DNA of 42,871 bases from Desulfuromonadales bacterium (GTDB lineage: Bacteria > Desulfobacterota > Desulfuromonadia > Desulfuromonadales > Geopsychrobacteraceae): contig JAHYIY010000022.1 of the NCBI GenBank assembly GCA_019429255.1, forward strand, positions 1 through 42,871, written 5' to 3'. The notes below the pieces were generated by a model, which saw only the letters and a list, made by a program, of their open reading frames with translations, had not been told where the DNA came from and did no database searches. The position numbers and the translations under genes are program-made. Positions 1-42,871 of this stretch are shown piece after piece (within the stretch, counting starts at the first letter, position 1; the number at the start of each line of letters is the position of its first letter).

Positions 1-1874
1 TCCAATCGTTTTTGGGCATCCTCGCTGTAATGTTCGGACGGAATCAGAATGCAGTAGCTCTGCTCGGCGCCACGGCCAACGCGTCCACGCAGCTGATGCA
101 ATTGCGCAAGACCAAAACGATCAGCATGTTCAATGACCATCAAAGTAGCATTGGGCACATCAACTCCCACCTCAATCACCGTTGTCGCCACCAGTATCCT
201 GATGTCACCCGCACGAAAAGCGTTCATGACCACTTCCTTGTCTGCGGATTTCATTTTGCCGTGGAGCAATCCGATCTGATCTTCAGGGAATATCTTACTG
301 AGTTGTTGCGCGGCAATGGTTGCCGCCTGCAGATCACTTTTCTCTGAATCTTCAACCAAGGGATAAACAATGTAGGTCTGGCGGCCTTTTTTGAGTTCTT
401 CCCGGATAAAATCATGGGCTTTGGAGCGATTGCGCTGGTGAATTATCTTTGTTGAAACGGGTTTTCTGCCGGGCGGCAGTTCATCAATGACCGAAACGGA
501 CAGATCACCATAGAGGGTCATGGACAGGGTTCGCGGAATCGGTGTCGCGGTCATCACCAGGATATCCGGGTTGTTCCCTTTGGTTTTAAGGATGCCGCGC
601 TGGCGCACCCCGAAACGATGCTGTTCATCGATAATACCAAGTCCAAGTTGCTGAAATTCAACGCCTTCCTGCAGTACGGCATGGGTTCCGGCAACCAGAT
701 CTATTGCTCCGGCAGCGATTCCAGCGTAACATTTTTTCTTTTCTGCCTGACTGGAGCTCCCCTGCAACAGACAGCAGGTCAGCCCCAACCTCTCCAGCCA
801 GGGGACAAAGGTGCGAAAATGCTGTTCAGCCAGGATCTCCGTCGGCGCAACAACGGCAACCTGGAAGTTGTTTTCGATAGCAATCAGCGCCGCCATCAAT
901 GCCACAATCGTTTTGCCGCTGCCAACATCTCCCTGTAACAGGCGATTCATGGGGTGCGGAGCAGCCATGTCCTCTTTGATTTCGCCAAGCACCCGACGTT
1001 GCGCTGCTGTCAGCTTAAAGGGCAGGATCCTGCTTAATGGCAGCGTGTATTTGTGCGAACAGGGCATGATGCTCCCCTGCTCCAGTTGCACCCCTGCCCT
1101 TTTTAACGCCAGCCCCGCTTCCAGATAGAAAAACTCATCAAAAACAAGGGACTTACGACTTAAGTGACGCCCTTCTTCCAACTCCTTGAGGTTGGACTGC
1201 TTGTCAGGCCAGTGGACCTGGCGGAGGGCTTCCGGGCGATCGAGAAGATGGTATTTTTTTCGGATGGAATCAGGGGTGGTTGCCGGCAGATAGTGGGCGT
1301 AATCGCGGATCAGTGGAAACCAGATCGAGCGTATCTGCTTCTGGCTGATCCCTTCGGTTAAAGGGTATACCGGGACAATGCGACCAAAAGAAACAGGATC
1401 TTTACGGCTCAACAACGCCATGTCGTCAGCGTCCTGGATCAGTTCCGAATCAGGATGATGGATTTCACGGGTGGCGCCAAAACGTTTGACCTCACCGATA
1501 AAAATGGCGGTCTGTCCGATTGGAAAACGTTTTTGCAGCCAGATTTTGCGATAAAAAAACCATTTTAGCGAGATGGTCCCACTGTCATCACCGACAATGA
1601 CTTCATAAATGCGTCGCGATGTGCGTTTGCTTTGGGACTCGCCGGAAGCAAGCACAGTGCCCTTGAACACGTCAGGGGATCCGTCGCTTAGCTGGCGAAT
1701 TGATTTTAGTTGGCGGCGGTCTTCGTAACGATGCGGCAGATGATAAAAAGCATCTTCAAGGCTAGCCAAGCCAAGCTTTTGTAAACGGGATTGTACTTTC
1801 GGGCCAACGCCGGTCAGCAGGATTAAGGGCTGGGATAAGATCCTGGCCGGATCTGAAGCTGTCCGATCAGGCAT
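1..1874 (-). CDS. recG: ATP-dependent DNA helicase RecG (3' end outside window)
   Basis: RecG remodels stalled replication forks and branch-migrates Holliday junctions. The frame opens at the ATG at 1874 and stays open to the window edge, so the C-terminus is missing. The N-terminal wedge/OB region is followed by superfamily-2 helicase motifs: Walker A GDVGSGKT near residues 315-322, the DEQH box with the RecG-typical DEQHRFGV at 416-423, TATPIPRT (motif III), and QLRGRVGR (motif VI) close to the cut. The family is usually about 690-780 residues and roughly 624 are present. It sits downstream of the DUF1858 gene on the same strand with a very short gap, so the two are probably co-transcribed. 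Identification is firm from the motifs. Confidence 0.96.
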   Translation of the reverse strand, partial: MPDRTASDPARILSQPLILLTGVGPKVQSRLQKLGLASLEDAFYHLPHRYEDRRQLKSIRQLSDGSPDVFKGTVLASGESQSKRTSRRIYEVIVGDDSGTISLKWFFYRKIWLQKRFPIGQTAIFIGEVKRFGATREIHHPDSELIQDADDMALLSRKDPVSFGRIVPVYPLTEGISQKQIRSIWFPLIRDYAHYLPATTPDSIRKKYHLLDRPEALRQVHWPDKQSNLKELEEGRHLSRKSLVFDEFFYLEAGLALKRAGVQLEQGSIMPCSHKYTLPLSRILPFKLTAAQRRVLGEIKEDMAAPHPMNRLLQGDVGSGKTIVALMAALIAIENNFQVAVVAPTEILAEQHFRTFVPWLERLGLTCCLLQGSSSQAEKKKCYAGIAAGAIDLVAGTHAVLQEGVEFQQLGLGIIDEQHRFGVRQRGILKTKGNNPDILVMTATPIPRTLSMTLYGDLSVSVIDELPPGRKPVSTKIIHQRNRSKAHDFIREELKKGRQTYIVYPLVEDSEKSDLQAATIAAQQLSKIFPEDQIGLLHGKMKSADKEVVMNAFRAGDIRILVATTVIEVGVDVPNATLMVIEHADRFGLAQLHQLRGRVGRGAEQSYCILIPSEHYSEDAQKRL

Positions 1875-1886
1875 AATGGCTAGATA

Positions 1887-2087
1887 TCACTCACTGGTCT
1901 GGTTCAAGGCTGCCAGCAATTTGTCAATATCAATTCCATGGGCATGAGCGCCCTGAGCAAGGGTTTCGGTCGAGGCCCCCAAACAACCGACGCAACCTAA
2001 GTTAAAGTTAGAAAGAATTTGCGCAGCGTCGGGATAAATCTGCAGCAGTTGATCAAAGGTCATATCCTTGGTAACAGGCTGATTCAT
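1887..2087 (-). CDS. DUF1858 domain protein (66 aa, CxxC)
   Basis: This small soluble protein fits the DUF1858 family: an N-terminal TKDMTFDQLLQIYP stretch, then a helical segment ending in CVGCLGAS (Cys32, Cys35) and a short C-terminal helix. Such proteins, or fused domains, are common in anaerobes and often sit beside redox or iron-sulfur enzymes. The molecular role is not established. The start is the ATG at 2087 because a clear GGAGG lies about six bases upstream; a longer open frame to 2120 has no such site. The gene precedes recG by a dozen bases. The Cys pair may bind metal or be redox-active, which is an inference. Confidence 0.85.
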   Translation of the reverse strand: MNQPVTKDMTFDQLLQIYPDAAQILSNFNLGCVGCLGASTETLAQGAHAHGIDIDKLLAALNQTSE

Positions 2088-2170
2088 AGAGAACCTCCGG
2101 CGATAATAACGAATCTTCAAATTCTCCCAAAAAAAATGCGAAAAAGCAAGGTGTCCGGCCCGATCATGCC

Positions 2171-2331
2171 ATTAAGCAACCTGATGAGCACCGATCTTCC
2201 GTTCTACTCTGAAAAGTCGTCACTCTCGCGAAATCGGGAGTCCAGGGATCTGAGCAACCCCCCTGGATAACCGCCTTCGCGGGTATGACGTGCATTGTCG
2301 TTAAACACAGCGGAAGATCAGTGCTAATCAG
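2171..2331. repeat. Composite imperfect palindrome (nested inverted repeats)
   Basis: The region between greA and the DUF1858 gene (2088-2368, no gene) is dominated by a nested palindrome. The inner repeat, 2218-2290, has CGTCA at one end and TGACG at the other, with arms built on TCGCGAAATCGGGAG and CGCCTTCGCGGGTATG and an inner CCAGGG/CCCTGG pair. This resembles the CGTCATTCCCGC-type intergenic palindromes of many proteobacteria. An outer pair of 21-base arms, 2181-2201 and 2311-2331, matches at about 18 of 21 positions in inverted orientation. It could fold into a long cruciform or RNA hairpin and act as a terminator or mRNA stabiliser downstream of greA; that role is inferred. Confidence 0.7.
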
Positions 2332-2368
2332 ATTAAGCAAAATATTTCAGATAAGTGATCAACGCTGG

Positions 2369-2845
2369 TTAAATATAGACAACACGGGTAATCTCATAGA
2401 CACGCACACCTGATGGCACGACGATAGTGACTTCTTCGTCGACGCTGTGGCCGATCAGAGCTTTGCCAACCGGTGAAGTTATGGATATTTTGCCATCCTT
2501 GATGTCGGCTTCATCTTCACCAACAATCTGGTATGTTGCTTCTTTTTCGGTATCGATATCAAAGACAGTGACGGTCGCACCAAAAACAATTTTATCACTT
2601 TTGATGATGGCCGGATCAATTACCTGAGCTCGGGCAATTTTGTCGTTTAATTCCTGAATACGCCCCTCGACAAACCCCTGCCGCTCTTTGGCCGCATCGT
2701 ATTCAGCATTTTCCGACAAATCGCCATGACCACGAGCTTCCGCTATATCCTGAACTACCTTGGGTCGTTCAACCCGAACCAGGGTTTTTAATTCTTCCTG
2801 CAGGCGACGATGCCCCTCTACGGTCATTGGAACCGAATTACCCAT
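2369..2845 (-). CDS. greA: Transcription elongation factor GreA
   Basis: GreA enters the RNA polymerase secondary channel and stimulates cleavage of backtracked transcripts. The 158-residue product has the normal length and layout: an N-terminal coiled coil with the acidic tip GDLSENAEY, then the FKBP-like C-terminal domain with [16 protein letters not shown]. The open frame runs further upstream, but the start is set at the ATG at 2845 because AGGAG lies eight bases before it and the protein then begins like other GreA proteins. It is the last gene of the pyr/car run, 70 bases after carB, with an intrinsic terminator (2859-2893) in the gap. Its transcription therefore depends on read-through or an unseen promoter. 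Confidence 0.96.
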
Positions 2846-2858
2846 GTCTCTCGCTCCT

Positions 2859-2893
2859 AAAAAAAACAGCGGGCGGTGATTCACCGCCCACTG
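2859..2893 (-). terminator. Intrinsic terminator between carB and greA
   Basis: On the minus strand the sequence reads CAGTGGGCGGT, a five-base loop, ACCGCCCGCTG and then eight T residues. This is an 11-bp stem with one G-U pair. The T run is followed directly by the greA Shine-Dalgarno AGGAG. It should end most transcription arriving from carB and leave greA dependent on partial read-through. Confidence 0.85.
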
Positions 2894-2915
2894 GTTAATT
2901 AAGTGTGTATTGTTG

Positions 2916-5900
2916 TTAGAGATACTGATAATACTCTTGCAGGGGTTTAACGTCAAGGGTTTCTCGCTGCATCGCCAGTACCCCATCGGTAACCGCGTTA
3001 ATTCCGGCAACGGTGGTAAAGTAGGCAATCTCATTCATCAGAGCGGCACGCCTGATGGAGTAGGAATCGGCCACCGAAGCAGCACCTAATGTGGTGTTGA
3101 AAACCATGGTGAATTCACGATTTTTAATGGCATCAACGCAGTGTGGCCGCCCCTCTTTGACCTTGTTGATATTGCTGACCTCAACCCCGTGATCGCTGAA
3201 AAACTGTGCTGTGCCCGCAGTTGCAACAATCTTGAAGCCGGCGCTTGCCAGGCGTTTGATGGCATCTAGAGCAGGTCGTTTGTCAGCGTCCTTGACACTG
3301 ACAAAAACGGCTCCTGTCGTCGGCAACTTTACCCCCGCTGCTATCTGTGCCTTTGCAAAGGCGCGACCAAAGTCGAAGTCGATGCCCATGACCTCACCGG
3401 TTGATTTCATTTCCGGTCCCAACAGGGTGTCAACCCCGGGGAACTTGACGAAGGGGAAAACCGCTTCTTTAACGGAAATATAAGGGGGGATAATTTCACC
3501 TGATATCCCCTGCTCTGCCAACGACTGCCCTGCCATAACCAGCGCCGCAATTTGGGCCAGCGGTCGACCAGTAGCTTTGGAGACAAAAGGCACAGTACGA
3601 CTGGCGCGTGGATTGACCTCCAGCAGATAGATGGCGTTGTCCTTGATGGCATACTGGATGTTCATCAGGCCGACAACCTTCAACTCCAGCGCCAGCTCCC
3701 GGGTTTGCCGACGAATTTCTGCAAGCAATTGCTGGGACAAGGAAATGGTCGGCAATGCACAGGCTGAATCGCCGGAATGGATGCCGGCTTCTTCAATGTG
3801 CTGCATAATTCCGCCGATGACCACATCGACACCATCAGCGATCGCATCGACATCCACTTCAATGGCATCCTGCAGGAATTTATCAATCAAGATAGGATGT
3901 TCGGGAGAGGCTGCCACCGCAAACTTCATGTAATTGCGCAGACGCTCGACATCATAAACAATTTCCATCGCGCGGCCGCCGAGCACGTAGGAAGGGCGAA
4001 CCACCACCGGATAGCTGATTCGCTCGGCAATGACCTCGGCTTCTTCACAGGAGCGGGCAATGCCATTGTCCGGTTGCAGCAGTTCAAGCTTGTTGAGCAG
4101 GGCCTGAAAACGCTCTCGATCTTCGGCCCGGTCGATGGCATCCGGAGATGTGCCGATCACCGGCACACCGGCCTGTTCAAGGGCAACAGCGAGTTTTAAC
4201 GGTGTTTGACCACCATACTGGACAATCACCCCTTCGGGTTTTTCAATGGCAACAATTTCAAGCACATCCTCCAGGGTCAACGGCTCAAAGTAAAGACGAT
4301 CAGAGGTATCATAATCGGTAGAAACCGTTTCCGGGTTACAGTTAACCATAATGGTTTCAAAACCCGCTTTGGCAAGGGCAAAAGCGCCATGGACACAGCA
4401 GTAGTCGAATTCAATGCCTTGACCGATGCGGTTCGGGCCGCCACCTAAAATGATGATCTTGCGTTTGTCGGTAGGCTCCGCTTCACACTCGGTTTCATAA
4501 GTTGAATAAAAGTAGGGTGTGTAGGCTTCAAATTCAGCACCACAGGTATCCACGCGCTTGAACACCGGACGAATCTCATGAGCGTGCCGATACTGACGCA
4601 CACTTGTTTCCGAACTGTTCAGCAGGGTAGCCAGGCGTCGGTCAGAAAAACCGTACTGTTTTGCCTGATGTAACAGATCGCTAAAGGCAGGGTTGTCGTC
4701 GTTCGTCGGCAGCTTGCCGGCAAGCAGATCCCCTTCCATGTGAATCAGTTGGGCGATGTTGGAAACGAACCAGGGATCGATTCCGCTGAGTTGATAGATT
4801 CTGTCAACGCTAAAACCGGCGCGCAGGCCATCCGCCAGATACCAGATCCGTTCCCAGCCGGGAACCTGGAGCTTATTGCAGATCAGCGCTTGTTGTTCCT
4901 CGGTTAAGGGTGTTTTATAGTCCGCCGGAGCGGCAAAAATACGACTTTCCAAGCCATAAGAGCCAATCTCCATGGAACGCAAGGCCTTGTGAAAGCTCTC
5001 TTTGAAGGTGCGACCGATAGCCATTGCCTCCCCCACCGATTTCATCTGGGTGGTCAGGGTTGCATCAGCCTGGGGAAATTTTTCAAAGGTAAAACGGGGA
5101 ATCTTGGTGACAACATAATCGATGGTCGGCTCAAAGGAGGCCAGGGTTTCTCTGGTGATATCGTTATAAATTTCATCCAAACGATAACCGACCGAGAGTT
5201 TGGCAGCAATTTTAGCGATGGGAAAGCCGGTGGCTTTACTCGCCAGGGCGGATGAGCGGGACACCCGCGGGTTCATTTCGATGACAACCAGGCGACCGTC
5301 GACCGGATTAATGCCGAACTGAATGTTGGAGCCGCCGGTATCAACACCGATCTCACGGATGATCTTCAAGGAGGCATCACGCAGGATCTGGTATTCCTTG
5401 TCAGTCAGGGTCTGGGCCGGTGCGACGGTAATGGAGTCGCCGGTATGAACCCCCATGGCGTCGAAATTTTCAATAGAACAGATGATGACGACATTATCGG
5501 CACAGTCGCGCATTACCTCCAATTCGTATTCTTTCCATCCCAGAATCGACTCATCGACCAGCACTTCATTGGTTGGCGACGCCTCAATCCCGGCCATCAC
5601 CATCTCTTCATATTCTTCGCGGTTGTAGGCAATGCCACCGCCACTGCCGCCGAGGGTGAAAGATGGTCGGATAATGGTGGGAAAGCCAACATACTCGAGA
5701 ATCTCCATCGCTTCCTGATAATTGTGAGCCAATCCGGAACGTGGAACCTCCAGACCGATTTTATCCATCGCCCGCTTGAACAGGGTACGATCTTCAGCTT
5801 TTTCAATTGACTCCTGGTTGGCACCAATCAGTTCCACGCCGAATTTTTGCAGCACTCCCCGCTGGGCTACTACCAGGGCGGTATTCAAAGCAGTTTGCCC

Positions 5901-6173
5901 ACCTAATGTGGGTAGTACGGCATCGGGACGTTCTTTTTCTATAATCCGTTCAAGCACGTCGGGATTAACCGGCTCCACGTAGGTACGATCAGCAAAATCA
6001 GGGTCGGTCATGATGGTCGCCGGATTGGAGTTGAGCAGGATAACCTCGTACCCTTCTTCTTTTAACGCCTTACAGGCCTGGGTGCCGGAATAATCAAATT
6101 CACAGGCCTGACCAATGACGATAGGTCCGGCACCGATAATCAATATTTTTTTAAGGTCTTGACGTTTTGGCAT
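2916..6173 (-). CDS. carB: Carbamoyl-phosphate synthase large subunit, copy 1 (proteobacterial type)
   Basis: CarB condenses bicarbonate, ammonia (channelled from CarA glutaminase) and two ATP into carbamoyl phosphate for pyrimidines and arginine. This 1085-residue protein has the full layout: carboxyphosphate ATP-grasp half ([24 protein letters not shown]), oligomerisation domain, carbamoyl-phosphate ATP-grasp half ([24 protein letters not shown]) and a C-terminal MGS-like allosteric domain ([16 protein letters not shown]). It closely follows Escherichia coli CarB wording such as [17 protein letters not shown]. The start ATG at 6173 follows AAGGGA. It lies 39 bases after a second, clearly different CarB in the same operon. 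Both look catalytically intact. Confidence 0.96.
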
Positions 6174-6212
6174 GCTGATCCCTTGGAAGAGAGTGCTATG
6201 AAACTGAATATT

Positions 6213-9200
6213 TCAAAGTGTTACATGATATTCCTGCAATGAATGAATCTGCTCTTTCCCCTGAATTCGCGCAGCAATTCCCTGCGCTGCCGCCTGCGCT
6301 GCAGCTGCTGTGGTGATATAGGGTACCTTGTAACGGATAGCGGTTTTACGGATATAAGAGTCATCATGCAGACTCTGTCTGCCGATCGGCGTATTGATCA
6401 CCAGCTGAATCTCACCATTCTTGAGCAGATCGGCAATATTGGGGCGTCCTTCATGCATCTTTTGGACGGGTTCAACGTCCACCCCATGCTGTTGCAGATA
6501 CGCCGCCGTGCCGGAGGTGGCGAGCAGCTTAAAACCGTTGGCAGCAAAGGTTCGCGCCGCACCAAGAATCGCTGATTTGTCAGCTTCAGCAACCGTCATC
6601 AAAACCGTACCACTTAAGGGCAGGCTGGTGCCGGTGGCTTCTTGTGCCCGGTAGAAGGCTAACCCATAGCTGCTTGCCAGACCGAGTACCTCTCCAGTGG
6701 AGCGCATCTCAGGGCCCAATACCGGATCGACTTCGGGAAACATGTTAAACGGGAAAACCGCTTCTTTAACGCCAAAGTAGGGAATATGTTGTTTGAGCGA
6801 GGCCGGAATATCCAGTGATTTGCCCAGCATCGCCTGAACGGCCAGACGTGGCATGGGAATAGCACAAACCTTGGAGACCAACGGTACGGTACGGCTGGCG
6901 CGGGGATTTGCCTCAAGGATATAAACCTGATCCTGATAAATGGCATACTGGATATTCATCAGACCGACAACCCCCATTTCAACGGCAATGCGACGAGTAT
7001 ATTCGCTGATGGTGTCAATATGCTGCGCCGGGATATTAACCGGGGGGATGACACAAGCCGAGTCCCCGGAATGAACCCCGGCCATTTCAATATGCTCCAT
7101 CACCGCCGGAACAAAGGCGGTGTGACCGTCACAGATGGCGTCGGCTTCGGCTTCAACCGCATTATCAAGGAAGCTATCGATCAGAATCGGTCGGCCCGGT
7201 GATATATCGACCGCTTTTTGCAGATATTCAAGCAGCATCTGCTCATCATGAACGATCTCCATCGCCCGGCCACCCAGCACGTATGATGGACGAACAATCA
7301 GCGGATAGCCGATACGCGCAGCGATGCAGATGGCTTCATCAATGCTGGAGGCCATACCTGAAACTGGTTGTGGAATTCCCAGCTTGACCATGATGGCGTT
7401 AAATTGTTCGCGGTCTTCAGCCATATCGATGGTTTCAGGACTGGTGCCGATAATTTTGACCCCAGCGGCTTGCAGCTCTGCAGCGATGTTCAGCGGTGTC
7501 TGGCCACCGAACTGGACTACCACCCCTTCCGGTTGTTCTTTATGATAGATCGCCAGCACATCCTCAACCGTGAGGGGTTCGAAATAGAGTTTGTCCGAGG
7601 TATCGTAGTCAGTAGATACGGTTTCCGGATTGCAGTTGATCATGATGGTTTCATAGCCGGCGTCGCGCAGCGCCAGCGCGGTATGGACGCAGCAGTAATC
7701 AAATTCGATCCCCTGACCGATCCGGTTCGGGCCGCCACCTAATACCATGATTTTTTTGCGCTCACTGACCGGCACCGAATCAGTGATGTTGTAGCTCGAA
7801 TAATAGTAAGCGGCATCTTCAACGCCGCTGACCGGAACCGCCTCCCAGGCCTCTTCAACCCCAAGGGCTTGGCGTTTTTCACGTATGCTGGTTTCTGTAA
7901 CGCCAAGAATCTGGGCGAGGTAGCGGTCGGCAAATCCATCCTTTTTTGCCTGAATCAACAAATCATCCGGTGGCAGCTGCCCATGATAGACAAGAATTTT
8001 CTCCTCAAGTTCAACCAGTTCCTTCATCTGTTCCAGAAAGTAAGCTTTGATATGGGTGCGCTGATGTAATATTTCAATGCTCGCGCCTTTGCGCAGGGCC
8101 TCGTAAAGAATGTAATGGCGCTCGCTGCTCGGCTCGACCAGCAGTTCCAGCAGTTCTTCAAGGCTCTTTTTGTTGAAATCAGCAGCAAAACCCAAACCAT
8201 AACGACCATTTTCCAGGGAGCGAATCGCCTTGTTCAACGCTTCTTTGTAGTTTTTACCAATGCTCATCACTTCGCCGACGGCACGCATCTGGGTACCGAG
8301 GCGATCCTTGACCCCCTTGAATTTCTCAAAAGCCCAGCGAGCGAATTTAACCACCACATAGTCACCGGATGGCGTGTATTTTTCCAGGCTGCCGTCGCGC
8401 CAATAGGGAATTTCATCCAGGGTCAGGCCGGCGGCCAGCATGGCCGATACCAGGGCGATGGGGAAGCCTGTCGCCTTGCTCGCCAACGCTGAAGAGCGCG
8501 AGGTGCGTGGATTGATCTCAATGACGACGACACGGTCGCTGACCGGATCGTGAGCAAACTGCACATTGGTGCCACCGATTACCTCAATCGCTTCAACAAT
8601 GCGGTGGGCGTAATCCTCCAGACGCTCCTGCAATTCCTGGGGCACTGTGAGAAAAGGAGCGGTGCAGAAAGAGTCGCCGGTATGAACCCCCATGGCATCG
8701 ACGTTTTCAATAAAACAGACAGTGACCTTCTGGTTTTTGGCGTCACGCACCACTTCCACTTCGAGCTCTTCCCAGCCACGTACCGACTCTTCGATAAGGA
8801 TCTGGCTGACCGGGCTTAACGATAAACCACGGGAAGCAATCTCATCGAATTCTTCAAGATTGTAAGCAAAACCGCCACCGGTTCCACCCATGGTATAGGC
8901 GGGACGGATAACCACCGGCAGTCCGGTGCGTCCAATAATCTCACGCGCCTCGTCCATGGTGGTGGCTATTTCACTGGCGGCCGTTTCGATATCAAGGGAG
9001 GCCATGGTCTGCTTAAAGGTATCGCGATCTTCACCACGTTTGATGGCATCAAGATTAACGCCAATCACTTCAACATGGTACTTGTCGAGAACTCCGGCCT
9101 CAGCCAGAGCCATGGACAGGTTCAGGGCCGTCTGGCCACCGAGGTTGGGTAACAGGGCATCGGGGCGCTCTTTGGCGATGATCTCCGTCAGGGTCGGCAC

Positions 9201-9410
9201 ATTGAGGGGTTCAATATAGGTGGCATCAGCCATTCCTGGATCGGTCATGATGGTGGCCGGGTTGGAATTGACCAGAATAATCCGATAACCGAGCTTGCGC
9301 AGCGCTTTACATGCCTGAGTACCGGAATAATCAAACTCACAGGCCTGGCCGATGATAATCGGGCCGGAGCCGATAATTAGAATGCTTTTAATGTCCTCAC
9401 GTTTGGGCAT
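6213..9410 (-). CDS. carB: Carbamoyl-phosphate synthase large subunit, copy 2 (divergent paralogue)
   Basis: This is a second full-length CarB (1065 residues) directly after carA. The same four-domain layout and nucleotide-binding residues are present: GEDRDTFK, VIRPAY, EINPRTSRSS in the first half; [24 protein letters not shown] in the second; and an MGS-like end with ATSGTAAYL and KMHEGRP. It is not a recent duplicate of copy 1. The first half has CTAPFLTVP where the usual wording is [25 protein letters not shown] replaces [10 protein letters not shown], and in the second half VEAEADAICDG replaces the usual VEVDVDAICDG. An AAGGAG precedes the ATG at 9410. It may serve a different regulatory niche (arginine versus pyrimidine supply); this is inferred. 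Confidence 0.95.
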   Translation of the reverse strand: MPKREDIKSILIIGSGPIIIGQACEFDYSGTQACKALRKLGYRIILVNSNPATIMTDPGMADATYIEPLNVPTLTEIIAKERPDALLPNLGGQTALNLSMALAEAGVLDKYHVEVIGVNLDAIKRGEDRDTFKQTMASLDIETAASEIATTMDEAREIIGRTGLPVVIRPAYTMGGTGGGFAYNLEEFDEIASRGLSLSPVSQILIEESVRGWEELEVEVVRDAKNQKVTVCFIENVDAMGVHTGDSFCTAPFLTVPQELQERLEDYAHRIVEAIEVIGGTNVQFAHDPVSDRVVVIEINPRTSRSSALASKATGFPIALVSAMLAAGLTLDEIPYWRDGSLEKYTPSGDYVVVKFARWAFEKFKGVKDRLGTQMRAVGEVMSIGKNYKEALNKAIRSLENGRYGLGFAADFNKKSLEELLELLVEPSSERHYILYEALRKGASIEILHQRTHIKAYFLEQMKELVELEEKILVYHGQLPPDDLLIQAKKDGFADRYLAQILGVTETSIREKRQALGVEEAWEAVPVSGVEDAAYYYSSYNITDSVPVSERKKIMVLGGGPNRIGQGIEFDYCCVHTALALRDAGYETIMINCNPETVSTDYDTSDKLYFEPLTVEDVLAIYHKEQPEGVVVQFGGQTPLNIAAELQAAGVKIIGTSPETIDMAEDREQFNAIMVKLGIPQPVSGMASSIDEAICIAARIGYPLIVRPSYVLGGRAMEIVHDEQMLLEYLQKAVDISPGRPILIDSFLDNAVEAEADAICDGHTAFVPAVMEHIEMAGVHSGDSACVIPPVNIPAQHIDTISEYTRRIAVEMGVVGLMNIQYAIYQDQVYILEANPRASRTVPLVSKVCAIPMPRLAVQAMLGKSLDIPASLKQHIPYFGVKEAVFPFNMFPEVDPVLGPEMRSTGEVLGLASSYGLAFYRAQEATGTSLPLSGTVLMTVAEADKSAILGAARTFAANGFKLLATSGTAAYLQQHGVDVEPVQKMHEGRPNIADLLKNGEIQLVINTPIGRQSLHDDSYIRKTAIRYKVPYITTAAAAQAAAQGIAARIQGKEQIHSLQEYHVTL

Positions 9411-9430
9411 GATTTCTCCTTCGTTGGAAA

Positions 9431-10555
9431 CTACTTATGTTTTTGCATCATTGCAATAAACCGATCGAACAGATAGGCCGCATCATGGGGCCCAGGTGAT
9501 GCTTCCGGGTGATATTGGACAGAAAAAGCCGGATACTCAAGATGGACAATCCCCTCGACGGTCTGGTCGTTGAGATTGATATGGGTCACCTTGACCTTGT
9601 CGGCGTCCAGGGTTTTGGCGTCAACGGCAAAACCATGATTTTGCGCGGTAATTTCTACCTGCCGGCGCTGATAGTTGAGAACCGGCTGGTTACCGCCGCG
9701 ATGCCCGAATTTCAACTTATAGGTCCGGCCACCACAGGCGATTGACAGTAGTTGGTGGCCGAGACAGATACCAAAGATCGGCACTTTGCCAAGCAGCTCA
9801 GCAATTGTTTCCTGGGCATAATGAAGTGGCCCGGGGTCGCCGGGACCGTTACTTAAAAACACGCCGTGCGGATTGAGCTTCAACACTTCAGCAGCACTGG
9901 TAGCAGCAGGGACAACAGTAACCTTGCAACCACGTGATGTCAGATTGCGCAGGATATTGCGCTTGATGCCGAAGTCAAATGCCACGACCTGATATTGAGC
10001 GGTCGCCGGATCGATATCAGCATATCCGCCAGCCAGATCCCAAAGCCCCTGGTGAAACTGGTAGGGGGTATCACAGGTTACCTCACGCACCAGATCACGC
10101 CCCACCAGGCCGGGTGCTGCCTGGGCCTTTTTAATCAGACTGTGTGGGTCACTATCAATAGTTGAAATGATCCCGGTCTGGGCGCCGGTCGTGCGGATAT
10201 GGCGCACCAATGCTCGGGTATCAATGCCTTCGATGGAAACAATATTGTTCTGCTTGAGATAGGCATCGAGGGTCATCTGCGAGCGGAAGTTGCTCGGGAA
10301 GGGACAGGATTCGCGCACGACAAAGCCGGACAGGTGAGGTTTGGCCGATTCGACGTCCTCGTCGTTGATGCCGTAGTTGCCGATCTGCGGATAGGTCATG
10401 GTGACAATTTCACCATGGTAGGAGGGGTCGGTGAGGATCTCCTGATACCCGGTCATGCTGGTGTTAAAAACCACCTCACCGGTTACCTCTCCGGCAACGC
10501 CGAGGGAGGTGCCGATAAAATATTTGCCGTCGGCCAATGCCAGAACTGCTTTCAT
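9431..10555 (-). CDS. carA: Carbamoyl-phosphate synthase small subunit (glutaminase)
   Basis: CarA hydrolyses glutamine and feeds ammonia to CarB. The 374-residue protein has the N-terminal CPSase small-chain domain and a C-terminal class-I glutamine amidotransferase domain. The nucleophile is Cys264 in [10 protein letters not shown] and the other triad residues are His349 and Glu351 in [22 protein letters not shown] forms the oxyanion strand region. AGAGG precedes the ATG at 10555. It is the only carA in the window but is followed by two carB genes, so one small subunit may have to serve both large subunits. Confidence 0.97.
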
Positions 10556-10583
10556 TTGCGCCTCTATGGAATGTTGTTTGGCT

Positions 10584-11855
10584 TTAACGCTGATAAACCG
10601 TCCGGCCGGCCAGCAACGTTCTTATTGCTGCACCGCGCATGGTCCAACCACCAAAGGGGGTGTTTTTACTCTTGGATTTGAGCTCATTGGCTACCAACGT
10701 CCATTCCAGTTCGGGGTCGATCAATGTAATATCTGCCGCTGCGCCGACCTCCAGCGAACCCCGGTCAATACCGATGATTGCAGCGGGCTGACAGGTCATC
10801 AGGGCAATCGCCTGCTGACGACTGATGATGCCATCCCTGACCAGATTCATGGTCAAGGGCAGCAGGGTTTCAAGCCCGACGATGCCATTGAGGGCAACGG
10901 CAAACTCGACATTCTTTTCATCGTAATGATGCGGGGCATGATCCGTCGCAATGGCATCGATGGTGCCATCGGCCAGACCGACGCGCACCGCATCAACGTC
11001 AGCCTGACGGCGCAGGGGCGGATTCATCTTGGCGTTGGTATTGTAACCTCGGACCGCCTCATCAGTCAGGGTAAAGTGGTGCGGGGTCGCTTCGCAGGTC
11101 ACCTTGACCCCGCGCGCCTTGGCCTGTCTGATCAATTCGACGCTTCCTCTGGTCGAGACATGGGCAACATGGAGACGGCTGTTGGTAAATTCCGCCAGCA
11201 TAATGTCCCGCGCGGTGGCGGCATCTTCAGCAACCCAGGGAATTCCCTTGAGCCCCAATTCGGTAGCCACCTCCCCTTCATTCATACACCCCTCCCCGAC
11301 CAGACTTAAATCTTCAGCATGGGAAATAATGGGGGCGCCAAAGGTGTCAGCATATTCAAAAGCGCGGCGCATCAGTTCACCACTGACCACCGGCACCCCA
11401 TCATCGGAAAAAGCCACACAGCCGGCGGCCTTGAGTTCACCCATCTCCGACAGGACATCACCTTTCATCGCCTGGCTGATCGCTGCTACCGGATAGACAT
11501 TGGCGCTGCCATGCCGGCGCGCCTTGTTGATGATGTATTCAACAATAGGAGCGCTATCGATCACCGGCTTGGTATTGGGCATGCAGGCCAGCGAGGTAAC
11601 CCCTCCGGCAGCGGCAGCACGGGTGCCGCTGATAATATCTTCCTTATACTCAAGACCCGGATCACGCAGATGAACATGGATGTCAATCAGTCCCGGGGTC
11701 ACCAGAAGGCCGGCAGCATCGATGATCTCGGCATCATCAGCATTCAGACCGGTACCAACCGCAGCAACCCTGCCCTGGTCAATCAACAGATCAGATTGAC
11801 CATCGATATTGTTTTTTGGATCGATCAAGTGCCCATTTATAACAAGTATTTTCAT
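10584..11855 (-). CDS. pyrC: Dihydroorotase (class I)
   Basis: PyrC cyclises N-carbamoyl-aspartate to dihydroorotate, the third step of UMP synthesis. The 423-residue length fits class I (bacterial, about 430). Zinc ligands and active-site motifs are visible: [10 protein letters not shown] near residue 60, the lysine region [16 protein letters not shown] and ATDHAPHH with the catalytic aspartate. These argue for a catalytically competent enzyme rather than the inactive pyrC' type. The ATG at 11855 follows GAGG by seven bases. It lies 21 bases downstream of pyrB and 28 upstream of carA, consistent with one transcript. Confidence 0.96.
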
Positions 11856-11876
11856 GTCAATACCTCAAGTTATTAT

Positions 11877-12812
11877 TTAATTCTGCTGAAGGGGTTCACC
11901 ACCGGAAACCAGGTATAAAAGTGCCATGCGCACAGCAACACCATTTTCTACCTGATCGAGAATAACATTGTGAGGACCGTCGGCAACCTGGGATGAAATC
12001 TCCACGCCACGATTCATCGGCCCCGGATGCAGGACAATGACATCCGGTTTGGCGAGTTTGATGTTTTCCGGATTTAAACCATAAAAGCGGGCATATTCGC
12101 GTAATGACGGAATCAGGGTTTTGCCCTGACGTTCGCGTTGAATGCGAAGCATCATGATACAGTCAACGTCACGAATGGCTTCACGCAGATCGGTATAAAC
12201 TTCACACCCCAGCTTTTCCAACCCCGGCGGCAACATGGTACGCGGACCGGCCACCCGTACTTTGGCACCGAGCTTGGTCAGGCAGTAGATATTGGAGCGT
12301 ACCACCCGGCTGTGGGTAACATCGCCGGCGATGGTTACGGTAAGACCCTCGATCTTCTCTTTGTGCTGACGGATAGTAAAGACATCAAGCAGCGCCTGAC
12401 TGGGATGCTCATGGGTACCATCGCCGGCATTGATGACCGAGCACTTTAGGCGTTGGGCAAGATAGTCACAGGCACCGGAAGCACTGTGGCGCATCACGAT
12501 AATATCAGGGTGCATAGCTTCAATATTTTTTGCCGTATCTTCGAGGGTTTCCCCTTTAACCACAGATGAAGATGACGCGCTGATGTTGATGGTATCGGCG
12601 GAAAGACGTTTGCCGGCGATCTCAAAGGAAGTGCGGGTGCGGGTACTGGCTTCGAAAAACAGGTTGACGATGGTTTTGCCACGCAGGGTCGGTACTTTCT
12701 TGATCTGGCGGCTGTTGATCTCTTTGAAGCTGGCAGCGCTGTCGAGAATAAAATGGATTTCAGCCGCTGATAGATCTTTGATGCCCAGAATATGTTTTGG
12801 ATTAAAATTCAT
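11877..12812 (-). CDS. pyrB: Aspartate carbamoyltransferase catalytic subunit
   Basis: PyrB joins carbamoyl phosphate to aspartate, the committed step of pyrimidine synthesis. The 311-residue protein carries the carbamoyl-phosphate motif STRTRTSFE, the substrate loop with [14 protein letters not shown], and HPSQALLD, then the aspartate domain ending in [12 protein letters not shown]. No pyrI regulatory-chain gene is beside it, so regulation of activity is probably of the simple PyrR-linked type. GGAGG stands before the ATG at 12812. It lies 15 bases after pyrR. Confidence 0.97.
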
Positions 12813-12827
12813 GATGATCCTCCGCCG

Positions 12828-13364
12828 TTAGCCTTTGAGCAGATAAATTGCTCGGGGAATGTTCTGTTCGTCAAAATCAACCTTGATCTGCTCATTGCGG
12901 GAGGTCGGCAGATTACGACCAACATAATCCGGACGAATCGGCAGTTCTCGATGGCCACGATCAATCAGGATCGCCAACTGGATGCTCTGTGGGCGCCCAA
13001 GATCCATCACCGCGTCCATAGCGGCACGAATCGTTCGCCCGGTGAAAAGAACATCATCGACCAGCACCACCCGCTTACCATCAAGATTAAAGCGAATATC
13101 AGTCTGTCCGACGGCTAGATGCCCACGTGAAGCGAGATCATCGCGGTACATGGTGATGTCAATGCTGCCGAAAGGCACTGTGACGGATTCAATATCGTTG
13201 ATGCGGCGCTGAATCTGCTCGCCAAGATAGGCTCCCCCAGTGCGAATACCGATCAACACCAGATTTTCAACACCCTTGTTTTTTTCAATAATTTCGTGGG
13301 CAATGCGGGTCAGCGCCCGATTCACTCCGTCAAGATCGAGTATTTCCACCGATTCAGTCGACAC
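12828..13364 (-). CDS. pyrR: Bifunctional pyr regulator / uracil phosphoribosyltransferase PyrR
   Basis: PyrR binds pyr leader RNA in response to UMP and PRPP, and often has weak uracil phosphoribosyltransferase activity. The 178-residue product has the PRPP loop VLVDDVLFTGRT at about 100-111 and the family strings IGIRTGGAYLGE and GSIDITMYRDD. The start is taken as the GTG at 13364 because AGGAGG lies five bases upstream and the length then matches known PyrR. A longer frame from GTG 13391 has no ribosome site and begins inside the leader terminator's tail region. It heads the pyr operon, and its own leader contains a PyrR-site-like hairpin, suggesting autoregulation. Confidence 0.95.
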   Translation of the reverse strand: MSTESVEILDLDGVNRALTRIAHEIIEKNKGVENLVLIGIRTGGAYLGEQIQRRINDIESVTVPFGSIDITMYRDDLASRGHLAVGQTDIRFNLDGKRVVLVDDVLFTGRTIRAAMDAVMDLGRPQSIQLAILIDRGHRELPIRPDYVGRNLPTSRNEQIKVDFDEQNIPRAIYLLKG

Positions 13365-13455
13365 AAGGACCTCCTGCAACGAAAGGGGCACAAAAAAACA
13401 CCTGTACAGATAATGTGTACAGGTGCGCGGTTTTTTTATTTAGTATTTGCAACAT
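13354..13455 (-). CDS. Putative leader peptide of the pyr operon (33 aa)
   Basis: On the minus strand GGGAGC stands before an ATG at 13455. The frame runs 33 codons straight through the leader terminator and stops at TGA 13354-13356, overlapping the first codons of pyrR. The peptide begins MLQILNKKTAHLYTLSVQVF. A ribosome following polymerase closely would disrupt the terminator hairpin, as in the enterobacterial pyrBI leader. Whether it is translated cannot be seen, so this is an inference from its ribosome site and position. Confidence 0.45.
   Translation of the reverse strand: MLQILNKKTAHLYTLSVQVFFCAPFVAGGPCVD
13392..13425 (-). terminator. Leader terminator (attenuator) upstream of pyrR
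   Basis: The minus strand reads CACCTGTACA, a seven-base loop, TGTACAGGTG, then seven T residues. It is a perfect 10-bp stem located after the promoter and before the pyrR start. It therefore sits where an attenuator should be rather than at the end of a gene. Confidence 0.88.
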
Positions 13456-13468
13456 GTGTGCTCCCTTG

Positions 13469-13485
13469 CTGACCTCTCGGATCAG
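13469..13485 (-). promoter_or_regulatory. PyrR binding-loop-like hairpin in pyr leader RNA
   Basis: The leader RNA contains GAUCCGAGAGGUC inside a CUGAUC/GGUCAG stem with a five-base loop. It closely resembles the Bacillus PyrR binding-loop consensus (UCC, three bases, GAGG, pyrimidine, U) but has one base fewer between UCC and GAGG. It lies about 45 bases upstream of the leader terminator and just before a gene encoding PyrR itself. Confidence 0.6.
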
Positions 13486-13516
13486 TTTAAAGGGTAAAAG
13501 GAATTTAAGCGTCCTT

Positions 13517-13546
13517 AAGGTACAACGCTGCTAACGGACTTGTCAA
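13517..13546 (-). promoter_or_regulatory. Sigma70-type promoter of the pyr operon
   Basis: A perfect TTGACA (-35; 13541-13546 on the minus strand) is followed after 18 bases by TACCTT (weak -10). It lies between the lepB stop and the pyr leader hairpins, so it should drive pyrR onward with a leader of roughly 140 bases. Confidence 0.6.
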
Positions 13547-13568
13547 TAGGGCAAACAACAAGTTTAAT

Positions 13569-14237
13569 TTAATGAATAGGACGCCCAATACGATTGAAGC
13601 GAATCTTGCCTGACAGACTCGCCTGGGCATCCCATGACCAGTACTTAATAAAGGCCAGCCCTTTGACCTTGGAATCATCAACAAATCCCCAAAAGCGACC
13701 ATCGAAGGAAAAATCGCGATTATCTCCCAGAACAAAATACTGATTTTCAGGTACCTTGAATGGTGCCATATAGTCGCGTGGGCCAACAGCAGCCGGCAGC
13801 ACCTGGCTGTCCCGGTAGATTTCCTGCTCAAATTGCAGCAATTCGCCATTGACAAAAACCTGCTTGGCGCGAATTTCTACCACATCGCCAGGCAGGCCGA
13901 TCAAACGTTTGATGAAATCACGGCGCTGAAAGTAGGACTTCCCCTCATCTTCAGGAAACTCAAAAACAATCACATCACCACGTTCCGGACTGCGCAAAGC
14001 CAGATAGCGCTTATCACTAAAGGGCAGTTTGGTGCCATAAATAAATTTGTTGACCAGCAGATGATCGCCAATCAGCAGGGTGTCAAGCATTGAGCCGGAA
14101 GGAATTTTGAACGCCTGAAAAACGAAGGTGCGAATAATCAGTGCCAGAACGACAGCGATGATCAGTGCTTCAGACCATTCGCGATACCAGGGTTTATTTG
14201 ATTCAACCTGCGTTTTTTTCTTACGGAAAAAAGTCAT
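13569..14237 (-). CDS. lepB: Signal peptidase I
   Basis: LepB cleaves signal peptides of exported proteins at the outer face of the inner membrane. The 222-residue protein has an N-terminal membrane segment (ALIIAVVLALIIRTFVF), then box B IPSGSM with catalytic Ser49 and box D FIKRLIGLPGD with general-base Lys110, followed by box E GDNRDFSFDGRFWGF. The start is the ATG at 14237; the open frame continues upstream into lepA, but starts there would add residues before the membrane segment and lack a ribosome site. It begins four bases after the lepA stop, so lepA-lepB is one unit. Confidence 0.96.
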   Translation of the reverse strand: MTFFRKKKTQVESNKPWYREWSEALIIAVVLALIIRTFVFQAFKIPSGSMLDTLLIGDHLLVNKFIYGTKLPFSDKRYLALRSPERGDVIVFEFPEDEGKSYFQRRDFIKRLIGLPGDVVEIRAKQVFVNGELLQFEQEIYRDSQVLPAAVGPRDYMAPFKVPENQYFVLGDNRDFSFDGRFWGFVDDSKVKGLAFIKYWSWDAQASLSGKIRFNRIGRPIH

Positions 14238-14241
14238 GGAT

Positions 14242-16041
14242 TTACTCTTTGATTTTAAGGATTGCCAGAAAAGCCTCCTGCGGCAACTCGACACTGCCGA
14301 CCTGTTTCATCCGTTTTTTACCCGCCTTCTGTTTTTCCAGCAGTTTACGCTTGCGGGTGATATCGCCACCATAACATTTGGCGGTAACATCTTTGCGCAG
14401 GGCCTTGACGGTTGAACGGGCTATTACCTTATTGCCGATTGCCGCCTGAATAGCAACCTCGTATTGCTGGCGGGGGATAAATTCCTTCATTGTTGCCACC
14501 AGGTCACGGCCCCGGTGCTGAGCCTTGTCGTTGTGAACAATCAGTGATAAGGCATCGACAACGTCGCCATTGATCAGCACATTCAGGCGCACCAGACGAC
14601 TTACCCGAAAATCCAGATGTTCATAATCCAGTGAAGCATAACCGCGACTGATGGATTTCAGTCGATCAAAAAAATCGAGAACAATCTCGTTCAACGGCAA
14701 TTCAAACACAATCATCACGCGATTAGCGGTCAGGTACTTGATTTCACGTTGGATGCCGCGCTTTTCAATACAGAGTCCCAGTACCGCCCCGACAAATTCA
14801 TTGGGTACATGGATTGAAGCCAGCACGAAGGGCTCTTCAATCTGCTGAATCATCTGGACATCAGGGAGCATGTTGGCACTTTCAACATTCAGCACCTCCC
14901 CTTTGACGGTGGTTACCTTGTAAACAACGGTGGGCGCCGTGGTAATCAATTCGACGTTGAACTCGCGCTCCAACCGCTCCTGAATGATTTCCATATGCAA
15001 CAGGCCGAGGAAACCGCAACGAAAACCAAATCCCAAAGCCAGAGAGTTTTCCGGTTCGAATGAAAAGGCGGCGTCATTCAGGCGTAGCTTTTCCAGCGCA
15101 TCGCGCAGGGCATCATATTCGCCACTGTCGATGGGATACAGCCCGGAGAACACCATCGGCTTGACCACCTGATAGCCAGGCAGGGCTTTTGTAGCCGGTT
15201 GATGGTGATGCGTCAGGGTGTCACCGACCTTGGCATCATCAACCACCTTGATGCCGGCAATAACAAAACCAACTTCACCGGCAGAGAGGCTTGGCAGCTC
15301 AATCGGATGAGGGCTGAAGGCACCCACCTTATTGACCTCGTACACCCCGCCAGTTGCCATCAGACGGACCTTATCGCCTTTTTTCACGGATCCTTCAAAT
15401 ATCCGCACCAGGATAATAACGCCCTGATAGGAATCGTACCAGGAGTCGAAAATCAACCCCTGCAGCAACCCCTGCGGGTTTCCTTTTGGTGGCGGAATTT
15501 TTTTTACCAGGGCCTCGAGAATTTCTGGGATCCCCTTCCCTTCCTTGGCGCTGGCGAAGATAGCATCACTGGTATCGATACCAATGATTTCTTCGATTTC
15601 CTCACAGACGCGGTGCGGATCAGCACTGGGCAAATCCACCTTGTTCAGTACGGGAAAAACTTCCAGATTCTGGTCAATGGCCATATAGACATTGGCCAGG
15701 GTCTGGGCCTCAACCCCCTGGGCCGCATCGACAACCAGCAAAGCGCCTTCGCAGGCAGACAGGGAGCGACTGACTTCGTAAGAAAAATCGACATGGCCGG
15801 GAGTGTCAATCAGATTAAGGATATAAGATTGGCCATCCAGCGCTTTATAGGTCAGTCTTACCGCCTGTGCCTTGATGGTAATCCCGCGCTCTTTTTCCAG
15901 CTCCATTTTGTCCAGGTACTGATCGGACTTTTCCCGATCGGTCAGGGCGCCGGTTGCTTCCAGCAGACGGTCAGCAAGGGTGGATTTGCCGTGGTCGATA
16001 TGGGCGATAATGGAAAAATTACGAATGTTATTTGGGTCCAT
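14242..16041 (-). CDS. lepA: Elongation factor 4 (LepA)
   Basis: EF4 is a ribosome-binding GTPase that acts on initiation or back-translocation. The 599-residue length is normal. It shows the P-loop AHIDHGKST (13-21), the switch-2 [14 protein letters not shown], the elongation-factor domains II-V and the LepA-specific C-terminal domain ending in [28 protein letters not shown]. The ATG at 16041 has only a weak GAG upstream. It is followed at once by lepB, the usual pairing in many bacteria. The 113-base gap to the next gene (16042-16154) holds nothing I recognise. Confidence 0.97.
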
Positions 16042-16154
16042 GATGACTCGACAGAATATAATAAATTTAAAAGCGTGTCATCCTAAGCAGTAACGTTCTG
16101 CTTGTAAAGAATAAACGTAGAGCGCTATTAGAGCAGTTTTTTCGAGCATGATCG

Positions 16155-17057
16155 TTACCGGTTGCGTGTTAACAACCCCCACCCTTCTGCGACGATCATT
16201 CCCACGATAATCAACGCGCCACCGAACCAGGCCAATGTTGATAGTCGGTCGCCGGCGAGCCAGATGGAAAACATCGCGGCAAATACCGGTTCAAGTGTGT
16301 AGATCAGGGCCGCCCGGGTCGGAGTTGTACGGTTCTGAAAGGTGGTCATGGCCCAAAATGCATAGGCCGTCGCAAAAACCGCAGTAATCACCAGCGCGGT
16401 TATCAACGAAAGGGTCCATAATTGTGGCCAGGATACCGGTTCAAACAGGAGGCTGCCGATACATGCCAGAATGGCCATGGTTGCAATCTGCACACAGGCC
16501 AGGGCGCGGCCGTCATAACCACGGGTAAAAACATCCAGACCAAGGATATGCAAGGCAATAAAAACAGAACAGATCAACACCAGCAGGTCGCCGGGATTGA
16601 AACTCCAGGGAGATCGCCAGGTCAGCATGAAAAGTCCGATAATCGCCAGCACAACACCGATTTTAGAGCCGGTTGCCGCCGGTTTTTTTAATAATGGACC
16701 GGCCAGCAGCGGCACCCAGATTACATTGAGGCCAGTCAGAAATCCGGCGTTCGATGAACTGGTTAGGGCAAGACCGTAGGTTTGAAACAGATAGGACAAG
16801 AACAACAATACTCCGAGGATGATTCCTGCCAGCCAGCCCCGACGATCCAGGCTGGAAAAACCTGTACTGCCTGACAATAAGGCCAGTAACAGAGCAGCGA
16901 TGGCAAAACGGACCCACAAGAAAGACAGAACCGGTGTTTCGGTAATCGCATCTTTAACAATCGGGAAGGTTGCCCCCCAGAACAGAGTCACCGAAATCAA
17001 CATCAATTCAGCGTTGAGTTGGCGACGATTGATTTTAGCCGGATCAAAAAGTAACAC
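16155..17057 (-). CDS. EamA/DMT-family transporter
   Basis: This 300-residue protein has about ten hydrophobic segments in two EamA halves, as in drug/metabolite exporters. Family signs are LMLISVTLFWGATFPIVKDAI at the first helix, SSNAGFLTGLNVIWVPLL in the first half, and RAALIYTLEPVFAAMFSIWLAGDRLS in the second. Substrate cannot be told from sequence; relatives export amino acids or metabolites. The start is GTG 17057, with AGGA about a dozen bases upstream. It is transcribed alone on the minus strand. Confidence 0.9.
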   Translation of the reverse strand: MLLFDPAKINRRQLNAELMLISVTLFWGATFPIVKDAITETPVLSFLWVRFAIAALLLALLSGSTGFSSLDRRGWLAGIILGVLLFLSYLFQTYGLALTSSSNAGFLTGLNVIWVPLLAGPLLKKPAATGSKIGVVLAIIGLFMLTWRSPWSFNPGDLLVLICSVFIALHILGLDVFTRGYDGRALACVQIATMAILACIGSLLFEPVSWPQLWTLSLITALVITAVFATAYAFWAMTTFQNRTTPTRAALIYTLEPVFAAMFSIWLAGDRLSTLAWFGGALIIVGMIVAEGWGLLTRNR

Positions 17058-17244
17058 GCGATGCTATTTCCTCAGATAAATGAGCTTGTTTAAAACAAAA
17101 TCAACATGATATAACTCAAGTATTACCGTTACACGGATATTTTATCAGCGCTGCTCCAACGCTGTTCTAAGGAAATTTTCCCCTGGATTCCACTCGAACA
17201 GAGGGCATAGAACAGATTCTACAGATTTTTAAAAAGGGTCATCC

Positions 17245-17409
17245 ATGGAGCATACGAATCGATCAAAACGGGAGCCGGTCGAAGTCATTTGCCTACGCTG
17301 CCGCTACACCGAGATCGTTTATTTTCCAGTAGAAGACCTGCCCCTGTGCCCCCGATGCGGGATCCGCATGTCTATATCTGAACTTCTCGATGAAGGCAAA
17401 TCCTATTGA
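17245..17409 (+). CDS. Small zinc-ribbon-like protein (54 aa)
   Basis: This short frame begins at ATG 17245 after AAAAAGGG and ends at TGA 17407-17409. The product has two CxxC pairs, CLRC (16-19) and CPRC (35-38), spaced like a zinc ribbon, with ribbon-like VEVICLRCRYTEIVYF between. Codon use looks like the neighbours and no stronger frame overlaps. No specific family is recognised. It lies between the EamA gene and the ABC transporter, with about 80 bases on its downstream side. Confidence 0.65.
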   Translation: MEHTNRSKREPVEVICLRCRYTEIVYFPVEDLPLCPRCGIRMSISELLDEGKSY

Positions 17410-17490
17410 ATGAATTACGGTTTTTTTCGTCGTCAGATGAGGTCCACGGCGCTTCTGACATAATATTAAATTGAGTATGGAGGATGATCG

Positions 17491-18294
17491 ATGAAAATTG
17501 TAAAAATCATGCTGGCCTGTCTGTTATCTATCGGTTTACTGGCTCCTGCCTTCGCTACTGCCGACGTCCTTGACGACATTCTGCAGCGCGGCGTGTTGCG
17601 GGTCGGTATGGAACCCGGGTACATGCCATTTGAATTGACCAACCAGCGCGGTGAGATTATCGGCTTCGATGTAGATATCGCCCGGCGCATGGCCAATGCC
17701 ATGGGCGTCAAGCTGGAACTGGTCAGCACTGCCTGGGATGGCATCATTCCCGCCCTGCTGACCGATAAATTCGATATTATCATGAGCGGTATGACCCTGA
17801 CTCAACAACGTAACCTTTCGGTTAATTTTGCCAACCCTTATATCGTCGTTGGTCAGACGGTACTGATCCGTAAGGAAATCGCCGATGAGGTCAAGTCATA
17901 CCGTGATCTGAACGATCCCAAATACAAGGTCTCGTCAAAACTCGGCACGACCGGCGAGCAAGCGGTTCAGCGGATGATCCCGCGCGCTCAGTACGTTTCT
18001 TTTGAAACCGAGCAGGAAGCGGTTCTCGATATGCTCAATGGCAAGGTTCACGCGGTTGTATATGATCTTCCCCTGCTCTCCATTACCAACGCCCAGCGTA
18101 ATGATGGCAATCTGGTGTTTCTTGATGAGCCTTTCACCCATGAGCCCCTGGCCTGGGCAATCCGCCGCGGCAATTACGATTTTCTTAACTGGCTCAACAA
18201 CTTCCTCAATCAGATTAAGAACGACGGAACCTATGAGCAGATCTACAACAAGTGGTTTGTCAGCGATGAGTGGTTAAAGCAGATCCAGAACTGA
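17491..18294 (+). CDS. Polar amino-acid ABC transporter, periplasmic binding protein
   Basis: This family-3 solute-binding protein captures a polar amino acid in the periplasm. The 267-residue product has a signal peptide (MKIVKIMLACLLSIGLLAPAFA, cleavage after AFA), then the family signature LRVGMEPGYMPFE and GFDVDIARRMANAMGV, and later DIIMSGMTLTQQRN and SKLGTTGEQAVQRM. GGAGG precedes the ATG at 17491. A permease and ATPase gene follow on the same strand, forming a complete importer. The stop codon lies inside the 8-bp target duplication of a MITE copy, which now separates it from the permease gene. Confidence 0.93.
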   Translation: MKIVKIMLACLLSIGLLAPAFATADVLDDILQRGVLRVGMEPGYMPFELTNQRGEIIGFDVDIARRMANAMGVKLELVSTAWDGIIPALLTDKFDIIMSGMTLTQQRNLSVNFANPYIVVGQTVLIRKEIADEVKSYRDLNDPKYKVSSKLGTTGEQAVQRMIPRAQYVSFETEQEAVLDMLNGKVHAVVYDLPLLSITNAQRNDGNLVFLDEPFTHEPLAWAIRRGNYDFLNWLNNFLNQIKNDGTYEQIYNKWFVSDEWLKQIQN

Positions 18295-18298
18295 TTTT

Positions 18299-18403
18299 GT
18301 ATCTGTTCAGCACCGGGTCGGGAAACCTATGTCAAGGGACGCGATTGTTTACCCTTGCCACAGGATCCAAAGGCCCTGCGCAAGGATAGTGCTGAATAGT
18401 TAC
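18299..18403 (+). mobile_element. MITE copy A (105 bp) with 8-bp target duplication
   Basis: The element starts GTATCTGTTCAGCAC and ends GTGCTGAATAGTTAC; these termini are inverted repeats matching at 13 of 15 positions. It is flanked by exact CTGATTTT on both sides (18291-18298 and 18404-18411). Its interior shares the strings CTATGTCAAGGGACGCGATTG and TTGCCACAGGATCCAAAGGC with copy B at 34435. It has no coding capacity. An 8-bp duplication and termini beginning GTA(A/T) recall IS66-type elements; that affiliation is a guess. Confidence 0.8.
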
Positions 18404-18421
18404 CTGATTTTTTTCCTTAAG

Positions 18422-18462
18422 GGGCGGGCATTATGGTCGACATGAACAATGGATGCCCGCCC
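18422..18462 (+). promoter_or_regulatory. Strong hairpin between binding-protein and permease genes
   Basis: GGGCGGGCAT and ATGCCCGCCC form a perfect 10-bp stem around a loop of about 21 bases. No T run follows. Such hairpins after a binding-protein gene often stabilise its mRNA and lower permease expression; that function is inferred. The stem also covers the region just after the alternative ATG at 18449. Confidence 0.6.
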
Positions 18463-18502
18463 TTTCCCATCTTTGAAAGCAACAAAAAGGGCGAACACTC
18501 AC

Positions 18503-19462
18503 GTGAACAGCTATCGTAAAGACTGGCATTGGCGGTTATTGACGATATTAATCCTGGTTGTCATTGGTGCAGGGCTCTGGGTAGCAACCAGTAAAGTCAA
18601 TTATACCTGGCGCTGGAATCGCGTTCCCCAGTATTTCGTTTACCATCATGAAACCGTCAAACGGGCTGTTTACGACAGCCGTGTTATCGACGTTGAAGAG
18701 TTTGGCAATTCAACCACCGTAAAGATTCGCAATCAATTTGATGAATTGGAAACCTTTACCATCGATTCCGGTACCTTGAAAGTTTCCCCAGATGAAAGTC
18801 TTTTTGCCGGCGATCAAATCGGTTCTATTTTTAAGTGGGAAATCGGCCCCTTATTGTACGGCCTCGGGGTCACCCTATGGATATCCGCCATTTCCAGCAT
18901 CATTGGTCTCATCATCGGCCTGATTACCGGTCTCTGTCGCTTGGCCAAAAACATTACTCTGCGGCAATTATCGATTATTTATATTGAAATTATCCGCGGA
19001 ACACCTTTACTGGTGCAGATTTTCATTGTTTACTTCTTTTTCGGCACGGTGCTTAACATTGATCGTATGGCTGCTGGCATAGCGGCGTTATCCATTTTTG
19101 CCGGTGCTTATGTTGCGGAAATCATCCGCGCAGGGATTCAGTCGATTCCCAAGGGTCAGATGGAGGCCGCCCGCTCTCTGGGCATGAACACGCCTCAGGC
19201 AATGGTCCACATCATTCTGCCTCAGGCTTTCAAACGAACGCTCCCTCCTTTGGCCGGACAGTTTATCAGCCTGATCAAAGACTCGTCACTGGTGTCTGTC
19301 ATTGCCATCACCGACCTGACCAAAGCCGGTCGCGAAGTAATCACCTCGACCTTTGCCACCTTTGAAATCTGGTTTGTTGTCGCATTCCTTTATCTTACCC
19401 TCACGTCGGTCCTTTCTCAGGTGATTGCCTGGGTTGAACGGAGGCTAGCAGTCAGTGATTAA
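18503..19462 (+). CDS. Polar amino-acid ABC transporter, permease with extra periplasmic domain
   Basis: This is an inner-membrane permease of the HisM/GlnP type. The core shows [16 protein letters not shown] and the EAA loop [22 protein letters not shown]. Between the first helix ([17 protein letters not shown]) and the core lies an uncommon hydrophilic stretch of about 80 residues ([10 protein letters not shown] to GSIFKW) predicted to be periplasmic. GTG 18503 is preferred as start because the alternative in-frame ATG 18449 sits at the base of a strong hairpin and lacks a ribosome site; both remain possible. It overlaps the ATPase gene by eight bases. Confidence 0.92.
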
Positions 19463-20189
19463 AACCATCGATCTGAAGAAAACTTTTCATGGCCGTGGGC
19501 AGGTCGTGCACGCCGTTGACGGCATTACCACTCATATTAAGGCCGGCGAAGTAGTTGTTGTCATCGGCCCCTCAGGATCAGGAAAATCAACCTATCTACG
19601 CTGTTTAAACGGCCTTGAAGAACTGACTTGCGGTCATATTTATATAGATGGTGTTGACCTGGCGGATCGCAAAACCGACATGAACAAGGTGCGTCGCGAA
19701 GTTGGGATGGTTTTTCAGCAGTTCAATCTGTTTCCACACAAAACCGTGCTTGAAAATCTTGTTCTGGCGCAAACTGTTGTGCGAAGGAGAAAAAAGGTCG
19801 AGGCCGCAGACAAAGCACGAACCCTGCTGAAGAAGGTAGGAATAGCTGAAAAGGAAATGGAATACCCGATTCGACTATCAGGGGGGCAGCAACAGCGGGT
19901 AGCTATCGCCCGAGCATTAGCCATGGATCCTAAAGTCATGCTGTTCGATGAGCCTACCAGTGCCCTTGACCCGGAGATGGTGGGCGAGGTTCTAGAGGTC
20001 ATGAAACAACTGGCGCGTGAAGGAATGACCATGGTGGTAGTCACCCATGAGATGGGTTTTGCCCGTGAGGTTGCTGATCGGGTACTGTTTATGGACCATG
20101 GTAAACTGGTCGAAGAAGGAACCCCCGAACATTTTTTCACCAACCCGCAGGAAGACCGCGCCAAACTTTTTCTAAAACAGGTGCTTTAG
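19455..20189 (+). CDS. Polar amino-acid ABC transporter, ATP-binding protein
   Basis: This ATPase powers the adjacent permease. The 244-residue protein has Walker [10 protein letters not shown] (39-46), Q-loop QQFNLFPH, the signature [15 protein letters not shown], Walker [15 protein letters not shown] and the H-loop [10 protein letters not shown], all close to GlnQ/HisP. It starts with GTG 19455, overlapping the permease end, with GGAGG ten bases upstream. Substrate is probably a polar amino acid such as glutamine, glutamate or an arginine-type residue; sequence alone does not decide. Confidence 0.95.
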
Positions 20190-20211
20190 GTTCTTCCTGG
20201 CGCAGTCATTG

Positions 20212-20631
20212 CTATTTAATCTCCACCGGCAGTTTCATTGCTTGCCAGGCAGCATACCCACCTAAAAGCGCATAGACACCTGTATAACCATTATTGGCAA
20301 GAATCAACGCCAGACTGGCGCTGGAAGATTCATTAGGTCAGGTGCAGTAGGTCACAACGACCGTGTCGCCCGGCACCGTGCGCTTAAACTCGTCAAATTC
20401 AGCTTGTGATGTGATACGCAGCGCGCCGGGAATCTTATCAACAGCCTGCTGCCACTGACCGGGCGTGCGCGTATCAACAAAAATCACTGATTGCTGACGT
20501 TGCAGGGCGAGAAGATCGATAACATTGATCCGCTGAACCTGATCAGGATGAGTTGGTGTTGCAGCCAGTGCAGCTGATGAGGAAAAGACCAGGCCCAGGA
20601 CAAAAATAACATGAATTGTTTTCCGTAACAT
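20212..20631 (-). CDS. Exported rhodanese-like protein with in-frame UGA, probable selenoprotein
   Basis: The gene reads from ATG 20631 (AAGGAG upstream) to a TGA at 20338-20340 and then continues in the same frame for 41 codons to TAG 20212-20214. The protein has a signal peptide (MLRKTIHVIFVLGLVF... ALAA) and a rhodanese domain: VIFVDTRTPGQWQ, IPGAL, VVVTYCT, then UGA, PNESSASLALIL and YALLGGYAAW. The second half completes the domain exactly. In Cys relatives this loop reads YCxCP(N/H)E, so UGA replaces a cysteine. A hairpin 14 bases after UGA fits a bacterial SECIS. The product would be 139 residues with Sec98 in a C-x-U motif. A nonsense mutation is the alternative, but less likely. Confidence 0.78.
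20305..20323 (-). promoter_or_regulatory. Putative SECIS element for the UGA at 20338-20340
   Basis: In the mRNA, CAGCGCC and GGCGUUG form a 7-bp stem with a five-base loop AGUCU. The loop begins 21 bases after UGA, inside the 16-37 window used for bacterial SECIS elements, and G occupies one of the first two loop positions as required for SelB recognition. It lies in coding sequence, as bacterial SECIS elements do. Confidence 0.7.
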
Positions 20632-20807
20632 CTTCACCTGCTCCTTGATTCTTTGAGTGATAGTTGGGCTTATTGTAAGGTTTCTTTCAAATACGCCAAA
20701 AAACGTCGCCGATCCTCAATCTGGGCCGGTCATACTCCTTTACCAAACATATCAGAGGTTGCGCGAAAAAGGTACCACTCGCAACAGGTGTTTAAACAAA
20801 AAGAGTT

Positions 20808-20873
20808 TTAACTATTCAGCTCTCTCCTTGCGCCCCTTGACATAGGACCCCCGATCCGGTGCTGAACAGATAC
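20808..20873 (-). mobile_element. MITE copy C (66 bp, internally deleted) with 8-bp target duplication
   Basis: Read on the minus strand it begins GTATCTGTTCAGCACCGG and ends GAGCTGAATAGTTAA, the same termini as copy A, with most of the middle missing. AAAGAGTT is duplicated exactly on both sides (20800-20807 and 20874-20881). The duplication includes the first base of the pfkA stop codon. The rest of the 20638-20880 gap holds nothing I recognise. Confidence 0.75.
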
Positions 20874-20880
20874 AAAGAGT

Positions 20881-21846
20881 TTAAACAGAAAGGCTATTGG
20901 CCAGATAGGGGAACATGGGATTAATCGGTCGAATTCCGGCCTGCGTCACTTTTTTTAAATCTGTTAACGCAATAGCCGTACCTTTCAAACCAGTCATGGT
21001 ACCGGTGTGACCCTGAATCAATCCATCAACCGCAGCACGTCCGAATCGTGCCCCCAGCAGACGGTCAAAGGCCGAAGGGGAACCGCCGCGCTGATAGTGA
21101 CCAAGAACAATAACCCGGGTTTCAAAACCGATACTGTCTTTGATCTGGGCGGCGATATCCTCGGCTCGGCCTGCACCCTCGGCCACCATGATGATACTGT
21201 TATTACGCCCTTCCTGATAACGCTTGCGCAAGTCCTTACAGATCTGTCCCAGGTCGTAAGGTTCTTCCGGAATCAGGCTGAACTCGGCACCGGTCGCAAT
21301 CGTGGCAACAACCGTCAGATAACCACAATTGCGCCCCATTATTTCGACGACAAAAGCGCGGGTATGGGAAGACGCGGTGTCCTTAAGGTTGTCAACCGCC
21401 CGGACGATATTATTCAGCGCGGTATCGACTCCCAGGGACAAGTCTGTGTATGGAATGTCATTGTCGATGGAGGCGGGAATTCCGACGACTGGAATACCCT
21501 GCTGGTGAATAGCCAGTCCCCCAGCCAAAGAGCCATCACCGCCGATGACCACCAATCCCTCGACCCCGAGCCCCTTCAAGTTGTCGCAGGCCAGGCGCAG
21601 ACCGGCATCGGTGTGCATTTCCTTGCAGCGGGCACTTTGCAGAAAGGTTCCGCCGCGTTGCAGCACGCCGCTGACGGATTTGGTTGTCAATTTTTCGTAC
21701 AATCGATCAATCAACCCCTGATACCCCTTTCGCACACCAAAGACCTCGATGCCGGACACCAGACCGGCGCGTACCACGGCTCTGACTGCGGCATTCATTC
21801 CGGATGAGTCGCCACCGCTGGTCAATACAGCTATTCGTTTAAGCAT
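20881..21846 (-). CDS. pfkA: ATP-dependent 6-phosphofructokinase
   Basis: PfkA phosphorylates fructose 6-phosphate in glycolysis. The 321-residue protein has the nucleotide loop TSGGDSSGMNAA (9-20), GGDGS at 102-106 (the glycine marks ATP rather than pyrophosphate use), the catalytic loop SIDNDIPYTD with Asp128, MGRNCG, and LGHYQRGGSPSAFDR. AAGGGAAAC precedes the ATG at 21846. It is a single gene on the minus strand, and its stop codon abuts a MITE. Length and motifs are normal for the bacterial enzyme. Confidence 0.95.
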   Translation of the reverse strand: MLKRIAVLTSGGDSSGMNAAVRAVVRAGLVSGIEVFGVRKGYQGLIDRLYEKLTTKSVSGVLQRGGTFLQSARCKEMHTDAGLRLACDNLKGLGVEGLVVIGGDGSLAGGLAIHQQGIPVVGIPASIDNDIPYTDLSLGVDTALNNIVRAVDNLKDTASSHTRAFVVEIMGRNCGYLTVVATIATGAEFSLIPEEPYDLGQICKDLRKRYQEGRNNSIIMVAEGAGRAEDIAAQIKDSIGFETRVIVLGHYQRGGSPSAFDRLLGARFGRAAVDGLIQGHTGTMTGLKGTAIALTDLKKVTQAGIRPINPMFPYLANSLSV

Positions 21847-22018
21847 GATGTTTCCCTTTCATGTTGAAATAATGCCAGATGGTTAACCATAAAAGATATA
21901 AATAGCATTTACCCACTTTATCAATGATGATTTCTCTCATTTGTTTCACATAGATAGTAATAGTCTAAAGAGGTTTTTCCAGTTCTCAAAAAAAATATAT
22001 TTTCTATGGTCGTTATCC

Positions 22019-22047
22019 TTGACTGTAAAAAAAAAGGGTTCTAAATT
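22019..22047 (+). promoter_or_regulatory. Candidate promoter of the Na/Pi cotransporter gene
   Basis: TTGACT is followed after exactly 17 bases by TAAATT in an AT-rich intergenic stretch. It lies about 50 bases upstream of the ATG at 22099. No Pho-box-like direct repeat was recognised by eye. Confidence 0.45.
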
Positions 22048-22098
22048 GCCGACAGCTATCATACTCTATCAGACTACCAACGAGCTGAACAAAACTAT

Positions 22099-23775
22099 AT
22101 GATTGATCCCTTCACAATGGCCTACACCGCAATCGGTGGCCTTGGCATCTTTATTCTTGGCATGAAGTTTCTCTCTGACAGCCTGCAGTTGCTGTCGGGC
22201 GGTGTTATCCGCAAGGTCATCTCATCACTGACCAGTAATCGTTTTTTGGCGGTTCTTGTCGGCATTTCGGTAACAGCATTTGTCCAGTCATCGACCATTT
22301 CAACCGTCATGGTGGTTGGCCTGGTCAACGCCGGCCTGATGCAGTTGACCCAGGCCATCGGTTTTATTCTCGGTGCCAACATCGGCACCACGGTTACCGG
22401 CTGGATCCTGGCCATAAAAATTGGAAAATACGGACTGCTTCTTGTCGGCCTCGGCATTTTCCCCATGCTCTTTTCCAAAAATGATCGGATTACCGCGACG
22501 GCCCGGGTCCTTGTTGCCCTGGGCCTGATCTTTTTGGGACTGGAGATCATGAGCGATGCGTTCCGGCCACTACGAAGCGACGAACGCTTTATGAACCTGA
22601 TGCTACTTCTTGACGCTCAGTCCTTGATCAGCATTCTCGGTTGCGTTCTCATCGGTTGTCTCCTCACGATGGCGGTTCAGAGCAGCTCGGCCATGCTCGG
22701 CATCACCATTGCTCTGGCGGCAACCGGCGCTATCCCCTTCCATACCGCTGTCGCGCTGGTTATGGGGGAAAATATCGGCACAACCATCACCGCCCAACTG
22801 GCAGCCATCGGTGGCTCGGTCGCTGCGCGACGCACTGCAATGGCTCATAGTGTATTTAATGTCGTGGGGGTATGCATTATCGTCATCATCTTCTCCCCCT
22901 TCGTCGCTCTGGTTGAGTCACTTGTCCCCGGCACCGCCAATTTTGCCAACGAAGTCGGTGACCGACCTTATATTGCCGCCCACATTGCTTTTGCCCATAG
23001 CATGTTCAATATCACGGCTACTCTTATTGTCTTACCGTTTCTCGGACTATTAGCCAAGCTGGTCATTAACATGGTACCGGATAAGGAAGGTGGCCCCAAA
23101 GGTTCCTTTAAGTATGTCGGGGCTCCGGGTTCCATGCCCATCGCTATTGGTGTCGGTATGGTTTTTGAGGAGTTGAAAAAAATGCAGGGGCGGGTTCATA
23201 AAGCTCTACGACATGCCTTCAGTTTTCTCCAGCGTGACCTTAAGGGACACGAAAAGTTTTACCGTAAGGTGAAGGCAATTGAAGAACAGACAGATATTAT
23301 TCAACACGAAATTACGACATTTACGGTTGCACTGATGCAAGGGGGAAAATCCACCAAGGAACAATCCGATCGTGCCTATGCCTATGTTCGTGCGGCCGAC
23401 GAACTGGAATCCATTGCCGATTATGCCCTTTCTTTATGTTCCTATATGCGCCGCCTGGAAAAGAACGATCTCGACTACAGTGCTGATGCCTGGAATGATC
23501 TGCACAATTTTCATCATGAACTCTTCGCTTTTTATAACCTGGTCTGCAAGGTTTTTCATAGCGAGGCTGAAATCAATAAAAGCCTTATTCGCAATGAGGC
23601 AAAACGCCTTAACGACCTGGCTGATTCTATCCGTAAGGCCCATCTTGACCGGATGAAGGCCGGATCCTGCAATGCCCTGCCCGCTTTAACCTTCAGCGAC
23701 ATGGCGGTCGCTATGCGCCGCATCAAAAACCATACCGTTAACCTCTACGAAGCCCTGGCTGAAGAAGACGAATGA
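22099..23775 (+). CDS. Na+/phosphate cotransporter family protein with PhoU-like tail
   Basis: This 558-residue inner-membrane protein belongs to the Na/Pi cotransporter (NptA/YjbB) family, which moves phosphate with sodium. The two inverted halves each carry the QSSS/T signature: VQSSTIST (about 62-69) with GANIGTTVT, and VQSSSAML (about 193-200) with GENIGTTIT. After the last helix, about residues 350-558, a helical PhoU-like domain follows, with KAIEEQTDIIQHEITTF and RAADELESIADYAL. A Ribosome site before ATG 22099 is weak; ATG 22117 is an alternative. It may export or import phosphate, and no pst genes are nearby. Confidence 0.92.
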   Translation: MIDPFTMAYTAIGGLGIFILGMKFLSDSLQLLSGGVIRKVISSLTSNRFLAVLVGISVTAFVQSSTISTVMVVGLVNAGLMQLTQAIGFILGANIGTTVTGWILAIKIGKYGLLLVGLGIFPMLFSKNDRITATARVLVALGLIFLGLEIMSDAFRPLRSDERFMNLMLLLDAQSLISILGCVLIGCLLTMAVQSSSAMLGITIALAATGAIPFHTAVALVMGENIGTTITAQLAAIGGSVAARRTAMAHSVFNVVGVCIIVIIFSPFVALVESLVPGTANFANEVGDRPYIAAHIAFAHSMFNITATLIVLPFLGLLAKLVINMVPDKEGGPKGSFKYVGAPGSMPIAIGVGMVFEELKKMQGRVHKALRHAFSFLQRDLKGHEKFYRKVKAIEEQTDIIQHEITTFTVALMQGGKSTKEQSDRAYAYVRAADELESIADYALSLCSYMRRLEKNDLDYSADAWNDLHNFHHELFAFYNLVCKVFHSEAEINKSLIRNEAKRLNDLADSIRKAHLDRMKAGSCNALPALTFSDMAVAMRRIKNHTVNLYEALAEEDE

Positions 23776-23799
23776 GGCAAGCTGAACGACACGCATCAA

Positions 23800-24762
23800 T
23801 CATCCTGATATACACTGAAAACGCCCCGTCACTTCATGTTGCTGAACTTCCTGCAGGAGAAATTCGCGGAAGATTTTCTCGGTCAAGGTGGGAATTTTAT
23901 CCAGTAGTTGCACCAGGGAAATCATATTGACCATGTTGTTTTTCGCCGTTGTAATCGGAACAATATCTCCGCGCTGAATTTCCTCCCAGATCAGATGGGC
24001 GGTTGCAACCCCCAGCCCCATTCCCAATCGCAAGCTGTTCAGTAAAGCTTCATGGGTATCCAACGTCATGACCACGGACAATGTCTGCGGAATCCTGCCG
24101 AAATGATGACGAAACCAGAGGTCAAGAATCGACGGATCATCTTCGTCGGTAACAAAATCCTTGCCGACCAGATTGGTCTGGCTGTGATCACCATTAATCT
24201 CCCCAGTATAGTAATCCCTCGAGGAAACCAGCATCATCTCTTCTCGCAGCAACGGTTCCATGCTGAAAATATCCGGAAATCCAGGTAATTCCCCCGGTTC
24301 GTAATAAACATCGACAAGAGCAAAATCAAGCTCACCCTTTTGCAGCATGGATAACAGCGGTACGGCTTCCTTAAGTTTTAACTCAAACACAACGTCCGGA
24401 TAAATCGCGCGAAACCGCTGGCAAAAACGTGGCAGGTATTCCTTACCAAACTCACGGGGGGCCCCGATGCGCAGCTTGCCGGCTGGTCGATCGTGCGGCA
24501 AACGTATCGCGTCGATGTCACTGATCAGCTTCTCGATCAATGGTGCGATCAGGCTGTAGAGATGCTGTGCGGCTGCCGTCGGCACCAATTGTTTGTGCAT
24601 TCGGATAAACAGCGGTGTTTTTACTTCTTCTTCAAGTTTTTTCAGCTGCTGACTGACAGCCGGCTGGGTCAGATTCAACTTCTGTGACGCAGCTACACTG
24701 CTACCAAGTTTATAAACAAAGTAAAATATCTTTAAACGATTCATGTCTGGCAGGTTAATCAT
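23800..24762 (-). CDS. LysR-family transcriptional regulator
   Basis: This is a 320-residue regulator with an N-terminal winged helix (MNRLKIFYFVYKLGSSVAASQKLNLTQPAVSQQLKKLEEEV) and a C-terminal LysR substrate-binding domain (KLRIGAPREFGKEYLP, LDFALVDVYYEPGELPG). It lies convergent with the Na/Pi cotransporter and divergent from a 54-residue membrane protein and azlCD, so it could control that divergent group; LysR genes often do. AGGA precedes the ATG at 24762. The effector is unknown. Confidence 0.93.
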   Translation of the reverse strand: MINLPDMNRLKIFYFVYKLGSSVAASQKLNLTQPAVSQQLKKLEEEVKTPLFIRMHKQLVPTAAAQHLYSLIAPLIEKLISDIDAIRLPHDRPAGKLRIGAPREFGKEYLPRFCQRFRAIYPDVVFELKLKEAVPLLSMLQKGELDFALVDVYYEPGELPGFPDIFSMEPLLREEMMLVSSRDYYTGEINGDHSQTNLVGKDFVTDEDDPSILDLWFRHHFGRIPQTLSVVMTLDTHEALLNSLRLGMGLGVATAHLIWEEIQRGDIVPITTAKNNMVNMISLVQLLDKIPTLTEKIFREFLLQEVQQHEVTGRFQCISG

Positions 24763-24925
24763 GGATTATCCTATGGTTCGAATTTGAGTAATTTACTTAT
24801 ACATAATAATAGTGGAATAATCCAGCTAAACAGAATCAATTTCGCGAGTAATCCCAGGAAACACAGGACGTCTGGTTATAGACAACCTAAGTCGTCGACC
24901 AGACCAGGGTAAACAGGAGCCCACC

Positions 24926-25090
24926 ATGACATATCTGATGTTAGCAATTTTTGTGACTATCGCTGTGTTGACGATTATCGGATCAGTTCGTCTGAAAGTA
25001 TGGGAGCATCATGGTCGCGTCGTCAACGGTGACTGGATCACTGACGACGAAAGACTGCATCTGATGAGCCGCTGGGGCGCCGGGTATTGA
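24926..25090 (+). CDS. Small single-pass membrane protein (54 aa)
   Basis: A clear AGGAG at 24915-24919 precedes ATG 24926, and the frame ends at TGA 25088-25090. The product has one hydrophobic segment (residues about 4-20, YLMLAIFVTIAVLTIIG) and a hydrophilic tail containing WEHHGRVVNGDWITDDERLHLM. No family is recognised. It is divergent from the LysR gene and 40 bases before azlC. A GTCTGGT/ACCAGAC inverted repeat (24870-24904) lies just upstream and could be a regulator site; this is a weak inference. Confidence 0.65.
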   Translation: MTYLMLAIFVTIAVLTIIGSVRLKVWEHHGRVVNGDWITDDERLHLMSRWGAGY

Positions 25091-25130
25091 CCCGTTAAAA
25101 ACATCCTGCTCTTGAACTGTTCGACGGTTA

Positions 25131-25847
25131 GTGATAAACCCTTCCTTCATGAATCCTCAACAGCTTTCATCTGATTCATTTAAATCGGCAATTCCCGCCG
25201 TCTGGCCGATCTGTCTCGGCTATTTCCCTATCGGTCTGGCCCTTGGCGTTCTCGCTCAGCAAGCGGCTATTCCCTGGTGGGCTATGGCGCTGATGTCCGT
25301 TCTGGTGTTTGCCGGCAGTGCGCAGTTTATCTGCGTTGCGATGATTGTGGCCGGCAGTTCCCTGTGGGCGATGATTGGCACGACCTTTATCGTTAATTTA
25401 CGCCATGTGCTGATGAGTTCCGCTCTGGCCGTTTATCTGCATGGTGTCAGACGCTCTTTTTTGGCGCTATTTTCCTACGGTATCACCGACGAAAGCTTTG
25501 CCGTCAACATGGCACGTTTTCGTGCCGGCAACTGGACGCTCTTTCAGGCCCTGATCGTCAATCATCTGGCCAACAGCGTCTGGATCCTGGCCACTGTCAG
25601 CGGGGTATTGATCGGACAGCTAGTCCCTGCCGGGGCCTTTGGTATCGACTATGCTCTGGTCGGCATGTTTATCTGTTTGCTGGTGTTCCAGCTTCATGGC
25701 CGACTCTATGTCATCACCGCGCTTATTGCTGCCACTGTCGCCGTGCTATGGGCCTGGTTGATTCCGGGCGATTCCTATATTGTCGGCGCAGCTGTCTGTG
25801 CCGCAACCTGCGGCTATCTGCTCCAAAAAAGACGCGGTAAAAGCTGA
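25131..25847 (+). CDS. azlC: AzlC-family branched-chain amino-acid exporter subunit
   Basis: AzlC is the large membrane subunit of a two-part exporter of branched-chain amino acids. The 238-residue protein shows the family strings AVWPICLGYFPIGLALGVLA, SVLVFAGSAQFI, NLRHVLMSSAL and YGITDESFAV, with several membrane helices. It may start at GTG 25131 or at ATG 25149; neither has a strong ribosome site. Its stop overlaps the azlD start (TGATG), so the two are translationally coupled. Confidence 0.92.
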   Translation: MINPSFMNPQQLSSDSFKSAIPAVWPICLGYFPIGLALGVLAQQAAIPWWAMALMSVLVFAGSAQFICVAMIVAGSSLWAMIGTTFIVNLRHVLMSSALAVYLHGVRRSFLALFSYGITDESFAVNMARFRAGNWTLFQALIVNHLANSVWILATVSGVLIGQLVPAGAFGIDYALVGMFICLLVFQLHGRLYVITALIAATVAVLWAWLIPGDSYIVGAAVCAATCGYLLQKRRGKS

Positions 25848-26170
25848 TGAGTGCTGCTGAATATCTGTTTCTTTTTATCGGCATGGGGCTGGTCACCTAC
25901 CTGCCCCGCGCCCTGCCCTTGCTCTATCTGTCCCATAAAAAGATGCCGCAAGGACTGATTGACTGGCTTGGTTACATCCCGGTTGCTGTCCTTGGCGCAT
26001 TACTGGCTCCGATCCTATTCATCGATACCACCATTGCAGCAATCACCTTTGGCAAGCTGGAATTTCTGGTCGCCATTCCGACATTGATCTTTGCCGTAAA
26101 AACCCGTAGTCTCGGCGGCACCGTGCTGGTAGGGATGTTCTTTTACTGGTTGGCCGGCATTTTTTTATAA
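25847..26170 (+). CDS. azlD: AzlD-family branched-chain amino-acid exporter subunit
   Basis: The 107-residue partner of AzlC has about four hydrophobic helices and the family wording MGLVTYLPRALPLLYLS and LGYIPVAVLGALLAPI. The start ATG at 25847 overlaps the azlC stop. The pair is expected to sit in the inner membrane and export branched-chain amino acids or analogues. The divergent LysR gene could be its regulator, though a 54-residue membrane-protein gene lies between. Confidence 0.92.
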   Translation: MSAAEYLFLFIGMGLVTYLPRALPLLYLSHKKMPQGLIDWLGYIPVAVLGALLAPILFIDTTIAAITFGKLEFLVAIPTLIFAVKTRSLGGTVLVGMFFYWLAGIFL

Positions 26171-26191
26171 GCACTCTCCATGGAATTAACA

Positions 26192-26491
26192 ATGAAACTG
26201 ACAGGTAAGCAAGCAAGATATTTACGTGGCCTCGGTCACCATCTGCAGGCGATTGTGATGATTGGCAAGGATGAATTGACTGACAGAGTGGTTGCCGCTA
26301 CCGACGAAGCCTTGACCAGCCACGAGTTGATAAAAGTGAAGTTGCAGGATGGTTGCCTCAGCGACCGCCGCGAGATCGCCAGTGAACTGGCCCAGGCAAC
26401 CTCTTCCAACGTCGCCCAGGTTCTCGGCCGTACTTTTCTGCTCTATCGCAGACACCCGGAAAACCCTCAAATTTCCCTACCAAAGCCCTGA
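26192..26491 (+). CDS. yhbY: YhbY/CRM-domain RNA-binding protein
   Basis: This CRM-domain protein associates with pre-50S ribosomes in relatives. The product begins LTGKQARYLRGLGHHLQAIVMIGKDELTD, the hallmark of the family, and keeps HELIKVKL and the end region VLGRTFLLYR. The family normally starts at the M of MKLTGKQ, so ATG 26192 is chosen; ATG 26180, four codons earlier, is also possible and neither has a strong ribosome site. It follows azlD by about 20 bases. The 265-base gap downstream (26492-26756) holds the promoter and leader of the next operon. Confidence 0.9.
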   Translation: MKLTGKQARYLRGLGHHLQAIVMIGKDELTDRVVAATDEALTSHELIKVKLQDGCLSDRREIASELAQATSSNVAQVLGRTFLLYRRHPENPQISLPKP

Positions 26492-26570
26492 GTGCCCTTC
26501 CTCGAATATGTCCCTAAAATGCTAAGATATATAGGCTTTTCTTTTTAATTAAGAGGACATACTTTTTTTA

Positions 26571-26599
26571 TTGACGAAGCCCGATCATGAGCGTATATG
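26571..26599 (+). promoter_or_regulatory. Candidate promoter of the ATP-grasp/KamA operon
   Basis: TTGACG and TATATG are separated by exactly 17 bases. Transcription from here would give a leader of about 150 bases, long enough to include the whole stem structure at 26654-26754. Confidence 0.5.
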
Positions 26600-26653
26600 C
26601 AAAACAAAACAGCATTCATGTTCGGGAATGCGTAACGACCCAAGCTTAAAAAG

Positions 26654-26754
26654 TAACCCCTTTTTATAGCCATTGCCGCCAGGCACCCGAACCTGGAATT
26701 TGCTGTCTTTTGGTCAAGAGTTCCATTTTTTTCAGGCTACGTAAAAAGGGGTTA
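26654..26754 (+). promoter_or_regulatory. Structured 5' leader that sequesters the Shine-Dalgarno
   Basis: TAACCCCTTTTTA followed by TAGCC (26654-26671) pairs with GGCTA, a two-base bulge, and TAAAAAGGGGTTA (26735-26754). This makes an 18-bp stem whose 3' strand contains the AAGGGG ribosome site five bases before ATG 26757. Inside are two smaller possible hairpins: CCAGG/CCTGG (26679-26696) and CTTTT/AAGAG around GGTC. The layout resembles a riboswitch or other translation-controlling RNA. No known riboswitch class was recognised. Confidence 0.6.
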
Positions 26755-26756
26755 TC

Positions 26757-27824
26757 ATGAACGTTGCGCTTGTCTTTAATCTGCGCGAGGAGTCCGTCGA
26801 CGACGACGAACCTCCCTCGCAACCTCCCAGCGAAATGATCAACGACATCTATGCCGAATGGGATGATATCAATACCATTGCGGCGGTCGAAGCCGCTTTG
26901 TCGACACGCCATCAGGTGACCCTGATCAATGCCGGTCTGGATGCTTTCGAAAAACTGCGTAAGCTGAAACCTGACCTGGTTTTTAATATCGCTGAAGGTC
27001 TGCATAGTTCCAGTCGTGAGGCACAGATCCCTGCCCTGCTGGACATGCTGCAGATCCCCTACACCGGCAGCGATCCTGTCACCCTCGGTTTGTGTCTGGA
27101 CAAGCAACGCACTAAAGAAATCTTGAAACAGCATCGGGTTCCGACCCCGCGTTTCTGGATTGTCGCAAATTCTCTCGAAATCCCCCGCAACCTGCGCTAT
27201 CCGCTGATGGTCAAACCTTGTCTGGAAGGCTCCAGCAAGGGGGTTACCAACAATGCTTTGGTTCACAATCGCAAGGAACTTGCCCGGCAGCTTGAATGGA
27301 TCACGGCGACCTATGCACAAAAAGCCATCATCGAGGAATTTCTTCCTGGCCGTGAATTTACCGTCGCACTTCTGGGCAATGGTACTGACATCAGGGTTCT
27401 GCCGATTGTTGAAATCAATTTTGCCACTTTGCCGGCGGGCTGTAACCCGATCTACTCCTATGAGGCCAAGTGGGTATGGGATACGGAGGAGTCCCCACTA
27501 CAGATTTTTGACTGTCCAGCCACGCTTGACCCCTTTCTCCAGCAACAGATTGAACAATTGTGTCGCCAAGCTTTTAATGCTCTTGGCTGTCGCGACTGGT
27601 GCCGCGTCGATGTGCGTCTGGATGCTCTAGGGCGGCCACAGGTGATCGAACTGAACCCGCTGCCGGGAATTCTTCCCCGGCCTGAACAGAACAGCTGTTT
27701 TCCCAAAGCAGCACGAGCGGCAGGATTATCCTATATCGAAATGATTCTGCAGGTGGTTGATTTGGCATCACAACGCTACAATCTTGTTCAGGAGTTCAGA
27801 GATGAAAGTCGCTGTCTGTTATAA
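26757..27824 (+). CDS. D-Ala-D-Ala-ligase-like ATP-grasp enzyme 1
   Basis: This 355-residue protein has the D-alanine-D-alanine ligase fold: an N-terminal domain with LVFNIAEGLHSSSREAQIPALLDMLQIPYTGS, a central ATP-grasp lid with YPLMVKPCLEGSSKG and EEFLPGREFTVALLG, and the metal-binding strand QVIELNPLPGI with Glu298 and Asn300. Such enzymes join an acyl-phosphate-activated carboxylate to an amine. It is the first gene of a four-gene unit with a paralogue, a GNAT and KamA, so a peptide or amide bond to a beta-amino acid is more likely than a cell-wall role. Its end overlaps the next gene by 23 bases. Confidence 0.88.
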   Translation: MNVALVFNLREESVDDDEPPSQPPSEMINDIYAEWDDINTIAAVEAALSTRHQVTLINAGLDAFEKLRKLKPDLVFNIAEGLHSSSREAQIPALLDMLQIPYTGSDPVTLGLCLDKQRTKEILKQHRVPTPRFWIVANSLEIPRNLRYPLMVKPCLEGSSKGVTNNALVHNRKELARQLEWITATYAQKAIIEEFLPGREFTVALLGNGTDIRVLPIVEINFATLPAGCNPIYSYEAKWVWDTEESPLQIFDCPATLDPFLQQQIEQLCRQAFNALGCRDWCRVDVRLDALGRPQVIELNPLPGILPRPEQNSCFPKAARAAGLSYIEMILQVVDLASQRYNLVQEFRDESRCLL

Positions 27825-28809
27825 CCTTGCTGCTACAACTCCCATCCGCGGTGAACGCCTGGATCGCATCTCCGAAGCGGGTGCCGAAACCGAAGCCCAG
27901 GCTGTCGCTGAAGCACTGCGGCGGTTAGGTCATGTGGCTGCATTGATCCCGCTGGGTACCGAAGTGGTTTCCTTTATCGGCAAGTTGCAGCTGCTAAGAC
28001 CCGCGGTCATCTTCAACCTATGTGAAGGCTTTCGCGGTGACAGCGCTAAAGAGATGCACATTGCTGCCCTCTATGAACTGCTTGATATCCCCTATACCGG
28101 ATCTCCATCTCTATGCCTGGCCCTGACCCAGAACAAAGCCCTGACCAAGGATATTCTTGTCCGTCATGGTTTGCCGACCCCCGATTATTTTTGCGTCAAA
28201 CTCAATGAAGCAGCCCCCAAAGTGACCATCGGCTTTCCGTTGATCGTCAAGCCATGCAGTGAAGATGCCTCTTTGAGTATCGGGCCCGATAGTATTGTCC
28301 ACAACGAAGCGGCCTTAAAAAAGCGCATCCGCTACATCCATGACCGCTACAGTCAGGATGCCCTGGTTGAAACCTTTATTTGCGGACGAGAATTTAACGT
28401 TGCCGTCCTGGGCAATCCTCCCACCGGGGCGCTACCCCTTTCCGAGATTGTCTTTGCCAAAAACCTCAAAGCTCCGATTGTCAGCTATGCCGGCAAATGG
28501 GAGACGACATCGGCAGAATACCAGGGGACGACACCACTCTGCCCGGCTTCGGTCGATGAAAAACTCCGTAAAAAAATTGAACACACTGCCATCAAGGCGT
28601 GCCGGTTATTCGGTTGTCGTGATTATGCCCGGGTTGATATACGCATGCAGGGATATGTGCCGCATATCCTGGAAATTAACGCCAATCCGGATATTTGCCC
28701 TGATGCCGGTTTGGCCCGTGCCGCCCACGCTGCAGGTTACGATTACCCGGCGTTGATTCAACGTATCCTCAACATGGCTCTGGCGCGCAAAGGAGCAGCA
28801 CATGCGTGA
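27802..28809 (+). CDS. D-Ala-D-Ala-ligase-like ATP-grasp enzyme 2
   Basis: This second ligase-like protein (335 residues) is paralogous to its neighbour. It shows VIFNLCEGFRGDSAKEMHIAALYELLDIPYTGSP, FPLIVKPCSEDASLSI, ETFICGREFNVAVLG and the metal strand HILEINANPDICPD with Glu291 and Asn293. The start is ATG 27802 with AGGAG eight bases upstream; the frame extends further but only within the previous gene. Two distinct ligases in one unit suggest two successive condensations or a heteromeric enzyme. It overlaps the GNAT gene by eight bases. Confidence 0.88.
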   Translation: MKVAVCYNLAATTPIRGERLDRISEAGAETEAQAVAEALRRLGHVAALIPLGTEVVSFIGKLQLLRPAVIFNLCEGFRGDSAKEMHIAALYELLDIPYTGSPSLCLALTQNKALTKDILVRHGLPTPDYFCVKLNEAAPKVTIGFPLIVKPCSEDASLSIGPDSIVHNEAALKKRIRYIHDRYSQDALVETFICGREFNVAVLGNPPTGALPLSEIVFAKNLKAPIVSYAGKWETTSAEYQGTTPLCPASVDEKLRKKIEHTAIKACRLFGCRDYARVDIRMQGYVPHILEINANPDICPDAGLARAAHAAGYDYPALIQRILNMALARKGAAHA

Positions 28810-29281
28810 TTTACAAAGTAGTGATCGGCCAAAACTGGAACAGATTCTGGTTAGTTGTAATGCCTTTACCAGCGCAGAGGTGGATTGCGCGCTGGAGCTG
28901 CTCGACAGCGTTCTGAATAACCCGGATCAGCAGGATTATGAAGTCATTGTTGCTGAAGTCGCTGGTCAGGTCGCCGGCTACGTGCTGTTCGGAGCGGTAC
29001 CCTTGACCCGGGGCAACTATGATCTCTATTGGATCGCCACCGATCCCGAATTGCACGGGCAAGGTTTTGGTCGCCAACTGATGGCAGAAACTGAAGGCCG
29101 CTTACAGACCCGTGGGGCCCGGATGCTCTGTCTGGAAACCTCATCACAGGAATTTTATCAGCGCACCCGCCGCTTTTACGAGCAGGGTGGGTACCAGGAA
29201 GAAGCGCGGATTCGGGACTTCTACCGTCCTGGCGATGACCGCATTACTTATGTCAAACGTTTTTCTGGTTTGGGGAAATGA
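28802..29281 (+). CDS. GNAT-family N-acetyltransferase
   Basis: The 159-residue protein has the GNAT core: a substrate strand region VIVAEVAGQVAGYVLFGAVPL, motif A DPELHGQGFGRQLM (acetyl-CoA pyrophosphate loop) and motif B FYEQGGYQEEARI. It should transfer an acetyl or similar group to an amine. It is shorter than AblB, the beta-lysine acetyltransferase of methanogens and some bacteria (about 270-plus residues), so it is not simply that enzyme. AAAGGAG precedes the ATG, and it sits between the ligases and kamA, one base from the latter. Confidence 0.88.
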   Translation: MRDLQSSDRPKLEQILVSCNAFTSAEVDCALELLDSVLNNPDQQDYEVIVAEVAGQVAGYVLFGAVPLTRGNYDLYWIATDPELHGQGFGRQLMAETEGRLQTRGARMLCLETSSQEFYQRTRRFYEQGGYQEEARIRDFYRPGDDRITYVKRFSGLGK

Positions 29282-29282
29282 G

Positions 29283-30371
29283 ATGGAAATCTGGCAGAAA
29301 CAGCTGCAAGCAAGCATTACCGATCCGCAAAAACTGACCCGGGCTTACGGCATTGATCCGGCACCGCTTAATGCCGTTGCTGACAAGTATCCGATGCGCG
29401 TAACCCCCTATTACCGCGATCTGATCAAATATGTCGGCGACCCAATCTGGAATCAGGCGGTTCCCGATGAACGCGAATGTCACGACAGTATCTGTGTTGA
29501 TGACCCTCTCGAAGAGGAGAACCAGAGCCCGGTTCCCAACCTGGTACATCGTTACCCCGACCGTGTGCTCTTCCTGGTCTGTTCCGAATGCGCCATGTAC
29601 TGCCGTTTCTGTACCCGCAAGCGCAAAGTCGGTGGTGCTGACATGCAGATTACCAGCAGCACCATCAGTGCTGGTATCGACTATATTGCTGATCATCCTG
29701 AAATTCGCGATGTCATCGTTTCCGGTGGCGATCCCCTGCTGCTCAGCGACGAGAAACTTGATGACATTCTCACGCGCCTGCGCGCCATCCCCCATGTTCA
29801 AATCATTCGTATCGGTACCCGGGTACCGGTGGTACTGCCGATGCGGATTACTTCGGGCCTGATCCGGGTGCTGCGCAAGCACCATCCCCTGTACCTGAAT
29901 ACCCATTTTAACCATCCCGATGAGATCACCAGTCAATCAGCCAAGGCCTGTGAACGCCTGGCCAACATTGGTATTCCTTTGGGCAATCAGTGTGTACTGC
30001 TACGTGGAGTGAATGACGACCCAGTGGTAATGAAACAACTGATGCATAAATTGCTGCAGATCCGCGTGCGTCCCTACTACATTTACCAGGCCGATATGGT
30101 GCAGGGAACCGACCACTTTCGCACCCGGGTGGAAGAAGGGCTGGAGATCATCAGGGCCCTGCGCGGACACACCAGCGGCATGGCGGTACCGGCTTACGTT
30201 ATTGATGCTCCTGGCGGTGGTGGCAAAATTCCGTTGCTCCCAGATTACCTGCAATCCCTTGGTGCCGATGTCGTTTTAAAAAATTACCAGGGCAAAGAAT
30301 TTCACTACGCCAATGCTGCAGAACGCGAATTGGATGAACCCCTTGAAAAAGAGGTTAACCGTAGCTACTGA
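29283..30371 (+). CDS. kamA: KamA-family radical SAM aminomutase, probable lysine 2,3-aminomutase
   Basis: KamA-type enzymes use a [4Fe-4S] cluster, S-adenosylmethionine and PLP to move an amino group from carbon 2 to 3. The cluster motif is CAMYCRFC (Cys103, 107, 110). Residues that bind lysine in Clostridium lysine 2,3-aminomutase are present: Arg in CTRKR (Arg112), Asp271 in YIYQAD and Asp308 in DAPGGGGK, whose Lys315 should hold PLP. At 362 residues it lacks the C-terminal cysteine-rich zinc tail of the clostridial enzyme. The start is ATG 29283, one base after the GNAT stop; the frame extends upstream but inside that gene. A hairpin terminator follows. Confidence 0.92.
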   Translation: MEIWQKQLQASITDPQKLTRAYGIDPAPLNAVADKYPMRVTPYYRDLIKYVGDPIWNQAVPDERECHDSICVDDPLEEENQSPVPNLVHRYPDRVLFLVCSECAMYCRFCTRKRKVGGADMQITSSTISAGIDYIADHPEIRDVIVSGGDPLLLSDEKLDDILTRLRAIPHVQIIRIGTRVPVVLPMRITSGLIRVLRKHHPLYLNTHFNHPDEITSQSAKACERLANIGIPLGNQCVLLRGVNDDPVVMKQLMHKLLQIRVRPYYIYQADMVQGTDHFRTRVEEGLEIIRALRGHTSGMAVPAYVIDAPGGGGKIPLLPDYLQSLGADVVLKNYQGKEFHYANAAERELDEPLEKEVNRSY

Positions 30372-30382
30372 CAAACGCGAAA

Positions 30383-30426
30383 AAAGCAACCCCTCGGCGC
30401 CTTTAGCCGACCGGAGGGGTTGCTTT
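30383..30426 (+). terminator. Hairpin terminator of the kamA operon
   Basis: AAAGCAACCCCTC and GAGGGGTTGCTTT form a 13-bp stem around an 18-base middle. The T run is short (TTT), so termination may be only moderately efficient. It closes the four-gene unit twelve bases after the kamA stop. Confidence 0.78.
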
Positions 30427-30497
30427 CCCGCCGCAAAACAGGAATGATGGATGCAAGTTGAACGACGTGGCCATCAACCCATAACTGGTTTTATCCT

Positions 30498-31127
30498 ATG
30501 TATTCCTTTGATTTGACCCTGGATCCACCAACCAGCCGGGAGCTTGACAGCGCCCTGACTGAGCTGAAAAAACAGCGCCGTAAACTGATGATCCGTTCCT
30601 GCATTTCCGACGGAATCCATATCGTGCTGCTGTTGCTGCTTTATTTTGGTAATTTTCTCAGCGGTCGTTCCATTATGGTGTTGATTGCCTTAAGCCTGGT
30701 CATTGCCATCATTCTTGCGACCGCGACCCGGGAATCATTGTTTTTTTCCGATCTGATTGCTATTGCTGTCACCATCATCACCACGGCAGCGGCCGCAACG
30801 CTGCTGCTTGCCATCGCCATGCATCAGCCCTGGGGGGGCAGTATTGTTGCCGGTCTGCTTGCCGGCACCATCGTCAGCTCCGGCACCATTTTAGGGCGTA
30901 GATTGAAAAAAATCATGTTTGCCATTGAGCAGTTAACACTGATTCCGGCTGATGATCCGGTCCTTGAGGAGTTGGGCGTTTTCTGTCAACGCTACCCGGA
31001 CTTGCGTCATTACCGTGAGCAGGCGTCACGCAATTTGCGTCCGCATCTGACCTATGGTGAGCTCTTTGCCATGCGCGACTGGCATCAACAGCGGGGTGAA
31101 CAGAGACCGGTGAACGGTGAGCGGTGA
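30498..31127 (+). CDS. Hypothetical membrane protein (209 aa)
   Basis: This protein has a charged N-terminus (LDSALTELKKQRRKLMIR), about four hydrophobic segments between residues 35 and 130 (IHIVLLLLLYFGNFL, IMVLIALSLVIAIILA, LIAIAVTIITTAAAATLLLAIA, IVAGLLAGTIVSSGTIL) and a soluble C-terminal helix region. No family is recognised. It follows the kamA terminator and has no strong ribosome site. Its last codons and stop lie in a 14-bp tandem repeat (31109-31150), so the original C-terminus may have been altered by repeat expansion. Confidence 0.75.
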   Translation: MYSFDLTLDPPTSRELDSALTELKKQRRKLMIRSCISDGIHIVLLLLLYFGNFLSGRSIMVLIALSLVIAIILATATRESLFFSDLIAIAVTIITTAAAATLLLAIAMHQPWGGSIVAGLLAGTIVSSGTILGRRLKKIMFAIEQLTLIPADDPVLEELGVFCQRYPDLRHYREQASRNLRPHLTYGELFAMRDWHQQRGEQRPVNGER

Positions 31128-31150
31128 ACGGTGAGCGGTGAACGGTAACT
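31109..31150. repeat. 14-bp tandem repeat, three units
   Basis: The unit GGTGAACGGTGAGC occurs twice exactly (31109-31122, 31123-31136), then a third time with changes at the end. It overlaps the 3' end of the membrane-protein gene and includes its stop codon. Confidence 0.8.
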
Positions 31151-31214
31151 TGATACCGCCAGGCTGAAGAGGTTACACTGGGAAATCGACTGTACTGGCT
31201 TTGCAAGGGTGATG

Positions 31215-33254
31215 ATGAAACAAATTCTGCTGTTTTCACTATTTACTGCTCTATTCTTCTTTTCTACACCAACCTGGGCTGCTGTCGATTATCATCTCGA
31301 GGTGCAACTGCACCCGGCGCAGCAGCAACTGGAAGGCACAGCAACCTTTAGCGTTCCTCAGTTTGCTGACCGGCAATTCCATGCGCGACTTGCACCCACG
31401 GCAATAGTCCATCAGGTGCGCCAGGGAACCCGGGCAATCAATTACCAGTTCAGGGATGATCGCCTGAGTTTGCAGCTCATCAATGATGATCCCGTTACCA
31501 TCAATTATTCAGCCATCTTCAATGATCCGGTTGCCACCATACCGGTCCATACCGAAGACCCGAGTTTCGGTATTTCGGCAACTATCAGCCCGGTCGGCAC
31601 CTATCTTTCAGCCGGCACCGCCTGGTATCCACAAATCAGTGCCGCAGATATCAACTATCACATTCGCATCAGCGCTCCCGGCAACACGGAGGCGATCACA
31701 TCCGGCCGGCGCCAGTATCGCTACCATGATGGCGCCTTTAGCACATCAGCCTGGGAGATCGACTATCCGCTGCGCGGACTGACCCTTTCCGCCGGCCCCT
31801 ATCAGGTATTTGAGGATATCAGCGGCTCCGTGCCGATCTATGCCTACTTTTACCCCGAGTCAGCCGATCTGGCACCAACCTATCTGAAGGAATCGCGCCG
31901 CTATCTTGATCTCTATGAACGGCTGTTCGGTCCCTACCCTTTTGCCCACTTTGCTATTGTTGAAAACTTTTTTCCAACCGGTTACGGTTTGCCCGGCTGG
32001 ACCCTGCTCGGCAACACGGTTATCCGCCTGCCTTTTGTCGTCACCACCAGTCTCGGTCACGAAATTGCCCATTCCTGGTGGGGAAACGGGGTCTGGGTAG
32101 ATTTCAATCAAGGTAACTGGTCTGAAGGGCTGGTATCCTATATCGCTGATCACCTGTTTGAAGAATATAACAGTAGTGAAAATGCGCGCAGCTACCGACT
32201 CAATCAGCTGATAACCTACGCAAACCTGACCAATCCGATAAACCGCTTTACCGTGCAGAACTTCATCTATCGCAGTGATCGTCCGAGCCAGTCCATTGGC
32301 TATGGCAAAACCATGATGGTTTTTCACATGCTGCGCCATGAGGTCGGGGATCAAATCTTTTGGCGGACGTTAGGCGAGATTGCCGCACAACAGATGTTCA
32401 CCCGCATTGGCTGGAGTCATTTTGCTGACTATTTCGGCGCCGCAACTGGCCGTGATTTAACCCCCTTCTTTAGCCAATGGATCAGCCGCACGGATGATCT
32501 GCAACTGCAGCTTGTGCAGACAACGCAGGTAGAAACCGATCAAGGCTGGTTAACAGGCGCCACATTAAAGCAGAACACCACGCCTTATCAACTAATGGTC
32601 AACATACGACTGGAAAACCATCAGGAGCAACTCACACAAACTATCCGTCTCAACCGCGAACAGCATGAATTTTCCATCGCTACCGAATGGCGTCCGGAGC
32701 GTATCATTATCGATCCGGATGTCGACCTGTTTCGCCTGATGGCAGCAACGGAAATTCCGTCAACCATCGCTTCGATCCGCGGCAGCACAAAGCTGCTGGC
32801 TGTTGTCGCTGACCACTTGACACCGGTTCCGGCAGCGCGACAGAGCTTGTTGGCCGGCCTGCGTCAGGCGCATATACCGATTATCTCTGTCGAACAGGTG
32901 ACTGCAGAGCAACTAAGTCAGCATGACTTGCTGATTTTCGGGATTAATGACCGGCTGATGCCGGCGGCTGAGATGGATGAGAGGTTAAAAAAACTACTTA
33001 GCAAGGAAGAGGATGGAGCAACGACGTGCGCAGAGGGTGTCGGCGTGATCGTCACACGCAACCCCTATCATCCCGAGCGCCATGCGGCATGGTTTGTCAG
33101 TGATGGATCAGAACATGTTGTGTCCGTTGCCCGCAGAATCCCCCATTACGGGCGCTACGGCCAACTCTTTTTTGCCGATGGCAACAACCAGCTCAAAGAG
33201 CTCAATCTACCAACCACCACCCCGCTACAGAAATTTTTTATTCAGCAGAAATAA
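31215..33254 (+). CDS. Exported M1-family (gluzincin) metallopeptidase-like protein
   Basis: The protein has a signal peptide (MKQILLFSLFTALFFFSTPTWAA), an N-terminal beta-rich M1 domain and a gluzincin active site, HEIAHSWWGNG (His282, Glu283, His286), with a downstream GNWSEG glutamate (Glu304) as third zinc ligand. The spacing between HExxH and that glutamate is 17 residues rather than the usual 18. A YGKTMMVFHMLR helix follows, and a C-terminal region of about 150 residues is not recognised. ATG 31215 is preferred because AAGGG is five bases upstream; ATG 31212 and GTG 31209 are in frame. It probably acts as an aminopeptidase in the periplasm. Confidence 0.88.
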   Translation: MKQILLFSLFTALFFFSTPTWAAVDYHLEVQLHPAQQQLEGTATFSVPQFADRQFHARLAPTAIVHQVRQGTRAINYQFRDDRLSLQLINDDPVTINYSAIFNDPVATIPVHTEDPSFGISATISPVGTYLSAGTAWYPQISAADINYHIRISAPGNTEAITSGRRQYRYHDGAFSTSAWEIDYPLRGLTLSAGPYQVFEDISGSVPIYAYFYPESADLAPTYLKESRRYLDLYERLFGPYPFAHFAIVENFFPTGYGLPGWTLLGNTVIRLPFVVTTSLGHEIAHSWWGNGVWVDFNQGNWSEGLVSYIADHLFEEYNSSENARSYRLNQLITYANLTNPINRFTVQNFIYRSDRPSQSIGYGKTMMVFHMLRHEVGDQIFWRTLGEIAAQQMFTRIGWSHFADYFGAATGRDLTPFFSQWISRTDDLQLQLVQTTQVETDQGWLTGATLKQNTTPYQLMVNIRLENHQEQLTQTIRLNREQHEFSIATEWRPERIIIDPDVDLFRLMAATEIPSTIASIRGSTKLLAVVADHLTPVPAARQSLLAGLRQAHIPIISVEQVTAEQLSQHDLLIFGINDRLMPAAEMDERLKKLLSKEEDGATTCAEGVGVIVTRNPYHPERHAAWFVSDGSEHVVSVARRIPHYGRYGQLFFADGNNQLKELNLPTTTPLQKFFIQQK

Positions 33255-33267
33255 CCTGCATGTCTGT

Positions 33268-34401
33268 TCAGGCGCGCTCAAACGGCTCATAAAGGCGCTT
33301 GTATTCATCCTGGGCATAGCGATCGGTCATGCTGGCGATATAGTCGCAGATCACCCGTTCTCGGCCATGAAGCTCGTAGCGGCGTTGGTACTTTTCCGGC
33401 AACAGCAAGGGATTATCCATATAATTTTCAAACAGCAAGGTTAAAAAGCGTTCGGCCTTAACCCGCATCCGCTCGACCTTATGGTGGCGGTAGAGTTTTC
33501 TGAACAAAAAAGCTTTCAGCTCCTTGTTACGTTCTTTCATCTCTTGGCTAAAAGTCACCAGCTTGCCGGTGTGGCGGCGCACATCATCCAGATAGACAAT
33601 TGAGTGGCGCTGCAGTTGCGCCGCTGTTGTCGCTACCAGATCCTGGATCAGTTCACCGATCAAGCGACTGACCGTCTGCAGAATATGGCGTTTTTCGCTG
33701 ATCCCGGGAAAGCGCCGACCAACATCGACCCAGGTGCGCTGCCAGAGTTCTACCCCGGTCAGGTCATCCAGAATAACGTAGCCGGCCTTTAAACCATCAT
33801 CAATGTCATGGTTGTTATAGGCGATTTCATCAGCGAGATCGATGATCTGCGCTTCGAGGGTCGGCTGTTCGGCCGGACAATAATGAGTGACAGCAGAGAT
33901 GCCCGCATGATCGTAGGACGTGGTGTGCTTGATAATCCCTTCGCGGGTTTCGTAGCATAAATTCAAGCCGTCAAAGTCCGGATAGCGTTGCTCCAGCACC
34001 TCAACAATCCGCAGTGATTGCTGATTATGTTCAAAACCGCCGTGATCCTTCATCAAACGGTTTAACACATGCTCGCCGGTATGACCAAAGGGGGTATGTC
34101 CCAGATCGTGGGAGAGGGCCAGGGCCTCTACCAGGTCTTCATTGAGTTTCAGTTTGCGGGCAATGCCGCGGGCAATCTGGGCGACTTCCAGAGAGTGAGT
34201 CAAGCGCGTCCGATAATAGTCCCCTTCGTGATTGACAAACACCTGGGTTTTGTATTCAAGGCGGCGAAACGCAGCACAATGGATAATCCGGTCGCGATCG
34301 CGCTCAAACGCCAGGCGATCATCCTTGTAGATTTCATCATATTTGCGTCCCCGGCTGCCTTCACTTTTAGCTGCATATTCAGCTAGATACTGTTCATGCA
34401 T
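33268..34401 (-). CDS. dgt: dGTP triphosphohydrolase-like HD-domain protein
   Basis: Dgt-type enzymes split dGTP, or other dNTPs, to nucleoside and tripolyphosphate and so tune dNTP pools. The 377-residue protein has FRRLEYKTQVFVN and YRTRLTHSLEVAQIARGIA with His69, then the HD dyad SHDLGHTPFGHTGE (His98-Asp99, His102, His107), all in family order, plus DLADEIAYNNHDIDDG. It is a type-2 (shorter) dGTPase-like protein. It is convergent with the peptidase gene, 13 bases apart. A MITE (copy B) has inserted 33 bases upstream of its start. Confidence 0.94.
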   Translation of the reverse strand: MHEQYLAEYAAKSEGSRGRKYDEIYKDDRLAFERDRDRIIHCAAFRRLEYKTQVFVNHEGDYYRTRLTHSLEVAQIARGIARKLKLNEDLVEALALSHDLGHTPFGHTGEHVLNRLMKDHGGFEHNQQSLRIVEVLEQRYPDFDGLNLCYETREGIIKHTTSYDHAGISAVTHYCPAEQPTLEAQIIDLADEIAYNNHDIDDGLKAGYVILDDLTGVELWQRTWVDVGRRFPGISEKRHILQTVSRLIGELIQDLVATTAAQLQRHSIVYLDDVRRHTGKLVTFSQEMKERNKELKAFLFRKLYRHHKVERMRVKAERFLTLLFENYMDNPLLLPEKYQRRYELHGRERVICDYIASMTDRYAQDEYKRLYEPFERA

Positions 34402-34434
34402 GGCTACACTCCTTGGGCAAATGAATTGTCACTT

Positions 34435-34591
34435 GTATCTGTTCAGCACCGGGTAGGGAACTCTATGTCAAGGGACGCGATTGTTTCCCGTTGGGTCATC
34501 CATGACCGCTTGTTGTCGCCGTCTATGGCGACAACAACCCTTGCCACAGGATCCAAAGGCCCGGCGCGAAGGAAGGCAGCTGAACAATTGC
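34435..34591 (+). mobile_element. MITE copy B (157 bp) with near-exact 8-bp target duplication
   Basis: It begins GTATCTGTTCAGCACCGGG like copy A and ends AGCTGAACAATTGC, a more diverged right terminus. TGTCACTT (34427-34434) and TGTCACTG (34592-34599) flank it. About 50 bases in the middle are absent from copy A, including a perfect hairpin TTGTTGTCGCC/GGCGACAACAA. It fills much of the 342-base gap between dgt and rsmD and may carry or disturb the dgt promoter. Confidence 0.72.
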
Positions 34592-34617
34592 TGTCACTGT
34601 TACAATACTAACCAGGT

Positions 34618-34634
34618 GTGACAATTTAAGTCAC
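34618..34634. promoter_or_regulatory. Palindromic operator-like site upstream of rsmD
   Basis: GTGAC, seven AT-rich bases, GTCAC form a perfect 17-bp palindrome between the MITE and rsmD. The half-site spacing suits a dimeric DNA-binding protein. No regulator can be assigned. Confidence 0.3.
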
Positions 34635-34743
34635 GGCAACAGAGATTAAAATCAAAAATTTTTTCACCTTGCCCTTAGCCGGTGCGACTGGTAAAAACCG
34701 GACAAACAAAAACCTCATTATGAGTCAGGAGTTGTCAACAACC

Positions 34744-35298
34744 ATGCGTATTATCGCCGGCTCAGCCCGCGGGAAAAAACTGGCCACCTTTGACGGCAAG
34801 CAGATCCGGCCAACCCCGGACCGCGTTCGTGAAGCTCTATTCAGCACGTTGAACAGTCGTTTTGGCGGATTCAATGGTCTCAAGGTGCTGGAACTTTTTG
34901 CCGGGACCGGCGCCCAGTCCCTCGAAGCCTTAAGCCGTGGAGCAGCAACGGCAGTAATGATCGAGCATAGTTCCTATGCCATCAAATTGATGAAAGAAAA
35001 TATTGCCGGTTGCGGTTTTGGCGATCGGGTGACACTGCTCCCCGGTGAGCTTCCCGCCTGCCTGGACAAGGTGTGCCGGTATGCACCCTTTGACCTGATT
35101 CTTCTCGACCCTCCTTACCACACCGGTTTGACTGATCAGGTCCTCGCCAGAGTCGAATCCTTGAATCTTTTAGCGGATGGTGGAATAATCTGCGCCGAGA
35201 CACAACGCAATGAGATGCCAGAGTACCAGGGTGCATTAACCTTGCTTGATCGCCGTTGCTATGGTTCAACCGCAATCCATCTGTTTGGCTTACCTTGA
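34744..35298 (+). CDS. rsmD: 16S rRNA (guanine(966)-N(2))-methyltransferase
   Basis: RsmD methylates G966 of 16S rRNA. The 184-residue protein starts MRIIAGSARGKKL, has the SAM motif LELFAGTGAQSLEALSRGA (50-68) and the catalytic DPPY at 122-125. The start is ATG 34744, giving the family's usual N-terminus; AGGAG lies 12 bases upstream. Longer starts at 34720 or 34669 add residues not seen in the family. It is followed nine bases later by coaD, a common pairing. Confidence 0.94.
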   Translation: MRIIAGSARGKKLATFDGKQIRPTPDRVREALFSTLNSRFGGFNGLKVLELFAGTGAQSLEALSRGAATAVMIEHSSYAIKLMKENIAGCGFGDRVTLLPGELPACLDKVCRYAPFDLILLDPPYHTGLTDQVLARVESLNLLADGGIICAETQRNEMPEYQGALTLLDRRCYGSTAIHLFGLP

Positions 35299-35307
35299 GG
35301 AAACTTC

Positions 35308-35796
35308 ATGAATCGACATATAGCCATCTACCCAGGCTCATTCGACCCGTTAACCAACGGCCATCTTGATATCATCAACCGCGGCCTGGAAATTTTTGAT
35401 ACGGTTGTCGTTGCCGTCGCCTGCAACAATGAAAAAAGCGGCCTGTTTTCCATCATCGAGCGCATCGACATGATTAATCAACTGGTCGCTGACAATTCGC
35501 GCATCCAGGTTGAAACCTTCAGTGGGTTGCTGGTAGATTATGTGGTCAGCAAAAAGGCCCGGGTCATTCTGCGCGGGTTGCGTGCAGTTACCGACTTTGA
35601 ATTTGAATTCCAGCTGGCGCAGATGAATCGTACCGTGTGTGAGCAGGTAGAAACCCTCTTTATGATGACCTCCCCCGAGTGCGCTTATTTAAGCTCATCC
35701 ATTGTCAAAGAGGTCGGCCGCCTCAAGGGAGATATCAGCAAGTTCGTGCCGGCACTGGTCGCCGACAAGCTAATAGAAAAGTTCGGCCATCGCTGA
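35308..35796 (+). CDS. coaD: Phosphopantetheine adenylyltransferase
   Basis: CoaD makes dephospho-CoA from 4'-phosphopantetheine and ATP. The 162-residue length is typical. The nucleotidyltransferase motif YPGSFDPLTNGH (His19 in the TxGH position) and the second motif YLSSSIVKEVGRLKGDIS are present. GAGG precedes the ATG at 35308. It forms an operon with rsmD and converges with the creatininase-family gene three bases downstream. Confidence 0.96.
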   Translation: MNRHIAIYPGSFDPLTNGHLDIINRGLEIFDTVVVAVACNNEKSGLFSIIERIDMINQLVADNSRIQVETFSGLLVDYVVSKKARVILRGLRAVTDFEFEFQLAQMNRTVCEQVETLFMMTSPECAYLSSSIVKEVGRLKGDISKFVPALVADKLIEKFGHR

Positions 35797-35799
35797 ACC

Positions 35800-36516
35800 T
35801 CAGCCCATCTCCTCCAAACGTACAATCATCTCACAGAGTCTGTCAGCCATGTGCTGTTGCAGCAATTTTCCCTTGACGGCACTTGCTTTTGTCGGGTCCC
35901 CCCAGATTCCTCCCGGCCAGTATTTCTGTTTATCGCGTACCAGAATTCCTGGCGGAAAAGATGGGTATTCTGCCGGTGAGGTACCTTTCACCAGTAACGG
36001 ATGTGAATGCAGCAGCCGTGAGGTTTCAATCTCGCCGGCATGGGAATCTCCCGGGGTTTCCAGTAGCCCTTGTGCTACCTTAAGGGCCAGATCATATTCC
36101 TTGATCACCGCGATCTGGATGTCAGTAAAACGGTTCAACAATTCTTCACCGGCATCAACCAGGGTTGCCATATGGGTGGTGCCGGCGTGACCACTAAGCA
36201 GAATGACATAACGCAGCCCCTGGGCATAGAGGGAGGATACCAGGTCCAGCACCAGCATCTTTAAAGTGCCGGTGGAAATGCCGATCGTCCCGGGATGCTG
36301 CGCCGTTGAACGGCAAACACCATAGTGGACCGGTGGCGCAATAAAAAGAGGCCGTCTGGTGGCAGCCACCCGGGCAATATCGATGGCCTGGAGGGTGTCG
36401 GTATCAAGGGGCAGATGGCTGCCGTGTTGCTCTGTCGATCCAAAGGGGACAATAACCGTGCGCGTGGTTTTCAGACCGGCTCCAAATTCCACCATCGTCA
36501 TTTCTTCTATAATCAT
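35800..36516 (-). CDS. Creatininase-family amidohydrolase
   Basis: The 238-residue protein has the creatininase signature FGSTEQHGSHLPLDTD (Glu29, His31, Asp40 as likely metal ligands), then LLSGHAGTTHM and DSHAGEIETS, which complete the two-metal site in this family. Members include creatinine amidohydrolase, FAPy deformylase and mycofactocin MftE, so the substrate is open. It stands alone on the minus strand next to the queuosine genes. GGAG precedes the ATG at 36516. Confidence 0.88.
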   Translation of the reverse strand: MIIEEMTMVEFGAGLKTTRTVIVPFGSTEQHGSHLPLDTDTLQAIDIARVAATRRPLFIAPPVHYGVCRSTAQHPGTIGISTGTLKMLVLDLVSSLYAQGLRYVILLSGHAGTTHMATLVDAGEELLNRFTDIQIAVIKEYDLALKVAQGLLETPGDSHAGEIETSRLLHSHPLLVKGTSPAEYPSFPPGILVRDKQKYWPGGIWGDPTKASAVKGKLLQQHMADRLCEMIVRLEEMG

Positions 36517-36555
36517 CGTGACTCCAAAAAAGTCTCAAGTTGATTCTAGATAAAA

Positions 36556-37305
36556 CTATTTAACCCCTAAATATACATGGGTTTGTGGAATTACAAGAAC
36601 TTCAGGGTGGATAGTTGCAACGAGGGCTTGCAGTGCCAGGAGCCTGGGAACAGAAACCCCAACCCGGTTGTTGCGGGTCAGCGGTTGCAGAATGATGGGG
36701 GTTGCTGGTCTGACGGCCTGGACCAACTGCGCGGCCTGGAGTAGTTCTTCATCGGTGGTGGCTTCACCAACAATCACTTTTACCGAGCACTGTGTTTGTG
36801 TGGCAATTGCGAGAAAATCGGCATGCGCCTGCCAGTCTGTTATCTGGCCGGTTACCGACGGCAGCTTGATATCCATGGCGACATAATCAACATGGTCGAC
36901 TATCAGTCGCAAAGCTGCAGGCAAAGTGCCATTGGTTTCCAGGGAGATCGGCAACAGTTGGCGCAGGTGGGGCAGCCAAAGCTCAAGCAGTTCGGCATGC
37001 AGTAACGGCTCACCGCCAGTGATGCTGATGGAGTGATGGGCTTGGGGGTGTTTTTTCAACCATTGTTTAAGCAGATTCACTACCCGATCAAGGGGAACCG
37101 GGTTCTCATACTCAACTAGAGCGCCGGAACCGGAATCTTCCTCCACCAGGCACAGACTTCTACTTAAAAAACTGGTATCACAGTAGTCGCAGTCGAGATT
37201 ACAGCCGGCAAAACGGATAAAAACCTGGCGCCGGCCTAATAGCTCCCCCTCCCCTTGCAGCGAAGAAAATACTTCGATCAGATCAGCTGCGGGTATATGC
37301 AGCAT
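36556..37305 (-). CDS. queE: 7-carboxy-7-deazaguanine synthase (radical SAM)
   Basis: QueE contracts 6-carboxytetrahydropterin to 7-carboxy-7-deazaguanine on the way to queuosine. The 249-residue protein has EVFSSLQGEGELLGRRQVFIR, the cluster motif CNLDCDYCDT (Cys35, 39, 42) and SITGGEPLL for SAM binding. Its start overlaps the queD end by 23 bases, so the two are coupled. Regulation was not seen; no preQ1 riboswitch is apparent upstream. Confidence 0.94.
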   Translation of the reverse strand: MLHIPAADLIEVFSSLQGEGELLGRRQVFIRFAGCNLDCDYCDTSFLSRSLCLVEEDSGSGALVEYENPVPLDRVVNLLKQWLKKHPQAHHSISITGGEPLLHAELLELWLPHLRQLLPISLETNGTLPAALRLIVDHVDYVAMDIKLPSVTGQITDWQAHADFLAIATQTQCSVKVIVGEATTDEELLQAAQLVQAVRPATPIILQPLTRNNRVGVSVPRLLALQALVATIHPEVLVIPQTHVYLGVK

Positions 37306-37654
37306 ATGCGTTATCCGATTCCCATACCGTTACCTTCTGGACAATCACCTCATATTCTTGCAGCGACTTCTGAATTTGCTCAAAAACATAACGGGCAATC
37401 TGTTCCGAAGAAGGGCTGATATCTTTAAAGGCATCAAGATCATTAAGATACTTGTGATCCAGATAGTTCATGACCTCACGCGTATGTTTTTTCAGAATTT
37501 TGAAATCGATGCCAAGCCCCGATTTATCAAGACTTTCGGCACTGACCGTGACTTCAACCTTCCAGTTATGACCATGCAGGTTTTCGCAGTCGCCCTGATA
37601 ATGCAACAGATTATGAGCGGCAGCGAAGCTGGTTATGATGGACAGATGGTACAT
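37283..37654 (-). CDS. queD: 6-carboxytetrahydropterin synthase
   Basis: QueD converts dihydroneopterin triphosphate to 6-carboxytetrahydropterin, the step before QueE. The 123-residue protein has zinc ligands His14 (AAAHNLL), His27 and His29 (NLHGHNW), catalytic Cys23 (GDCENLHGH), and the later VWESDNAYAAY glutamate. AGGAGA precedes the ATG at 37654. The gene order yacG-queD-queE on the minus strand suggests one transcript. Confidence 0.95.
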   Translation of the reverse strand: MYHLSIITSFAAAHNLLHYQGDCENLHGHNWKVEVTVSAESLDKSGLGIDFKILKKHTREVMNYLDHKYLNDLDAFKDISPSSEQIARYVFEQIQKSLQEYEVIVQKVTVWESDNAYAAYTRS

Positions 37655-37668
37655 GGTTTCTCCTCAAA

Positions 37669-37863
37669 TCAAGAAAAAGGTGTCTCGTCCAGATCGTCTG
37701 TCGGTTCCGGCGCTTTTTCGCCGGCCACCGCGTATTCCTCATTATCCCAGCGCCCAAGGTCAATCAATCGACAGCGTTCCGAGCAAAAAGGGCGCGAGGG
37801 ATTATTCTGCCATTGGGTTTGAGTTCTGCAGTAAGGGCAGTTTATTTTGATAATCTTCTCCAT
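37669..37863 (-). CDS. yacG: YacG-type zinc-finger protein (DNA gyrase inhibitor family)
   Basis: YacG binds GyrB in Escherichia coli and blocks DNA binding by gyrase. This 64-residue protein has the zinc ligands CPYC (9, 12) and FCSERCRLIDLGRW (Cys27, Cys31), the family signature, followed by an acidic tail. ATG 37863 is favoured because AAGG lies eight bases upstream; ATG 37884, seven codons earlier, is in frame. It lies between the trpB2 gene and queD. Confidence 0.88.
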   Translation of the reverse strand: MEKIIKINCPYCRTQTQWQNNPSRPFCSERCRLIDLGRWDNEEYAVAGEKAPEPTDDLDETPFS

Positions 37864-37896
37864 TGAAACAACCTTTTTAGTCATCTTTTTTCTATT

Positions 37897-39249
37897 CTAG
37901 CCAACCTTGGGCAGGTGTGACAATGATTCCTTGATCTCTTCTTCCGGATATTCATAGTCGTTGAGCTTGCCCGCCAGATAATCATCGTATGCAGTCATAT
38001 CAACATGGCCGTGACCGGAGAGATTGAAGAGGATCGTCTTTTCCTTACCTTCTTCTTTGGCCTGCAGGGCTTCATCAATGGCACCACGGATCGCATGGCT
38101 CGATTCCGGTGCCGGAATAATTCCCTCACAGCGGGAGAACTGCACCGCCGCTTCAAAACAGGCGAGCTGGTGCACCGCCTTGGCTTCGACAACACCGGCG
38201 TGTACCAACTGCGATACCAGCGGCGAAGCACCATGATAGCGCAATCCGCCGGCATGAATCCCCGGTGGCATAAAATCATGGCCAAGGGTGTACATCATGG
38301 ACACCGGTGCCATTTTGGCCGTATCACCGTAGTCAAAGGCATAGACACCACGGGTCAGGGTCGGACAGCTGGCCGGTTCCAGAGCAACGACCCGTACCTG
38401 TTTGCCATGGGCCTTGTCGGCAATAAAGGGAAAGGCAATACCGGCAAAGTTGGAACCGCCACCATGACAGCCAATAACCACATCGGGGTAATCCCCGATC
38501 ATCTCCATCTGTGCCTTGGACTCCAGACCAATAATCGTCTGATGCAGACAAACGTGATTGAGCACGCTACCTAAAGCATAGCGGGTATCGTCGCGGGTGG
38601 CTGCGTCTTCCACCGCCTCACTGATAGCGATACCGAGGGAGCCGTTACTGTCGGGATGCTGGGCGAGAATTGAACGACCGGCATTGGTACGGTTCGATGG
38701 GGATGGGATAACCTCGGCACCCCAGAGTTGCATCATGCTCTTGCGGTAGGGCTTCTGGTTGTAGGACACCTTGACCATATAAACGGTACACTCCAACCCG
38801 AACATCTGACAGGCCAGGGAAATGGATGATCCCCATTGGCCGGCGCCGGTTTCGGTGGCAATACGTTTGGTGCCGGAAATCTTGTTGTAATAGGCCTGCG
38901 GAACAGCGCTGTTGGGCTTATGGGAGCCGGCCGGGGAACCGCCTTCATACTTGTAGTAGATTTTCGCCGGGGTAGCGAGCACCTTTTCCAGGCGATGGGC
39001 GCGGTACATGGGCGCCGGACGCCACAGCTGGTAAATATCGAGAACTTCCTGCGGGATATCGATCCAGCGCTGGTTAGACACCTCCTGCTCAATCAAGGGC
39101 ATGGGAAACAGGGGGAGCAAATCATCGGGAGAGACCGGTTGCATGGTGCCGGGATGAATTACCGGTGCCAGAGGGCCTGGCATGTCGGGAATAATATTGT
39201 ACCATTGGCGTGGAATCTGTGATTCCGGAAGGATGATCTTGGTCTGCAT
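37897..39249 (-). CDS. trpB: TrpB2-type tryptophan synthase beta-like PLP enzyme
   Basis: TrpB2 enzymes condense indole or O-phosphoserine-derived intermediates to tryptophan and work without TrpA. The 450-residue protein has the PLP lysine Lys111 in [14 protein letters not shown], the phosphate loop GCHGGGSNF and the C-terminal LSGHGHVD, typical of the long TrpB2 group rather than TrpB1. ATG 39249 follows AAGGAG. No trpA or other trp gene is near, so indole salvage is a reasonable role. The 154-base gap upstream (39289-39442) shows no gene. Confidence 0.92.
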
Positions 39250-39442
39250 GGGGTCTCCTTGCACTATGTCAGCTTTGTCACTGTTCAACGCAGAAAAAAT
39301 TGTCGATAGAAATAATGATTCAAGGACTTAACAGCTTCATTGGATAGCACGTAACGCCAGTAAAAACAAGGTTGCACAGCACCTTCAATGGTTGAAAAAA
39401 GTACCTGATTACAGACCTAAAGATTCATCAATCAGTCAATTT

Positions 39443-39937
39443 TTACCCCTCATCTGAGGTTTTGGGATGACCGATAGCAATACACAGGCAATCCGCCTCA
39501 GCGTAGATAGCTGAACCGCTGCATACCCTCCCCTTCACCAGCACTTTACGCCCACTCATGGAAACCACTTCGCTCTCGACCGTCACCACAGTTTGCAGCG
39601 GCAACAGGTTACGAAAACTGACATTGAGGTTGGCAACAACTACCGCGTGACCTGCAGCCCAGCCGGTTAAACCCAGCACCTCGTCAAGCACCGCCGCTAT
39701 CGCGCCACCGTGAGCATGACCGGGCGGCCCCTCGGTTTCCGGACCAAACCACACCCGCGCTTTGAGCTGCTGAGCGGCATCACGATAATAGCGGATGCGA
39801 AAACGCTCCCCGTGTGGATCACCGGAAATAAATCGCAACGAACTACCCACCAGGGCCGGCGCATCAAAAGCGGTCCAGTTGGATTCCCCGCGCAAATCGA
39901 CTGCCATACCATCCGCTTTGGCCATTGTTGTGTCCAT
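39443..39937 (-). CDS. PaaI-like hotdog-fold thioesterase
   Basis: The 164-residue protein has the hotdog signature GPPGHAHGGAIAAVLDEVLG, with the HGG and following aspartate of PaaI-type thioesterases, and a second strand set NLNVSFRNLLPLQTVVTVESEV. It should cleave an acyl-CoA or a related thioester; the substrate is unknown. The start is ATG 39937 with AAAGGG six bases upstream; a TTG two codons earlier is unlikely. It directly follows the tRNA terminator at the edge of the integrated element. Confidence 0.87.
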   Translation of the reverse strand: MDTTMAKADGMAVDLRGESNWTAFDAPALVGSSLRFISGDPHGERFRIRYYRDAAQQLKARVWFGPETEGPPGHAHGGAIAAVLDEVLGLTGWAAGHAVVVANLNVSFRNLLPLQTVVTVESEVVSMSGRKVLVKGRVCSGSAIYAEADCLCIAIGHPKTSDEG

Positions 39938-39956
39938 AAGCAACCCTTTCGTTGTG

Positions 39957-39994
39957 AAAAAAAAGGGCCAAAGCTGCTGTCAGCTAAAGCCCTT
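39957..39994 (-). terminator. Terminator of the tRNA-Gly locus
   Basis: On the minus strand AAGGGC and GCCCTT enclose further pairing (TTTAGCTG with CAGCTTT), followed by eight T residues. It ends transcription of the tRNA-Gly gene in its original state and now lies just after the tRNA fragment. T residues also follow on the plus strand, so it may act both ways. Confidence 0.8.
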
Positions 39995-40002
39995 GTTTTT
40001 AT

Positions 40003-40050
40003 TGGAGCGGGAAACGGGATTCGAACCCGCGACTCTCAGCTTGGGAAGCC
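40003..40050 (-). other. tRNA-Gly(CCC) 3' fragment: attachment site of integrated element
   Basis: The minus strand holds the 3' 48 bases of a tRNA-Gly: anticodon loop TTCCCAA (anticodon CCC), the stem after it, GGGTTCGAATCCC as T arm, the acceptor strand TTCCCGC and discriminator plus CCA (TCCA). The 5' half, expected to start GCGGGAA, is absent. Identity to a tRNA starts about the anticodon stem, where tyrosine integrases commonly cross over. The complete tRNA copy should lie at the far end of the element, outside the window. Confidence 0.82.
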
Positions 40051-40178
40051 AGCAAATACAGTTTTCCGCAATTTTCCCCACCATTCCCAAACACCATTTT
40101 TTAGCCTTTACTTTCAAGCATTTATAATCTAACCTTAAACCTGTTTCGACCCTTAATTTCCTATAGCATCCTGATAAA

Positions 40179-40202
40179 AAGGGACACCCAAAGGGACACC
40201 CA
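40179..40202 (+). repeat. Two tandem 12-bp repeats next to the att site
   Basis: AAGGGACACCCA occurs twice back to back, just upstream of the integrase gene. Position and direct repetition suit integrase arm-type or excisionase binding sites. This role is inferred. Confidence 0.5.
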
Positions 40203-40214
40203 AGCGGAGGCACC

Positions 40215-41420
40215 ATGCCCATAAACGACCTTCAGCCTACATCTGAAAAAGGTGTTTTTTACCGAACCGAGCCCGGCAGGAAAAACGGCATCAAATCGGA
40301 TCGGCAGTTTATCATAGTCTACAAATTGGACGGCAAAAAATATCGCGGTGTCATTGGCTGGGAGTCAGAAGGGTGTCGCGTATCTGCTGCACATGACAAG
40401 ATCAGGGAATTCAGGCGCAACCATCGTAACGGTCACGGTCCTGTTAGTCTGGCCGAAGAACGCGAACTGGCAGAGTACCAGAGGCGTGAAAAAGAACTGG
40501 CAGAGTCAAGCAAACCGACCTTTGCGTTCTTGTGGCGTGAATACAGTAAAACCCTGAAAAAGTCCCTCGGATCAGATAGGGCCAATTTCAACCATCACCT
40601 GACCACCATCGCCGATAAAACACCTGACGAAATTGTTAGTCTGGATATTGAAAGAATACGTCGCAACCTTCTGAAAAACAATCGTTCACAGCAGACGATC
40701 AAGCACGTTCTTACCTTGATTAACCGCCTTGTGAATTTTGGTCTCAGTCAGTCGCCGCCCTTGTGCCCACCGCTGAAATTTAAGATCAAGTCCCCACGTT
40801 TCGACAACACCAAAACCGAAACCTTGACGCCCGACGAACACCGCCGTCTGCTGGTTACGATTGAAACCGACCTGGCATCGGACCCCTGGACAGGTCGCGC
40901 CATGCTGCTGGCCCTGACTATGGGTTTACGCAAGGGGGAGCTGCTGCGCCTCCAGTGGCGCGACGTTGACCTTGATTTTGGCTTTTGTGAGCTGCGCGAC
41001 ACCAAATCAGGCAAAACCCACAAAGTCCCCATCAACGAGGCCGCCAGACAGATTTTTAAAGCGTTACCACGCACCGCAAACCCCTATGTTTTCGCCGGTC
41101 GAACCGACGACAACGGCCACCATCACCCGCGCCAAAACTTTCAGAAGGGAGCAAATCGCATACGCGAGGCCGCACAATTACCGGAAGGTTTCAGGCCTTT
41201 TCATGGCTTGCGTCATCATTTCGCCACCACCTTGGCAAATGCCGGAACCCCCCTTTATACACTCCAGCGATTATTGACCCACGCGAGCCCGGCCATGACA
41301 CAACGCTATGCACATTTGACCGACGAGAGCTTAAAGGCCGCAAGTGAAACCGCCGGGCAACTCGTTACAGCAGTATCATCCGACGCCACCAGCACAACCA
41401 CAATAAACGGGGACCACTAA
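40215..41420 (+). CDS. int: Tyrosine-type site-specific integrase
   Basis: The 401-residue protein has an N-terminal arm-binding-like domain, a core-binding SAM-like domain (about 100-195, TFAFLWREYSKTLKK) and a catalytic domain with Arg239 in TMGLRKGELLRLQW, His330-x-x-Arg333 in FHGLRHHFATTL, His356 in LLTHAS and the nucleophile Tyr365 in MTQRYAHL. All catalytic residues are present. GGAGG precedes the ATG at 40215. Location 160 bases from the tRNA-Gly fragment marks it as the integrase for this element. Confidence 0.95.
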   Translation: MPINDLQPTSEKGVFYRTEPGRKNGIKSDRQFIIVYKLDGKKYRGVIGWESEGCRVSAAHDKIREFRRNHRNGHGPVSLAEERELAEYQRREKELAESSKPTFAFLWREYSKTLKKSLGSDRANFNHHLTTIADKTPDEIVSLDIERIRRNLLKNNRSQQTIKHVLTLINRLVNFGLSQSPPLCPPLKFKIKSPRFDNTKTETLTPDEHRRLLVTIETDLASDPWTGRAMLLALTMGLRKGELLRLQWRDVDLDFGFCELRDTKSGKTHKVPINEAARQIFKALPRTANPYVFAGRTDDNGHHHPRQNFQKGANRIREAAQLPEGFRPFHGLRHHFATTLANAGTPLYTLQRLLTHASPAMTQRYAHLTDESLKAASETAGQLVTAVSSDATSTTTINGDH

Positions 41421-41421
41421 C

Positions 41422-41703
41422 ATGGCACCACTATCAGCAGCAGAACGGCAACGTCGCTACCGTTACAACCGCCCCACCGCTGGCGAAAACGGAGAGCGCC
41501 GTCTTAATACCTGGATCAGCACCGCCGCCGCCCTTGCCCTGCGTCGTATCGCTGCGCATGAAGGTATCAGCCAACGTGCCACCCTGGAGCGTCTGATTCT
41601 CGCCGCTGACGACGCCAAGCTTACCGCGTTACGCAGTAACGAAGCCGCCTGGCAGCAGTATCTGGACAGAGGCACCACCCGAACAACGAGGAGGAACCAC
41701 TAA
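41422..41703 (+). CDS. Small basic protein with ribbon-helix-helix-like segment (93 aa)
   Basis: The start is ATG 41422, immediately after the integrase stop. The product has a basic N-terminus (AERQRRYRYNRP) followed by RLNTWISTAAALALRRIAAHEGISQRATLERLI, which looks like a strand-helix-helix of the CopG/Arc type, and an Arg-rich end. It may be an element regulator or excisionase-like DNA-binding protein. No exact family is recognised. Confidence 0.65.
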   Translation: MAPLSAAERQRRYRYNRPTAGENGERRLNTWISTAAALALRRIAAHEGISQRATLERLILAADDAKLTALRSNEAAWQQYLDRGTTRTTRRNH

Positions 41704-41739
41704 CATGACACCAGCACAGCAGCAGGAGGTCATCAGCCT

Positions 41740-41922
41740 ATGAATAAAATAGAAACGATTGAAAGAAATGACCCTGAACTATGCAGGAGACTGCTAGACC
41801 CCGACATAAGGAAGGTTGTCGAAATTTATCAAGACGCCGACCCCGATTTTCAACGCTGGATATTCCAGCACATTATGAAAATCAGAAATTCCAAGAAGGC
41901 AACCACCAGCAGCAACAGATAA
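41740..41922 (+). CDS. Hypothetical protein (60 aa) of the integrated element
   Basis: ATG 41740 follows GGAGG by 11 bases. The product is charged and helical (LCRRLLDPDIRKVVEIYQDADPDFQRWIFQHIMKI) with no membrane segment. It overlaps by four bases (ATGA) the end of a 12-codon mini-ORF starting at 41705 that has its own strong GAGGAGG site, so translation may be coupled. No family is recognised. The 92 bases after it hold nothing I recognise. Confidence 0.6.
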   Translation: MNKIETIERNDPELCRRLLDPDIRKVVEIYQDADPDFQRWIFQHIMKIRNSKKATTSSNR

Positions 41923-42014
41923 CCGTTAAAATTTCGCCCGGCTAGATCGACGGATCGAAAAGGCGGCACCCTACCGCCCCCGCCGGGCATCCTCACATCA
42001 GGGAGCACTAGGGA

Positions 42015-42782
42015 GTGCTGACCATGTTAAAAATATGCTTGGATGAAAACCTTAATATCTGGACCGTTGCCGATGAATGCGCCAAGGAGTTTCCAGAAAC
42101 AACCCGCTTTTTGTGGCTGGTTGCAATGGCAAAAGCAATTTACGCAGAACCGCCCGCGCTCAAACTGGAACCTGACGAAACTTGGGACAAGGTTACAAAC
42201 ACCAATAGAAAACGGTTCACACAGTCGCCGAGGATAAGTCTTGATGGCGAAGTTTGGGGATATCGAGAAACTGCCACGCAAAGAAATCACCGCCGCATGG
42301 CTGAACAAATGACTAACCCCCCGGAAGTGATTCGTGAAAAATACGACCCTGATAATTCTCCCTTGAAAAAACTGACCGAGCCCCTCACATCGACAAAAGA
42401 ACCCCCTGGAATAAATGCAAGAACATTCAAAGAGAAGATTCACCGCGAGCACTTCCGCGCCTGGTGCTTGTCTGCTGGCTATGACTTGCCTCGGTTCTGG
42501 TTCGGATCGAAAACGGTCGCTCCGACAGAACAGACACCACCACCAGCGGAACAAATGGAGGCACTGAAAAAAACGGCACATGAAAAGGCTGTTGAGTATG
42601 CAACGACAGCGCGAGAGGGCAGCATCCCTATTCATGTCATCATCAAACACATTGAAGATGAGTATGCATTTAAAGGGACAACCCTTCACGATATTATCTG
42701 GCCGGAGCGCTCCAGCATATCCGGCGCAAACAAACGCAAGCGGTTAAGCGATTACAGAAAGTGCAAGCGTAACAATCAGTAA
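42015..42782 (+). CDS. Hypothetical protein (255 aa) of the integrated element
   Basis: The N-terminal half (WTVADECAKEFPETTRFLWLVAMAKAIY) is helical, the middle is Pro- and Thr-rich linker, and the end (HIEDEYAFKGTTLHDIIWPERSSISGANKRKRLSDYRKCKRN) is basic, suggesting nucleic-acid binding. No domain is recognised. ATG 42024 (second Met of MLTM) is an alternative start; GGGAG lies upstream of 42015. A clear terminator follows within 35 bases, so it ends the first transcript of the element. Confidence 0.65.
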   Translation: MLTMLKICLDENLNIWTVADECAKEFPETTRFLWLVAMAKAIYAEPPALKLEPDETWDKVTNTNRKRFTQSPRISLDGEVWGYRETATQRNHRRMAEQMTNPPEVIREKYDPDNSPLKKLTEPLTSTKEPPGINARTFKEKIHREHFRAWCLSAGYDLPRFWFGSKTVAPTEQTPPPAEQMEALKKTAHEKAVEYATTAREGSIPIHVIIKHIEDEYAFKGTTLHDIIWPERSSISGANKRKRLSDYRKCKRNNQ

Positions 42783-42812
42783 CACCCCGTTACATTCAAA
42801 AAAAATATCATC

Positions 42813-42857
42813 AAGGCGTAACATGCTGATTATTCATAGCTGTTGCGCCTTTTTTTT
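42813..42857 (+). terminator. Intrinsic terminator after the 255-aa gene
   Basis: AAGGCGTAACA and TGTTGCGCCTT pair over 11 bp (one G-U) and are followed by a run of T residues. It ends the plus-strand transcript that starts at or before the integrase gene. Confidence 0.85.
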
Positions 42858-42871
42858 GTGTTTTTTTGCTT

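Follow-up and report, generated by a model that had tools for sequence, protein, structure and literature searches.

What does a bacterium make with a lysine 2,3-aminomutase, two ATP-grasp ligases and a small acetyltransferase encoded side by side? The genes lie in the window, by which we mean the whole 42,871-nucleotide stretch of a Desulfuromonadales contig (JAHYIY010000022.1) analysed here, and we lean towards the view that they produce a beta-lysine metabolite, amide-linked and open to acetylation, that may resemble a polyamine. The sequence-only reading had described positions 26571-30426 of the plus strand as a single unit of promoter, leader, four close-packed genes and terminator, and this was confirmed. 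The promoter (26571-26599, plus strand) consists of a -35 hexamer TTGACG (26571-26576), 17 nucleotides and a -10 hexamer TATATG (26594-26599). It was not reported by a generic consensus promoter scanner, whose two promoter-like matches were below the shuffle mean of 3.4; the promoter call is based instead on a comparison of 24 loci, in all of which TTGAC[AG] stood at a fixed spacing from a -10-like hexamer, albeit a poor one in L019. Beyond the leader, and on the same strand, come ATP-grasp 1 (A1; 26757-27824, 355 aa) and ATP-grasp 2 (A2; 27802-28809, 335 aa), both amide ligases resembling D-Ala-D-Ala ligase (Ddl), a GNAT acetyltransferase of the family of PDB 2r7h (28802-29281, 159 aa) and KamA, a lysine 2,3-aminomutase-type radical SAM enzyme (29283-30371, 362 aa), the start of which was taken as 29283 because the mechanical ORF from 29112 is too long. 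A1 and A2 overlap by 23 nt and A2 and the GNAT gene by 8 nt, and Pfam recognised the Ddl C-terminal domain in both ligases, a GNAT domain, and radical SAM and LAM_C domains in KamA. The unit closes with a terminator-like stem-loop (30383-30426, plus strand) with a short run of three T, which the scanner did not report; the 61 nt of this region folded at -29.6 kcal/mol (z -3.9).

A survey of the four-gene order had been set as a test, and the genes do recur together. The order A1-A2-GNAT-KamA was found in 50 of 80 loci selected by KamA, with A1-A2-KamA but no GNAT in four more (three archaeal loci and L051) and KamA alone in the sampled flank in 22. Among 60 Desulfobacterota loci picked by an A1/A2 match, KamA belonged to the ligase cluster in 36, and in 29 it came first and was accompanied by both ligases. 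At the level of whole genomes, a KamA-family match (E<=1e-90) was present in 102 of the 110 genomes with an A1 match (E<=1e-60) as against 69 of the remaining 187 (p 2.1e-23 by Fisher's test, a value that ignores kinship), so that 8 of the 110 were without a strong KamA match. The cassette was also found in one archaeal assembly of just 0.9 Mb, and genes that stay together in bacterial phyla far apart, and partly in archaea, probably make something basic. One scan of viral contigs with KamA found no relative. A literature search brought up no description of the four-gene set and no paper in which a lysine aminomutase is connected with this ligase pair. The general idea of ATP-grasp ligases beside enzymes of modified amino acids is shared with the ATP-grasp/GNAT peptide pathways reportedly predicted by Iyer et al. 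in 2009 (Mol Biosyst), which fell outside the scope of that search.

The surroundings of the ligases in relatives suggest a possible link with polyamines. In 9 of the 60 Desulfobacterota loci the ligase pair stood behind polyamine-type genes, with KamA elsewhere, and genes of the DHS, arginase and ArgDC families, as in polyamine operons, occur beside relatives' ligases. An ArgDC-family gene was present at nine loci from five families, six of which had a DHS-family and seven an arginase-family gene; the markers for all three were built partly from the same loci that they count, and Pfam covered L116 and one L117 protein among the polyamine-type loci. Moreover, 8 of the 36 KamA-bearing clusters included a deacetylase whose best PDB relative is the acetylpolyamine amidohydrolase 9gkz (E 4.8e-66), from which it differs by an extra N-terminal part. 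The genome of the window itself has no good copy of this deacetylase, with a single 68-residue match, and it has nspC above the cut-off, so that the polyamine link rests on the relatives. The presence of nspC likewise leaves the cassette unsupported as a replacement for spermidine synthesis. Seventy-three genomes were above the nspC cut-off, and neither the nine ArgDC-locus genomes nor that of L125 were among them.

KamA retains Arg112, Asp271, Asp308 and Lys315, as had been noticed earlier, and these positions were invariant across 34 sequences (alignment A3). In a wider set, the equivalents of LAM R134, D293 and D330, which we take to be lysine-binding, and of K337, presumably the PLP lysine, were kept in 85 of 85 cassette KamAs, as was the CxxxCxxC cluster. 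This conservation supports a lysine-type KamA, and the enzyme scored 502 bits against LAM 2a5h; the same substrate residues are common to other KamA clades and are therefore no proof that beta-lysine enters the pathway. The cassette KamAs did not form one clade, and seven KamAs from ArgDC-locus genomes grouped with 27 of them (support 1.0).

Beta-lysine plus an acetyltransferase resembles the salt-dependent N-acetyl-beta-lysine pathway as described in PMC1224877, and PMC3543383 proposes that pathway for salt tolerance in Pelobacter carbinolicus. The operon could then yield a compatible solute, a neutral or zwitterionic N-acetyl-beta-lysine peptide accumulating at high salt. Like the AblA/AblB pathway to N-epsilon-acetyl-beta-lysine, it pairs a lysine 2,3-aminomutase with an acetyltransferase; unlike that pathway, it adds two ATP-grasp ligases and a short GNAT, and its KamA falls under the cut-off of the AblA equivalog TIGR03820 (476.9 against 525.4 bits). 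The earlier view that the GNAT is not AblB was borne out, since it has 159 residues as against 282 in the AblB of the same genome and gave no match to the AblB model TIGR03827 at E<=0.001, and the ligases were also correctly placed outside the known N-acetyl-beta-lysine route. AblA and AblB are encoded at a separate locus of this genome (767 and 324 bits), for which reason the N-acetyl-beta-lysine osmolyte route was rejected as the main function. The polyamine-type neighbours and deacetylase of the relatives would be unexpected for an osmolyte, and no osmolyte transporter was recognised by eye in ORF clusters common to at least three loci. An osmolyte role, which the sequence-only reading had entertained, is thus possible but rather unlikely, being less favoured by the presence of AblA/AblB and by the polyamine-type and few Mg2+-type neighbours of the relatives. 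The same reading had drawn an analogy, as yet unsupported, with N-acetylglutaminylglutamine amide, genes for which were not recognised by eye among the flanking ORF clusters.

Some antibiotic pathways employ ATP-grasp dipeptide ligases, and some antibiotics contain beta-lysine. A diffusible beta-lysine peptide for competition or signalling would fit these roles, but no common exporter or resistance gene was recognised by eye in the clusters of 680 flanking ORFs, and the cassette-bearing archaeal assembly of 0.9 Mb argues for a basic role, so that we regard a secondary metabolite as improbable. Similarly doubtful is the attachment of a beta-lysine-containing group to a protein. The KamA family includes EpmB, which makes beta-lysine, and the EpmB/EpmA/EF-P system of EF-P beta-lysylation thus likewise depends on a KamA-family enzyme; in addition, the KamA of L144 lies beside genes that by eye are EF-P/EpmA-like, and DHS-family genes adjoin the ligases in some genomes. 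Against this, KamA scored 258.9 bits with the EpmB model TIGR03821, under its cut-off of 369.3, and was rejected as EpmB on that score, although the L144 KamA, too, falls short of the cut-off (255 bits). In contrast to that system, the four-gene unit has no EF-P gene, no recurring target gene was recognised by eye in the sampled flanks, and DHS, arginase and ArgDC together better fit the synthesis of free polyamines.

The two ligases have the predicted fold of Ddl (best Z 32.4 and 34.7) and its ATP/Mg residues, the equivalents of K97, K144, E180, E187, K215, D257, E270 and N272 showing little or no variation in any of the six ligase groups. Residues were counted on a DdlB reference stretch that begins at residue 70, excluding L085-L114 (short flanks) and the A2-only loci L168, L176 and L181-L184 (no A1 partner nearby); in L168, L183 and L184 the A2 match falls in a long reading frame. 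In these counts all A1 ligases had equivalents of R255 and G276 and most had that of S281, whereas S150, G276 and S281 were absent from most A2 ligases. Three positions, S150, Y216 and S281, are presumably Ddl substrate residues. Among type I ligases, Y216 was replaced by W in 53 of 55 A1 and 56 of 56 A2, while S150 and S281 were kept in 55 of 55 A1 and were A in 54 of 56 A2, the typical acceptor-site changes of A2 being S150A, G276D, S281A and Y216W (DdlB numbering). Rearranged loci differed again at position 216 of A1 and position 276 of A2, and the window-type signature was found in nine of nine ArgDC-type loci. The ligase tree, rooted on a DdlB fragment (support 0.29) and without the genome's own Ddl, serves for grouping only. 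Judged by these residues in the alignment, A1 keeps a dipeptide-type carboxylate-acceptor site and A2, its site altered, has lost most of it, which suggests that the acceptor of A2 differs and is perhaps cationic.

Although Ddl is the closest fold and sequence relative of both ligases, it is very improbable that they make an unusual peptidoglycan precursor dipeptide, and a cell-wall Ddl role was rejected, since they scored 188.2 and 150.6 bits against the D-Ala-D-Ala ligase model NF002378 (cut-off 243) and reached the cut-off of none of the NCBIfam models among the best 25 of 41 and 37, a canonical Ddl is encoded elsewhere in the genome (375.7 bits, above the cut-off), and the ligase pair is present in archaea-labelled MAGs. 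A1 and A2 are not Ddl enzymes, although they retain the ATP-grasp core. Since AblA/AblB and a Ddl are both encoded elsewhere in the genome, the operon serves something other than the N-acetyl-beta-lysine route or ordinary wall synthesis.

The favoured reading, synthesis of an amide-linked beta-lysine metabolite, would make the operon a small NRPS-independent pathway, of which we infer the reactions, their order and the product as follows. KamA, going by its conserved residues, would convert L-lysine to beta-lysine. A1 would activate an amino acid as the acyl-phosphate and join it to the amine of a molecule that retains a free carboxylate, and A2 would form a second amide bond with a different, perhaps cationic, acceptor. 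The GNAT would acetylate an amine on the intermediate or product, and in relatives the acetylpolyamine-amidohydrolase-type deacetylase could undo this acetylation. The product would then probably be a short beta-lysine amide that can be acetylated. If it is indeed a polyamine-like beta-lysine compound, the operon would represent a new branch of polyamine biology and would explain why genes of this kind carry the annotations KamA and Ddl, which probably mislead.

Between promoter and A1 lies a structured leader RNA (26601-26756, plus strand), a candidate riboswitch or other cis-regulatory RNA that the earlier reading had overlooked as such and that is new here, conserved and with two predicted, mutually exclusive folds. 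In one of them, helix P1 forms between a 5' strand at 26612-26626 (core 26615-26626) and a 3' strand at 26686-26703 (core 26686-26697), with a small hairpin P3, GCCGCCAGGC (26675-26684), inside it, and the RBS is left free. In the other, an anti-RBS strand, UAACCCCUUUUUAUAGCC (26654-26671), would pair with the RBS-containing strand (GGCUA.GUAAAAAGGGGUUA; 26735-26754) that adjoins the start codon, burying the RBS; all these elements are on the plus strand. Covariation was above shuffles for P1, three of five measures in the first alignment being above all shuffles and two not, and there was no covariation in the RBS helix. In 23 of 24 leaders the RBS helix, and in 19 of 24 P1, was matched by no more than five of 100 shuffles. 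Single-leader folding gave mixed z-scores (-3.1 in the window, -3.2 in L017, -1.4 in L010 and -0.8 in L025), and the case for the RNA therefore rests on covariation. In cassettes of the window gene order, the leader probably controls how the first gene is translated, a ligand-dependent switch between the predicted folds being what we infer. As in translational riboswitches, the helices predicted for this leader are mutually exclusive and one of them lies over the RBS; it has, in contrast, no Rfam match, the search of 26171-30600 giving none at E<=1 and that of four relatives one weak match, to a Caenorhabditis snoRNA, below the gathering score and away from the leader. The leader RNA preceded 24 of 25 tested cassettes of the window gene order, and its model had a single match in the window's own genome. 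L016 has a leader of 61 nt only, without the element, and in L224 the match is partial and lies some 730 nt upstream of A1; a match in L229 (25.6 bits), antisense within a gene, and two further antisense matches (E 0.04 and 0.09) were taken as spurious.

The leader RNA provides a direct handle on the pathway, since its ligand would indicate the product or the condition that requires it. More speculatively, and with low confidence, it might represent a new class of regulatory RNA, responsive to Mg2+ or polycations, controlling a beta-lysine pathway to a polyamine substitute and so trading inorganic for organic cations. This idea comes from the polyamine-type genes and deacetylase of the relatives together with MgtC or MgtE at four loci. 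Apart from the cassettes, the leader was found ahead of one MgtC operon (L223), which adjoins MgtE; in L018, MgtC directly follows KamA after a gap of 13 nt, and in L022 and L221, MgtE lies immediately upstream of the leader.

The sequence-only reading placed a single operon at 26571-30426, and these coordinates proved accurate: the unit comprises a promoter, a 156-nt leader, genes for two Ddl-like ATP-grasp amide ligases (A1 and A2), a GNAT, KamA and a terminator-like stem-loop. The coding regions overlap by 23 nt (A1/A2) and 8 nt (A2/GNAT), and 1 nt separates the GNAT from KamA. The final stem-loop folds strongly (-29.6 kcal/mol, z -3.9) and has a short T run; YhbY lies upstream of the operon and an ORF with no family match downstream. 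The four genes had been taken to belong together, and a survey of their order across genomes upheld this. A KamA search of genome contigs gave 365 confirmed candidates, and since only the best 80 loci were retained, the sample is biased to close KamA relatives; within it, A1-A2-GNAT-KamA was found in that order in 50 of the 80 loci, A1-A2-KamA without GNAT in 4, and KamA alone within the sampled flank in 22, while another 4 (L012, L047, L056 and L083) were cut by a contig end. Thirty-nine of the 50 four-gene loci were bare on that strand, five carried a third ATP-grasp after KamA and six a deacetylase at one end. Their record titles include Desulfuromonadales, KSB1, Verrucomicrobia, Kiritimatiellae and Aminicenantes, and MAGs titled Altiarchaeales, Pacearchaeota and Woesearchaeota (L059, L072 and L084; the Woesearchaeota-titled assembly is of about 0.9 Mb) carry A1-A2-KamA without GNAT, but most records are MAGs and the titles are thus only as reliable as the binning. 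The operon represents a real, widely conserved pathway, apparently uncharacterised so far. Among the papers listed in searches of open-licence PMC, we found none connecting a lysine aminomutase to such ATP-grasp ligases.

Within the own phylum, an A1 profile search of 297 genomes gave 170 at E<=1e-40, distant relatives included, and 60 loci, one per genome, were chosen by eye for A1/A2 match and family spread, so that the sample is non-random. By marker profiles, 36 of the 60 loci had KamA clustered with the ligase hit, 8 of these 36 also with a deacetylase, and 29 had KamA first together with both ligases. The usual order in the phylum therefore differs from that of the window, which indicates that the gene association was rebuilt or reshuffled, yet kept. 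KamA at E<=1e-90 was present in 102 of 110 genomes with A1 at E<=1e-60 versus 69 of the 187 others, a comparison that ignores kinship and also counts other KamA clades. Nine of the 60 loci had polyamine-type genes upstream of A1-A2, and 15 fitted neither type, several being cut contigs or A2-like matches without A1. In L168 and L184, long frames have an N-terminal part (methyltransferase-like by eye in L184) ahead of an A2-like ATP-grasp and would represent a different ligase family.

The nine polyamine-type loci (L116-L123 plus L126) span five families and carry an ArgDC-family gene directly upstream of the ligases, together with a DHS-family gene in six and an arginase-family gene in seven; Pfam confirmed all three assignments in L116 and the DHS one in L117, the rest relying on markers that some of these loci had served to build. 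The ligase pair of L125, a cut contig, falls in the same group. KamA lies elsewhere in each of the nine genomes and in that of L125, and in 7/7 KamA loci fetched from these genomes (three of which were used for marker building) a small MerR-like gene precedes it; these seven KamAs group with 27 cassette KamAs with support of 1.0. The polyamine link of the pathway is moderate overall. In the loci with the MerR-like gene (L135-L141), pyrE/pyrF-like genes adjoin in several genomes, as judged by eye. A third ATP-grasp, weakly RimK-like (L052:9134-10075, L116:6634-7560 and L148), is common to KamA-type and polyamine-type loci.

The predicted structures of A1 and A2 were confident (pLDDT 88 and 91, respectively), Ddl structures were their best matches among the compared chains (Z 32.4 and 34.7), and mapping on DdlB showed that both retain the ATP-site residues. 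The own genome's Ddl is at a separate locus. Window-type A1 keeps S150, R255, G276 and S281 in 55/55 sequences; window-type A2 keeps R255 in 56/56 and has A, D and A at positions 150, 276 and 281 in 54/56, and Tyr216 is replaced by Trp in 53/55 A1 and 56/56 A2. The polyamine-type ligases carry the window-type residues at the mapped positions in 9/9 loci. The KamA-first A1 is looser, with T at 150 in 27/37 and mostly E at 216, and the KamA-first A2 has C at 276 in 27/35 and keeps S281 in seven. Judging from these residues, the acceptor site of A1 would be dipeptide-like with a free carboxylate, and A2 would accept something other than A1's acceptor, perhaps an amine; the chemistry of the pathway is at this point a reasoned guess. 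Iyer et al. (2009) reportedly surveyed ATP-grasp neighbourhoods and may have spotted this gene set before.

Against the PDB, the GNAT profile matched 2r7h, named a putative D-alanine N-acetyltransferase, with 164 bits (next best chain, 33 bits). A deacetylase lies near the cassette in 9/80 KamA-selected loci, on the opposite strand in L008 and L009; Pfam finds a histone-deacetylase domain in it, its top four PDB matches are acetylpolyamine amidohydrolases, and its N-terminal part appears GNAT-like by eye. The own genome gave one match to it, of 68 residues.

For the KamA profile, the lysine 2,3-aminomutase 2a5h was the sole PDB match at E<=0.001, and the equivalents of R134, D293, D330 and K337 were kept in 85/85 cassette KamAs of the tree, in which these split over more than one clade with moderate backbone support. 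The own genome has four KamA genes. Besides the cassette KamA, these are an AblA (767 bits) adjoining AblB (324 bits), a paralogue of 346 aa that groups (support 0.999) with the KamA of L144, which adjoins EF-P-like genes, and a paralogue on contig C20 that, with REAK, is the only exception to those four residues among all KamAs in the tree. The latter (L143) has E in place of D293 and A in place of D330, and its best NCBIfam score is to arginine 2,3-aminomutase (373 bits, under the cut-off of 600). PMC3543383 and PMC1224877 have the AblA/AblB osmolyte as their subject.

The promoter and leader are conserved in the window's relatives. Leader identity to loci L005 and L007 is 96.8 and 93.0%, with lower values for A1 coding DNA (86.7 and 85.5%), whereas the leader is less identical than A1 DNA for L006 (76.9 vs 85.7%) and L008 (63.2 vs 69.8%). 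A covariance model found one site in the own genome, the window leader, and matched 24 of 25 tested window-order cassettes, L016 being the one without a match; L115, outside the training set, scored 85 bits directly upstream of A1. The other-phylum and KamA-first loci tested had no match at E<=0.5, and the leader had none in Rfam. Among 194 genomes of the own class, 38 carried matches (39 sites, all inspected), with A1 downstream of 37 sites, including a partial match in L224 about 730 nt upstream of A1; A1 does not follow in L223 and L229. The leader is a candidate new regulatory RNA preceding the pathway in one bacterial group.

For the composite structure of 23 leaders, paired cells (84.9% vs 79.7 in shuffles), cells changed on both sides (43 vs 23.5) and the covariation score (0.214 vs 0.149) were reached by 0/500 shuffles, while pairs with both-side change (8 vs 8.7; 446/500 reach) and further pair types (30 vs 28.1; 104/500) were at chance. 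Shifting the partner by 1-3 columns lowered pairing and score, but not always the count of both-side-changed pairs. In model-fitted alignments, the score was 0.306 vs 0.180 (24 sequences) and 0.313 vs 0.165 (39 distinct sequences) and all five measures were high (<=8/500 shuffles), although fitting biases these alignments in the model's favour, and kinship without structure can also give values above those of shuffles. P1, the helix predicted to leave the RBS free (alignment columns 20-31 with 100-111), crosses the helix predicted to bury the RBS (63-70 with 182-189), so that as plain helices they are mutually exclusive. The P1 duplex was matched by <=5/100 shuffles in 19/24 sequences and the RBS helix in 23/24; since the latter barely varies, covariation backs P1 and not the RBS helix.

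The second leader copy of one genome (L223:2164-2316, contig G469:C24; 52 bits) precedes genes for MgtC, a C39-like peptidase, an RLAN/RimK ATP-grasp and a GCS2-family protein, with MgtE just upstream; the listed MgtC start is about 80 nt past the leader, which makes coupling there uncertain. When the L223 proteins were searched against all loci of the analysis, MgtE was found ahead of the leader in three loci, L221 and the perhaps conspecific L022 and L219, and MgtC in L018, as a relative 13 nt after KamA, and in L115, on the opposite strand; the window had neither an MgtE nor an MgtC match. Such neighbours are few among many loci and make a Mg2+ link of the pathway or leader a weak one, only a lead. 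A distant MgtE relative (28% identity) also lies about 340 nt after KamA in the Aminicenantes cassette L068.
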